From Hirudinaria manillensis (Eukaryota; Annelida; Clitellata; Hirudinida; Hirudinidae), in NCBI GenBank assembly GCA_034509925.1, contig CM067526.1, positions 13,614,510 through 13,678,509 on the forward strand: a stretch of 64,000 nt of DNA. Direction: 5' to 3'. Shown in pieces: positions 1-64,000 of this stretch. Position numbers and translations under genes: made by a program. The notes beneath the pieces are model-generated. The model was not told the DNA's origin, did not search any database, and saw nothing but the letters and a program-made list of their open reading frames with translations. The first letter of the stretch is position 1, and the number at the start of each line of letters is the position of its first letter.

Positions 1-104
1 CCTTAATTCATTCACCCATACATCCATCCATTCATCTGTCTATCCATCTTAAGCCAGGGTCCAATCGTACCCCATTCCCCGTCTCCATTGCAGACCGCAG
101 GCCA

Positions 105-285
105 CCCAAAACCACCACCCAAAACCAATACCCAAAACCACCACCCAAAACCACCACCCAAAACCACCACCCAAAACCCACACCCAAAACCGCCACCCAA
201 AGCCGCCACCCAAAACCACCACCCAAAACCACCACCCAAAACCGCTACCCAAAACCACCACTCAAAACCACCACCAAAACCAGTA
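105..285. repeat. 13-bp minisatellite (CCACCCAAAAC type)
   Basis: About 13 tandem copies of a 13-bp C/A-rich unit (spacing between successive AAAA runs is 13). Because 13 is not a multiple of 3, the same peptide-like pattern appears in several frames, which explains the overlapping open frames on both strands. Confidence 0.9.
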
Positions 286-650
286 CCCACGTCCCTGCTC
301 GACGAGGGGAATAATTCTATTGCGCAGGACAAAAGACCTCCTTCGTTTCCATAGCAATCCTGATCGGCGTCCATTGATGCCATTGGACGACGCTTCCGTG
401 ACGTCACGCGCCCCGGCCATTGAGGCCCGTGTCCTGACATCGGACCCATGAAAAAATGCCGAGGGGCGTAGTTTAATGTGGTCAATTAATGTCTAATTAG
501 TTTGTTGTTAATATTACTATTGTTTGATATTATTGTTGTTGTTGTTGCTGTTGTATGACGTGATGTGCCGTGGCGCCGACGATTTATCAAAGCGCCACCA
601 ACGAGATTTAATCAAGGTGTTGCTCTGCTGTTTTATGTCCTCTTAACCGT

Positions 651-760
651 CAATCCATCCATCCATCCATCCATCCGTCCACTCGTCCATCCGTCCATCC
701 TTCCACCCGTCCATCCATCCGTCCATCCATCCATCCATCCATCCATCCATTCATTCATTC
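651..760. repeat. ATCC tetranucleotide array
   Basis: A run of ATCC with CGTCC and TTCC variants, ending in ATTC repeats. It is a simple sequence repeat with no coding support. Confidence 0.9.
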
Positions 761-1164
761 ATGAAACCATACTTTCATCTGTTCATAGATTCAGTCACTG
801 CTTCTTTTTTAAATTATTCATTCATTCATTCATTTATCTTTTTAAAGTGAAATTTTAGAGAAGAGATTAAATTTGATTTTTATTTTATCTATTTGGAGAG
901 TTGGAAAGGTTCTTCAATATCATCCATCCATTAGTTTCCGTCTATAATCATCCTCATCATCATCGTCATCATCATCATCACCAACATCACCGTCATCGTC
1001 ATCATCATCATCACCACCATCACCGTCGTCGTCGTCGTCGACATAACTCCCGCCAACATCACAAGGAGCGAATGGAGCAGAAAACAAAGTTGGTTACGAA
1101 ATTGGTCTTCCTTTGATCACATCTCAGATGAGGACTCCACGAGATAAAAGTTCCACACGGAGAA

Positions 1165-1275
1165 GTAGACGGACGGACAGACGGACGGGGATAGACTCAT
1201 GGAGAGATGGACGGACGGACGGACGGATGGATGGATGGATGGATGGATGGATGGACGGACGGATGGATGGATGGT
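1165..1275. repeat. GGAC/GGAT tetranucleotide array
   Basis: GGAC units grade into GGAT units. It is the reverse-complement type of the array at 651-760, so the two could pair as an inverted repeat around the ATC tract between them. Confidence 0.85.
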
Positions 1276-1345
1276 CTAAGTTTAAAGTCACCGAGTACCA
1301 AATAAAGAAATAAATCACCAATTTTTATTACTATTATTTTACTGT

Positions 1346-1538
<193 letters not shown>

Positions 1539-2562
1539 TTAAAACCTGGAAAAGTCGCATCCAAAAATATCAACCTTGCCAGCCATACAGACTAACGAGA
1601 AACATTAGCCAGTGTAATAATAATAATAAAAAAAAATCTCATCCAAGATAATGAGGGACCGACGGTGGGGTGCAGAATGCCTCCCTTGGAACGGAGCCTC
1701 GGGTCGAATCCACCCCCTGAGAAATATAGGGCTCCGAATGTCCAAAGGGGCCCTTAGTGGGTTGCTTCGAAAACAGTACCCTTGGGTTTCGGTTTCAATT
1801 TAATTTCGTTCCATTCATGATTCTCGAGCCTCGTGGCCATGTGTGTTTTCGTGTCCATGATGATGTTTATAATAAGAAAAGATATTTCTGAAAATGAATT
1901 GGAATGTTATTATGTCAATAAGTTAATTAATAGCACCGTGATATTCAACCATGGTTGAGTGATTACAAATCACTGCATGGCAGCGTTGATCCATCACAAG
2001 ACGATGTGATTGAAATCATATTGTTGTAAATTATATGGAAATTATTAACAATTACACAATTTATTGACATCAACATTGTTGGCGTTGTTGCTGTTGTTGT
2101 TGCTGTTGTTGTAGATGTTGTTGTTGTTGTTGTTGTGTTGTTTAAATTGAAATTCCTCAAATAGCTTGTTACGTAGCGGTGCGAAAAAAAAGAAGGAGAA
2201 CGGAGGATGGTTAGGAGAATGAATGAAGGGAAGATGAGGATGGATGATGGTCTGAGGGGATCCGTGATGGATCGTTCACTTTGATGATGATGACGACGAC
2301 GACGACGGTGGTGTTTTTTGTGGCCATGTGCAGATGAAATCGATCAGCTCTGTTTTCTTATAGAAACACGTAGCCACACCTCGGAGAAAGATTACTTTGA
2401 AATTAATTAACATGATATTTAACTAATAATTAATTAATTCATTCAATATTTACTTTGAAATAAGCAATTTAAATTTAATGCAATTAAAAATACTTTATTA
2501 CCGGCTCGTCTTCTTGGTTCATTACAAAATAGTAGATCATCTCCAATCGACAGGAATGCATT

Positions 2563-2656
2563 CGGAACATCATCATCTTCATCGTCACCATCATCATCTT
2601 CTTCTTCATCGTCACCATCATCATCTTCTTCTTCATCGTCACCATCATCATCGCCA
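2563..2656. repeat. Compound ATC/TTC repeat with 27-bp period
   Basis: A unit of roughly 27 bp (CATCATCATCTTCTTCTTC followed by ATCGTCAC) is repeated about three times. It produces acidic or His-rich open frames that I do not consider genes. Confidence 0.75.
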
Positions 2657-3533
2657 GGTGGATTCATTCCGTCGGCACTTCTTTAGTCGGTCAGAAGCCA
2701 TTTCTCAGAAGTGTCAGTTTTTTCCTCTCACATTCGGCGCTTTTCCACCTCCGTCCTACTGGCCTCCGCGTTGTAGGTCGCTGGAAAAATTTACGACTGA
2801 TGGAAAGAACTGGAAAGTGCGAAGGAATATTGATGAGCTCGTTGCGACCAATCCGCCTCACCCTGGATTTTGCAGGATCCTGAAATAAAAGTGCAAACAA
2901 GGAAAGACTGAAAAATGACCACATGTCAATTCTTAGGGATGCACCCATTGAACCCGTTTGGAACTCTTTGAAGTCTTTCGTGGGTGCAGGGAGGGGGCTT
3001 TGTATTGTAATATCTGCTGATCGGTGTGGTTGAAAGGGATGGATTGAAAAGTTAATGGATAACTTTCAATCAAGAATCAAGTAGTAACTGTGGAGAGAAA
3101 GTGCAATGAAGTGATAACGACGACGACGACTACGGTGGTGGTGATGATGATGATGACGACGACGACGATGATGATGATGATGGCGATGATGATGACGACT
3201 ATGATGATGGTAATGGCGGAATAATTCTTGATATGCAATACAAAATGGTCCGTTGTCAAATCTTCTTCTTGATTTTTAAAACCCTTTTCTCTGTCAATTC
3301 TGACTTGAAATTATCTTTCGATTGTCGTTCAAATTAATGCATTTTTGAAATTAAATTTTAAAAAAAATTTAATTCCTAAAATATAAAATAAATAAATTCA
3401 ATTATGTCCTTCTTTTGAAATAAAATATTGAATTATTAAATTACCAAAAAGCTCGTGAAAAATTAAATCAACTCCCTAATAGGCTTTATCTCGACTGTTG
3501 GGGACCTCTGTGGTCACAGACCCATATTGGGTA

Positions 3534-3655
3534 GTCCTCACTCCAGTTCTGAGCAACTCATACGTCCGTCTGGGTAGTCTATACATCCTTTTTGAATAGT
3601 CCTCACACCCATCTTGGGCAGTCCACACACCCATCTTCGGTAGTCCACCACCCAT
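3534..3655. repeat. Degenerate ~25-bp tandem repeat
   Basis: About five imperfect copies of a unit like TAGTCCTCACACCCATCTTG. It falls in a 129-codon minus-strand open frame (3538-3927), which looks like repeat-derived sequence. Confidence 0.6.
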
Positions 3656-4167
3656 CGGGCTGGGCCACTCAAAGCAAAAAGGAATTGTAGAAAATGACGA
3701 TCATCTTTTCTCTGGTCGAGGATTAATTCAAATTTCAATTCCATCTCCAAACATAAACCTCGGATGGTACGACAATCTATCCAAATTTCAGGCTCTCTAC
3801 TTGAGTGTGCGCGTGTATATCTACGTCTGTGAATGAGATTGTGTCTGTGGCTTTGAGTATGTTTGTCTTGCTGGAAGCTCAGTGTTCTTTGCCTAGACTG
3901 AACCAGATCCAGTTTCGATCGTACCATTATACTGTTTTACGCGACTGAAATCTTTCAAAAACAGTTCCTGAATTCACAAAACTGTCCCTTAAATACAAAC
4001 AAAAACCCGACAAAATCATTCAAAAAAAAAACAAAATAAGAAATAACAGTAAAAAAAAAGCACCCCAATTTTCAAAAAAAAAACTCTTTCGAAAAAAAAA
4101 CTGTCCACTCAATAATCAACTGCCTATTCATTCCTTTTCCTCCTCTTCTTTTCTTCCTCGATTCCAG

Positions 4168-7100
4168 CATCCGGATGCGCATCAGTGATCAGACGGGTCA
4201 ATGAGGACATGTGGTACCAGAGGGAGGGTATGGTCATGAAGGTGGGCTGCAATGCCACCAACGAAATATGGTACCTGGCCTGCAAGGGAAACACTTGGGA
4301 CGGTGTCCTTGGAAACTGCTCTACCTCATCCGGTGATGCTACAGGTAGGCTCGAAAGGGCCAAATATTCAATAATTATTGTTACTCTAATAGTTAAAACT
4401 AAATTAATATTCATTTTATTAATAATATTACCATTTAATATCACGTATATAACATTAAAATATTAACCAATGTTTATAATTTATTCATTCTCTCAAAAAT
4501 TAAGAGCTTTTAAAATCTTTACCAACCTAACCACCAGAATGTAAACTCTTAATTTAAAATTAATTTAAAATAATTCTGAAAAAAATGTCGATTTGCTTCC
4601 TTAATTTGCAGATTCTGGCTGGAAATTAAAGCAGATGTTGAACATGGAGGACAGCCTGCCTTTCGGTTGGTTATGAAAAACATAACAACAACAACGACGA
4701 CGACGACGACAAAAACATCCTTCAACACCACCAACGATAACAATTTCACTAACAACCCTAAAACTAAACACCTTAAAAATAACCAATTATAGATATATAG
4801 ATTTTGAACATGGAGGACAGCCTGCCTTTCGTTTGGTTATGAAAAACATAACATGTTTTATAGTTATATAGTTATAGTATATTACACATATTTTCTGTTG
4901 ACAAACCTTCCACAAAAATTAAAGAAAGTGATCATTGGCTGACCCTTCATTTTATTTAGACAAATAAATTAAATTAAATAGAATAAATAAATAAATATAC
5001 CTAATGATAGTCACAACCCTAACCCTAACCATAACCCCAACCTTAACCCTGACCCTAACCCCAACCTTAACCCTAACCCCAACCCTAACCTTAACCCCAA
5101 CCCCAACCCTAACCCTAACCCTAACCCCAACCCTAACCCTAACCACAACCCTAACCTTAACCCCAACCCCAACCCTAACCCTAACCCTAACCACAACCCT
5201 AACCCTAACCACAACCCTAACCCTAACCCCAACTCTAACCCCAACCCCAACCCTAACCCCAACCTTAACGCTAACCCCAATCGTAAAAACCTTTCTCACG
5301 TATTCAGGCATGTTCCTGGTGGTTGCCATGGGAGTGGCCATCGGCGTCATCATCGGAAGTCTGCTGCTGTGCACCATCGCCATGGTAACGAAAAGGTATT
5401 CGACGCCTTTTGTCGCCTCGTTTGCTTATTCTTTGGTTTATTGTTCTTCGGTCTTTTGTCTGCTCCTTGCTTTTCCATCTCCCGCGTCTTGGCCATTGAT
5501 TGCACTTGTAGCGGGCAGTGATTGTGATGATGATGATGACGATGACGATGATGTCTTGATGATGATGACGATGATGTCGTGATGATAATGATGTGACGAT
5601 GTGATAATGATAATGCGATGTGACGGCTTTGATGACGATGTGCTTGTGGTGATGATGATGATGACGATGTGATAGTGATAATGCGATGTGACTGCTTTGA
5701 TGATGACGACGATAATGTGGTGATGGTGATGATGATGATGACGTCCGCAATGGTGGCGGAATCGTCATTAATAACGGCGAGATTGTCGAAAGCCACGGAG
5801 AAATGGCTTTTTATAAGTATTGTAAGGAAATCAAATTGGTTTCGTTATCTTTGTTTTATGTTCATTACAACGAACGGGCTGGGCCAACTTCCCCCCTCTC
5901 CGCCATTCTCAGTTCTTTCCATCCCCACCTTGTGGACCCGGGGTGGAAACCACCCGCCACTCCCTGTGGTTGCCTTACTGCTATCAGGACTCCACAAACT
6001 ATAAAGCACAAGGCTTTATAACGGCGAGAAATTTAAAATTATTGTTTTTCTCTTCTCTCGTGAAAGAATCTTCGACAATATATTTTGAAGAGTAAGGAAA
6101 AAAAATATTAAAATTTTGAAAATGAATTAGGTTCACAACGACCTGGGGTTCTCCATTCTCATGTTTTTCGGGAGAGATTCGCTAATAATAATAATAATCG
6201 TAATAATAATGATTTTAAAAATTCGCCAATAATTTTCATTTTTTGACGTTTAATTCGATTAATTCTCTGAAAATATTTTTAATTTCTTGGAGAAAAGCAA
6301 TTCAGAAACATGCGCTCGATTTTCTCAGCCGTCAAACCCCTTTTGTCTCGAATTTTATTTTTTTTTTTGCGAAACCAAATCAAAAAGTTCATCGAGTCCG
6401 ACTTTTGAAAAATTGTTTCGACAACATCGAGCCGTGTTGTTCACCTAAGTAGAAATTCAAATTCGTACGCGTTTTTATCCGACTATTTTCGAGCGTTTTA
6501 GGGGCATTTTTGCTCCTAAATGCCCGAAAATTGCATTCCATTTGCATGAACTTTTTCCGGACAATTCCCCTGTGCAGTGGATCTGACACTGGAGAAGCAG
6601 CAGCAGAAGGAAACAACAATTCACTGATTACTGGCAACGTAAGGGATAAAAAAAGAAAAAGCTGTCAAAATGAACCCACAAGATCCATTGTCCAACCCAC
6701 AACAATATTGTCGATGGAATGTTGGATAAGTGACAGGCGAAAGACAACTCATAGGCAGGGATCTCTATTACCTAACCTATACAGACCCTAACCTAACCCT
6801 AGCCAGGCCCTACTCTGAGTCTGGAAAACCATGGCAATCCGATAAAACTTGTGTTTGCGAATTGGCTTTTGCCTGTCACATATCCAGGTACTGTTTAAAT
6901 CGATCCAAAAATTTTATTAGAAATTCATTTTGGAAATTCCGAAATGAAATGAAAGACCATGTCCCCAAAGTCAGCACAGGTTGAGGAAGTTGAGCACAAA
7001 ACCAATAAAATCTCATTGAGGGGATCTTTTCGACGGCGTCAGGGCTTAAACAGATTTTAATTCATTGCGAGTTCCAAAGTCCCCACTCCTACCTGGTATA

Positions 7101-9487
7101 TGATATATGGACGGCGTCCATTGGACACACAAAGTCCATTTCGCAGGAACATAATTTCACTTGTTTCAATGTTTATGAAAAAAAAGAAGAAGAAAAACTG
7201 AACGAAAAAGCTGTCTCTTTCTTTATTCCTTTCTCTCGATCGTCCTCCAATTTCCAGAGCCAAGGCGTCGTATCTTGACACTGAAAGGTCGGGGCTTCTG
7301 ACCATCAACCCACGTCTCCCAAAGACGATACCTGGAAGCCATTACGTGGCATTTCTTAGGGCCGCTATTTCATCTGGTCGTGTTGCGTTCCCAAAAATCT
7401 CAAAAGCTGGAGGGCAATAAGCAAATTGATTTCATCCCATCATCTGTGCAAGATTGCAATCCATCTTTGAATTTGTCTTTTATAGTCAGCCACTAGTAAT
7501 TTGTAATTTGTAGAAACGAGCTACAAACAATTACACGAGCGATGTCATCAGGTCTGTTTAAAATACTGCAGTATTAACAATACTTTACAATAAGTTTACA
7601 AGAATCGTTGTAGAAAGTCTTAAAGTTTTCTCTCCCTTGTTGACTGCAACACAAAAAAATATAAATATATAAATATATAAAAATAAAAACGAAATTTCAT
7701 CACGTTGTTTACAACACTCGTTCGCAGCTCGAGGAAGATACGTGGCCTGCCTCGGCAAAGGCACTCAGAAGCGGAAGAAGCGTCAACTAAGTCATCGTTG
7801 GCTTGCGGAGAGGGAATCCTTAATGACCTTACCAAAGATTGTGAAAACAAATCGGAAAATTTTTTTTCTCTCTTTTTTCGCCTCAAAATGCAAGCATCCT
7901 AGGAGCTAACGGCTCCTGAATCTTTGCAAACCTTGATTCTACTTTCTCTGGGAACAGTGTAATCATTGCAAATCATTACCACCATCATCATTAACAGCAG
8001 CATCAATGTTTTCATCGTTATCATCATCGTCATCTTTATCAGATCATTATCATCATCATCACAGTTGTTGGTCATCAATTCACCAAGTCAGAGCTATCAT
8101 CGACACTGAAGTTTTTTTCTCTCTCTAATTAGGTTTCTTTCACGTTTTCACGCGGCCGTTCATTCGGAATTGCATTCCTTGGCATGCTGTTGTCGTCGTC
8201 GTTGTTGTGTTTTTTTTTTGTTCAATCCCGCATCATCTGCACGCACTCACAGGCATTGTTCTGATGCGCGAGACAAAAAAGAAGACAGCTTTATGACGCC
8301 AATAAACAATGCTAACGCATATGCCGCCGCCGCTGCCGGCGCTACCGACGATGATGATGATGATGATAAGGAGGTTGATTGGAAAATTATTAAGTGGCCG
8401 ATGCTATCGAACTCCTGGAAATGGAAGTTACTATCCACTGATATATATCTTGGCTTTTCCATTTGCTTCTTAACTCGATGCCATGCTTTTCCAAAAGTCC
8501 GTCTTGCGTCTTGTAAGGAGTGTCTATTGACTTCATGGGGGTTTACATTTGTCAATTACTTACTTACTTACTTAACTTATTTATTTATTTATTTAAGAAT
8601 TTTACAATCTTTTACAATCAATTTAGATATTAATGACAGGCTCTCAGTAATTCTTAGGTTTTGAATGACAGCCTGTCGGCGCTAAGCGTTGATTGGTTAT
8701 TTGTTTCTTTCAGTTTCGAAATAATTTAGTTTATAACTTAAATCATAATTTTTATATAATTTTAATTATAAATCATAATTTAAGGCAGAAAAATGCAGAT
8801 TAAATTACTTATTAACTGTTAATCTTTTTATTTATTTCTTAGGCTGATAATTCTTTAACAACAAAAACAACATCGTCGATCATTAACGTTGATTGCCCAA
8901 GGCACAGACGCCTGTTAGTGAAGCATCAGCAACCGCAACAGCGACAATTACCTCAGCAGCTGCAGCAGTCGAGGTCGCGATTGAACAGTTCAGACGATCA
9001 TCGGGACGCCATCTGCTTCTACCAGGATCAGAGTTCCATTCCCTTGCAACACCACCCCGGACAGCCGTATTACCAGCGCTGTCACCACAACCAGCATCCC
9101 AGCGACTTGGGCGACTGCCGCTGCTGCAGCCAGAGAGAAACGGCCGCTCTCCTGACTGAAGGCGCCCATCCACAGAGAGTTGAAGAGGTCAAGAACCCTT
9201 CCACGCCGATGGTGATAAGAGATGCCGTCAAAGCGGCCCATTGTCAATCGAAGGAAACAGTTCTCGAAGACTTGGATCTCTTTAATAGTCAAAAGTCCAC
9301 GCATTCGGCTTATCAGTATCACCAGTTGATGCTGCTTTCAGGACGCCAGAAGAATTCTAGCGAATCGTTAGTGAAGCCGAAGCAGCACGCTGTCGTCGGC
9401 GACTTGCAGCTGATACAGCCACAGTCGCAAGTTCCATGTTCGGAATATCTCTGTTCGTTGGCAAATTCCAGTTTCAATTATCAGTAG
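4168..9487 (+). CDS. Single-pass membrane protein with a short sushi/CCP-like module (3' part of gene)
   Basis: Exons I can support are 4168-4344, 4612-4665 (candidate), 5308-5395, 6578-6638 and 8902-9487 (stop). The first carries a compact four-cysteine module (GC..VGCN..LACKG..W..GNC), the spacing expected of a small CCP/sushi domain with a Trp between Cys3 and Cys4. Exon 5308-5395 encodes one hydrophobic helix ([19 protein letters not shown]) followed by a basic stop-transfer (TKR). The final exon encodes about 195 residues rich in Gln, His and Ser, presumably cytoplasmic. Phases join cleanly from 4168 to 6638. Exon 6638 ends in phase 0 while the best acceptor at 8902 needs phase 2, so at least one exon or a different splice site is missing. 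The start codon and signal peptide lie upstream and were not found. I do not recognise an orthologue. CCP proteins usually act in adhesion or complement-like recognition, but no function is claimed here. Confidence 0.6.
4612..4665 (+). other. Candidate 54-nt phase-symmetric (cassette) exon
   Basis: A pyrimidine-rich acceptor (TTCCTTAATTTGCAG) and a donor (GTTGGT) bound 54 nt that enter and leave in phase 1. It adds 18 residues ([18 protein letters not shown]) between the CCP module and the membrane helix without shifting the frame. Joining 4344 directly to 5308 also keeps the frame, so inclusion could be optional. Confidence 0.45.
4634..4855 (+). repeat. Direct duplication of ~52 bp (4634-4686 and 4804-4855)
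   Basis: The second copy repeats the 3' half of the candidate exon and its downstream flank almost exactly (TTGAACATGGAGGACAGCCT onward). In the copy the donor GGTTGG has become GTTTGG, and the acceptor-side sequence puts it out of frame, so it looks like a decayed exon duplicate. Confidence 0.8.
5014..5282. repeat. Degenerate interstitial telomere-like tract
   Basis: About 45 hexamers of AACCCT and variants (AACCCC, AACCTT, AACCAC) in one orientation, inside the intron just upstream of the membrane-helix exon. Unique sequence and coding exons continue on both sides, so this is not a chromosome end. Confidence 0.9.
5520..5745. repeat. GAT/GAC repeat with a larger duplicated unit
   Basis: Trinucleotide GAT/GAC runs. 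A larger segment containing ATAATGCGATGTGAC followed by GCTTTGATGA occurs twice (about 5611-5638 and 5680-5707). It is intronic to the membrane-protein gene. Confidence 0.75.
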
Positions 9488-10895
9488 ACGACAGAATGCA
9501 TTCCACAAAGCTTACACCTCAAAAGCCGGCAGTATAAGTTTCGTTCTCCAAAATTATGACTGAGTTCATTATTTAATGTTATTAATATTATTATTATTAG
9601 TTAGATAGATTGTTGTTAGCATGTCCCTAAGTGGCCGAACATTAAGCCTCTTCGTACGGCAACCGACAGCTCAAATTTACTGCACACTTTGTTTTGAAAC
9701 TAAAAGTTGAATTCGATTTTGATCTTTTCAATTTCCATTTTGTCAGAAAACGATTTTATAACATTGTGACAATATGTATACAAATACTAAAATTAATATC
9801 GAGTTTCGATGCTAAAAAAATTTTTTAAATGTTGGATCCAATTGAATCGAGTTTGACGAAATTGGAATTATTAATCCTAAATTTCGAAATAAAACATCGA
9901 TTCTATATTTTCTCTCTAAATTTCAAATCGTGAATGTGTCTTGAATTATTTTTAATAATTAACTTTAGAAATGAGTCAAGCTAATAATTAATTACATATA
10001 AGTATATACTTGTACAACCAGAATTGGTAAATGATAAATTAGTAATTGCAATTATTAATAGCACCATGCCAAACACAACAGTTAGGCTGGAAACTTCACA
10101 AACTGGTTATTTGGGTTTCACTGAGACAATGTCTTATATTAGTTCTTGCTGGTCGTCAGTCAATGGTTGATATCCAACAGGGAAACTCTAGCGTTTTAAA
10201 GATAATCTTATTAAAAGGAAAGACAATTGATGAGAAATATCCAGTAAAAAATTTTCACTGAGTGATTTACACTAAATTAGTTACTTAAATAAAGTAATTT
10301 ATTTTTATTTTTAACTAAGTCATTAAATCTGGCGTATCATTCACGTCGAGCACATATGTAGAATATTCTAGAAAACGCCACCTGAAAATGACTGATAAAT
10401 CAATAAACCTTGATGAAACTAAATTCGCTTTTCTATTGCACTAAAAATCTCCATAATCGTGATTATTTGTTCGATTTATCAGAATTTATAACAGCATTTC
10501 CCCAGTTCTGTAATCAATGTCTGTTGAAATCTCAATTAAAGAATATAATTACAATTAAAACGATGACAAAAATCTTTTTCAAATGAACATAAAAAGAACC
10601 AGCCAACAATAACGTCAACGCAGACATTGTAGTATCATCAGGGCCACGTAAGATGACCCAAATTGGAAGACTCTGATTGGCTGACCCGGCAAAGGTTTGT
10701 AAACACGCCATCAGGTTCTTGTATTTATTGAGTAATCGCGGTTATTGGTATTTGTCCTTCCAGATTTCATCAACAAAGACCGAGGCTCCGAAAGCTCGTC
10801 GAGTGTTTTCAAAACTTAAAGAAGTTTCAGTCACTTGATTGTCCTCAATTTCTGAATGACGAAGCCTTGAAGTCGACTTTTACAGCATCGCTTCA
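9488..10895. other. Intergenic: 3'UTR of the membrane-protein gene and PERK upstream region
   Basis: AT-rich sequence with no coding exon I can support. A CCAAT-type motif (CTGATTGGCTGAC) lies near 10672-10684, about 200 bp before the PERK start codon, and could be a promoter element. The 71-codon open frame at 10046-10261 has no splice context and is not supported. Confidence 0.5.
9888..9893 (+). promoter_or_regulatory. Poly(A) signal AATAAA of the sushi-membrane gene
   Basis: An AATAAA hexamer about 400 nt after the stop at 9487, followed by T-rich sequence. It is a plausible 3' end for the transcript; other AATAAA-like hexamers exist nearby. Confidence 0.4.
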
Positions 10896-12327
10896 ATGGA
10901 CTTTTGTTTTTCAAATCTTATAGTCCTCATATTGATTCTCATCGCCGTCCAGTGCATTCCAAATGCTAATCTCGAGGCCGGAGATGGAGTTGATAGACAG
11001 GATTTGTCAGATCCGGGTGATAGGTAGGATTTTGTTGTACTTTCTTTAGCGGAATTGGCTATCGTGGTTAAAGCATTTTAAAGCTCAGTTTTGGTTTTTA
11101 AGAGGAAGTAGATGTTTTTTTGTAACTTGTTTGTAATTTGGAGTTTATTTCAGCGCAGGGGATTATAAATTATTTCTGCTTTCGAAGTGATGCAATCTTT
11201 GAAACTAGTTTTTGATTATTTTGAAAATATTAAGGTATTTTTTGTGAGGCAGATCAATGAATACAAATTATAAGCAGTACCCTGAAGTCTTACTTTTGTT
11301 TTTGACCATGCATTAGCACTTGTGGAATAAGTATTAAAAAAAATCTATAAATTAAACTTCCTGAATAAATGGTTGAAATTGGTCGCTTCACAATGCTACT
11401 GACGATTTTAATCAATAACACTTTCAATTTATTTTCAATTATTATGACTCATTGTATTGAAAGGCCTCAACAAATCTGCATCACTGTGTTACAATTTTAA
11501 GATATGGCAATAGAAGTTCAAATCTTCTCCTAGCATGCCTATTTCTCAAATCATGACAAGAAAAACATTTTTTCTTGATTTCTGAAGGTTCCTGGTGTTT
11601 GTCAGCAACTTGGATGGGAGCGTCACCGCCCTCGATGGAAAGACAGGGGAGGTGAAGTGGTCTCTGCCGACCGGGGTCAGGCCTCTGCTCCTGTCGAGTA
11701 TCAGCGACATACAGGTGCTTCTGATGGTCCTTTTTTTTAAAATGTCTGTTTTGTTTATTTACTCACTCATTTGTTTGTTTAATACTTTATTTATTTATTT
11801 CTTTGTTTCTTTGTTTCTATTCTTATTTCTCTATGTTTCTTTCATCTGTTGTGATATTATGCTGTGAATTTTAATTGTTATTTTAAGTATTTTACAAATT
11901 TGCCATAAATCATTTGTTATTATCACGTTTGCCTAAGTATTTTGTGATAAATATACAAATATAGATATGGTTATTATTAGATATATAACATAACAATGTG
12001 TTACAAAGAGTCATACATCATTATTATTAATTTGGCACTACATGAACCCATCTGTTGTTATCAATCAGTTTCTGACGTCATCCAATCAGATTAATCGAAA
12101 CGGCCAGCCGTCACGGCTCGTCCCCTCATTGGACGGAAGTCTTTACCAGATGGACGGGGAGGGCATCGAACCGATACCATTGGCTGCCGACCTTCTTCTG
12201 ACCTCGACCTACAAACTCACAGACGAGGCTTCTATCGTTGGAGGCAAAGAAATTGAGACTTATGGGATAGACGTCAACACTGGAAAAGTGAGTCGTGGAT
12301 GCTTGTTCATCGTTAACTTGTGAAGTA

Positions 12328-12362
<35 letters not shown>

Positions 12363-13454
12363 TGATTACAAATATTAATATTATTATTGTATATTATTGA
12401 AGTAATAAAAATACCGATGGTGATTGATTTAGTCTGCGATCATGATCAGTTGTGACGACGTGTGACCAATGAATGACCATACCATATTATTATTATTAAC
12501 CAATTTGATGGCATTATTTTATTGGCTCGTTCACCTCTAATCACTCATCCAACCTTATCAGTCCTTCGCTTCTCTCGAAATTTATTCGTTTACGTCTGCC
12601 CTTTTTCCCTCTCCAGCTCAGATACGTCTGCTCGTCGGAAAGTTGTCGCCAGGCCTCGGACCTCGAGGGGGATCGGACCAACGGGTCAAATGAGGTGCTC
12701 GTGGTGAAGAGGACGGACAGAACCATAAGACTGGTGGACGTTATGGAAGGACACGAGAAGTGCGCGACCTTATTTTCAGAATTTACGTTTTTTAATATTA
12801 TTATTATTATCATTACTATTGTTGTTATTATTATTATTTTTACTATAACCAATTCCAGGTGGAATTTCAGCGTCGGGCAGTTGGATCTGTCGTACCACAT
12901 CAAGTCGGACCCAGGCCTAATTGAAGGTTCGGCCCGGGAAGGAAACCCCAACTCGGGTATTTGGCGTTGTTGTTTGTTTGCTGTGGTTGTTACTGATGTT
13001 GTTGTATTTTTTATGTTACCAAAAGTCTGCTGTTTTGTTCTGGTCATGAAAAAGTTAACGAATTTTCCAGTTATTAATTTTGTTGTTATAATGCTAATTA
13101 ACAACAACATATTTATGATTATTTTGTTGAAATAAATAAATTAGACTAGAAAGCTGCTCTCCTCACTTGAAAGTCCATTTAAAACATTCATCAACATCAT
13201 CCTGATTCTAACCCCGATGCCCTTCTTCAGGCAAACGCGTCGACTCCGAGAGTTTCAATCCGAGGTTTAATCTCTTGAACGACGACGACGTCATCGTCAA
13301 AGTCAAGATGCCGACGAGGACCGTGTCGGCAGTCAACCGCGAAGATCCTTCGGGCATCTTTTGGGAGCATCAGGTGAGTGTTTGCACGACTTTGAATAAT
13401 GAATAGACTTTGCATGAGTAGTTTTTTTCTTATCAAGAACGTTTGTTAATAATA

Positions 13455-13490
<36 letters not shown>

Positions 13491-16400
13491 CGGCTGTTAA
13501 TCGATGGTGATGATGATGATGATAGGAGTCGATTAGAACCTCCTCACCCTTGTTGCTTTCCAGTTCGACACTTCCATAGCGGGGGCGTGGACGATGAAAG
13601 GTCACGAACTCTCGGCCGTCAGTTTGTTCGACGATCGGACGACCTTCCCGGAAGGTGACGCGCCCCTCGGTCGGGGGGTGATGTACATAGGTGAGTAGGG
13701 GTCGTTTGGTTCAACCATATAGTCAAGCTGAAGTCAAAGAAACTTGTATCACCAAATACAATACGATACGATACAATATGATACGACATCACTCAATAAC
13801 CGTTGTCATCATCATCATCACCAGCATTGCACGACATGCTTTTATTACTGCAGGCATGTTCAACGACATGCTGTACATCCAACCGTCGGACACCTTTTTT
13901 GAAAAACAAGTCGCTCAAGAAGTCGACAACGAAGATGATGATGACGATGATGATGACGAGGATGACATTGATGGAGGTGAAGTCCAGGTCTACATGCCTA
14001 GGGTCAGGTGGAAGCCATACGTGGCAACAGGTGATTATGATAATGATGATGATGATTGTAGTTTCGAGAACACAATGAACTCGATTTTGACCTTGCGAAA
14101 AAACAACTTAAATTTATGTCTGTCCAGTGTTTGCATCAAAGATGTAAAACAAAAGATGTAATTAATCAATTTCAAACAATTTGTGCACTTTCTCAAAATA
14201 AACTGGGATGACCCGAACTGATAAGATAACCAAACTCTGATAACCATCAAACTTGTTATCAGCATTTCAAAAGTTTGTTTTGAATTCCACCTCACCTTAC
14301 TTTTCACCAATTCCAGCCTTATCACGGACTCCCATCATCGTCAACCAGAGTCCACGGAACTCCGGCCTCAAGGTGGACTCTGCCAATTCTGCCCCTCCGA
14401 ATGTCAATTACAAGGACAAGAGTCTTGCCCTGTTGTCCAAGAACCAGTACCCATTTGGTGAGACTGCATTTGCTGTTGTTGCTGTTGTCATTGCTCTTGC
14501 TGTTGCGTTGTTACTGCTGTTGTTGTTTTTGGCATGGGAATAGGATGTTTTTCTTTAGTGGGATTTAATTTTATTTAATTTTGGGACTAAATGATTAAAA
14601 TTCAATTGAATTGATTGAATCATCCTTACTCTCTTCTACGTTTCTGATTGGCAGACAGTGGCTACTACCTCTACCTTGACTACACACCCATCGAGGACTT
14701 TGGCTCCTGCCAAAACATCACCAAGGTTCCAAAGAGGATCAAGCTCATCACAGCGCTCTCCAGGAAGTGGTGAGTGATTGAACATTTACAATCGTTTGAA
14801 CAATCAACAAGCGATTGAAAGTTTACAATTGGTTGAACGTTCACGAGCGATTGGATGTCAATTGACTGCTCCTCAATTCATTTGCCATGACTTTAGGAGT
14901 CTTTAGCTGCTTGATTGAGGACAATCATCACTTGCAAATGAATCGTTTTTCTACATTTTTTGTTGAGTCACTCATCGACATCATGACTGCTTCGATTGTC
15001 ATCAGCATGGCTAAGGTCACTACCACCACCATTACTATCATCATCATTGCAGGAAAGAAGTGAGTCTCTTCCTTTTCATCGGCATGGCATCCCTCGTTTC
15101 CTTCCTGAGGAAGAAGTTCAACGGATCCTTCGAGAAGACGGAACCGGGTCCTCCTTCTGCTCGCACACCTGAACTCACCTCCAAGAGCTGCTCGGCCCAG
15201 GTGAGGCTGATGAGTTTCTACCTGTCTCGTTCCGTTCCGGTCGATTGAATCCGCTCTGTCGTGTTATTTTTTTGTCATTTTGCAGTTAAATGACATTAAA
15301 TTGTATTAATTGAGTATTTTAAGGTGTTTGACAAAGTAATATAATTATTATATATTAAAAAATATTATATATAACAATATATAATGAAGTAACATTAAAT
15401 TATATAACAAATTTAATGTACACAACAAGTATAGAAGTACACAAAGACCATCTACGGAACCAGTTATCATTTTCATCGCATTAACTTTATCGAGATTAAA
15501 TATTTTATTTTTAAAGATTATTGATACGACTTTATGCATTGTTATCGTCTTTATCATCACGACCTTCCACATCTCTTTAATCGTTTATTTTTCTTCCTCA
15601 ATCTCCTTCCAGCACGATCTCCTGACGCCCGAGTCCGACTTCAGGCGCGACAGTTCCAAGGAGGAGTTGGTGACGGCAGACAACTCGCAGCAGTTTGTCT
15701 CGAGGTGATGATTTGAGTTGTCTTGCTTTTCATGTGAAGCCTAGTTTTTGTTGATCAGTATAAACTTATCTAGTCATTCATTTTTAACCTAGTTTAGTTA
15801 GCCATTAACTTATTAGATCAATTATTATTATTATTATTATTATTTTCATTAACATCCATTGGAGAGGATGTTCCTCTAGGCCACTTTAAACTTGGTTAAT
15901 ATAAGGTCATTCATTCATCAGTATCATCATTTTAAATTTTCAAAATCACTCAACCTCAAATGGCGACGTCGCAATCTTTCCAGGTACCTGACGGACTTCC
16001 AGCAGCTGGAATGCCTTGGAAAGGGAGGCTTCGGAGTGGTCTTCAAGGCCTACAACAGGATCGACGAGTGCTCCTATGCCATCAAGAGGATCGAACTCAA
16101 AGACAGGTTTGTGGCACGTGGAACTGCTGAGGTCTGAGATGTTGGGTCATGGACAGGGGCAGCTGTTGTTAGACCTCAGTTTGGTTATTTGGATGAGTTA
16201 GGATGATTGGTCGATCGATTGGAATGGGTTTATTACTCATGATTATTGAAGGAGTTTAATATAGTTAAGTAATGAGTTAAAGAAAAAAACTTGTTTAATG
16301 TTTTTGTCCACTTCTACAGCCATGTGATTGATCATCAGTTACGTTGCTTATCATGAAATATAATCCATGACATGTCATCATTTACATTTTCCAAAATCTG

Positions 16401-18802
16401 ACAAAAAAATTTTGTTCAACAAATTTTCCTCAATTAATTTCCAGCAAAATGGCTCGTGAGAAGGTCATGAGAGAGGTCAAAGCACTGGCCAAATTGGATC
16501 ACCCAGGAATCGTGAGGTATTACCAGAGCTGGTTGGAATGTCCGCCTCCGGGATGGAGCGAAGGTAAAGACTCTTTCGCCCGTCCTTTGGAATCCTTCGA
16601 GACTTCTGCAACTTCCGACCCCACGTCCGGGGTTCAAAGGTCGTCGGAAATTCCCAGCCGCAGGGGCTTTGGAGGGGAACTGACGGAATCTAGCGGGGGC
16701 ATCGTCTTTACGAACGAAAGCCTAGGAGTGGAAATCCAATCTTCTTCTGGCGAAGGTTCCGGCAATTTGGACAACGGCATCGCAATCACAATGGACGGCA
16801 ACAGCTGGGATGGAGATTCCGGAAAGAACACCGACGGAACCATTGGAGAGCTCGAAAAGGAGTTTGATTCCGAATCCATCGACTTTGAAGGATCCGAGTC
16901 GTTCTGCATGATCGGAGGCTCGAATCACGACTCCCTGAGGAGGAGAAACGTGGCCTCTTCGCAGGGATCTTCCATCGTATTCCTAGAAAACTCCGAGCAT
17001 CCAGACGACGCTCGGGGCAGAGACCTAGAAGACCCCAAGGACCAAAAGCATGCCCCTAGAAGGGCTCGTGGAATCAACCGCGACCTCAAAAAGCCCGAAA
17101 AGAACTCGAACTGCGAAGAGGAGGGGGAAAGGTCAAAGGTCGTCGCCCCCGAAGAGGCTCCGAGAAAGCTTTACCTTTACATTCAAATGCAGCTTTGCCG
17201 TCCCGAGAGTCTCAGGGAGTGGTTGAATGACCAACCGTTCGAGAGGGAAGCGACCTACGACATCTTTTACCAGATCGTCAGTGCCATTTCCTACGTCCAC
17301 GTACAGGGACTCATGCATCGTGATCTCAAAGTTGGTTTTTTCTTTAATTTAATTTAATGTAATTCCATCTTTTCTACTTGTCTTTTTGTTATTAATAGTA
17401 AAGTTAGTAATATAATATAACAATAATATTATTACTTTTATTATAATAATAATAGCAATATTATAAGTAACAGTAAATATTAAGTAATATTAATAGTAAA
17501 GTTAATATTAATAAATATTAATAATAAAGTATAGTAAAGTTAATAATAATAATAACAATGGTAATAATAATAACAATGGTAATAATAATAATAATAATAA
17601 TTGCCTCTTAATATCCAGCCCTCGAACATCTTCTTTGCAATGGACGGCACAATAAAGATCGGTGACTTTGGCCTCGTCACGGACGTGGAAAACTTGTGCG
17701 ACTCCGAAAACCTTTCCGTCAAAAATGGCTGCAAGAACCTCTCTGTGAAAGTTCACCGTGGAAAGAAGCACACGAATCAGGTCGGGACGCAGATGTACAT
17801 GAGTCCTGAGCTGGTTAGACTTCACTTATTATTACAATATTATTAAACCATTATTATTATTATTATTATTATTGTTGTTTGTTATTATTTAACTATTTAT
17901 TATTTGATGAATATCCCGTATTTAGTTGTATTAATGGAAAATTAAAATATAAGTTTTAAATGAAAAAAAAGATAAAATACAAAAATTATTTTGGGGCAAA
18001 ACTACAGATAAACAAATAAATAAATGATTCATCATACAAACTTATTACGTTACCATAAATAATTTATCAGTTAATCAATCAACTAACGAATGTCAACGTC
18101 TCGTCTTCTCGTTTCAGAGCTCGGGACTGAACTACACTCACAAGGTGGACATCTACGCCCTCGGCGTCATCTTCTTCGAAATGTTCCAAAGGTTCTCGAC
18201 CCAAATGGAAAGGGTGTCGTCTCTGAAGATGATCAGGGATCAACAGTTTCCAGAATCCTTTGCCTCGAGATTCGGAGACGAGGTTTGTTGGTTTGCGAAA
18301 ATGTAGTTGCATTGTTTTGCGAATGGATGGTGGTGGTGATGGTGCTGTAATAAGTCAATAATTTGTTTGGTATTATTAGAAATCAATATAGTAATAATGT
18401 TAATTATAATAACCAATTACAATAATATTTCATAATGATAATCATTTTTATTACTCTTATTATCATTATTTTATTATTATTATTATTATTATTATTAGTT
18501 CTAAAACATAAAAACATTAGAACCTTTTTCCTTATCAAAACATTCCTTAACCTTTTCACCAGTACGAATTCGTGAAACCCCTGCTGAGCCACGACCCTTC
18601 TGCTCGTCCCGAAGCCTGCGACCTCCTGAAGCACAAACTCCTGTCGAACTATGAGGAGTCTTCGAACCTCTTCCGTCGCCTCCATAGAACCAGGACCCTG
18701 TCTGTCCATTCCAATTCCTCGCCATCTCAGGCCATCACTCCCCCTGCCACCGCTCCTCCCGCCACCACTGCTACTGTAGTCTCTCAGACTGGCAGCCTCT
18801 AA
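10896..18802 (+). CDS. EIF2AK3: PERK, eIF2-alpha kinase 3 (ER stress sensor)
   Basis: Type I ER membrane kinase that senses unfolded protein in the lumen and phosphorylates eIF2-alpha. Exons: 10896-11023, 11588-11714, 12090-12287, 12617-12759, 12859-12956, 13231-13373, 13564-13690, 13854-14030, 14317-14457, 14655-14769, 15053-15200, 15613-15704, 15984-16106, 16445-17330, 17619-17813, 18118-18282, 18563-18802. They total 3246 nt, giving 1081 residues (human about 1116). The first ATG opens a hydrophobic signal peptide ([16 protein letters not shown]). The luminal domain shows [18 protein letters not shown] and EKWNFSVGQ. A membrane helix lies near residues 470-484. The kinase has G-loop GKGGFG (558-563), Lys580, HRDLK (878-882), DFG (898-900) and GTQMYMSPE with activation-loop Thr939. 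A long acidic insert of about 200 residues separates the kinase lobes, as in other PERKs. The luminal region carries an unusual Asp-rich run (exon 8). All key catalytic residues are present. Confidence 0.96.
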
Positions 18803-19890
18803 GACTTTAGTTTGCAGTTGTTGTTGTGATATTCGTGTTTCATTTTTATATTTCAAGCTATTATTCTTATTTTATCGTAATTTAATTGGTTTTCTTATTT
18901 TTTATGCACCAGGGTCGTCGTGCATTTTTTGTATTTTGTTTGTTTTTCTCGCATGCAATGAACTTAGAACAGAGACTCGAGATTTTGGTTTCCCGAGCGA
19001 GCGAGGAAGTCGGTCCACGGACTTCTGGCTTGTTTACGAGTCAATTTCTGTTCTTGTAGCGTTCACATCCTCCTTACTGACCTTAGTTAGTCTAAACTAC
19101 TGACCTACGATCGTCGTTGACTCTATGTTAACCTAGGACGTGCGTGTGTACATTACTTTCATCTATTGAGCGATCAGTGGAAGAATTCATTCCAGATGTT
19201 TGAGATCTTTGTTTGCCTGTTTCAGCTAATTAATCAGACTGGTTCAGTTCGGATTTTTACTTTCGACGTGCCAAGCATCGGGTTCGCTGAGTACTTTGTC
19301 TGGTGACGGTTTCGCTCTTGGAACATTCAAAAGCGTGTGAAAGAGTGCCACTTGAATGTAAACCGGGGACGTCTGTATCGGATCTGATTGATTATCTTTT
19401 GCTACTTAATCATGGAAAGTGAGAAATACAAGTTTAAATTCGTTGTGTTGTTCTCGAGAGTATTAAAAAGCTTAGGATTTGTTGGTGGGTGGAACGTGTT
19501 GCTTCTGTTTTGAACAGTATTTGAAGGCTTGCATATGAGATGCTAAAACTTATAAACGTTATTTTAACTCTGTCGTACCTTCACTCAATAAGAACATAGC
19601 TAAATGCGTACTGAGAGAGACTTGATAACTGTGGAGTTTTGGCTTAAGTTTTGGAGTTGCGTGGGTTTTGGCTTAAATAGTCAATAAATTGTTGTTTTTC
19701 AATAAATTCAGGATAATGAAGTCTAAAAATTACAAAATGTGAAATACGGAACAGCAGACGAGGGCAGGCATTGAAACTATCAACGATTTTCCAGATGTCG
19801 GGCCGATGGATTAGTGAAAATCATCCACGATTTGTACCGATGAGATGTGACCGCTACACTTTCACACACCTCGCTCTATTTACTTTCTCG

Positions 19891-19923
<33 letters not shown>

Positions 19924-20514
19924 TCATAATCATTATCATCGTCATCATCATCATAATCATTATCATCGTCATCATCATCACAGTCGTCGTCCTCAATCTG
20001 CGCTGACCAATAAAGTAGTTAATCTTTAAATAGGGCAAAATAGACTGAATAATTTGCAAACAAATAAATAAATGCAACGTTCTGATTATAGTTAAATTTC
20101 TACTTCAGGCTCTCTATTGAGGAGCGCCGATACTCTCCCTATTCCAACCCTATTCCACCCCATTTCCACCATATTCCACCTCTGATCCATCCAACGACGA
20201 AGCGCAAACCACTGTTTAAAAACGAAAATCATTTAAATAAATGTATCTTCGATCACTTCTAGGAGGTACTGCTCTTAAATGAGACGCCAACGCCATTATT
20301 ATCGCGGCATCGTCATCGTCATCGTCACTGCCATCATCGTCATCATCACCATCACGATCGTCCTCGTCGTCGTCTTTGCCGGCAGCGTTGAGGCACGCGT
20401 GGTCGTTCAAGCGTGTCGGTGATGGTTAATTAAAACTGACGTGTTTGCTTTCTTGCCGTTCATTACACCAGGCGATGCTGTTTGTAGACTGTTATGTTAC
20501 TAGGTATTGTAGCA

Positions 20515-20525
20515 TATTATTGTTA

Positions 20526-20556
<31 letters not shown>

Positions 20557-20609
20557 CGTTATTATTATTATTATTATTATTATTATTGTTGTTGTTATTG
20601 TTGTTATTG

Positions 20610-20651
<42 letters not shown>

Positions 20652-20652
20652 G
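20515..20652. repeat. (TTA)n microsatellite with GTT interruptions
   Basis: About 46 trinucleotides of TTA/TTG type. It generates poly-Leu and poly-Asn open frames only. Confidence 0.95.
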
Positions 20653-21598
20653 AAAACCTCACGGGCATAGCCCCTTGCAAGTAAAGTCACCAAAGAAAAG
20701 CTCACGACATTTTTATTTAAATATGTTAATTTATGTTTATTTATTAATTTATGTGTACACTTAAAAAACAAACTAAACCTGTATTATAGAAGCGAAAAGG
20801 CCATCTGGCGTCATCCGTGGTTTAGGAGATGACCTTAAACGTTTTGCGTCACCAGCCCAGGGACAGATTTCTTCGATTCCTTGTACTCAATGAACCCTCA
20901 AATAATAAGACATGCTAACCTCTAGCGAATCTTTTGAAAAATACAGGATGTTCCAAGCAGACTTGGATCTTCTAAATGAGAAGCGCTGTACCGGTTAACA
21001 AGTTACAATTGATTAAATTAATAAATTTTTAAGCATTTTAAGAGAGAAAGATAATTAATATACTTAAAACAACTTTAATATAAATTGATAAAAAGGAGGA
21101 AACCAATTACTCACAAACTATTTTATTGCAAAGCTATCGCTAAACAATTTATTATATTTTTAAAAATTATTTATAAAAGTATTTATTTATAATTGAAAAT
21201 TATTTATAAAAATTATTCATAAAAGTAGAAATAAAAGCATTACATGTTTTCCAAACGATTACCACCAGAGGTCGATCTATAAAAAGTTACATTGCAGCCA
21301 ATTACTTTAACTAGGACGCTATAGAAGTTGAACAATCACCTGATTCATTAATATGCGTGAGTTTCTTCAGCTAAGACAGATTTGAACGGCAAATTACTTC
21401 ACTAATTGAAAACTATTCGTATTAACCAAATTATTATTCGCATTATTATGATCTTAAAAAAAAACCTCATCAGCAGCAAGTCTTAGAGATACACTTCTGA
21501 AAGCCACAGCCATTAATTTTGACAGGATATTTCTCCACAATCACCACGTTCGAGGCCACGGTATGGCATACGTTTTGAAATTATTTATGACTCGATGT

Positions 21599-21775
21599 TC
21601 AATAAGGATGAATATCGACGACGCTTCGTTTGGAATTTAAGTGTTCAGGATTCAGCTGACCTGCTTTTTCCGTTTTGTTTGTGGCGTTTGTCATCGTCAT
21701 CATCATCATAGGAATTGCTGGAATAGACAATTCGAGTTTAGGACCTGAATTTTGCCCTTCTCGAAGTTTTTCCAT
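21599..21775 (-). CDS. Possible short coding exon, 58 codons
   Basis: A minus-strand frame beginning MEKLREGQNSGPKLELS has a mixed, non-repetitive composition apart from one Met/Thr run. An acceptor-like CAG sits immediately before its ATG. It might be a small gene or a terminal exon on the strand opposite the LRR-like gene. I recognise no family and the support is weak. Confidence 0.18.
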   Translation of the reverse strand: MEKLREGQNSGPKLELSIPAIPMMMMTMTNATNKTEKAGQLNPEHLNSKRSVVDIHPY

Positions 21776-21978
21776 CTGTGTATTAAGGGATAATGTAAAA
21801 TCGATTTCGCAGTTACCATCCAATTATCTATTAATACTATTTATTATTATAATTTTAAAAAGTGAGAATGCCTTGAGCTTCAACATAATAAATACAATTT
21901 ATGACGATAGATCTCGCTCTAGAAAAAAAATCTTTTATCATTAATTTCGTTAACATTCCCAAATTATTCTTACTGCAG

Positions 21979-23382
21979 ACTTAAAAAGAGGAATACGATT
22001 ACCTCCATTTTTGTTCGAAGATATAATATCGAAAGGAGATGAAATATGTTGGCCAATAGCTTCTCAGTTCCTTAAGCCATGTCTTGCCCACCGAGACTCT
22101 CTCAACTGGGTGCGCATCAATCTTTTCCAAGGTCATTACGACGTTAATGACTTGTTGAAGATCGGGAAATCCCGTTTGAAAATCAAAGAATTTTCGTTTC
22201 GTATACACGAATTGCCTCCAAAACTGATGTCCCTCATAGTTCTATATTCCAACAGTCTCGAAATTCTTCGCATCGGAAAGTGCGAGAGTGGAATTAATGA
22301 GAAGTGAGACCATTATTTATTTAAATTTATTTATAATCCTTTTCTAAAATGTCGATGACACACTTGTAGGGAGGCAAATAAATTGGAATTGAAGAGTGGA
22401 TCGTTTCTAGAGCATCACATGCCAGTAAAATATCCCCGTCTGAAAAAGTTATCAATTAACTTTGAAGTCGTTTTTGCATATCGAATGGCCTACATTGATT
22501 TTGAATCATGCTCGGAAACCTTGGAAACCATTGAATTCCATAAATTTCGTGTTTTTTTCTACGAACCTTATTGGAAAACACATGTGAGGAGCCATTTCTA
22601 CAAATCATTTAAAATGATGCGAAGATTAGTGAATATTACCTTGTATGATGTAGCTAGAAATGGCTTGAGCATCCATGATGACGAATTCAATGAATTGCAA
22701 GGCCTTAGGTAAGGAATTAATTCATGTAGTTCGAACTATGTTGTTTAAATTATATTCTTGGTGGATTATTTCTGACTTTTCTATTTTATACTTTAGGTCT
22801 CTAAACATAGTGAGAACTAGAAGTATTAGTTCCCCCGAATATATTGATATCATCTTAAGAGGCCTTCCACATCTACAGTCATTCACGCTGACCAATTTTG
22901 ATCTCCGACGCGAAACGTAACTATCCCCATTAAATACTGATCTCATTTACGTGCATTAAAGTGACATTTATTAATCTTATATATTTAGTAGTGCGAGTTT
23001 CAGCCAGGACTTTAGCTGTGTAAAATCCAAGAAACTTAAATATTTCGGTTTCTGGAATTATGATGACCGAACGTCAATAGGAGTCCCTGACATCGGAACA
23101 TATGCGCGGACGGTTTGCTCGTTATTTGTGATCCGTTATTTCTTCCCAACATGTTTTATTATTTGTTTCTCACCTCGATTTAATGCTCGGTAATATTTAA
23201 TTAGTAAATTATTTTCAAAGGTTGGCTCAAAATATGATTTAGATTCAAAGTTAACGTTCGTCGAACATATGCAAGGTTTTGAAGCGTTTAACGTCACTGA
23301 GATCATTGCAGTATTCCATCACATCAAGAATGATCCAACTCTTGTCAATTCTAAGCAATGGTTAAGAATAGAAATGGTTTGA
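21979..23382 (+). CDS. Divergent leucine-rich-repeat protein (3' part of gene; F-box/LRR-like)
   Basis: Exons: 21979-22303, 22370-22708, 22797-22916, 22989-23112, 23221-23382 (stop TGA), giving 355 residues in consistent phase. The first exon enters in phase 1, so at least one upstream exon with the start codon is missing. Spaced LRR-like strands can be read: SLEILRIGKC, RLKKLSINFE, TLETIEFHKF, RLVNITLYDV, LRSLNIVRT, HLQSFTLTNFDL, KLKYFGFWN. The irregular repeat length and lack of a strict LxxLxLxxN core resemble the degenerate LRRs of F-box/LRR substrate adaptors. No F-box is visible in the part I can assemble. The donor of exon 4 (GTTTGC) is weak but is the only one that keeps the next frame open. 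The identity is inferred, not recognised. Confidence 0.6.
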
Positions 23383-25809
23383 AGAACATATTAAACGGAA
23401 TTTAGAAAACTTTCATTTATATTTTAAGCAATGAATAGTCAATTTAATTTTAATCCAGACTCAAAATTCATAATAGTTTAACTTTTTAGTACATATTGAA
23501 TGTCGTACGTTACTTTTGGAAAGATAATAAGAAGAGTGCAATAACATGTGCAAAGTAATTTCAATACTATTATAATTTTGTTTAATTAATTATAATTACA
23601 TTCATTATCAATGGTACACTTAGTATTTACTATCTTGATTAAACTACATAATGGTATAAACTACATAACATGAGTTGTTATATTACCCATTATAATTATT
23701 ATGTAATGATCTTTAAAACTGCTTTGAGTAATAGTAATCAAATTTTCCATTAATATATTATATTCCACACAAAATCTTGATTAATGACAACCTCAAAATT
23801 CTATTTCACAGCCACTTATTTAAATTCATCAACAAAAATCATCAGTGGTCGACAGACTTTAAAACGTAATTCATTGCCCTACACGTATAATTTCAATTGA
23901 AATCCTTTTGATCATAATTATTAAAATATTGAATAATAATTAAAAGTAATGATAATAATTATCAATGGAAATGTCAGTGAAATATACTGGAAGCATAATA
24001 ACAACACAATAGAATTTGAATACAAACTGCAATAGTTTCATTACTAACATATTCCATACATACTTTGAATATGCAAACCAATTCGTTTCTTAATTCGTAA
24101 CATTGATTTTTATAGGAAATTCTGCAGTGTGATTACAAATTATGCATTACATTTAAAGGTATTTCTGATTATATTATAGTTATATATTTATTATTGCTAA
24201 TATGCTGGCTGATAATCTTTTTTTATTTAATCTGCCACTTCAGTTTATGGAAACTCAAGAGTTTGTTTGGATCTTTGATTTGGTCAGCTTCCATTTTACA
24301 CATTCAACAATTATAATAATTACTATTTTAAGAATTGAATATATAATAACTGTTATTATCTGACACATTCATGAGTTATTCTCAACATAAATAACCAAAA
24401 TAACAACTTTTTAGTGGAAATCCCACCAAATGTTAAACCATCTGGTGGAGTATATCACAGATAAAACAAATACAACCATGGCCAACAATTACCTGTTATA
24501 CCTCATTCTGAGTAATATCTATTTTAATTATGACATTCCAATCCCAGAATTACTTTGTGTGAGTTTTTTTAAATTAAAAAGATTTTAAATTCGTTTTTAA
24601 TGGTCGTCCGTATTTGGTAAAAATGTTGAATTTATAATCTCTTATTTTTTTTACAGTTTACTGACGTGAAAATTGTTCATATAGAGTGTAGAGAGATATT
24701 GATAGATAATAATAACTAATAGGAACAGTTATTTCATAAAATATCATACTCAAAATATCTAACATTTCAGGATATAGCTTTTAAATAAACATCGATGATA
24801 GTCAAATTTAATTAATTTAGGAGTCTGATGACTGTAATAAAACCCAGTCTGATAAAAATGCAGAGCATCTTTCTCACAAGCCAGCTTTAAAATCTGGAAC
24901 AAAAGTGCATGAATTTTCTGTAATGTTACATGAAAGCTTTGAATCTGATGCATGTGCTGCTCCAATTGCCAAGGCTGATGTTTCACTTGTTTCAACAAAT
25001 GAAAAACCCATTCTCTCACTGAAATTCAAAATTTTTTCTAACCAGGGGTTCTAATTAACAGCCATCTACTGGCCAGCACAAGTTATAAGGTTTGTTTTTT
25101 ACAAAATAAAATTAGGAATTTGTGAATTGAGAGAATCATTAATTGCAATTAAAAATTGATTAAACAGATTCCAATGGATGAAGTTAAAACAGAGTTCATA
25201 ATTTACATCTCATTCTTTTTTTGGATTGCATGACAAAAATTTAAATGTGCTTTGAAAACCTTGAAAAGAGCCAACCAAATAATAGACCTCAATGAAAGAT
25301 TGGTGCATGTTTTAAAATTTGATTCATAAGGATTACCTTAAATTGATTTTGATCAACATCTTCCAATCCCCTGAAAAATTCCAAAAATTCTTAATCTAAA
25401 CTCTTCAACTTATCAACCACGTCAAGGCCTTTCTCCTTAAAAACGTTTGTGGTGAAACCCACTCTTGGTTGCAATTGCTCCGATGTTTGATATGGTTTTA
25501 CAAAATTAACACTCGTTTGGAGATAAACAAAAATAATTTTTAAAATAATCTTTTTATTTGGCAATATTAAAAAGTGAAAAATTATTACAAAATTTCTGGA
25601 CGAGTTTACCAAAATTTACTATTTTGATTTTTTTAATTTAAAAAAAAAGTTTATACATATAATAAACAAATTTAAACGTTTGTTACTAATTATTAACGTA
25701 CTTTTTTAAGAAAGAATTTATAAGCATCCCATAGATCCTGTCTCGTTAAGGCTTTAGTGACCTTTACGTGAAAGTGTTTACGTCGACACGGTATTGTAAT
25801 CGGCTACAA
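23383..25809. other. AT-rich intergenic region
   Basis: Very AT-rich sequence with no supported gene. A minus-strand open frame at 25391-25612 ends in a coding-looking stretch (SVNFVKPYQTSEQLQPR, then VGFTTNVFKEKGLDVVDKLKS) before its stop at 25391, with an acceptor-like CCAAACGAG in front. It might be a terminal exon of an undetected minus-strand gene. Confidence 0.45.
25391..25512 (-). CDS. Possible terminal coding exon, unknown protein
   Basis: About 40 codons on the minus strand (SVNFVKPYQTSEQ to DVVDKLKSLD, stop) with balanced composition, unlike the AT-rich surroundings. The acceptor is poor and no partner exon was found, because the neighbouring sequence upstream on this strand is occupied by the start of the plus-strand 360-residue gene. 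I recognise no family. Confidence 0.25.
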
Positions 25810-27715
25810 ATGTCGTATACTGGAACATTTATCCTTCGGAATAAAATGGATTGGTTGTTCGAGTTATATAGGTAAATTTTGGTATTGTTGACTTGTAGTG
25901 TTCGTCCAATTTTTAACTTAATCTTTAATTTTGCTAGCGATCGACAAACCATATTTACTCTCTATTGGCCTCCTGAATTTAGTGAGAGTCCAGAAGCTCT
26001 CCTGGAATTGTTCCGCAATAAAAATCTTACTGATGTGGAATTTGCGGAACTCCAGCAGGCCGTGGAAAAGCCATTCAACTTAGGTTAGTTATTTTGCTGA
26101 AATGGTGTGGGTTTATGTGCAGGCATTTTGTAAAATAAAACTGTATATTACCATTACTTTATCATAAGGAAACGGCGTAATGGGACATTTATTACTCGTT
26201 GGTGTAACGTCAACAGGGATTCTATGCGAATCGTTTCAATCAGAAGTTGAGATTTCAGACGTTCCTCGGAACGAGTGTGATTTCCTGGTAGATAAAGAGG
26301 TAATATTAGTTGCAGATTAAGTAAGACAAAAATAGTTGTAGTTTGCTTTTGATTTTCAGATGGTTCGGAGTTGCGTGGACCCATATAATCAAATAGTCCC
26401 AATAGTGATGGCAGATGAAAACAATATAATGACTTTCATGCTCAGTAATGGCTGTGTATCGTTGAAACACTTCTATAGAGGTAATTATATCTTGTTGTGG
26501 CAAGCATTGGGTTGTTGCTAACTTTAGTTGCATTTTTAGATAATTTTCTCAACAATGAAAGTGTTGGTTTGAGAGTGTTTAGAATCTTGATGGATATTTC
26601 ATCAAATAAACCCCGCACGATTTTAGGAGTACCAGTTAATGAACCAAGTTGGTTAACAGATGTAACTGAAATCGTAAGCAAAAACCTCACACAAACAATT
26701 TCATGTTTTGTTTATGTAATTGATTCATATTTATTCTCATGTGTTTTGCAGATATCCAATGTGCACAATAGGTTCTTGATTAAAATGACAATAACTGAAG
26801 CAAGTTTGAATGGCCTGGAGATTATGTTGATGAGTCTTGTGTTGGATAATCAAGATTTCATGAGCTTCCGGATAATAAGAGAAGTTTACTTAACAAGTAA
26901 GGTCTAATGATATTTATAAATTTTTAAATTTTATGGCTACAAACACTTTTTAAGGTTCTGAGGTTTGGCATTGTTATTAACATCATTTATTTATTGTTAT
27001 TTTGGGAAATTGTTCTAATGTTGGATCTACAGGTTCTATTTGAAAAATGTGGGATTTTATTTCAGCTATATTATATGTGTTCTCAGTCGACTCACCCAGA
27101 AAGATTGGATTGTCTCAAGTCTTGGACGGTATCCAGAACAATATGTTGAAAGTTATAGTTTTGCATAAAACTTTTGATGCTAATGTCTTGGTGCCGATCA
27201 ATGGTAAATATCTGTAAATTGTATCAGATATATTGGTTAAATATTTTAAATTCTAAATACTTTTAAAAGGTGGGCTCGTTATCGCAGAAGAGGATATTGA
27301 TGGCAGCAGAGTTGAAGAGGTGAAAATCTTTTGTTTATAAACTTTGTTTATTTCTCACAACTGAAAACTATGAAATGATATTTCAGTACATAAAAGTCAA
27401 AGTCTTAAAATGGATCCATGAAAATGCTGCCAGGTTTGACTACGAATCATGGATTGTTGAAAACAGGGACTTCCCCCTCTCCAAGAGACTGATGTCAGAT
27501 GGCATTGGAGGTAAATTATTTTTTTGTCTTCTAGTGGTAATTTTTTTGGTTGAAATAAGTAAATAATAAGATGTTGAATAAAAATTTTGCATTTAATATT
27601 TTATCACCTCTTAACAGTTATTGTGAACCATTTGATACCATGGATCAAATGGTATCAAATGATAATTAACTTTTTTAAAACAGGGTTCGATAGGAGCCGA
27701 AAAGATGTACATTAG
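25810..27715 (+). CDS. Unrecognised 360-residue protein, 10 exons
   Basis: Exons: 25810-25871, 25938-26083, 26169-26299, 26360-26480, 26540-26673, 26752-26896, 27066-27203, 27270-27319, 27387-27510, 27684-27715. They total 1083 nt with every junction in phase. The start ATG (MSYTGTFILRNKMDWL) is the first in-frame Met; the stop is in a tiny last exon (FDRSRKDVH). There is no signal peptide or clear membrane helix, so the protein is probably soluble. Composition is globular, with alternating hydrophobic strands (GHLLLVGVTSTGILC, VPIVMADENNIMTFML) and a C-terminal amphipathic region (YIKVKVLKWIHENAARF). I see no known catalytic motif. The consistent splicing and balanced composition make it a real gene; it may be lineage-specific or a very divergent member of a known family. 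A candidate poly(A) signal lies at 28420-28425. Confidence 0.8.
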
Positions 27716-27740
27716 TACCTTAGTCAATTGAAATATCACT

Positions 27741-28085
27741 GCTCAAGCAATTTAATACATTCCTAGTATTCTTTTTGTTGTTTTTGTAAGTTCAGTAATT
27801 CCATTTTGCTTTTGTGTGCTTACGATCAAAAGTGACTACTGAGTCTGTCATAATTGAGTTTCCGATCTGGATTGTTTTTTGAAACTGCTGGATTTAATAT
27901 CATCTTTGTTGTTAACATCTATACGTACCTCTATATCACCTTGCTCAAGAAATTTAATACATTCCTCTTTTTGTTGTTTTTGTAAGTTAGATCGTGTTCA
28001 GATCTATTTCCATTTTGTTTTTTGAAACTGGTGGATTTAATATCATCTTTGTTGTTAACATCTATATGTACCTCTAAGACATCTC
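27741..28085. repeat. Imperfect tandem duplication (copies at 27741-27942 and 27943-28085)
   Basis: Both copies begin GCTCAAG(C/A)AATTTAATAC and end in a near-identical ~57-bp block (GAAACTG(C/G)TGGATTTAATA through ACATCTATA(C/T)GTACCTCT). The first copy has an extra ~65 bp in the middle. Read on the minus strand, the shared block encodes IDVNNKDDIKS(T/S)SFKKQ in both copies. Confidence 0.8.
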
Positions 28086-28637
28086 TTCCTTTCTAGTGAT
28101 CAGTATTATTAGCTGAATTCCAAGTATTTTGTTTATATTTTCTTGCCAAAGTTGTTTTTCCTGATAAGGTGCCTTACATTTATTAATCAGTGTTCCCTTA
28201 AACCCGTGTGATTTAGCCCTGACTTGAAAGGTGCTCACTCTTGTTTTCTTTGGCTTTTTGCATTAGTAGGCTGGTCTCCAGCTTCTTGAGTCATCTAGTG
28301 CAATACTGGTTATTGTCTAGTACAATAATTATAGAATTTTGTAACCCCTTTGCTGAGAATTAAATTATTATTTCCGAGGACAATAGTGAAATCTTGTTTC
28401 AGTTTTCTGCTTTTTACGCAATAAAATGTTTGAAAAAACTTACTTTGAATGTTACGTGTGTGTTTTATCTGCTTTACTTGGTTAGGGTTAGGGTATTCAA
28501 CATTATTGAAGCATATTAATTACATATTTAGCAATGCACGAGCAAAATTTCTGTGGAAAGCTGACTTTAGAAAAGAACAAAGGAATCGAATAAAAATAAT
28601 CAGAAGTGGTCTTTTTTGTTTGATCAGCTTTGACTCC

Positions 28638-30425
28638 TCACGTTGTGACGATGCCCTTGCTGACACAGGCACCCTTTTTTCCCTCGGTAAGGGTTGGCCA
28701 CAGAAAGGATCCGACGGAAGTCGATTCCGGATCGGACGTGTGGAACCGCGCGTGCCTGTCCTCGTCGAAATCTCCCGGCTCGTAGTTTATCATCGGCGGC
28801 GGATTCTGGATCGTGAGTGCCCAGGCAGTCGGGCTGCACTCTGCGATGTACTTCTTCAGTCCTTTGCATTCCTTGAGCGCAGGATAATCGAAGAGTGTCG
28901 ACCAGACCTTGTCACTCACCTCCTGGTTTGAAATTAAGTGCAAAGTTCACTTAAATCTGGCAAAGAATGTTTCATCCACTTTTGGAACAATGTCAATGGT
29001 ATTAAATGCCTTGTTAGAATAGGGCAGCTTTTGGAAATTTTACGTTTATCATACAACTGCTTAGGTTTTACTAACGTTGTAGTTTTTGGACAAGTCGTGC
29101 TTTTCCACAGTCTTTCTCAGATAGAGGCCGACCTCCTCCTCCAAATCCCTGACTGCATGGCACAGGGGAGTCTGACCGCTCTGTAGGATCCGAGGAATGT
29201 GGAGCAGTTCTCTCAACTTGGCTCTCAGGTCGAGTAGAGGTTTCTGGGCAGAACGGAAACTGAGCTGCAGGGTGAAAAAAATGCAGATGTCACTGTGGTC
29301 GTGCCAGAGGCTTGCCTGGTCCGACTCTCCTAAGGTTCAAACTAAATTCAATAAATGCATTAAGTCAAGACATTAGTACTTATGTAGCTCTGGTTAATTT
29401 TTAGATGTATTGCAGAGTCACTGTTTTGTAGAATGTTTGAGAAACATAAATGATGAGGTCATAAATAATTGGCCAATTACTTCACTAGCAAATACCATGT
29501 TGTTACTATTTGTAACAAAGATGTGGCAGTTGGTGAAGGTCCAAAAACCACACGAATCAAATTACCACAATGATGGAAAGGAGAGGTTTGTTCTTGAGGT
29601 CATCAGACTCCCCAATTTCTGGGAGTTCATCAAGAGCAACGAGGGCATCCAGTCTGCTCTCTGAGTACAGGTTGCCATATTTTTCGATGAGTTGCGTGGG
29701 TCTGTTTTGGCTGAGACTCAAATCCACGAATCTCGAGCCTTTTTCCAGCTGTTTCCTGGCTTGCTCTGACAACCTGGAGATGAATTCAAGAACTATTTGT
29801 GAAGCTCTTGATTAATATTTCCTAGTTGTTAGAGTTTTTTTGGGCAGTGAACAAATCAGGTTTAATGGTGCTGTAAGATGTAATGATGCATTATCTAATA
29901 ATTGTTACAGTTTACAATCACTACCTTTGTTGCACTGCCTCCTCTCTGGCTTGGACACTGGCAACTATTTCTTCCTGTTTCTTGAGTTGTCTTCTGAGGT
30001 TGGTCACCTCATCCTTTAACAGTTCAACCATCTTTGATTCAGTTTCCAGCCTTTCCTTCTCTTCGATCCTAAGAGCACCTTCTGTCCTGCACAATAAATG
30101 AGTGATTTATTAGTGACTCCACTACTTTAATGCACAATTTGAATTAATGTCAATGGTTTCATTTTCCCAATTTAAGTAGGGTTGGCATGTTTTTAACATA
30201 ACATTGGATGCAATTTATGATTTCAAGTGATGTCGAAATTTCCCAAGTTAAAATTTCACTGAAACAATTACCTAGCAAGGGAGCAATTTAATCTTTGAAT
30301 GTAGGCATTGCATGATCTGTAACTCACTTGTATGAAAGCAGCTCAACGTTGGTGCTGCCCTCTATGTCGAGTTTTCGAGGATCGGCAGTTCGTGGCCTGA
30401 CTTTACTTGATGAAATCATCGGCAT
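28638..30425 (-). CDS. SPATA18-like: Mitochondria-eating-protein (MIEAP) domain protein, SPATA18-like
   Basis: Exons on the minus strand: 30425-30328, 30086-29925, 29773-29566, 29264-29076, 28922-28638, totalling 942 nt (313 residues). After a short N-terminus comes a charged coiled coil (EEKERLETESKMVELLKDE, about residues 35-95). A MIEAP C-terminal domain follows, recognisable by LYSESRLDALVALDEL, LSFRSAQKPLLDLRAKL, VGLYLRKTVEKHDLS, YIAECSPTAWALTIQNPPP and FLWPTLTEGKKGACVSKG. SPATA18/MIEAP promotes mitochondrial quality control in vertebrates; many invertebrates carry relatives of unknown role. Human SPATA18 has 538 residues, so the N-terminal coiled-coil part is much shorter here or further 5' exons exist. 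The start is the first ATG of exon 1, and an acceptor-like CAG lies just upstream, so a 5'UTR intron is possible. Confidence 0.85.
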
Positions 30426-31641
30426 CTGTGCGTCCACTGGGTGGAAACAATATCAAGGGTCGATTGAATCTGTAAAAATATGGTTGATTGAATGTAGGAA
30501 CCCATCTGCAGTTTGTTCGTAACCGTAACTCAGCTCGTATAGGGATACTCATCATCTCTTATTAGAGGGTCGTAGAAAACAAATTTGTAAACAACATTAC
30601 GTTGATGCGATGTCTTCGTTTTGGATGAATGGAAAAAGAGCCCATCAATTTTTGATTTCACAATATTTGTTTTAAAATATAAATATGGTGAGTAAGTTTC
30701 GTTACACAAACACTTATCGCACTTAAAAACTTAACCCATCTTTAACTTCAATTCTCAGTTTTATTATGGCAATCTCTACTCGTAAATTCCAGCGGTTTTT
30801 AAAAGTAACAAAACATCTCCCAATGCGTGCCAGGGAAAATGAATTCGTTGTAAAGAAAATCTGCCGAAAATTTGAGGCTTTTTGAGGAATTTGAAAGCCT
30901 GGAAGGGAATTTAAAGCTTAAATCTTTTGTAGATTAAAGGTTACGAGTTAATCCAGGTTCTATGACGACGACGATGACGGTAAAGACAAGAAGTCAGTAG
31001 GGCAAGAAAATTGTGATAGGTAGGATAAACGCTTTTTAACGCTTTCTGTTAACAACTATTTAATCTAAGTAAAATCAAGTTCGAACAATTTTTAAAATGT
31101 TATCGTCCAACTTCATACTCCATGTTATAGTTAATCCTTATACTTGTTTATTTTTAGCGAAAAGGGTACACGTAGCCAGACCGGAAGCAGCCTATCGTGA
31201 CCGTCATCTGTTTATCGGTGGTAACGTGCGAGGCGTCAGAAACCTCTCGTATCGCGATCACACGACTCTTTTATAGATAGTTACCTGATAATATTTGCCA
31301 TTTTGCACCAATTGATCTAGTCTAAGCCCAGGTACCACTTTCTGACAAATCTACTTTTAGCCCTAACAAAAAATTGCGATCTGTTTATGAAATGGGAATG
31401 CTTTATTTCTATCATGTGATTGAATGTTTTCAAAACTTGAAACGGGTGATATTATGTTTCTTGTAGTTTCGGTTACGATCTTGATCCTTTAATTGCGCTA
31501 GTCTTTATCCTAAAAAAGTTCGTTGTGTTTCTTTGCCTTGAGCTTCGCTGCTTTTAGTATGGTAATCTAAACTAAACATTAATAACCAACCTAAATTGTC
31601 ATGCAGGTTTTGAAGAGCTGTGGTATTTCAAGTGAACTGTC
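30426..31641. other. Divergent intergenic region between the SPATA18-like gene and SEC16
   Basis: No coding exon supported. This 1.2 kb separates two divergent start codons and should hold both promoters. A splice acceptor at 31601-31606 (ATGCAG) precedes the SEC16 ATG by 36 nt, so SEC16 probably has a 5'UTR exon here; a consensus donor (GGTGAGTAAG) lies near 30689. Confidence 0.5.
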
Positions 31642-34600
31642 ATGTCCAAAACACCTTGGGACTCTGGAGGCATGAATCGGCACAGGGGTTTCGACAATGG
31701 TTTAGGCACAAATTTTCCAAGCAGTGCCCAACATTCTCCATTCAATTACGGAGCTTACAATGAACCAGTGACCAACACAGCCTGGCATCAAAACAATTTG
31801 TGGTATCCAGAGGAAAATACTAAGCCACAGGATGGTTCAGACCATTTTGGTTACACCTCTATGGCCAATTCGTGCGAGTCATCGGCTTTTGTGAATAGCC
31901 AGGCACAAAGTGGATATGATGGCCAAAATTACGGTTTCAACTATGTCAATAACCATCCACAGTGGCCAGGATCGAGAGAGCAGATGGATGGGCAGAGCCA
32001 TTACAATCCTCACGATCAATATTCTGGATATGTCGACGGACAATTTCAGTATCAAAACTTTGCACCTCAGCAACATCGGGACGTCGAGACGAACCAGCAG
32101 CCTTCGTCGGATCCGTTCTGCAGTCAAGAACTTCTCAGCAAGTCCGAAGGAGCTTCGACATTTGACAACATTCCTCCGAGGGAGGTTTCAGCGAATCATT
32201 CTCCCGCCAGCGAAATCGCCAAGGAAGAGCTGCCGACGGGTGAGAACGACTTACAATCCTCTGATCAGCTAATGGCCTCCCAACCCCCCACTGCTTATTC
32301 AAGCAGCGAGCCGTTCTTACTGACCACGGATTTGGGACCACCGCCCGTTGGAACGATGACTGGTATACCGACCGGAAATCAGTTCAGAAAGGTCCCTCTC
32401 AAAAAGTCCTCTTATCAGGTCAGTGACAGCTTGTCCAGCCAATTTGGAAACATAGAGCTATTCTCGCCAGATCAAAAAGCCGTGGCTTCTCCTGGTTATG
32501 GAGATAACGTCGATGTAATTGCGGATTCCAGTGTCATTGCCACGGAAGAATCCCTGGATCAAAAACTTGCGGACAATGAAGTTTCTTTGTACAATCAATT
32601 ATACACTCCTCCATCTTCTAATCTTGATCCTGCAATTAGCAAATCTTTGGAAGGACCAGTACTGCCAGCTTTACCCAACAAATGCTTGGAAGAAATGCCT
32701 CTTCAAAATGAAAAGCATGCTCCGTCTGCCGAGAGTGAAGCAAGACAAGAAAAAGAAGAGACAAAACAGGTCTCAGACGACGAAAAGATTAGCTCGAACC
32801 AGGTCGATTCTTCTGATTTGTTTAATCCCATCCATTATTTGACTAGGAAGAAACTCTCAAGAGATTCAACTCTGTCTCCTGCCACAACTTTGTGGGATAA
32901 CTTAGACGTATCACCCCTTAAACTTGGTCCAAAATTGGTTCCTGCCCAAGAAGTAGAGTCTGCACAACCAGCTGCTAGCACTGAAGAGGCGATCACTACT
33001 CCGCTTCTCCAAAACACCGGGACGGGACCTTCCAACAACAGCTTGACATCTGAAACGAGCACACCCTGTGTCTCGGAAAAACAGCCTGTTTCTTCGGTCG
33101 TTCATGCGAGTTTTGTATCGGACTCGACGATCTCTGTCCTTCCAATAGATTCGACTGTTGCTGTTTCAAAGAGCGATCTCTTATCGTTTGGTTCTAAAGA
33201 GGAGGATGTAGTATCTCTGAAGGAACAATTGGTAACAAATCCTGTCCCTGGTGTTGCTTTGGTGCAAGACAGTCATTGCCCAAGAGCAGAGACCCAGCTT
33301 CTTTTGCCACAGTCACCTCCGGCAAGCCAGGTCCTTGACCATGGGAAGCATCACTTGCCTCTAGAGGGATCTCATCAGCATAATCAACCTCACTTTGGAC
33401 CCCCTGTGCCAAAACAGCCAGTTCCCCAACAACCTCCTAAACAAGAGTTACAACTGCAACATACCTTGGAGATTGATCAGCACGAGCAGCCACCCTTGAT
33501 AGTTTCCCCACAGATTTCTGACCCCCTTCTGTCAGCTTTTTCAACTGTCAAGCCTGGAGCACCTGTCAGTTGTCCTCAGAATCTTCCCGTGAGTCATGCT
33601 CCGAATCCAAACATTAGAGGGAGTGAGCAAATCTCAGTCCCTGTCAATCGCAAGACAACATATTCGGCACTGAATCCCGAACCTGAAGCCAGACTCTCCA
33701 GGCTAAATGTGCACAACGATGACTCCGGTGCGAGGCGAGGGCCTTCTGGACCTTACGACGAAGGTAGGAGGCAGCAAGATTTCAGACCCCAGTCTAGACG
33801 AGGAGAAGATCGTCCCCCTTATCGTGGTGAGGCACCCCAGAGGGAACACGACGACGATCCGTCGAGATACCATAGGCCCGATTCTAGGTCATCTTATTCT
33901 GATGCTCGCAACCCTCGTTACGAGGATAGGCCTTACGACAGGCCTTCTTCCAGACAAGGATACGCTCCGGGGGTGCAGTCTGTACCGAGGTCCAGCTTTT
34001 CGAGGCCATCTTCTAGAGCAGACGAGTTCTGTGATGACAGAAGAGGGAATTATCCTGGAGATTATGACCGCCATGATCGACCGCTTTCCAGGCAAAGCGC
34101 CTGTGCCGAAAGAGATCGGTTTCAAGAACCGTCTGGACGTCACGGAGATCAGAGATCTCGAGACATCACCGCCGACAGGTACAGATATCGTGAGGAGGAA
34201 GGCTACCAAAAGTTTGACGGAAGATCTCAGTTAGATGACAGGCCCAAGTATCAGGATGACAGGTCGAGATATCCACATGATAGATTGAGATATCCAGAGG
34301 ATGGTTCGAGGTATCACGACGAAAGATCGAGGTATTCGGGCGACAAGCCAGGACACCTAGACAACAGATCCAGATATCCTGATGATAGATCCAGGTATTT
34401 GGATGATAGGCACAGGTACCAAGATGATAGGTATAGGAATCAGGATGAGAGATATTATGGTGATAGGGCTTATTCAGATAGAAGATCCAAATATGGGGAC
34501 GACAGATATAGAGGCGTGGATGATCCATACAGGAGTAGGTCGAGGCAAGGTTATCCGGAAGGTCATTATAGGTCGAAGATGAGAGACGAACATCAGTTTT

Positions 34601-37600
34601 CGAAAGCTTATGAAGAGGCTTACGACAGGCCAAGATCAAGGCAAGGTGAGTTCCCAAGCTTATGGATTTTTCTTAGTGATGAGTGCTGACATTTTAGTTC
34701 TTAAAACTTTTAAAACAAATCCAAAATTGAAATAATAATAATAATAATAATAATTAATAGCCTCATAGATGTTTTAAATTGGCCCTTACATGGTGATAAA
34801 TAAAGGAGAGAGATTTCTTGAACCACTGCATTAAAAATTGCTGGCTGGCTATTTGTACAACTTAATAAATGTTTGTTCTGAAACTGTTTCAGAGGATCCA
34901 TATCAATCTGTTGGTGACAGGACTGGAAAGGACTGGAATGGCTATGAGGAGTATTACAGACAATATTACAAAGGTGGGTTTAAATTTTGTGACAGGAATA
35001 ACATTTAAAGCTTACATTTTAATGCCAATGCTTTTAACATAATAATTTCTTAAGAGGTAAGGGTACATTTGGGTACATAGCTCATTATTCTCTTAATTAT
35101 GCAGACATGATGAAGCTCTACTACGGACATCCTGGACAGAAGTACCCCCTCGAAATGAATCCGTACTTGAACGCGTACTACGACTTTGTAGACTCGTACA
35201 GCAAGGGCTATTACGAGGAAGTGGCAAGCTATGGCGCCCCTGCACAACTCGACATGAGGTTGAATTTGACTTGTTGCTGGATAAAAGATTCTTTTTTAGA
35301 TGTACCTTCAACAGATGTGCATACGATAGTCATTGCTGAGGGTAACGCACTCAAAACGTTATTTCTCACTTTCATTTTGCTAACACTTGCAGCGGAGCGG
35401 AAGGACACTTGCACGGCAGGATGTTTCCTGGAGCGGAACCCGGGATGTCTTCCAGAGCCAGTTCGAGGAACTTTGACCCACTAACTGCTGCGTTAGTTTT
35501 GAGGAGAAAAAAGTGATTAAAACTTATTTATTCTTTGTCTGTGGCTGCAGTTCAGTGTGCCATGATGCTGGTGAAACTCTTCGTTTTCCATCCTTCAGCG
35601 CACTGGAATGATCATAATGATTATGTTTTTGTTTAGTTTTTAATTCAATAATTCAACGATTATAACTTTTTTTTTACAGTGACCAATTCTCCAGAGAATC
35701 TCAGAGAGGATCCAGGCCTCCGAGTCACATGAGCGGCTTCGTGACCGGCTATGTTGAAGGTGAGGTCCATCTATTCATCATCACTGTCATTGTTGTTGTT
35801 GTTGCTGCTGTGGTCATCGTCATTATCATCAACATCATCAGTGATAACAGTGACATCATGCATTCTTATCATTTGTTTTCACACTCCAGAGAAAAAAAGA
35901 CTCACGCCGTTCAAGTTCTCGAGGGCTCACGTACGAGCCTCCTTCTCGCCGTCGGGTCAACTGGTGCAGGTGGTGCCGAACAACCCGACCGAGGGTCAGC
36001 CCGCCCAGGTCAGGATTCTTTCCCTCTGCGACCCGGAGTCCGAGGAGGTGAAGGAGCTGACCAAGTATCCTGGCCCTCTAGTCAGGTAGCAACGTTGTCG
36101 GATGCTTTCGGGTTTCGGTTTTCTCTTTCACGGTTCGATCGTCCAAACCAAACAGGGGAGTCCACAAGAACAATGTCCAAGACTTCTGCAGGCAGATGGT
36201 GCTCAAGTGCAGTGAGGACTTCAGTCTCGTCGACAGGTCTTCTGCTCAGCTCATCTGGGATTTCTTGACCCTTCTCATCAAACAGAACGGGGTAACCTTG
36301 GCTTGCACCTTTACTAGCCATTCTGTAGCACGCGATTGCATATTATTGGTCTAGCAAATTGTTTCTTTTTATCTCCTGAGTTATTGTATTGTGGCACAGA
36401 TGTATCGTATTTGCTGACATCAAACAAAGCTTTCGTCGTTTGTAAAATTCCGATTTTAATTTCCAGTTCATCAGCGGCACGGACGTGGCAGAACTGCTGA
36501 CCCAGGGTGACGACTTCAATCCTGACCAAAAGGATCTGACGGACGAAGCGGAAGACTTCGGACTGAACTCGAGGTCCTCTTTCGACAGGTCCGTCGTTCC
36601 GGTCGACCGATCGGGACAGCCGTCGGTGGAACAGGTCACCAATCACTTTCGAGGACTCCTACTGTGCGGAAGGAAAAAGGTAAACTGCAATTTTTAACTA
36701 GGGCATTGACCGACGTCGTAAATTATAATAAATTATGATAATTTGTCCCGTATAGGATGCCCTCGATTGGGCAATGAAGCAGAACCTCTGGGGTCATGCC
36801 CTCTACTTGGCCTCTCAGATGGATGCCAAGACCCATGCCATCGTTAAGACCAAGTATGTTGTTGACCAAATGGCCTCCTATAGTATTCATTCTTTGCCAC
36901 CCCCCTTTCTTTGCATGCAATTGTTGTCTTGCATTTGTATTTTTAAAAACTTTTGAAATTATTCCATTCAAGGTTCACCAGTTCATCGATGAAGACCAAT
37001 GATCCGCTGCAGACACTTTACCAGATACTAGGTGGAAGACAACCCACCTCAGTCACGGTAAGCAAATAACGTCAATAATACAAATAACATCAATAATACA
37101 AATAACATCAATAATGCAAATAACGTCAATAATGTCAATAATACCAATAATATCAATAATACCAATAACCATAATGATATTAATAATAATAATAATAAGT
37201 CATTTATATAGCGCCGAATGCGTGAGCTACAGAGGCGCTGAAATAACATCAATAACATTCTTTGAGATGTCACCTTGCCTCATTTTTGCAAATGGTTGGT
37301 CCTTGATTGGCTCCCACGTTGTTGAGGAACCACGGGCCCATGTTGCTAGCTGTTGATCTGGCGAAACTGTCTCTAGATCCACACATTTATACATTTATGT
37401 CTGCTCATAAAGGTTTATACATATGTCTATACATGTATGTATGTCTGTGTATAGATGTCTACTCATCTGTATAAACGTGTACGTCTATACATATGTCTAT
37501 CAAATTATACGTTTATACATATGTCTATACATGTATATCTGTACATGCATAGATGTCTACTCATCCGTATACACGTGTACATTTATACATACATGTCTAT

Positions 37601-37990
37601 CAGTATAATTATACTCGCAGCTTCTGGATGAACGATGGGGTGACTGGCGCCCCCACCTGAGCATGATCGTCTCCAACCCTACTGCCAAGCCAGACCTCGA
37701 CAAGAGGAGTTTGGTCACTCTTGGAGACACGCTCGGTTGGTTTTAATGGCCTGCTTCTGTTGTTTAGAACTTGTCTTGGAGTGTTGGAACTTAAAGCAAT
37801 TTTCAATGCTAAGTAAATATTTTAATAATCATAATAACGACGTCAACAATGTTATTCTGAATCGACAGCATCTCGGGGCTTGCTCCACGCCTCCCACTTT
37901 TGCTACCTGGTGGCACGGACGCTCTTCGGGAACTCTGGTGACAAGAACTCGAAACTCCTTCTCATTGGTTCCCGCCAGGGGTACGAATGG

Positions 37991-38033
<43 letters not shown>

Positions 38034-41000
38034 CGTCTGCTCGTGCCCTTGAGCTATGACCTGGGCATATTTTTGTTTATTTTGTTCCAGTTTTTTTTTT
38101 ATATGGCTGATTTTTTTGCCTCTGAGTCGTTTATCACCAACATTAGTTTATCACTTTACTGGGTTGATGATGATACTTTGGGAATTTCAGTTTACCACTG
38201 AACCAGTTTGCCACGAATCAGGCCATCTGGGCCACGGAGGTCTATGAGTACGCCATCTCCTTGGCTGATCCATCCTTCCTTATCACGTCCCTGGTCACCT
38301 ACAAGTTTGTTTACATGATAAGACTGCTCGATCTGGGACTCTTCGAAGAGGTTTTTTGTTTTTTACTGAAAACATTGTTGACGTTAGAAATGTATTTGGC
38401 CTGATTATTCTGTGATATGATGTTGATGTTGATGGAAACTTTGAGAAAGATTTGCGTTTGGATGTGCTCCAACTGCTTGTAAAAACATCACTGCCATTTA
38501 GTATTCCTTTGGGTTTTTAAGTGCATTTCCTTTGTTAAAACATTGATTATAATTTATAATTATAATTAAAATAGACGATTAACGAATAATATATATTATA
38601 ATTATAATTAAAATAGATGATTAACGAATAATATTCGACGACAGGTCCTGAAATATGCGGAGGTCATAGCCCAATCCGTCATCAAGAACCCGGGCATCTA
38701 TCCGCCTGCTGTCATCAGATTCGTGGGGCACCTGTCGACCACCATGAGGATGTGGGACCCTCAGAACAGGGACTCGGCAGTCCCAGACGAGGAAATCGAA
38801 CAAGATCCGCTCTGGTGCACGAACCTCGCGGGCATCATCAAAATGATTGACGTTCGTTCAGTGCACTCGTTTGTTCTCAATTATTGATTTCAATTTCTGA
38901 TTTCAATCATTGATTTCTTCGCAATTTTTGATATTAAACTTAAATTTTAATTTTGAATTCAAATTTTTAATTATCAAACAAACAAAACCAATACAAATGT
39001 ATTACTTTATACGAATATTTATTTCTCTATATAATATATTGTTTTTTTTTTAGGAGGGAGTGATTCACTTCCGAGAAGGCACCTCCAGTCCTCGGATGTC
39101 TTCGACAGGAACTAACAGCGAAATCGGCGAGATAGTCACTGGGGGTCTCCCCAACCCTGGCGCGGAGGACCAGGACACCCATTGGATGGGCCATGCCTAC
39201 CAACAACAAGTTCAGGGTCACCAACCCTTGGAGACCAATTGGTTGAACTCGGGCCAGCAAACCTGGGCAAACGGCAGTCACCAGCAGTGGGTACCGCAGC
39301 AGCCCGTGGATGCATCTTTGGCAGCCCATCCACAACAACAACAACAACAGCATCAGTCGTTCGTTTATGATGGTCAGGATGCGACAGGTGTGTGAACATT
39401 TCAGTGTCAAGTAGTCTGATTGTGTGTGTTCTGTCGATCGATAGGAGGATGTGAGCATCTCTAAAGGTGTATGTCTAAATGTCTGTCTAAGTGTTTGTTC
39501 AAATGTGCATGTGAAGCTGTAGTTGCGTGATGTAGTGTTGAAAAGGAGTTGAATTGAAAAGTCTCGAGATTTAGAACAATTTGGAAATGTGTAACGTTTG
39601 CATGGAAATTGAAATTGGAAAATATAAAACAATCAACCCTGCTTTACTTTTGAGATTACTTTTAGTTAAAACCTGATAATAATAATTAGTACTAATAGTT
39701 AGTACTAATGCTCTTGCGGTGTCCAGAACGAATTGAGGAGTGAAGAATTAATGAAAGATATCATTCTAATTTTAAATGTTTTGTTCTATTTAAAAATGTT
39801 TACAGTTCGTTTAAATTTGTTTATTTTTTGGAAAAAACAAGTCAGAAGTCAAAAGTCAGGAATTTGATAGTTAAGGACAAATAATTTGCAAGAAAATTGA
39901 ATTTCATGCACTGATTTAGACAAATATGTTGAAAAATATGGAAATATATCACCAGAGACCTAGCTGTAAAACTCATTTGATAGTCATAGGTGGAGTTTAC
40001 AAAAGCTACCATTGTGTGATTGACGCATGTGCTGATAACAATGCGATCAGGAATGTGCAATCAGATTGGAATGCATCTAGAGGGACACTTAAAATTCTTT
40101 AAATTCAATTTATTTTTAATTTATTTATTTTATTTTTACTTTTATTAATTTACCAACTTTTTTGTCCGATTTATTGAGAACGAGTTTTTAAAATAATTAT
40201 GTTTTTGATTCATCATATCATATATTTGCATAATTCATCATTCGCTGCATTGTCCTGCAGGCTATTCTAATGCATACATTCCAAAGTTTGGCGGTGCTGT
40301 TGCAGCAACAACAACAACAACACAACTCCCAGAAGCAACTGCTTTCCAACTGCAACAACAACAACCGCAACAGTATCCATCTTTCACCGTCGGTAGCGGG
40401 GAGATGGAGAAGATACCCGAGGAGTCGCATGCAGACTTGCGGTTCGGCCATCATCATCATCAGCAACAACAACAACAGCAACAATCCCAGGTGAGTTGTT
40501 GACAAGGCCAAATGTGCCAATCAATGGATTGACACATCCTGCCCAATCATTGATGATAGTTTGTTATTCTTTTTGGATAACTTTTTTATATTTTTTGAAT
40601 TATTTTTTAATTTAAGGCGTCAAAGAATGTTTTTATGATTTTATTATTGACAAGCTTGTTCATGAACATGACATCCATCAACCATCCAGTCCAAAATTTG
40701 GCTTGTCTTGCCCATCCAACCAACATTAAAATCCACCCATCCATCCATCCATCATTAAAATCCACCCATCCAACCACGGTGATTCCATCTCTCTATCGAC
40801 AGCATGGCGTCAGACTCGGATCTCGCAGCAGGACCACGTCTTCGGGTTCGAACTCCTCCAGGAAGTCGTCGTTGGCAACCACTTCCTCGTCGCCAAGGAA
40901 ACCTCGAGACGATCCTTTCCAGTTCGGGGTGAAGCCGGTGCTCAACGACTCTCTGGTATGTCGAATGATGTTGTTGTAGGTGTTGCTTTGATGTTGTTAG

Positions 41001-42296
41001 TTTATTTTTTGCCCGTTCTGAATTGTTGGTTGATAAAACTCGTGACTTGCTACTTTGTGGGTATGCGGGTTGTGACTGATTATTGTTGTTGTTATTGTTG
41101 CTAGAGTTATTGTTGTTGTTATTATTATTATTATTACAATTATTGCTTCTGAAGAATTTATTTTATGTTTTCATGGTATATGTAAATGTTTCTCATCTCC
41201 AGTTAAAAATATCTCATGTAAAAATTGACCCGATTCAGGATCCCGTCCAGTTGAACCATGTAAGTCTTGAGTTGAGGGCTGATTGACCCATTGGATTGAT
41301 TGATTAATTGATTGATTGATTTGAGGATGACAACCCTTTTATTATTGTTGTTATCAATATTGCTATTATTATTGTTATTATAATTAGTGTTATCAATATT
41401 GCTATTATCATTGTTATTATATTTATTGTTATCAATATTGCTATTATTATTGTTATTATTATTATAATTATTGTTATTATTATTATTATTATTATTATTT
41501 GATTTCCTTAGTGCAGCATCATTTTTGAATGTCAAGTGATGGGCTGTGAAATGAATAATCCTGAGTTAATGATTTGCTGTGCATGGCAGTCCATGTTGTT
41601 TACTTTGTTTTTTACTCTTCCTTCGTGCTTGGTCGATGAAATCAATAATTGAATTTGTTGGATTTATTTGATTTATTCGATTTATTTCAATGCTTTGTTT
41701 TCTTGGCTCCCAGATTTTAATCCTTTCTGCATGCTAGTTTAGTTTTTGTTATTATTATTATTATTATTGTTATTATTATTATTATTATTATCATCATTAT
41801 TATTATAGTGGTTGTTGGTTCATTATTTGTTTATTATTCCTAATTTATTTGTCTTTCATCCTATTCTCCAGATTCTCTTCTTTTGGTTATTGACCACATA
41901 AATGATTCAATTAGTTTTTGAAATCATTTTCTACAATTCCTAACTTATTATCTAATTATCTCTAATTATTATTATTATTTATTATTATTATAATTATTAT
42001 TAATACGTATCTTATCATCCATGATATTAACAATTATTATTAATACCCTTTAGTCTTTACCCGACACTCCATTTATTATTTCCATCTCGTAGCATATTTT
42101 TTTCTACAACTTTTTGTCAACAGATGTCAGGCATGGACCAGCCGCTGGGTGCGCACAGTCCCGAGGACAAACCCAAGAAGAAGCAGCCTCTGCCGAACGA
42201 CGACTCCGATGACTTTGAAATCAAGAAACCTGTCTCTACTGCCAATGAAAAGGTAAAACTGGGATTTTGAATGTTGTATTACTTGAATGAGTGTAC

Positions 42297-42343
<47 letters not shown>

Positions 42344-44044
42344 GCATATATATATATATATAATTATATTCTAATATATCTAATTATTAGGTATATATAT
42401 ATTTATATATATTTATATTATGTATCTATATATATTGTTATATACCACTCTTGTGTTATAATTCTGTTAAAGTATAAATCACATTACATGACCATTCCCA
42501 TAGTATGTAGTACACTTGGAAAAGTTTATATTGGTGTTTTGACGAATTTTTTAAAATTAAATTTTGATGTTAAATGTTAATTATTATTAATAACTTATAA
42601 TTTAGTAACCTCACCTCCATTCAACGTACTTTCATAATATGGTTTCATTAAATTCTCGACAGAAGGCCGGACTGGGATGGACTGGGATCTTCAAGCCCTT
42701 TGGTTGGCTCACGAGACCCAAGGAATGCCACCTTCCAGACGACTCAAACATGAAGGTTGTCCTTTTGGTTGCCAAAAGTTTTCCTATCTAATTATTATCA
42801 TTATTATAAATAAATTGTTATTATTATTATTATAAATAAATTGTTATTATTACTATTACAAATAAATTGTTATTATTACTATTATAAATAAATTGTTATT
42901 ATTATTACTATTATAAATAAATTGTTATTATTACTATTACAAATATATTGTTATTGTTATTATTACTATTAATATTATCTGACCTTATTTGTTTTGTTTC
43001 TGACAGTATGGGTGGGATGAGTCAAAGAAAAAGTGGGTGAACACCGAAGGGGAAGCTGCAGACGACCAGGGGTTGCCACCTCCGCCTCCTGCCACCCAGA
43101 ACCACCCGGGACCAACGTCGGATCAACCTGGAGTCAACATTTATTCCAGGGGTGCTAAGCCAAGAGGTGATGCAAAATTGAATCAATTGTTTAGGGATCT
43201 AATTAAAAGATGTTATTTTCTTAAAATTATTAAAAATTAAAAAGTTATTTTTCTTTTTAATGTTTTCAATTAATTTAAATTAATTCTCATCTCCATTCAA
43301 GAAGGCATTCAGTAAAATTATTAATTGGATTGTTAAATCATTAATTACTCAGTTTATAAATAATAATAGTAATAATAATAATAATCGTTAATTCAATTCC
43401 GACCGAGCAGGTGCCAGAGGTCAATATGCGGACGTCCTCGGAGACAATGCCAGACCGGAAACTTCAGTTCCGAATTCGCTCCTCTCTGCCCTTCCAAAAT
43501 CTGCCAGCATGCCTGCCAACATATTCATTCCGCCTCGTGAGATTTTATAATAAATATTTCTGTCGATTAAGACAATAATCGTTCGATTAATCGCATTGCG
43601 TAATTTATTGCAGCTGGTGACGACGAGTCCCTGAACCAAGATGTTGTTGAAGCCCAACAAGATCAGCCGACACTATCACCTTACCAACAACAACAACAGC
43701 AGCAGCAACAGCAGCAGCAACAACAGCTGCAACAACAACAATTGCCACCACAGTCTCAAATACCTGATGATAACTATCAACAACAGGTACCAATCTTTCC
43801 AATGTAGCATTTATTTTTGTCTCTTTTAGTCATCCATCGTGGAGACACGTTATAAACAATTGAACACGTGAATACAATTGATTATCACATTATTTCCATC
43901 AAATAAGACTATTAATTTACATTAACCTTCCAGCAGCCAGTCTATCAAACCCCTTTCTTCAATCCTTCACAAATTCAAGATGCACCCAGTAACAGGCAGC
44001 AGCCACCATGGATGAACAGCAGAGGTCCTTACAACAGGAGATGA
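31642..44044 (+). CDS. SEC16A: SEC16, ER exit site scaffold for COPII vesicles
   Basis: Organises ER exit sites and COPII assembly, binding Sec13 and Sec23. Exons: 31642-34645, 34893-34973, 35105-35258, 35393-35491, 35680-35759, 35890-36085, 36156-36291, 36467-36679, 36756-36853, 36973-37057, 37621-37735, 37869-37980, 38191-38350, 38645-38851, 39054-39387, 40261-40490, 40803-40955, 41203-41259, 42124-42252, 42663-42755, 43007-43166, 43411-43536, 43614-43786, 43934-44044. Total 6306 nt, 2101 residues. The 3-kb first exon encodes a disordered region ending in an Arg/Asp/Tyr repeat zone (RYPDDRSRY type, 33.7-34.6 kb). Exons 6-14 (residues about 1140-1580) are the conserved central domain: FSRAHVRASFSPSGQLVQV, DALDWAMKQNLWGHALYLA, NRDSAVPDEEIE. 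Exons 19-22 hold the C-terminal conserved block (GWTGIFKPFGWL, YGWDESKKKWVNTEG). Poly-Gln runs occur in exons 16 and 23. Vertebrates have SEC16A and SEC16B; length favours the SEC16A type. Confidence 0.96.
37205..37240 (+). mobile_element. Short repeat remnant with TTTATATAGCGCC motif
   Basis: CATTTATATAGCGCC followed by AGGCGCT forms a 6-bp inverted repeat (AGCGCC/GGCGCT) with a 17-18-nt spacer. Motifs of this type are common in dispersed repeats of marine and other invertebrates, so this is probably a fragment of a transposable element inside SEC16 intron 10. Confidence 0.35.
37425..37612. repeat. ~97-bp direct duplication, AT-rich
   Basis: Two degenerate copies start at about 37426 and 37525, each running CTATACATGTAT through GATGTCTACTCATC to GTGTAC and TGTCTATC. 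It lies in SEC16 intron 10, just before exon 11. Confidence 0.7.
41239..41259 (+). other. Alternative in-frame acceptor within SEC16 exon 18
   Basis: A second CAG (41236-41238) splits the 57-nt exon 18 so that a 21-nt version (DPVQLNH) could also be used. Both versions keep frame with exons 17 and 19, so either or both may be real. Confidence 0.4.
41350..41466. repeat. 39-bp minisatellite, three copies
   Basis: Units starting GTTATCAATATTGCTATTA recur at 41350, 41389 and 41428. It is intronic to SEC16. Confidence 0.85.
42297..42445. repeat. (TA)n and degenerate TATATA tract
   Basis: A pure TA run of about 30 bp followed by interrupted TATATA sequence, in SEC16 intron 19. The open frame across it is repeat-derived. 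Confidence 0.9.
42800..42965. repeat. AT-rich minisatellite (about 30-bp units)
   Basis: Five or more copies of a unit like ATAAATAAATTGTTATTATT with TACTATTA spacers, in SEC16 intron 20. Confidence 0.8.
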
Positions 44045-44405
44045 TGATAATGATGATGGTAACGACCAGAGATGCTGCCAGGGATGACCACGGTCTGACC
44101 CTACGAATTCGGTGCTGTAAATAGACTCGGGAAATATTCTGTCGTCCCATTAATTATTATTATTATGAGGAGCAAATGTGGTATCGATAAGTTGGATTGA
44201 ATTATTATCTTGGTTTCAAGAACATTTTATGATAGTTGGTGGTGAGTTGCATAAACTAATTTCTCTCAAATGATTAACCTCATGTTCCTGTGCGGTCCAT
44301 CAGAAACTCTGGTTGGTACGTGCGCGTGTATGTTCAGTTTACGTATGTCATAAACATGGACGACATTTACAGTCTGGTCGGTACATGTTTATCTTCAGTT
44401 TACTT

Positions 44406-44411
44406 AATAAA
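44406..44411 (+). terminator. SEC16 poly(A) signal (AATAAA)
   Basis: Canonical AATAAA about 360 nt after the SEC16 stop; a second copy (GAAATAAAAACC) follows at about 44440. Confidence 0.5.
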
Positions 44412-44982
44412 AAGTCATCAAATGGCTCTGAACTGAAATAAAAACCATTGCTTCTTGTCCGATGGCATCCAAACCAAAACGAGCCAAAATAAAATTGTTT
44501 GCAACAACCTGTGGCAATCGCAGGGGTATTATGGGTATTTGTGGGTACTGTTTACTGCATTGTGGGCACACTGCTTACATCAAACATTTCTTTTTCAAAG
44601 TCAGTCGTTCAAAGCAACTTTTTTTTAAAAAACAAGGCGGAGTTCAACTCAGAATTTCGGACGCACCCTCGTCTCGGGCAGGAAAACGAAACGCTGGCCT
44701 CTTAGCGACATTTCATGTCTCCGTAGATCTTCCGAGATCAAATTGTTCACGAGAGAGAATGAAAGAAGAGCGAATGAAAAACGCAACATGCTGCCCTAAC
44801 TGTCATAAAATCCAGTGTGGTTCATTTACATTGCAAATCAGACAGACAATTATTTAAAAGCCAGTATCGAGATGTGTTTCCAGACGTGGTACGGCGAGTG
44901 GGAACGACGACGCTGCAATCCTAGAAAGGTTACTTAACGCACCTACGTGCTCATATACATGTTAAAAGTATTAGTTATTTAG

Positions 44983-44988
44983 TTTATT
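44983..44988 (-). terminator. RCC1 poly(A) signal (AATAAA on minus strand)
   Basis: TTTATT on the plus strand, 80 nt beyond the RCC1 stop codon at 45068-45070, a typical distance for cleavage and polyadenylation. Confidence 0.5.
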
Positions 44989-45067
44989 AGTACAGTAATA
45001 AGATCGGTTGTGAAAGATTATTCGGGGCGCTAGTCGTAGGACTGTCAGAAATCAGGTTAAAGATTCC

Positions 45068-48000
45068 TCATTCCGAGGCCAACAGGAGAGTGTGTTGTCC
45101 ACCAGCAACTGCCATAATGCCTTTCCTGTAAATCAATAAGCGATTAGTAATGATAATCAATTTGATAAATCAACATCATATAACAACATCTGATGATTAC
45201 ATCTAAGATCATTATAAATTATAACAAAGAATGATGAGGCAACTTACAATTTGTCAAGTGCTTTGCCTTTGATTGCCTTGGGCTCTTCAACGTCGTCCTC
45301 ATCATCACCCATACCCAGCTGCATGGTGCTACCCATACCCCAGCCATAGATGGTCCCTGAAGCAAAAATAACAATTAAACAGTCACAATAAATATCTGGT
45401 TGTAATAATCTAAACAAAACAAATGAAAAGACAAAGATAAGTATACAGTAATACAGAAACAATTATAACAATTAGTTACATACATATAACAGCCACAACA
45501 ACAATAAAGTCGTCCCATATTATCAGGACAATGGAAATAATTAACGAATTATTAAAATAATTAAACTGAATCTCACCGTCTTCGGCGACGGCAAAAGAGA
45601 CGGACGACCCGCAGCCGACGCTGATGCACTTGGTCGACGCCAGAGACTCGACGGGCGTCAACTCCTTGACGTGGTCGAGCGAGTCGACCGGGCCGAGTCC
45701 CAGCCGTCCGTACTCCTTCCTCCCGATGCTGTAGACCTTTCCGGTTCCGTCGAGCGCGACGGTGTGGTGCTCCGCGCAAGCGATCTCTTTCCAGTCACGT
45801 GTCGGATCGAACGTCTTCGAGACTTCGGGGAATAGTCTGTTTTCCATGTCTGGGAAGCCTGCAAAAGCCGTGATAGGTCGCAAATCATTAATTAACTGAT
45901 CGTTATTCAATCATCAATCACCAATCAACCCTAATCTGAAACAAACCCAATTGATAGTAGTTGTTGAGACCCCAAGAGAGGATTTCCCCTTCGCTCGACT
46001 TGGCAAACGATACATAAGCGCCTGCCCAGATATCGATGCATTTAAGGCCTCGTTTTGTGAACCTCACTGGTTTGGCATTGAGGGTGCTGTCTGTTATTAG
46101 AAAACGATTATTATTAATAATATTACTATTACTGTTATTAGAAAATGATTATTATTATTAATAATATTACCATTATTATTTTTATAAATACTACTTAACA
46201 AACGTGTTATTGTGTTAAGTAATTGTTACATAATAAATAACAAGGATGTCTTAACATTACCCACCTATGCCCAACCTTCCGCCTCTGATGGAGAACCACT
46301 CGCCTATTCTGCCGAGCTGTCCGACATCTGAAGCACCTGAAAGAAAACATGTCAATGAATTTCCTGACTTCCTTCTCATGAAGGGCACTATCAGCAGCAG
46401 TATCAACAGCACTATCAGCAGCAGTATCAACAGCACTGTCAGCAACAGTATCAACAGAATCATCAGAGCAACCACAAACCTAGACTGTAGACTTCTCCCT
46501 TATCTGTGAGGCACAAGATGTGAGCAGAACCGCTGGCTATTTTGATGACCCTGATGCCGTGGAGGATCTTGGACGGTCTCTCCACCTTCTCGCTCTTTCC
46601 CATCTCCTTGCCGCTCTCCTGCTTCCTCCTCGCTGCCGGCTTTCCGTCGACGGAGACCTCGTCTTCGGGGTTGATGCCTATGACTCCGTTAGTGTCCTGA
46701 TAATGGTATAGTTTGACGTTGTTATGGAAAAGTATGAGATGGAAATCAAAGATGCCAAAATAGGAAGCGTTACTCACTCTGAATGTTCCCCAGATGTAAA
46801 CCTGACCACGTTCTGTGAGGGCCACCGAATGGCTGTCACCTGCAACCACCTGGATGACCTTTCCCTCAATTCCTTCCACCTTTCCGGGCACTGCGCAGTC
46901 GGCTTCCTCTTCCGTATGACGACCGAGAGTGGCCTCGTCATTGCAGCCAAATGAATAAACCTATTTTGAAAATAAAAAATATCCACATGATTCTATAATC
47001 CTTGAATTCATGACTCAGATCCGATTGACTTATTATTATTGGTAGTTTATTATCGTTTCACTAAACTACTCCAAGTCATCCTCACCTCTCCTTGGGCTGT
47101 TATGCACAGGCTGTGCATACCCCCTGCGGATATCTGGACGACCCCGATGCCTCCGAGGTCAACCCTCTTGGGCCTCGATGACTCCACGACGTCGGGCCCC
47201 AGTCCGAGCTGACCCACGTCGCTTCCTCCCATGGCGAGGATCATGCCCGGGGTGCTCCATCTGGCGGCAACAGGAGTGGTGTCGGCTGTAAAAGAAATCA
47301 ATTCATCAATGTAAATTGATTTGATATTTATTAAATCAATTGATTGTTAATCGCTTGTAATCGATTAACTCGTACCGTGATCCTGCTTGGCTTTCTTGAC
47401 CTGCTTCTCGGACTCCTTGACCTCGGAATCCGCCTTTCTCTTGCGGTCGTTGCCAACGGTTTTGGCTTCCTTGGTTTTGGACGCCTCCTTCTTGTCTTTG
47501 CTGGCCAGTGTCTTCTTTGCAGCTGTGGTTTTCTTTTCGTCCTTCTTCGACTTTTGAGGTTCCTCGTCTTCTTCTTCGTCCTCGCTTTCCGTCATCGCGA
47601 CCTTGGCTGCGGCTCCTTTCTTGGCGGTCGCAGCATTTCTGGCTCCCCTTTTAGGCTTAGGTGCCTCTTCGGCTTCGTCACTTTCTTCGACTTTGGCTTT
47701 TGAAGCTTTTGTGGCAGCAGCTTTCTTGGCAGCTGCCACTTTCCTGGCACCCCTTTTCGGTTTAGGGTCCTCATCTTCTCCGTCATCCTCCTCTTCACTC
47801 TCGACTGGCTTGGCTTTGGAAGCTTTTGTGGTGGCAGTAGCTTTCTTCTCTGACTTTTTGTCTCCTCTTTTTGGCCTCGGCTCTTCGTCTTCATCCTCGC
47901 TTTCCTCCTGTTTGGCCTTTGAACCCTTTGCAGCGACAGCTTTTTTGGCAACTGCTGTCTTCTTCTCTCCTCTTTTCGGTTTCGGAACATCTTCTTCCTC

Positions 48001-49604
48001 GTCGTCACTCTCTTCGACTTTGGCGGCTTTGGCAGCAGGTGCTTTCTTGGCCGCAGTTTTCTTGTTTTGTTTTGGCTTCTGAGGTTCAACTTCCTCTTCA
48101 CTTTCCTCCACTGGTGCTCTTTTGGTTCCTCTTTTGGGCAATTCCATCTTTTTTCCATCCTCTTTGCCTTTCGTTTTTTCTGGAAGTTTGTTGTCATCAT
48201 TTCTCTTTTGCCTCGTCTGTCTCGTGTTGACCTGGACCTCTTCCTCCTCCTCCTCCTCCTCAGGCTTGGCCTTCTTCTTGCCTCTGGTATGCCTCTCCGG
48301 TTCTGCCTCTTTCGGTTTCTCGTCATTTTCTTCAGTCATTTCTTCTTCTGCCTGTTTTGCCTTTTTCTTGCCCCTAGTCGTTTTCTCTTGTTCGACCTCT
48401 TTCGGTTTATCTTCGACCTTCTTGCCTACCGATTCCCCGTCTGACTCCGTCGGTTGTTGTTGTTCTTTTTTGGCTTTCGCTCCCTTCTTGCCTCTGGCTT
48501 GCTTCTCTGGTTCGACTGCCTTAGGCTTGTCATCACTCTCCTCTGCTTCATCTGGATGTTCCTTTGTTGGCTTAGTCTTCTTCTTGCCTTTCGATTGCTT
48601 CTCTGGTTCAGCTTCTTTCAGCTTTTCTTCTGATTTTTCATTGTCTGACTCTTTGGGCTGCTCCTTTTCAGGCTTGGCCCCTCTCTTGCCTCGGGTATGT
48701 TTCTCAGGTTCAGCCTCGACCAACTTTTCTTCTTCGGCTGCTGACTCCTCAGGTTTTTCATCCAAATTATCTCCTTTCTTTTGATCTTCTGATTGCTTCT
48801 CTGGCTTGGACTCTTCTGCTGTTTCTTTAGATTTTTCGATCACTTTGTCGTCCATTTTTTCCTCTTCCACCTCCATTGGCTCTTCATCAGCAGCTGGTGT
48901 TTCCTCCTTTTTAGACATTTTTGCCTTTTTGTTTGCAGCAGCCTTCTTAGTTGGTGCCTTTCTTTTATTCTTTCCAACTGGATTTTTGGCTTCTTCATCA
49001 TCTTCACCATCTCCATCTTCGACTTCTTTTTCTTGTTCAGCCATTTCATGTTTTCCATCAATGACCTCAGCATTATCTTTGGCTTCTGCTTTTTTATCAG
49101 TGACATCCCCATCATCACTTACTATTTTGTCTGCCTTTTCGGTGGCATCTCCGTTTTTGGCATCTTTTGCCTCTGACGTTTCAATGTCAAATGTGTTGTT
49201 CATCGGATCCTCTTTTGTTTCCTCATCTGCAGTCATTTTTTCTACACTGCTCTCTGCCTTGGAACCCTAGAAAGTATTTTATCTAGTCTAAATTTTTGTA
49301 TTTGGTAAAATGATGTGATGCTATAATATAAAAGTATGATCATAATGTTTCAATGTTTCATGAGTAAATCCCAGCATTAGCAAGACTTGGTGTCAGGCTT
49401 TGAAGATCAATGCATAAAATACATAAATTCGTCTGGATATTTAGATTTTAATGAAATCACCTCTTTATCTTCTGAGCTGAGAGCTGCCTTCTTTCCTCTT
49501 CCCTTCTTTTGTGATTTATCACTAGCTTCTGATACATCTGCTGAGACATTGGATGCTGTGTCTGTTTTTTCTTTCATGACCCCTCTATTCTTGGCAGGTG
49601 ACAT
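45068..49604 (-). CDS. RCC1: RCC1, Ran guanine-nucleotide exchange factor with long charged N-terminal extension
   Basis: Chromatin-bound exchange factor that loads Ran with GTP, driving nuclear transport and spindle assembly. Minus-strand exons: 49604-49461, 49266-47376, 47285-47086, 46960-46778, 46696-46480, 46336-46265, 46090-45947, 45858-45577, 45356-45248, 45125-45068. Total 3300 nt, 1099 residues. The last ~421 residues match whole human RCC1 (421 residues) across the seven-bladed propeller: GGSDVGQLGLG, GGMHSLCITAQGEVYSFGCN, GDSHSVALTERGQVYIWG, EHHTVALDGTGKVYSIGRKEYGRLGLG, GGQHTLLLASE. In front lie about 678 residues of Lys/Glu/Ala-rich sequence, almost all in one 1.9-kb exon, with two internal repeat arrays (roughly residues 224-385 and 430-640). 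The start is the first Met of exon 1 (MSPAKNRG), which resembles the MSPKR start of vertebrate RCC1. Confidence 0.95.
46388..46458. repeat. 24-bp minisatellite in RCC1 intron 5
   Basis: Three copies of ACTATCAGCAGCAGTATCAA plus CAGC. Read on the plus strand it is Gln/Tyr-rich, but it lies between RCC1 exons and is not part of any gene model. Confidence 0.8.
47500..48740 (-). repeat. Coding repeat arrays of acidic/basic blocks in RCC1 exon 2
   Basis: The distal array (about 48740-48250) repeats a unit with core EAEPEKHTRGKKKAKP about five times. The second (about 48115-47500) repeats a ~35-residue unit, an acidic ESEDEDEE block followed by PKPKRGxKK and an Ala/Lys tail (AAAKKAAATKASKAK), about six times. 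Units differ in length by codons only, so frame is preserved. Confidence 0.85.
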
Positions 49605-50271
49605 GTTTATCTAGCACTTAAGGTTATATAAGACAAATTACTAATAATATGAACATTTCCATTAAATTCAGTCGATAAATAAAAATTCCAAAGTCACTTG
49701 TTAAATTAGGTAATCTTATAGCCATTTATAAAACAATTTCTCTAAAAAATATTCTATATTAGGTAAACAAAACAGTCAAATATATGCATTCAAGCATGAT
49801 CATAAGTAGGTGATAGAAAAAAATACAATTCGAAAAATAAAGCATCAATAACCATACTTAATATGGTCGCGTGCACTAAGGAATCACGTAGAACGATATA
49901 CGAAGTGTGATCAGAAATTCAAATCATCGAAAAATTACAAATCCTCACCTTTGATGTAAGATCCTAGACGTAACGATAACAACAAGTTTACAAACTCGGA
50001 ACTAATAGCGGGATTCGAAGTGTCACTTTTAAATGCCACAAACAATTCTCCGGAATGCTTAAATGTTTCAATATCTTTGGGCGCTAAATGCAACGATACT
50101 TTAAGTAGTTCAAACATCAATTTAATAAAAAACTGTTTGTTTTAAAAATTGCAATAAATAATTGAAAATATAGTACAGAATTTTTAAAAAGGTAAAAAAA
50201 ATTAAAAACTTCCGTAGCACGACGGTCGTTAAATATTGTTCGAAGATCGTTACAATTATATCAATAACACG
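49605..50271. promoter_or_regulatory. Divergent promoter region between RCC1 and LRRC42
   Basis: The RCC1 and LRRC42 start codons lie 667 bp apart on opposite strands. An acceptor (TTAAGTGCTAG) at 49611 just upstream of the RCC1 ATG implies a 5' exon further upstream, and the small exon at 49949-50117 is a candidate. Only 154 bp separate its ATG from that of LRRC42, so a shared bidirectional promoter is likely. Confidence 0.55.
49949..50117 (-). CDS. Possible small coding 5' exon, unknown protein (56 codons)
   Basis: On the minus strand an ATG opens a frame with well-balanced composition (MFELLKVSLHLAPKDIETF, HSGELFVAFKSDTS, EFVNLLLSLRLGSYIK) ending at a strong donor (AAAG|GTGAGG). Unspliced, the frame stops four codons later (GEDL). 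Joined to the acceptor at 49611 it reads eight more codons and stops, out of frame with and overlapping the RCC1 ATG. It could be an upstream ORF of the RCC1 transcript, a tiny independent protein, or the first exon of another isoform. I recognise no family. Confidence 0.4.
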
Positions 50272-51509
50272 ATGGTTAGAGGAGTAAAAAGGCAGAGAGA
50301 TGAAGATGGGGAAGTCAAACAAATATCACCGAAGCGGATAAAAACTAAAAATATCAGAAAATCTAGCAATGTTAAAAATGCGATCACGCCCGACGATATT
50401 GGTTCATGTAAATATTCACCCCAAAGCTTGGAGACTCTGAGCTTGAACTTCGTTTCATGCAATGTCGACTTACTGGACACATTAGTCGGTTTACCGGAAA
50501 TGATTGGCAAGCTCATTTTTGACCATATTGCAAGTTACATCGCCTCTGAAGACAATTATCCGAATTCAAAAGTACTGCATCTGTTTAAAGTCTTTAACGA
50601 AGCTTACCAAGGAGAGTTTCTTGAAGATCTAACGTTTAAAGACATTTTCTCAAATGAAGAGTGAGTTTTCATATGTTGAAATGTTACTTTTAGCACTGAA
50701 CAATTTGAACAATGATGAACGATTTCAAACTTAAACTCTACTTTAGGCATTAAAAAAATACTCAATTTCATTTAGTATATGTCATGATTATAAATGTTAA
50801 CTCTCAAATTCATCAAATAATATGTATATAAAACATATATATATATTAAAGATCATGCTCAAAAAGAATATTCCTGGATGAATGTTCAACTTTCATGAAG
50901 TCTTTCACAAATTTAAAGAGGTTAGACCTGTCTCACACTGGATCCGGGAATATAGATCTGATGTTAGATCACATAGCCAAAATGTCGAGGTCTGGAGGTT
51001 TTAATTATGTTATTGACAAAAAATCTTAGAGAGTAACAGTTTTAATATTATATTAAGTCGTTACTTATTATACAGATCAATTATGGTATTAGTTTATTGT
51101 GATATTATTGGCTTAATTGTTGTATTTGTAAGAATGCTCAAAAGGTGTTTATTCTCCTTAAAACTGTTTCAAAACTTCACAGTTTAGAATTTCTCAACCT
51201 GAGCGGCGTTGACGTCTGCAACGAAGATCTAAGGAGGCTAACGATTTCAATCAAATTTTATGGCAGGGGTCTGACAAACCTCAAAGTTCTCGACTTGTCC
51301 TGTGAGTTCTTTCATTCCAATTTTCCAAAAGAAGAGGATCAATAATTATAATAATAATAATTATTATTATTATTATAATCAATAATAACAATAATAAGCT
51401 AATTTGTACTTATGCTTGATTCCCTAGTCATATTTAGGTCACTGATTTCTATTCAAACAAATAAGACAAGTTAACATAAAATGCAAACAAACCCATTTTG
51501 AAATGCATT

Positions 51510-51542
<33 letters not shown>

Positions 51543-52943
51543 TCAGCTTATTAAAGTGGCATATATGTCCAATGGACTTCAACCCATTGTTGCGACTATG
51601 TTTTTGTTTGGAAGCCAAGAATCTTTGTTTCTTTTTCAGTCAACAGGAGTTTAGATTATAGCTGTGTTGATCTCATTTCTAGATTCAAAGGCCTCGAAGC
51701 ACTTCATGTCACAGGGACGTCCATCGAGGTGATTAGTCGTACCCTGCGGTTGGCTTGGATGATGATGCGACATTCATTTTGTAGCTAAACTTTTCTTCTG
51801 CTTAAATTAAATATTTATTGCATTAGGTTATAACCACCTTAGTGTAGCCAGTAGTGGAGGAAAGTTATTCCCCACTTTTAAAATTCTAATAGTATCATTA
51901 GATTACTAGTGGTGCCCAGCCACGCATTGCTGTGGCTCAATCTGATTATTAATTTTATAAGAAAGAAAATTTCTAATATGTTTATTTTTACAATTTCACA
52001 AATTTGCGTGAGGGTTACGATAGTTTGAGCTTTTTAATGTCTCGCTAAAGTTTATTTATATAGATTAGGCAGTGATGTCATCGTGGCAAGATGGCCGGAT
52101 TTTCGAAAAAAGCATATTTTTACATGATATAGTTGTGGCACATATATGAAACCTATATACAAACACTCCTCTAATTGAGTACTATGTTGTGTCAAAATTT
52201 CAAAGCAATTGGTCAAGTACTTTCAGAGAACATTTGCATGTTACAAACACACATTGCATTTTTATTTATGTAGATAGATATTTATTGTGTGCCATGTTTT
52301 TTGACTTTGTTACTTTGCATTGTTATTTTATAATTATTAATTTCACAGCTGCCTCGTCTAAAATCTTTGGCCGACAAGATGAAACTGTCCCTGATGACCT
52401 TCTCCGGTCCAGAAGCTGAGGCTGAAGCAAAACGCGTTTTTGACTTTCACGTCCATCGGAACAAAGGTTGGGCGGCCGAACTTCTGGCCAAGTATTTGCT
52501 GAAAACTACTGCGAAAAAGGAGTCGCACAAAGAAAACACGTCCATGGTTTGGAGTGCGCCGAAGAATTTCTGTAAGTTTTTTTTTGTTGGTTTTCATTTG
52601 AGATTTGAAAAGGAATCTTAAGTTGGTTCTGTTTTATTGCATTTAATTAAGAAAAAACAGGGATTGCCAATAGACAAGTTATAAATTAGATATATTCAAT
52701 CATATGGGAACCAATGTACTTAAATAACAAAGGATGATAAGCCACCATGTTGATCTTAACCAGTAATTGATTTCATTGTGGATTTTTTTGTACCACAGGT
52801 ATAACCACAATTCTGCAAAACTTGATGACTTACTTCATTCACTTGCAGATAAACGCCCAATAAAAACTCCAGCACCCTTTGAACCTCTTCCGACTCCAGT
52901 TAAAAGAAATCTGGTTTATATACTTCTGGTTCGTGACAAATAA
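50272..52943 (+). CDS. LRRC42: LRRC42, leucine-rich repeat-containing protein 42
   Basis: A conserved metazoan LRR protein of poorly defined function. Exons: 50272-50660, 50852-50989, 51076-51085 (microexon), 51133-51301, 51640-51728, 52349-52571, 52849-52943. Total 1113 nt, 370 residues (human 428). The N-terminus has a bipartite basic cluster (KRQRDE, SPKRIKTKNIRK), a likely nuclear signal. The family-specific block NVDLLDTLVGLPEMIGKLIF corresponds to the human region around DSLIGFPEQIAEKLF. LRR strands follow: NLKRLDLSHTG, SLEFLNLSGVD, NLKVLDLS, GLEALHVTGTS. The C-terminal motif HRNKGWAAELLAKYL matches the family Trp-containing segment. Without the 10-nt exon the frame breaks. An AATAAA at 52939-52944 overlaps the stop codon. 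Confidence 0.85.
51076..51085 (+). other. Candidate 10-nt microexon of LRRC42
   Basis: TATTATACAG precedes the ten bases ATCAATTATG, followed by a GTATTA donor. Exon 2 ends in phase 2 and the next exon starts in phase 0; this exon (reading RSIM) converts one to the other. No other pair of sites I found resolves the phase conflict as neatly. Confidence 0.45.
51905..52280 (+). mobile_element. Transposable-element-like remnant in LRRC42 intron 5
   Basis: Starts ACTAGTGGTGCCCAGCCACGC followed by TTGCTGTGGC and ends in ATTTATGTAGATAGATA, with CAAAATTTCAAAGCAATTGG near the middle of its 3' half. This combination (CCACGC...GTGGC head, 'caaagcaattggtcaagta' body, AGATAGATA tail) is typical of dispersed repeats in many invertebrate genomes. 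It has no coding capacity, and I cannot assign a class with confidence. Confidence 0.5.
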
Positions 52944-53591
52944 ACTCCCCCCTCCCCTCCGAGTTTGATGCCCCGGGTATAAACATAAATTCAACAGGAA
53001 ATAACTACTTATTACTGATACTGGATGTGGTCGAGAATTTTGTAGCCCAGTTTAAATTGATGTGCAAAAGGGACGTTTGCACCTATGGGGTCAGCTTAAG
53101 TCTGGCTGCGTTGTCCCAAAACCCGTTTCATCGGGCTGGAATTTTTTTTTATATTGGCGTATGAGGTGTGCAAAAGATAAATTTTAATGGGATCACCAGG
53201 TAACCTTTTTGTATCTCAGCAAAAACCTGATTTCAAGAATGTGGGTTTCAGGTGAATCATCCCGTAGCGCTTTTTCAGCTTGATGGTTTGGATCCAAGGA
53301 AACTGGCAAGTAGTAAGAATTTAAACAAATATATGAAATAGTCATTCTGGAATAATTTAATTCGTTAAATTAGGTCTGCCGAATTCGATGGCGACTTAGG
53401 CTTACCATCATGCAAGGTTTTCTTTTGAATTGTCAATTTAAATGTAAACATCTCGGTCCGTGTCGATTGGCCGAAAGGATTTTAGATCGATTGGTTAAAA
53501 CTTTATACTTTATCGAAATAATGAAGACGTATTTATAATCTAATTAATCAGATCTCATGGAATAAATAAGGCCTGTGATATTTTTTCAACA
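52944..53591. other. Intergenic region between LRRC42 and LRCH
   Basis: No coding exon. It begins with a C-rich stretch after the LRRC42 stop and ends in AT-rich sequence before the LRCH start; the LRCH promoter should lie here. Confidence 0.5.
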
Positions 53592-54699
53592 ATGGCCTCT
53601 GCCATGGCAATTCCGCATTCTCCAATCAGCATCACTGCTTCGTCCAGAGCCATTGATAAATGTCTGGAAGAGGCTCAATATACTGGAGAACTAATTCTAA
53701 GTGGGAGACAGCTGAAAGAGTATCCGAAAAATTCGACAAAATATGATTTGTCATGCACACTCACAGTTGGTGAGATAATCTAATTGTCCCAAATGCAACT
53801 AAGAGCTATTAAAACCACTAAGTGGGATGAGAAATTATTAATTTGACCGATTTATTTCAGATCTGTCGAGAAATAAGCTCGGAGAATTTCCACAGCAACT
53901 TGAGAATCTAAGTTCCACAGAAACCTTGAAGTTGTCACATAACGTTCTCAAGTCAATTCCAGCATCTATAATCAGACTGTCAAACCTTGTGTGTCTTAAT
54001 TTGAAGTTAGTAATCAAAAATTACCGTTTGAGGCTTTTCATTTGAAAAGTTATTTAAAATAGCTTGCCAGTGAAAGTGAAACGAACACATTAACTGCTAA
54101 ATAATGATTTAATTAAAAGTTATTCGATGTAAACTGAATCGGGTTCCAGTTGCAACTTCTTGTCGACACTTCCTTCATCGCTGGGTGACCTGGTGCACCT
54201 GGAAATCCTTCTCCTGAGCAACAACAAACTCGTCTCGATTCCAGAAGAAATCTGTCTGCTCCGGAAACTCATGCAATTGGTTAAACACTTAACATTTATT
54301 CGATCGACTCAGAGTTACTAGTTCCGCTTTCGTTTTAATTTCAAACGACTTTTTTCTTCGTGGTGCCTACTTAATGCTCAATATACTGGAGACTAGTCGA
54401 GTGTTTGTTTTGAGGAGTTTACGATTGGCTTTACTGATGTTTTTTTCTCGTCTGCTTTCGTCAAGGATGTGAGTTGCAACCAGTTGGCCCATCTGCCCCC
54501 GCTCCTGGGCAACATCAGCTCCTTAAAAAGCCTCAATCTCAGACAAAATCTTCTCGTCGAACTTCCAACAAGTTGGTGTTTCGGACTCAAAAAGATTTTC
54601 TCCTGAATTTGAATTTGCTCGCTGAAGAGTGCGAATTGCAAATGGCCATTTGCGACCATTAAATTGTTTCTTGCTTGTTAGAGGCCACCATTAGGCATA

Positions 54700-54752
<53 letters not shown>

Positions 54753-57552
54753 GGCTATGAGGTTATTATTATGAATATAATTTTATTATTATTATTATTA
54801 TTATTACTGTCATTATTATTATTACTATTATTATTGTTATTATTATTATTATTATGAAAATTATTTTATTTTGTTGCTTTCAATAAGAACCACATCTTCA
54901 CAAATTTGCATCTCTCAATCGTGATAAACTCAACTGGATGGTTTTAATGGGAGGGAATTTTTACAAGTCAATCATCGTTGTTATGGTTATCGTCATCATC
55001 ATCACCCCTTCATCATCAGCATCATGTTTTGATGTACGGTCATCTGGCCCATGTCATCATTGTTTTTGAAATTTCAATTAAAAATGAATTTTTAAAATAA
55101 TTAAAATTAATTTAAAATAATATTTTTCATGTTTTCTTACAATTTGAGTGGTGATGTAAAAAATATAATAATCGAGTTGATAAATTCAAAATCATCGTTC
55201 ATCATAATCATCATCATCATCTTCATCGTCATCATCATCGTCACCTGCAGGTATTAGTTTGCTGAACTTGAAGCACCTCGACTTCTCATCCAATCGCATC
55301 TCTCGGATTCCAGTGGAGTTCGGAACGATGGACAGTCTGGAGGTGTTGCTGCTGGGAAAGAACCCTCTGGTCTCGCCCCACGCCAACGTACAGTTCCTGT
55401 GGTGATGATGATGATGATGGTGATAATGATGGCAAAGATGGCGATGATGATGATGATGATAATGGCAATGACAAAGATGATGATGATGATGAGGATAACG
55501 ATGGTCTCTCGCAAGGTGTGCGGTCGAGGTCTCGTCCACATTCTGAAGATGCTGAGAAGCGAGGCGGCCAAGGACGAGAAGAGGAGGAGTCACCTCGGTT
55601 TCCACGGCAACAGTCCCAGGTTCGGCAACAGGAAGTTCGCGGGCTCCGCAAGTTGCCTGTGAGTGGATTGGCCTTTACAATGATATTTGATTTGTCGAAT
55701 TTTGTAGCCATTATCATCATCATCACCACCACCATCATCATCATCATCATTATCATCATCATCATCATCATCATTACCACCACCACCATCATCACTACAG
55801 TGTCTCGATGTCTCTGTTTAATGTTACATCTTGAAATCGAAACCAGTCTGGTGGTCAAGGTCTGTGGATATCAATGAACGAATAATAATTAATTATAAGG
55901 AAATGTCAAAACCTTTTGTTATCATCATCATCACCATCACCGCCATCATCATCATGACCATAATCACTATCATCATCGTCGTCGTCGTCCAAATGTTGAC
56001 ATCGATCCACGAGACGATAATCCCCATTTGTTTCGTTTTTTTTGCAAATGTCGTGACTAACTCATCATCGACAGGTCCTTCGAGTCTTCAGTCTCACCCT
56101 CACTTTCCTCGTCGTCTTCCTTCTCCTCGAAACCTCCCAGCGGACCCCCCGCGGACTGCACCGGTCCTGCCTCTCTGCCTCCGAGGGAGTCGTCCAGGGG
56201 TGGTCGAGTCATGTCGAGGTCTTTCAAAGGTTCTTCCGGATTGGAAGTTTTGCTGGTAACTTGGAATGTTGATAACGTCAACAACAGCAATGATAGTGAT
56301 AGTGATAGTGATGACGATGATGATGATGATGATTGAATATTAAATATCGTATAAATTGACTTGTAAAGTGCAAAAGCATGGCTTTAGAGAGACTCTCTTA
56401 TCTGTCTCACGTGGTCCGAGCTGGGTTTTGAACGCGACGTGTTAGGAACGAATGCCATCCTTGACGTTGACAGTCAGGAGATGTTGTTGCTGTCGGGAAA
56501 GAACCCTCCGACATTCCGACCCCCGACCCCTGACCCCAAATGACCTCGATTAACCATGACACTCTGCGATAACCACGGTCAAAATAATTCACGCAGCAAC
56601 ACACGAATGGCGACTCGTTCAAGCACCAGAGAAGTTCCAGCTACGCGGGCGGCACGTTCCACAAGTTTGCACCCCCCTTTGCCAATGGATTCTCCCATTA
56701 CGACAGCAGCACCCTGGGAAGGAGGAAGCTGGTTTTCGACTCCTTCTCCTCCGTCGACGACGGATCGGACCATTCCGTCGAGGGGCGTCGGGACGAAGTC
56801 GACGAGACGAGGAAGACGGCCACGAGGCTGATGGACGGAGCGAGGAGGAGGAGGCTTTCGCAGGGGGTCGACAGGTGCGTTTGGCAATCGACGGAAGGAG
56901 TTGCCGATACGTTAATAATCAATCCGTGTTGTTGTTATTATGCTAATCAGTTCAAGTTTTTATTATATTAATTAGTTTGAATATTTGAATATTGATTAAG
57001 TTCATTATCTTATTATGCTAATTTATTCAAAATAACTGGCCAGACTGCATCGCCCAAAGTATCAGTTGGAGTGGATTTTTCTGGATTGTTCGACCAATTT
57101 GTTTTTATCTTTATGTTTAATTGCTTAGCTAAAATATTTATAAATTCCTTAAAATATCTTTAAACGTTTATTTGTATTTATTTACAAATATTTACAGGTA
57201 GTTTATAAATCATGTTTATTTACAATTGTTTTTAAAATATTTTTTATTGCGTTTCGTCTGATTCCATCTCCGTGCGAGTCATCGGTGCCATCTCTTTAAT
57301 GACTCATCGAGTATAATTGCTCGACTGATAAGGCCTGATGATAATGATAATCGTTTAGATTATGATAATCGTTTAGATCCAAGATAACAACATGGACTAG
57401 TAATAGGGCCATGTACATTACTAGGGGCTGGTGTTGGACATTTTATTATGGCACGTTATTATTATTGCAATTATGATTATTATTATTATTATTAAGCAAT
57501 AATATTAATAAGTTACCAGTTAATAATGATAATAATAATAGTAATAATAATA

Positions 57553-57599
<47 letters not shown>

Positions 57600-59171
57600 T
57601 CGACAGGGAAGAACTTCTGCAAGCTAATTACAGGACGAGCGTCTCTCACGACAGCAACAACTGTTCGGTGGGTCATTCATATAAACATAAATAATAATAA
57701 TAATAATAAAACAAGGATAACAATAATAATCATTATAATAATAATAATAATAATAATAATAAGAGCAATAATATTAATAACGACTACAAGAAATGATCAA
57801 TGCAGTTCTGAGTAGCTGTCGTTTTAATTTTTTTTCATCCCCTTTGTTGTTGTTTGCGATCTCAGATCTCGTCGTTTTGTTGTTCTTGTTTTGTTTAGAA
57901 TCAGTTCTCGATGACAAACGGTAGATGTTCTCCATCGTCCTCCTCCTCCTCCTCATCTGGCGTCCCTCAGAGCCGACATTATCACAACAACAACAGTAGC
58001 AACAACAACAATAACAACAGCAACACTCTTCCTTCCGTCCATCCAAAGAACGGTGAGCGGTCCAACGATAATAATAACGACGACGGCCTCATTAATATTA
58101 ACGACATGTTAATTCATCTGGCCACGCCCAGTGCTACCATTGGCCTGTCGAAAGGCCCTGGAGTCGCTGACTCAGCAGTTGAACGACCTTGAACCCGGGT
58201 TCACCTTCAGGAGGGCGTGTCGTGCCGCGAGGGAGGAGGGAGACCTCGTACAAAGGATGCAACAGGTCTGATGTTGTCCATCGTCTTTGTTATCGTAATA
58301 TAAATAATAATAATAAATAATTAATAATAAATAAATAATTAATAATATATGATAATAAATAAACAATTAATAATATTATTATTATTATTATTACATATAT
58401 TAATAGTAGTAATATCAAACCAATAATAATTATTTTTATTATAAACAATTAATTATTATCATCAGCATCATCATCATCAACCCTGAACATCTCCATCTTT
58501 CTTTCATTTGTTCGTTCCTTCGTTCCAGGTCGTCGAGTCCACGTTGAACGTCCAACTGCCGAGTGACCCGAGGTCAGCCCTGAGGGACGGCATCCTCCTC
58601 TGCAGCCTCGTCAACCAACTCTTCCCGAGCACCATTCCCGTCATCCACGTTCCGGCCCATCCAAAGGTGATGATGACGACGATGATGATGAAGAAGATGG
58701 TGATGATGATGATGATGGAGATGATGATGACAATAATGATGATGAAGATGGTGATGATGATGATGATGATGGCACAAGTCGTTGGTGATGGTCCTAAAGC
58801 ATCTCGTTTATTCAATCCTCTCGCGTACGCAGTCTGACCTGTCCATCGCCAAATGTCGTCTCAACGTCGACAACTTCCTCGTGTCGTGCCATGCCGTCGG
58901 ACTCTCCAAGGTACGTGCGTCTGCAATGATGATGATTATGATGATGATGATGTTATAACTATAACAGTAATAATAATAATAATAATTATTATTATTATAA
59001 TAATGATAATTCGTTGCTGTTTTCACCTTTAATTTTCGGTTAACTAACTCGATCCTCACGCAGTCCCAGATATGCTCCGCCCCTTCCATACTCGACGAGA
59101 GGAGTCTGCCGGACGTCGCGAGGACCGTCCTGTCGCTGGTCAAGCTGGCCCGAGGTCAGACGTCCGTCTAG
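53592..59171 (+). CDS. LRCH: LRCH protein: leucine-rich repeats plus C-terminal calponin-homology domain
   Basis: LRCH proteins are cytoskeletal scaffolds that partner with DOCK guanine-nucleotide exchange factors. Exons: 53592-53769, 53861-54005, 54150-54279, 54466-54571, 55251-55387, 55516-55658, 56075-56255, 56597-56874, 57607-57667, 57899-58052, 58132-58265, 58529-58666, 58833-58910, 59064-59171. Total 1971 nt, 656 residues (vertebrate LRCHs are about 680-760). LRRs run to about residue 240: DLSRNKLGEFP, LKLSHNVLKSIP, LEILLLSNNKLVSIP, DVSCNQLAHLP, LNLRQNLLVELP, LDFSSNRISRIP. The post-LRR segment GRGLVHILKML matches the family GKGKVHIFKYL. A Ser/Asn-rich linker follows. The CH domain occupies about residues 545-650 (DGILLCSLVNQLFPSTIP, CRLNVDNFLVSCHAVGLS). 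The start is the first ATG of exon 1. The exon 7 donor is the least certain junction. Which of LRCH1-4 it corresponds to cannot be told from here. Confidence 0.92.
54697..54855. repeat. (TTA)n microsatellite in LRCH intron 4
   Basis: Two long ATT runs separated by GGCTATGAGG and GAATATAA segments, giving poly-Tyr and poly-Leu frames only. Confidence 0.95.
55719..55799. repeat. ATC microsatellite in LRCH intron 6
   Basis: CATCATCATCACC-type repeat between LRCH exons 6 and 7. A similar ATC tract follows at about 55921-55990 in the same intron. Confidence 0.9.
57474..57599. repeat. AAT microsatellite abutting LRCH exon 9
   Basis: An AAT/ATT tract ends only about 8 bp before the exon 9 acceptor at 57606. 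A second AAT tract lies at 57691-57775 in the following intron. Confidence 0.9.
58666..58772. repeat. GAT microsatellite in LRCH intron 12
   Basis: GATGATGACGATG-type repeat immediately following the exon 12 donor (GTGATG), so the donor itself is part of the repeat. Confidence 0.9.
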
Positions 59172-59626
59172 ACCCTGGCGTCTAGCGGTCTGGTGTCTAA
59201 CTAGCTAGTTACTTCTAAGTTAGTTTAGCTACGTCGCTAGTTATAATTTAACGTACGAATGTCCAAGTCCAAGTCCTTCGCTCCGTTTGTGCCGACGCTC
59301 TGGGTGGAAGGAGAGGGAGGAAGGGCGGAGCTTCTCGTTTCATTTGTTTTGTTTACGTGTAATATACGACTTTAAAACGGTTTATGTTTACCTTTTTTTT
59401 TCTTCTCGTTTATTTCGCTCGTTCCGATGCGTGCGGTTCAGAAAACTCTCGACGTCCAAGGAATCGAGATTTGCAGGTCGCGCGGGGCGGTTCCCACGGA
59501 GACGGCAAAAATCATTTCTGAGAATTGCTTCGTGCTGATTTCTAACGCTTGCCTGCTGTTTTCACCTTTTTATGCAAAGCCGTCGTCGTCATCATCATGA
59601 TCATCATCATAATCATCATCATCATC

Positions 59627-59826
59627 ACTGTCAACATCATCATAATCATCATCACCACTGTCAACATCATCATAATCATCGTCACCACTGTCAACATCAT
59701 CATGATCATCATCATCACTGTCAACATCATCATAATCATCGTCATCACTGTCAACATCATCATGATCATCATCATCACTGTCAACATCATCATAATCATC
59801 ATCATCACTGTCAACATCATCATCAG
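59627..59826. repeat. 30-bp minisatellite, about 6.7 copies
   Basis: Unit ACTGTCAACATCATCATAAT plus CATCRTCAYC, repeated every 30 bp from 59627. Units with TAATCATCGTC and GATCATCATC alternate in the middle, hinting at a 60-bp higher-order unit. A 30-bp period keeps all frames open. Confidence 0.92.
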
Positions 59827-59918
59827 GACTGGCTTTTTTAAACTTTTTTTTTTCTGTTCATTTAAACTGAAAAGCTTTTTATTCTTGGAATCTGCTGCTA
59901 ATTTTGGAACTGCTGCCT

Positions 59919-59981
59919 GACCTTTTGAACCGACCTTTTGAACCGACCTTTTGAACTGACCTTTTGAACCGACCTTTTGAT
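59919..59981. repeat. 13-bp tandem repeat, 4.8 copies
   Basis: GACCTTTTGAACC repeated at 59919, 59932, 59945, 59958 and (partial) 59971, with one ACC-to-ACT change. Confidence 0.92.
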
Positions 59982-60103
59982 TTCTTGTTGTTGTTGTTGT
60001 TGTTGTTTGAGGACATTTCAGTCATAAAGGTACTTTGTTTTGCTTCATCAAAGGTTGCCCGGGCAGTCATTCATCGACTTGTTTGTTGATCATCCTTTTG
60101 ACG

Positions 60104-60147
<44 letters not shown>

Positions 60148-62384
60148 TAATAATAATAATAATAATAATATTAATAATAATAATAAAACAATAATGGTAA
60201 TGATGAACATTATTAAAGTGGTATATACCTGAAGAAGACTTTGACTATCGAACTATCTGTTATCTGCACCGATCGACCGATAAGAATACTCGTGTTTTCC
60301 AACGACCTGAAGTCGTGAAGTTGAAGGTTTCCAGGTGTTTTGTGGAATGGCTTAACTCTCGCCATCCGTTACTCTCGTCGCGTGATCAAATCCTCGGCCA
60401 AATCGTCGCTCGGCGTCGGATCGTCGCCTGTTTGTTATTTGTTTACATTCCCTTTTGATTCCTTTTAACGATGTCTACCGATGATCGCCGGCAACTTCCC
60501 CCTTCGGCCATTGTTTTGCTGCTTTTTTTTTTCTTTTTGTAGGTCGCGTCCGAGCTCAGATTTCCGGTCGGGCAACCTTTTCGTTGCTCGATTCCCGACG
60601 CATTTCCAAACTCCGAGTTGCATTTTGCATTTTTTTTGTCCAAAACAAGAACACGAAATTCCGGGCCTCCTCCAAGATTTATTGCGATCCGAGCGTCTAC
60701 GAGGATTCACGAGAGACGATTGGATTCCGTCGAACGTTTGAAACTCAGAGCTGTTTTTGCTTCCACTTACGATCCTTCTGCCATTGTTCCGTTTTGACGA
60801 GCGAGCAAAGTTTGCATCCCTTTTTTTTTTTTGTCCCCCAGACTGAAAGCAGTTTGCAATCGTGTCTCACGTCGTTTGCATAATGTTGACAATGAAGGCT
60901 TTCTTCCGTTTGCTTCAAGTTTTCGGTCAAAGAGAGGCGGGTTTGCCGAGAAATGCATTTATGACATTTTACGCCATTTTTTTTTCTGTACGACATTCTA
61001 CGAACAAAACCACTGATGATGAGTCGTCGGTTTGTTTTTATCGAGAGAATCATGCCAAGGGTTATTCAAACTTTAATGTGACTTGAGTGGCATCAGATAG
61101 GAACAAGAGAGGAGTGGAATGGTCCCACAGGCGGATCCCAAATACTTCAGCGAGGGGGGAAGGGTACACATTGGACCGTGGCCGACCGCTTCCCCCTGGT
61201 CAGCCGTATAGGCCCGTTCGTTACGGACCCGGAGCATGTTTCGCCTCCAGGAAGGAAGGAAGGAAGCAAATGGAATAGGAACGACTGTCCACTAAAAAAC
61301 AGGCCGAGCTCGAAATGATGCGGCAGTTTGTGCAATGGAAGTGTTTTACGCCGCTATCGTAATGTGGCCACGCTCTCCTGCACCCGAGAGAAGGTATTAT
61401 GTTCCGTTACGTTTACCTAATTTAAAACCACAGTCGATGGGAAAGACGGACATGAATTGCTAATTTGTTAAAAGTTTGTTAAAATTTGTTAAAGAGTCAA
61501 TCCCGTTCGTTTTAATGCCGGGATTCAAATGTTGATATCGCACGACCCCGAACGCCGTAGCAGCCATTATGGGTGCGACTAATCGCACCTAAACTTGTTA
61601 AATTTTGAATTTGAAATGTAAATTTCTTTCTTTCTTCTTGACAATCTAACGGCAGATAAAAAATGAATGGCAGTCATTATTTAGCTATAAAACGATCCGA
61701 ATGGTTTGATATTTTGGAGCACCGTAAAAATTAAAGTATTTTTTCTTTTTCTTTATTTCTGCAGCCCTCTAGCCTCATGTTGAATCAATGGTACTTACCC
61801 AGATCCAGAAATGCGGACAAAATCAATTGTACTAGAAATAATGAGTTCAATTATCTTCAAATATTATCTTCATAAATTATCTCTGAATTATTCTTGACTC
61901 TAGAAAAGCTAGAAAATTCGTCGCAGTTCGTGGAAGCAGCGAGACTCTCAAAAGTGTCATTGGACTAACTTAATTACTGGAAGCAGATCGCATTTCAGTA
62001 AGTTTTAAAATCCTAACAGCTTTTCCTTTTCCGTTTTTCCTACGTTTTGTTTTTCTTTTGAAAAACAATTTTCCTTTCCAATCACATTTCTGCTCGGGAT
62101 TGATGGCGTTTCTGGAGAACCCAGATTGGCTTGTAATTATTTTGTGTTTTTAGAAAGAAGGAAAATAAAGAAATCAACGAAATGTATTTATATGAATTTA
62201 TTTATATTTATAAATAAATAAATGTTTATTGATTGTGATTTTTTAAAAACCCATACGCGTCTTTTTGTTTTTGTTATTTCAGACAAACATTTTCTAACGA
62301 ATAACTTTGCAGAATTAAAATAAATAAATAAATAAATAAACAAACAAACGAAAAACAATAAATACAAAACAGCGCTTATAATGT

Positions 62385-62807
62385 TTACATTCGACATTGG
62401 ATCTGCTTCCCTTCCACCTCCTTCGCTGTTACGGCGACCACAGAAGTCGTCCTACGGAGCTGTCCGTTCAGTTTTCCATCTCCTGAAGTTTTCCACTTTG
62501 CTTTGCCGAGTTTTTCCAGGAAAGAAAGATGGCCCTTCTTGTAATTGAGGCTGTACTCAATTTCCACTCGGAAAAAAACCGCAAGGGGTGCTGAAGGTGG
62601 GGAACCCCCGATTTCCTCATCAAAGTCGTCAACGTTACCATTATCATCACCAACATCATCGTTATCATCATCGTCAACATTGTCGTCATCGTCGTCGTCG
62701 TCCTCACCATTGCTAAATGTAACCTCATAGTCGTCATCGTCAACTCCGTGATCCGGAAATTGGACTTCACTATTTTCCAGGCTGAGAGAGAGAAGGACTT
62801 GATCCAT
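62385..62807 (-). CDS. Possible terminal exon of a minus-strand gene
   Basis: A 140-codon frame begins MDQVLLSLSLENSEVQF, passes through an Asp-rich run that coincides with a microsatellite, and ends with non-repetitive sequence (VFFRVEIEYSLNYKKGH, LSFLEKLGKAKWKTSGDG, TTSVVAVTAKEVEGK). The acceptor-like CAG directly before the ATG suggests it could be an internal or last exon with earlier exons upstream on the minus strand. No family recognised; a second overlapping frame is also open here, which weakens the call. Confidence 0.3.
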   Translation of the reverse strand: MDQVLLSLSLENSEVQFPDHGVDDDDYEVTFSNGEDDDDDDDNVDDDDNDDVGDDNGNVDDFDEEIGGSPPSAPLAVFFRVEIEYSLNYKKGHLSFLEKLGKAKWKTSGDGKLNGQLRRTTSVVAVTAKEVEGKQIQCRM

Positions 62808-64000
62808 CTGCTCCGTTCAGAGTTGAGTTTTGGAATTATTTCCAGGGGACTTATTTCAACACCAATGGGAGTGGAAGCCAATTACTTCAACCCAATCGTG
62901 ACGTGATGAAGACGACGACGACGACGACAACGGCGTTGGTAACGATGCTTGTAGCGGTGATGGCGATGCTGATGATGATATTGAGAGAAGAGGATTAGAA
63001 GCAATGTTACCTTTGATGGTAATAATGATGATGATAATAATGGGTATTTCAATGATGATGATGACGGTGATGATATTGATGATGGTGACTATAACCATTA
63101 GCTTATATACGGGGTGAGGAGGCAGAGTAGGGGTACCGTTCGTTTGGCGGGCCCCACCTCTGCCATTGTGTGTGTGTGTGCGTGTGTGTGTGTGTAGGGG
63201 TTTGTAGCCCCAAACTTCACCAATTCGAGCCATTTTTGAAATCGACTGACGACGACTACGACGATGAAGCTGGAAGTTTATTGACAAGGAAGGAAGAAAT
63301 GCACGGACAGCCGATCTTAGCCGACATGGCGTGAAATCATCGTCTGGAAATTAGTTGCAAGGCTCAGGAGCATTAAAAAAAGAAGATGGCGTCCGAATAA
63401 ATTGAACCTCTGGAAGTTGTTCTAAGTGGAAAGATGGACGAGTCGAGAAAAGAAAACGGAAGGAGCAGTGGAAAGGGTTGGTGAATGGGTGAGAGGTGAG
63501 ATTTTTTTGGGGAGGTCAACTGGTGGATAGATAGATGGATGCATGGATGGATGAATGAGTGAGTGAGTGAATGAATCAATCAATCAATCATGAATGAATG
63601 AGTGAGTGAATGAATGAGTGAATGAATGATTCATTCATGATTAATTAATTAATTCATTCACTCATTGATTCACTCATTAATTCACTCATTCATTCATTGA
63701 GGATGTGATCCTATTAGGATAATTAAGACAGTCTAAAGATCCGCCAAAATCACGTTCAAGATTGGATAGACGGACGGACGGTTGGATGGATGGATGGATG
63801 GAAAAATTGATGGATGGATGGATGGATGGATGGATGGAAAAATTGATGGATGGATGAGAATGATTTTCTGGAATGGAAACGCCTGTAAACGCTCGATTTT
63901 GAACTTCTGTCATTTCGAAACAACGACAAACTACGACAACGTATCGCTAAAAATTAACTAATAATTCCGAAGGCCTCAAAAATGTGGATTGGGGAGGCTG
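62808..64000. other. Repeat-rich end of window
   Basis: GAC/GAT repeats (62905-63090), a GT dinucleotide run (63165-63198), and ATGA/GGAT tetranucleotide arrays (63530-63850) that include short inverted ATGA/TCAT stretches. Nothing coding is supported. Confidence 0.6.
63530..63852. repeat. GGAT/ATGA tetranucleotide arrays with inverted symmetry
   Basis: ATGA-type repeats (63551-63630) are followed by TCAT-type repeats (63631-63700), an inverted arrangement, and then by GGAT arrays interrupted by GGAAAAATTGA. Confidence 0.85.

Follow-up and report, generated by a model that had tools for sequence, protein, structure and literature searches.

A 678-residue tail of alternating charge blocks on the RCC1 of Hirudinaria manillensis: a possible multivalent chromatin-retention tail

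The window analysed here is a 64,000-nucleotide stretch of Hirudinaria manillensis DNA (assembly GCA_034509925.1, contig CM067526.1, positions 13,614,510 to 13,678,509 of the forward strand). On the minus strand of the window, the RCC1 gene extends from 49604 to 45068 and consists of ten exons, which are joined in frame across GT-AG introns and encode 1,099 residues in a single open frame (Table 1). The encoded protein is composed of an N-terminal tail of 678 residues and an RCC1 propeller of 421 residues, and these coordinates and lengths agree with those proposed in a preliminary description of the locus. The start codon (ATG at 49604) is preceded by an in-frame TAG nine bases upstream, as read from the DNA.

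Table 1. Features of the RCC1 gene, with positions in the window.
Feature	Position	Strand	Description
Exon 1	49461..49604	-	residues 1-48, MSPAKNRG...SEDKE
Exon 2	47376..49266	-	1,891 bases, no in-frame stop; residues 49-678 plus the first base of codon 679
Array 1	48235..48732	-	five units of 30-39 residues (~33); core E-[KR]-x(2)-[RK]-G-K-[KR] in 5/5
Array 2	47482..48108	-	six units of 31-39 residues (~35); acidic serine block E-S-[DE]-[DE] in 6/6 units
Basic cluster RKRK-x12-KKAK	47386..47445	-	residues 656-675; adjoins propeller, at the site of the human NLS/DNA-binding tail
Intron 2	47286..47375	-	90 bases, tail-propeller junction; in-frame TAA 47367-47365; AATAAA 47332-47327
Exon 3	47086..47285	-	propeller start
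Exons 4-10 with introns	45068..46960	-	remainder of seven-bladed propeller; with exon 3, residues 679-1099
Ala864, codon GCT	46523..46525	-	matches the human RCC1 Asp182 position; in ungapped alignment stretches

Among PDB sequences, the propeller matched human RCC1 in a phmmer search with an E-value of 2.6e-97 (330 bits, residues 11-419 of 421), and the scores of other chains were 246 bits for fly RCC1, 144 for UVR8, 133 for HERC2, 104 for RPGR and 90 for RCC2. It also matched the Pfam RCC1-like domain PF25390 (2.4e-102), with both PF25390 and PF00415 over the cut-off, and a search of the whole protein against Pfam (E up to 0.01) gave RCC1-type families only. By these scores, the seven-bladed propeller is closest to RCC1, ahead of HERC2, RPGR, RCC2 and UVR8. 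The propeller is shared with Drosophila RCC1 (PDB 3mvd) and yeast SRM1/PRP20 (PDB 3of7), in which the first blade starts near residue 43 and near residue 30, respectively; the short tail of the Drosophila protein contains basic residues, as does the tail described here.

The sequence FRDTNGVIG, which spans exons 4-5, aligns without gaps to FRDNNGVIG of human RCC1, the beta-wedge that inserts at Ran. Arg147, Asp128 and His304 (human numbering, counted by hand from the PDB chain) are all retained in the alignment, and functional roles in exchange are ascribed to Asp128 and His304 of human RCC1. The position of human Asp182 is occupied by an Ala in the context GSAH, whereas the human, Drosophila and yeast chains all have Asp (GNDH, GADH and GKDH, respectively). 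According to excerpts of PMC2898669, human Arg147 takes part in the exchange mechanism and is held at the Ran P loop by Asp182, the loss of which strongly lowers exchange. A literature search on D182A together with H304A found nothing. A second, divergent RCC1-type gene is located on another contig (C7) and has a His at the position of human Asp182, and the genome carries a Ran gene resembling human Ran. Judged from these sequence comparisons, the gene in the window is the better conserved RCC1, the Ran exchange factor, of H. manillensis. Prokaryote genome contigs searched with a 95-residue piece of the propeller contained no relative.

Exon 1 opens with Met-Ser-Pro like human RCC1 (N-terminus from PDB 5tbk), followed by Ala in place of human Lys4, and the X-Pro-Lys methylation motif is absent (Ser-Pro-Ala-Lys here versus Ser-Pro-Lys in human). 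Efficient N-methylation uses Lys, rarely Arg, at the third position, as stated in excerpts of PMC4692089. Three features go beyond the preliminary description: Ala at the Asp182 position, loss of the N-methylation motif, and the presence of the second RCC1-type gene.

At the other end of the tail, RKRK-x12-KKAK lies 15 residues from the first-strand Pro-Gly, compared to 9 residues for human KKVK, and would form a basic NLS-type tail directly before the propeller as in RCC1. Mammalian RCC1 alpha, beta and gamma likewise have a basic NLS cluster immediately preceding the propeller, and the exon 2/3 junction here also falls just after the cluster. The tails of RCC1-beta and -gamma are extended by inserts after residue 24, and the 17-residue insert of RCC1-gamma stabilises chromatin binding in human cells (excerpts of PMC2898669). 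In comparison to mammalian RCC1, the protein differs in its tail of 678 residues (~30 in mammals), which appears to be about 25 times as long as the human one, in the charged arrays, in Ala for Asp182 and in Ser-Pro-Ala for Ser-Pro-Lys.

Exon 2 stays open for 630 codons. In 1,000 simulated first-order Markov sequences, matched for base and neighbour make-up, the longest run in the best of three frames had a mean of 139 codons and never exceeded 315. It is very improbable that the long tail is an artefact of the gene model, with exon 2 representing a separate gene upstream of RCC1: the phases fit at both junctions, the flanking introns, of 194 and 90 bases, are no outliers in a gene whose introns range from 81 to 220 bases, and the RCC1-like basic cluster forms the end of exon 2, so that omitting this exon leaves no such cluster before the propeller. 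Reading past the exon 2 donor leads to a TAA after three codons, and this stop, the AATAAA in intron 2 and an in-frame ATG at residue 693 in exon 3 would fit a locus with two products. In that case, transcripts ending in intron 2 would encode a free charged nuclear protein of 681 residues and a short RCC1 would start from the Met of exon 3, making the tail partly a protein of its own. We regard this arrangement as improbable. The AATAAA is a weak signal because 22% of mono-shuffles of intron 2 contain one, as does intron 3; moreover, a start at residue 693 would lose the basic cluster, and the pyrimidine tract at the exon 3 acceptor is good as judged by eye. The single ATG in intron 2 leads into a stop.

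About half of the tail residues are charged, and Cys, Trp and Tyr are absent. With 170 basic versus 184 acidic residues, the net charge is slightly negative. The tail is predicted to be disordered (charge-hydropathy 0.295 versus a boundary of 0.421), and an AlphaFold model of exon 2, built from the single sequence without an alignment, has a mean pLDDT of 39 with 571 of 630 residues below 50. The sole predicted helix in exon 2 covers residues 648-677 of the protein (block pLDDT 59-72) and contains the basic cluster. Acidic serine blocks and Lys/Ala/Pro blocks alternate with a charge period of ~35 residues, and in array 2 the acidic serine block is followed by P-[KR]-P-K-R-G in four of the six units and then by a Lys/Ala-rich block. 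None of 2,000 shuffles reached the net-charge blockiness observed for the whole tail (z 6.9) or for array 2 (z 7.4). The two arrays of alternating acidic and basic blocks within this exon, as described earlier, were borne out, array 1 by itself being only mildly blocky (z 2.0, 77 of 2,000 shuffles equally high).

The repeats are evident in the protein and hardly in the DNA. Comparing units with each other, we obtained pN/pS values of 0.33 and 0.36 for the two arrays, and none of 150 realigned codon shuffles was as low in either array (shuffle baselines 0.53 and 0.63; 0.66-0.77 for register shift or random codon pairing without realignment). The amino-acid identity between units is 0.54 and 0.49, compared to means of 0.27 and 0.25 for realigned shuffles, whereas synonymous sites are near saturation, at about the level of codons redrawn at random. 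The combination of low pN/pS and near-saturated synonymous sites argues that the tail is selected coding sequence. Tandem Repeats Finder reported seven rows of short, low-score runs between 47000 and 49700 (best score 46), and a recent tandem duplication of DNA was ruled out by these runs and by the near-saturation. Together with the clean splice phases, the stop that follows the intron 2 ATG and the RCC1-like basic cluster, the coding constraint on the units indirectly supports the earlier view of an RCC1 tail that is not an obvious fusion artefact.

Disordered charged tails are easily expanded, and the tail could be real and translated and still be no more useful than an ordinary short basic tail. 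Its composition would then be maintained by the harm that any other would do in a nuclear protein, rather than by a function of the units, and the basic cluster retained beside the propeller may suffice. Such a tolerated expansion is somewhat unlikely in our view, since the position-specific sequence of the units and the near-saturation of synonymous sites exceed what composition would need.

Within this genome, exon 2 matched nothing but itself in both DNA and protein searches (the protein search scored 70 of its 472 first-look candidates, and very common words were skipped), and a mobile-element or multi-copy origin was rejected. Pfam and NCBIfam listed no match to exon 2 at E up to 10, with filters that discard most matches above E ~0.1, and array 2 together with the basic cluster had no match among PDB sequences at E up to 5; a fusion with a known family was rejected on the basis of these searches. 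Among the literature matches listed, no title concerned such an RCC1 tail.

In the acidic-basic repeats of Nopp140/treacle and of the nucleolin N-terminus, Lys/Ala/Pro blocks alternate with casein-kinase-2-type acidic serine blocks. All six units of array 2 share this layout with Nopp140/NOLC1. In contrast, neither the LisH and SRP40 C-terminal domains of Nopp140/NOLC1 (exon 2 and whole protein) nor the RRM domains of nucleolin were listed by Pfam, an RGG tail is absent as the extension contains no RGG, and the tail is joined to a Ran exchange factor. The Nopp140-like character is a resemblance of composition and layout, not membership, and a literature search on Nopp140-type repeats found nothing. 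Based on the ~35-residue alternation, the tail might mainly target RCC1 to the nucleolus, like the acidic/basic repeats of Nopp140 or nucleolin, as a store or as a source of RanGTP, which would be compatible with retention on chromatin; with the likeness confined to composition and layout and the domains above missing, we consider this targeting unlikely.

The tails of linker histone H1 are poor in acidic residues and rich in S/T-P-x-K sites. The Lys/Ala-rich stretches recall the H1 C-terminal tail, but here acidic residues outnumber basic ones, only two Ser/Thr-Pro sites occur among 678 residues and exon 2 has no Pfam winged-helix match. The extension had been called H1-like or nucleolin-like, which is only partly supported: the acidic serine/Lys-Ala-Pro alternation stands, with Nopp140 as the closest case, whereas an H1-like character is not supported and found no counterpart in Pfam or NCBIfam. 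RPGR-ORF15 also combines an RCC1-like propeller with a long low-complexity charged exon, which is C-terminal, Glu/Gly-rich and ciliary; here, the exon is N-terminal and in RCC1 itself. In the Ki-67 repeats, charge blockiness drives condensation and blocks are gained by mitotic phosphorylation (excerpts of PMC9106583). Like Ki-67, the tail has disordered repeats, and their charge blocks could likewise promote condensation, but its blocks exist in the bare sequence and Ser/Thr-Pro sites are scarce.

We assign a probability of about 50% to the reading that an RCC1 tail was expanded to 678 residues and acts as a multivalent chromatin-retention tail by means of its acidic and basic blocks. The tail would have grown from a few dozen residues by serial duplication of ~35-residue acidic/basic units within one exon. 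The Lys/Ala/Pro-rich blocks would make multiple contacts with DNA, RNA or acidic surfaces of histones, and the acidic serine blocks would limit or tune this binding through their charge and casein-kinase-2-type phosphorylation. As a result, the propeller would have a longer and more even hold on chromatin than a short methylated tail affords; the human tail provides weak retention, helped by N-methylation and Ran exchange. From the sequence, we infer that the function is possibly phosphorylation-tuned, multivalent retention on chromatin or nucleic acid.

In human RCC1, mutating Asp182 or the N-methylation motif shortens chromatin dwell. Both are changed in H. manillensis, and multivalent tail binding may therefore carry more of the retention. 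Tail removal shortens the chromatin dwell of RCC1 in human cells, and the basic residues by themselves account for part of the tail's contribution (excerpts of PMC2898669). The same excerpts state that the isolated tail binds chromatin stably only when the core is attached, which counts against retention by the tail, as does the mild blockiness of array 1; the slightly negative net charge could weaken overall DNA binding.

A further-reaching version, which we hold to be rather implausible, is that anchoring was rewired as a whole: with Asp182 and the N-methylation motif changed, a multivalent charge-block tail of ~650 residues would have taken over retention, and it would possibly concentrate RCC1 in a phosphorylation-tuned chromosomal or nucleolar condensate. 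The lack of Asp182 in the second RCC1-type gene as well would then mean that Ran exchange in this lineage is catalysed through a different hydrogen-bond arrangement.

Long charged tails may be common among invertebrate RCC1 proteins. Where RanGTP arises is determined by the seating of RCC1 on chromatin, to which the tail, N-methylation and exchange itself contribute in proportions that are not yet settled in the field. An RCC1 with a huge tail, no methylation motif and Ala at the Asp182 position would represent evolution's own experiment, and its charged-block tail could alter the grip of RCC1 on chromosomes.

The RCC1 gene is read on the minus strand as ten exons, separated by GT-AG introns of 81-220 bases, which encode a single open frame of 1,099 residues. 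Two exons of 144 and 1,891 bases encode the tail (residues 1-678), and residues 679-1099 form the 421-residue propeller; the coordinates and lengths of the preliminary description were therefore correct. The normal C-terminal RCC1 propeller that it described was borne out by a score of 330 bits against human RCC1, with almost the full human length aligned, and by the Pfam RCC1-like domain (2.4e-102), while UVR8, HERC2, RPGR and RCC2 scored far below human RCC1 in the same comparison. Alignment gaps also revealed a charged insert in the propeller, which probably lies near the Ran-facing side.

Features of the window and the second RCC1-type gene (bare coordinates are window positions)
Feature	Position	Strand	Remarks
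Frame with partial protein kinase domain	16371-17357	plus	Pfam 3.2e-14; presumably PERK/eIF2-alpha-kinase-like
1,017-codon open stretch	31636-34689	plus	many RSRYxDDR-type charged repeats toward its end; no Pfam match; assumed to be SEC16-like
RCC1 gene	49604-45068	minus	
Exon 2	49266-47376	minus	
Array 1	48732-48235	minus	within exon 2
Array 2	48108-47482	minus	within exon 2
Intron 2	47375-47286	minus	
AATAAA	47332-47327	minus	
Charged insert	46696-46480	minus	about 23 residues relative to human RCC1, after the beta-wedge; DGKPAARRKQESGKEMGKSEKVE
Codon of Ala864	46523-46525	minus	
68-residue frame	50117-49949 + 49753-49716	minus	MFELLKVSLHLAPKD..., joined by eye as ...EYFLEKLFYKWL
Divergent gene	50233-51300	plus	leucine-rich-repeat-like stretches, by eye; taken to be LRRC42-like; no Pfam match for first open stretch (50233-50664)
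Second RCC1-type gene	about 5415800-5421380 of contig C7, same assembly	plus	

The stop of the 68-residue frame lies 111 bases upstream of the RCC1 ATG. No Pfam match came up for this frame at E up to 0.01; it may represent a small gene or belong to a shared transcript.

The 1,891-base exon contains 630 codons without a stop in the coding frame, whereas the other two frames of the same strand contain 10 and 52 stops and the longest open run among 1,000 Markov sequences of similar composition did not exceed 315 codons (best of three frames). A stronger coding test than the length of the open frame is the comparison within the repeats, five units in array 1 and six in array 2 with boundaries set by eye. 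Synonymous differences per site between units amount to 0.82 and 0.80 for arrays 1 and 2, close to the 0.90 and 0.85 expected when the residues are kept and their codons drawn anew at random, and nonsynonymous differences to 0.27 and 0.29. The resulting ratios of 0.33 and 0.36 were not reached by any of 150 codon shuffles per array, realigned in the same way and preserving composition but not descent (array 1: mean 0.53, minimum 0.40; array 2: mean 0.63, minimum 0.52). Codon sharing at identical residues slightly exceeds the prediction from usage (0.54 vs 0.45 and 0.48 vs 0.43), indicating that synonymous saturation is incomplete. With synonymous differences near saturation, lower nonsynonymous differences and ratios below all shuffles, the units are thus old, with their amino acids kept. 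The main rival to a function in retaining RCC1, namely that the tail is a tolerated expansion, seems rather unlikely to us.

The tail is rich in Lys (21.7%), Glu (19.2%), Ala (12.2%) and Asp (8.0%), with a single aromatic residue and no Cys, and its charge has a periodicity of 33-35 residues. Alternation of acidic and Lys/Ala-rich blocks, previously proposed for both arrays, is strong in array 2 but only mild in array 1: net-charge blockiness of the whole tail and of array 2 exceeded 2,000 of 2,000 shuffles, while 77 of 2,000 were equally high for array 1. Every unit of array 2 (6/6) has an acidic serine block and, after it, a Lys/Ala stretch, with P-[KR]-P-K-R-G in between in four of six; all five units of array 1 carry E-[KR]-x-x-[RK]-G-K-[KR]. 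A charge-hydropathy test places the tail far into the disordered side and the propeller on the folded side. AlphaFold predicted disorder for the exon 2 product (mean pLDDT 39, with values lower than 50 at 571 of the 630 residues) and a single helix at exon residues 600-629 (protein 648-677) with the basic cluster inside, which is weak evidence, coming from a single sequence without an alignment.

This basic cluster, RKRK-x12-KKAK, ends exon 2 and lies 15 residues ahead of the Pro-Gly in the first propeller strand, compared to 9 residues for KKVK in human RCC1. The inserts of the mammalian beta and gamma isoforms, which follow residue 24 (excerpt of PMC2898669), sit just past the basic cluster, as does the exon 2/3 junction. 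The N-terminal Met-Ser-Pro resembles the human start, although this three-letter likeness is weak evidence when taken alone. Together, the start, the cluster and the junction site suggest that the arrays expanded with an RCC1-like start on one side and a basic cluster of RCC1 type on the other.

A separate ATG before the propeller, considered in the preliminary description, was not found in intron 2, whose only ATG reads into a stop; in exon 3, Met693 could start a tailless form. The 90 bases of intron 2, between tail and propeller, hold an in-frame TAA, where an exon 2 product could terminate, and 32 bases beyond it an AATAAA. The latter is a possible alternative transcript end, though likely due to chance, as it arises in 22% of mononucleotide shuffles.

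Within an ungapped stretch of the alignment, human Asp182 (GNDH) corresponds to Ala864 (GSAH). The position is Asp in human, fly (GADH) and yeast (GKDH) RCC1; Arg147, Asp128 and His304 of the human protein are retained. According to the excerpted text of PMC2898669, Asp182 does not contact Ran, but its hydrogen bond steadies the interaction between Arg147 and the Ran P loop; the D182A mutation causes a strong drop in kcat and renders chromatin binding more dynamic. Half-times given there for mCherry are 1.51 s for D182A, 2.19 s for K4Q, which abolishes N-methylation, and 0.81 s for tail-less RCC1; the wild type has 2.85 s with mCherry-Ran and, per its text, 3.66 s alone. Efficient N-methylation requires Lys at the third position of the motif (excerpt of PMC4692089), which is Ala in the leech protein. 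Ran in the same genome looks ordinary, with four exon matches of 75-91% identity to the human sequence.

The assembly (148.4 Mb, 23 contigs; a 30-base (TTAGGG)n pattern matched 796 times forward and 1,652 times reverse, indicating frequent arrays, a pattern that speaks against an arthropod with TTAGG ends) contains a second, divergent RCC1-type gene. Its joined pieces scored 241 bits with human RCC1, 187 with fly RCC1, 151 with UVR8 and 134 with HERC2. Five consecutive exons are open across GT-AG junctions, three of which match the tailed gene in place and phase (after 'FR', in the Gly of 'SIG/SLG' and in the Gly of 'QLG'). It has His at position 182 (GNHH). No charged extension was seen in the 10 kb upstream (plus-strand open runs of at least 45 codons, charged fraction >0.35), a scan in which the first exon and true N-terminus were not located either. 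Upstream of this gene, the opposite strand carries frames that look by eye like a Pax-type paired box and a homeobox. The long tail thus belongs to the better conserved of the two RCC1 copies found, neither of which has Asp182.

It is known that RCC1 tails vary in length and that inserts alter chromatin binding (excerpt of PMC2898669). The literature searched yielded no report of a 678-residue charge-repeat RCC1 tail, which does not prove its absence from print or databases, and long tails may be present in many invertebrate RCC1 records. Beyond the gene model, the arrays, their constraint, the basic cluster and the predicted disorder, which the analysis shows, we assign a probability of about 0.5 to the tail being a retention device for RCC1, with binding, phosphorylation and dwell time as putative properties. 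Nucleolar targeting can be compatible with retention, so that our confidence in the two overlaps. In a bolder version, the tail would compensate for the loss of both the methylation motif and Asp182; that the long tail and the two changes co-occur in one gene is no more than suggestive. As a retention device, the tail would use its basic blocks to attach at many points to nucleic acid or to acidic surfaces of chromatin, the acidic serine blocks would tune this binding, and the propeller would perform Ran exchange on the spot where the tail holds RCC1.
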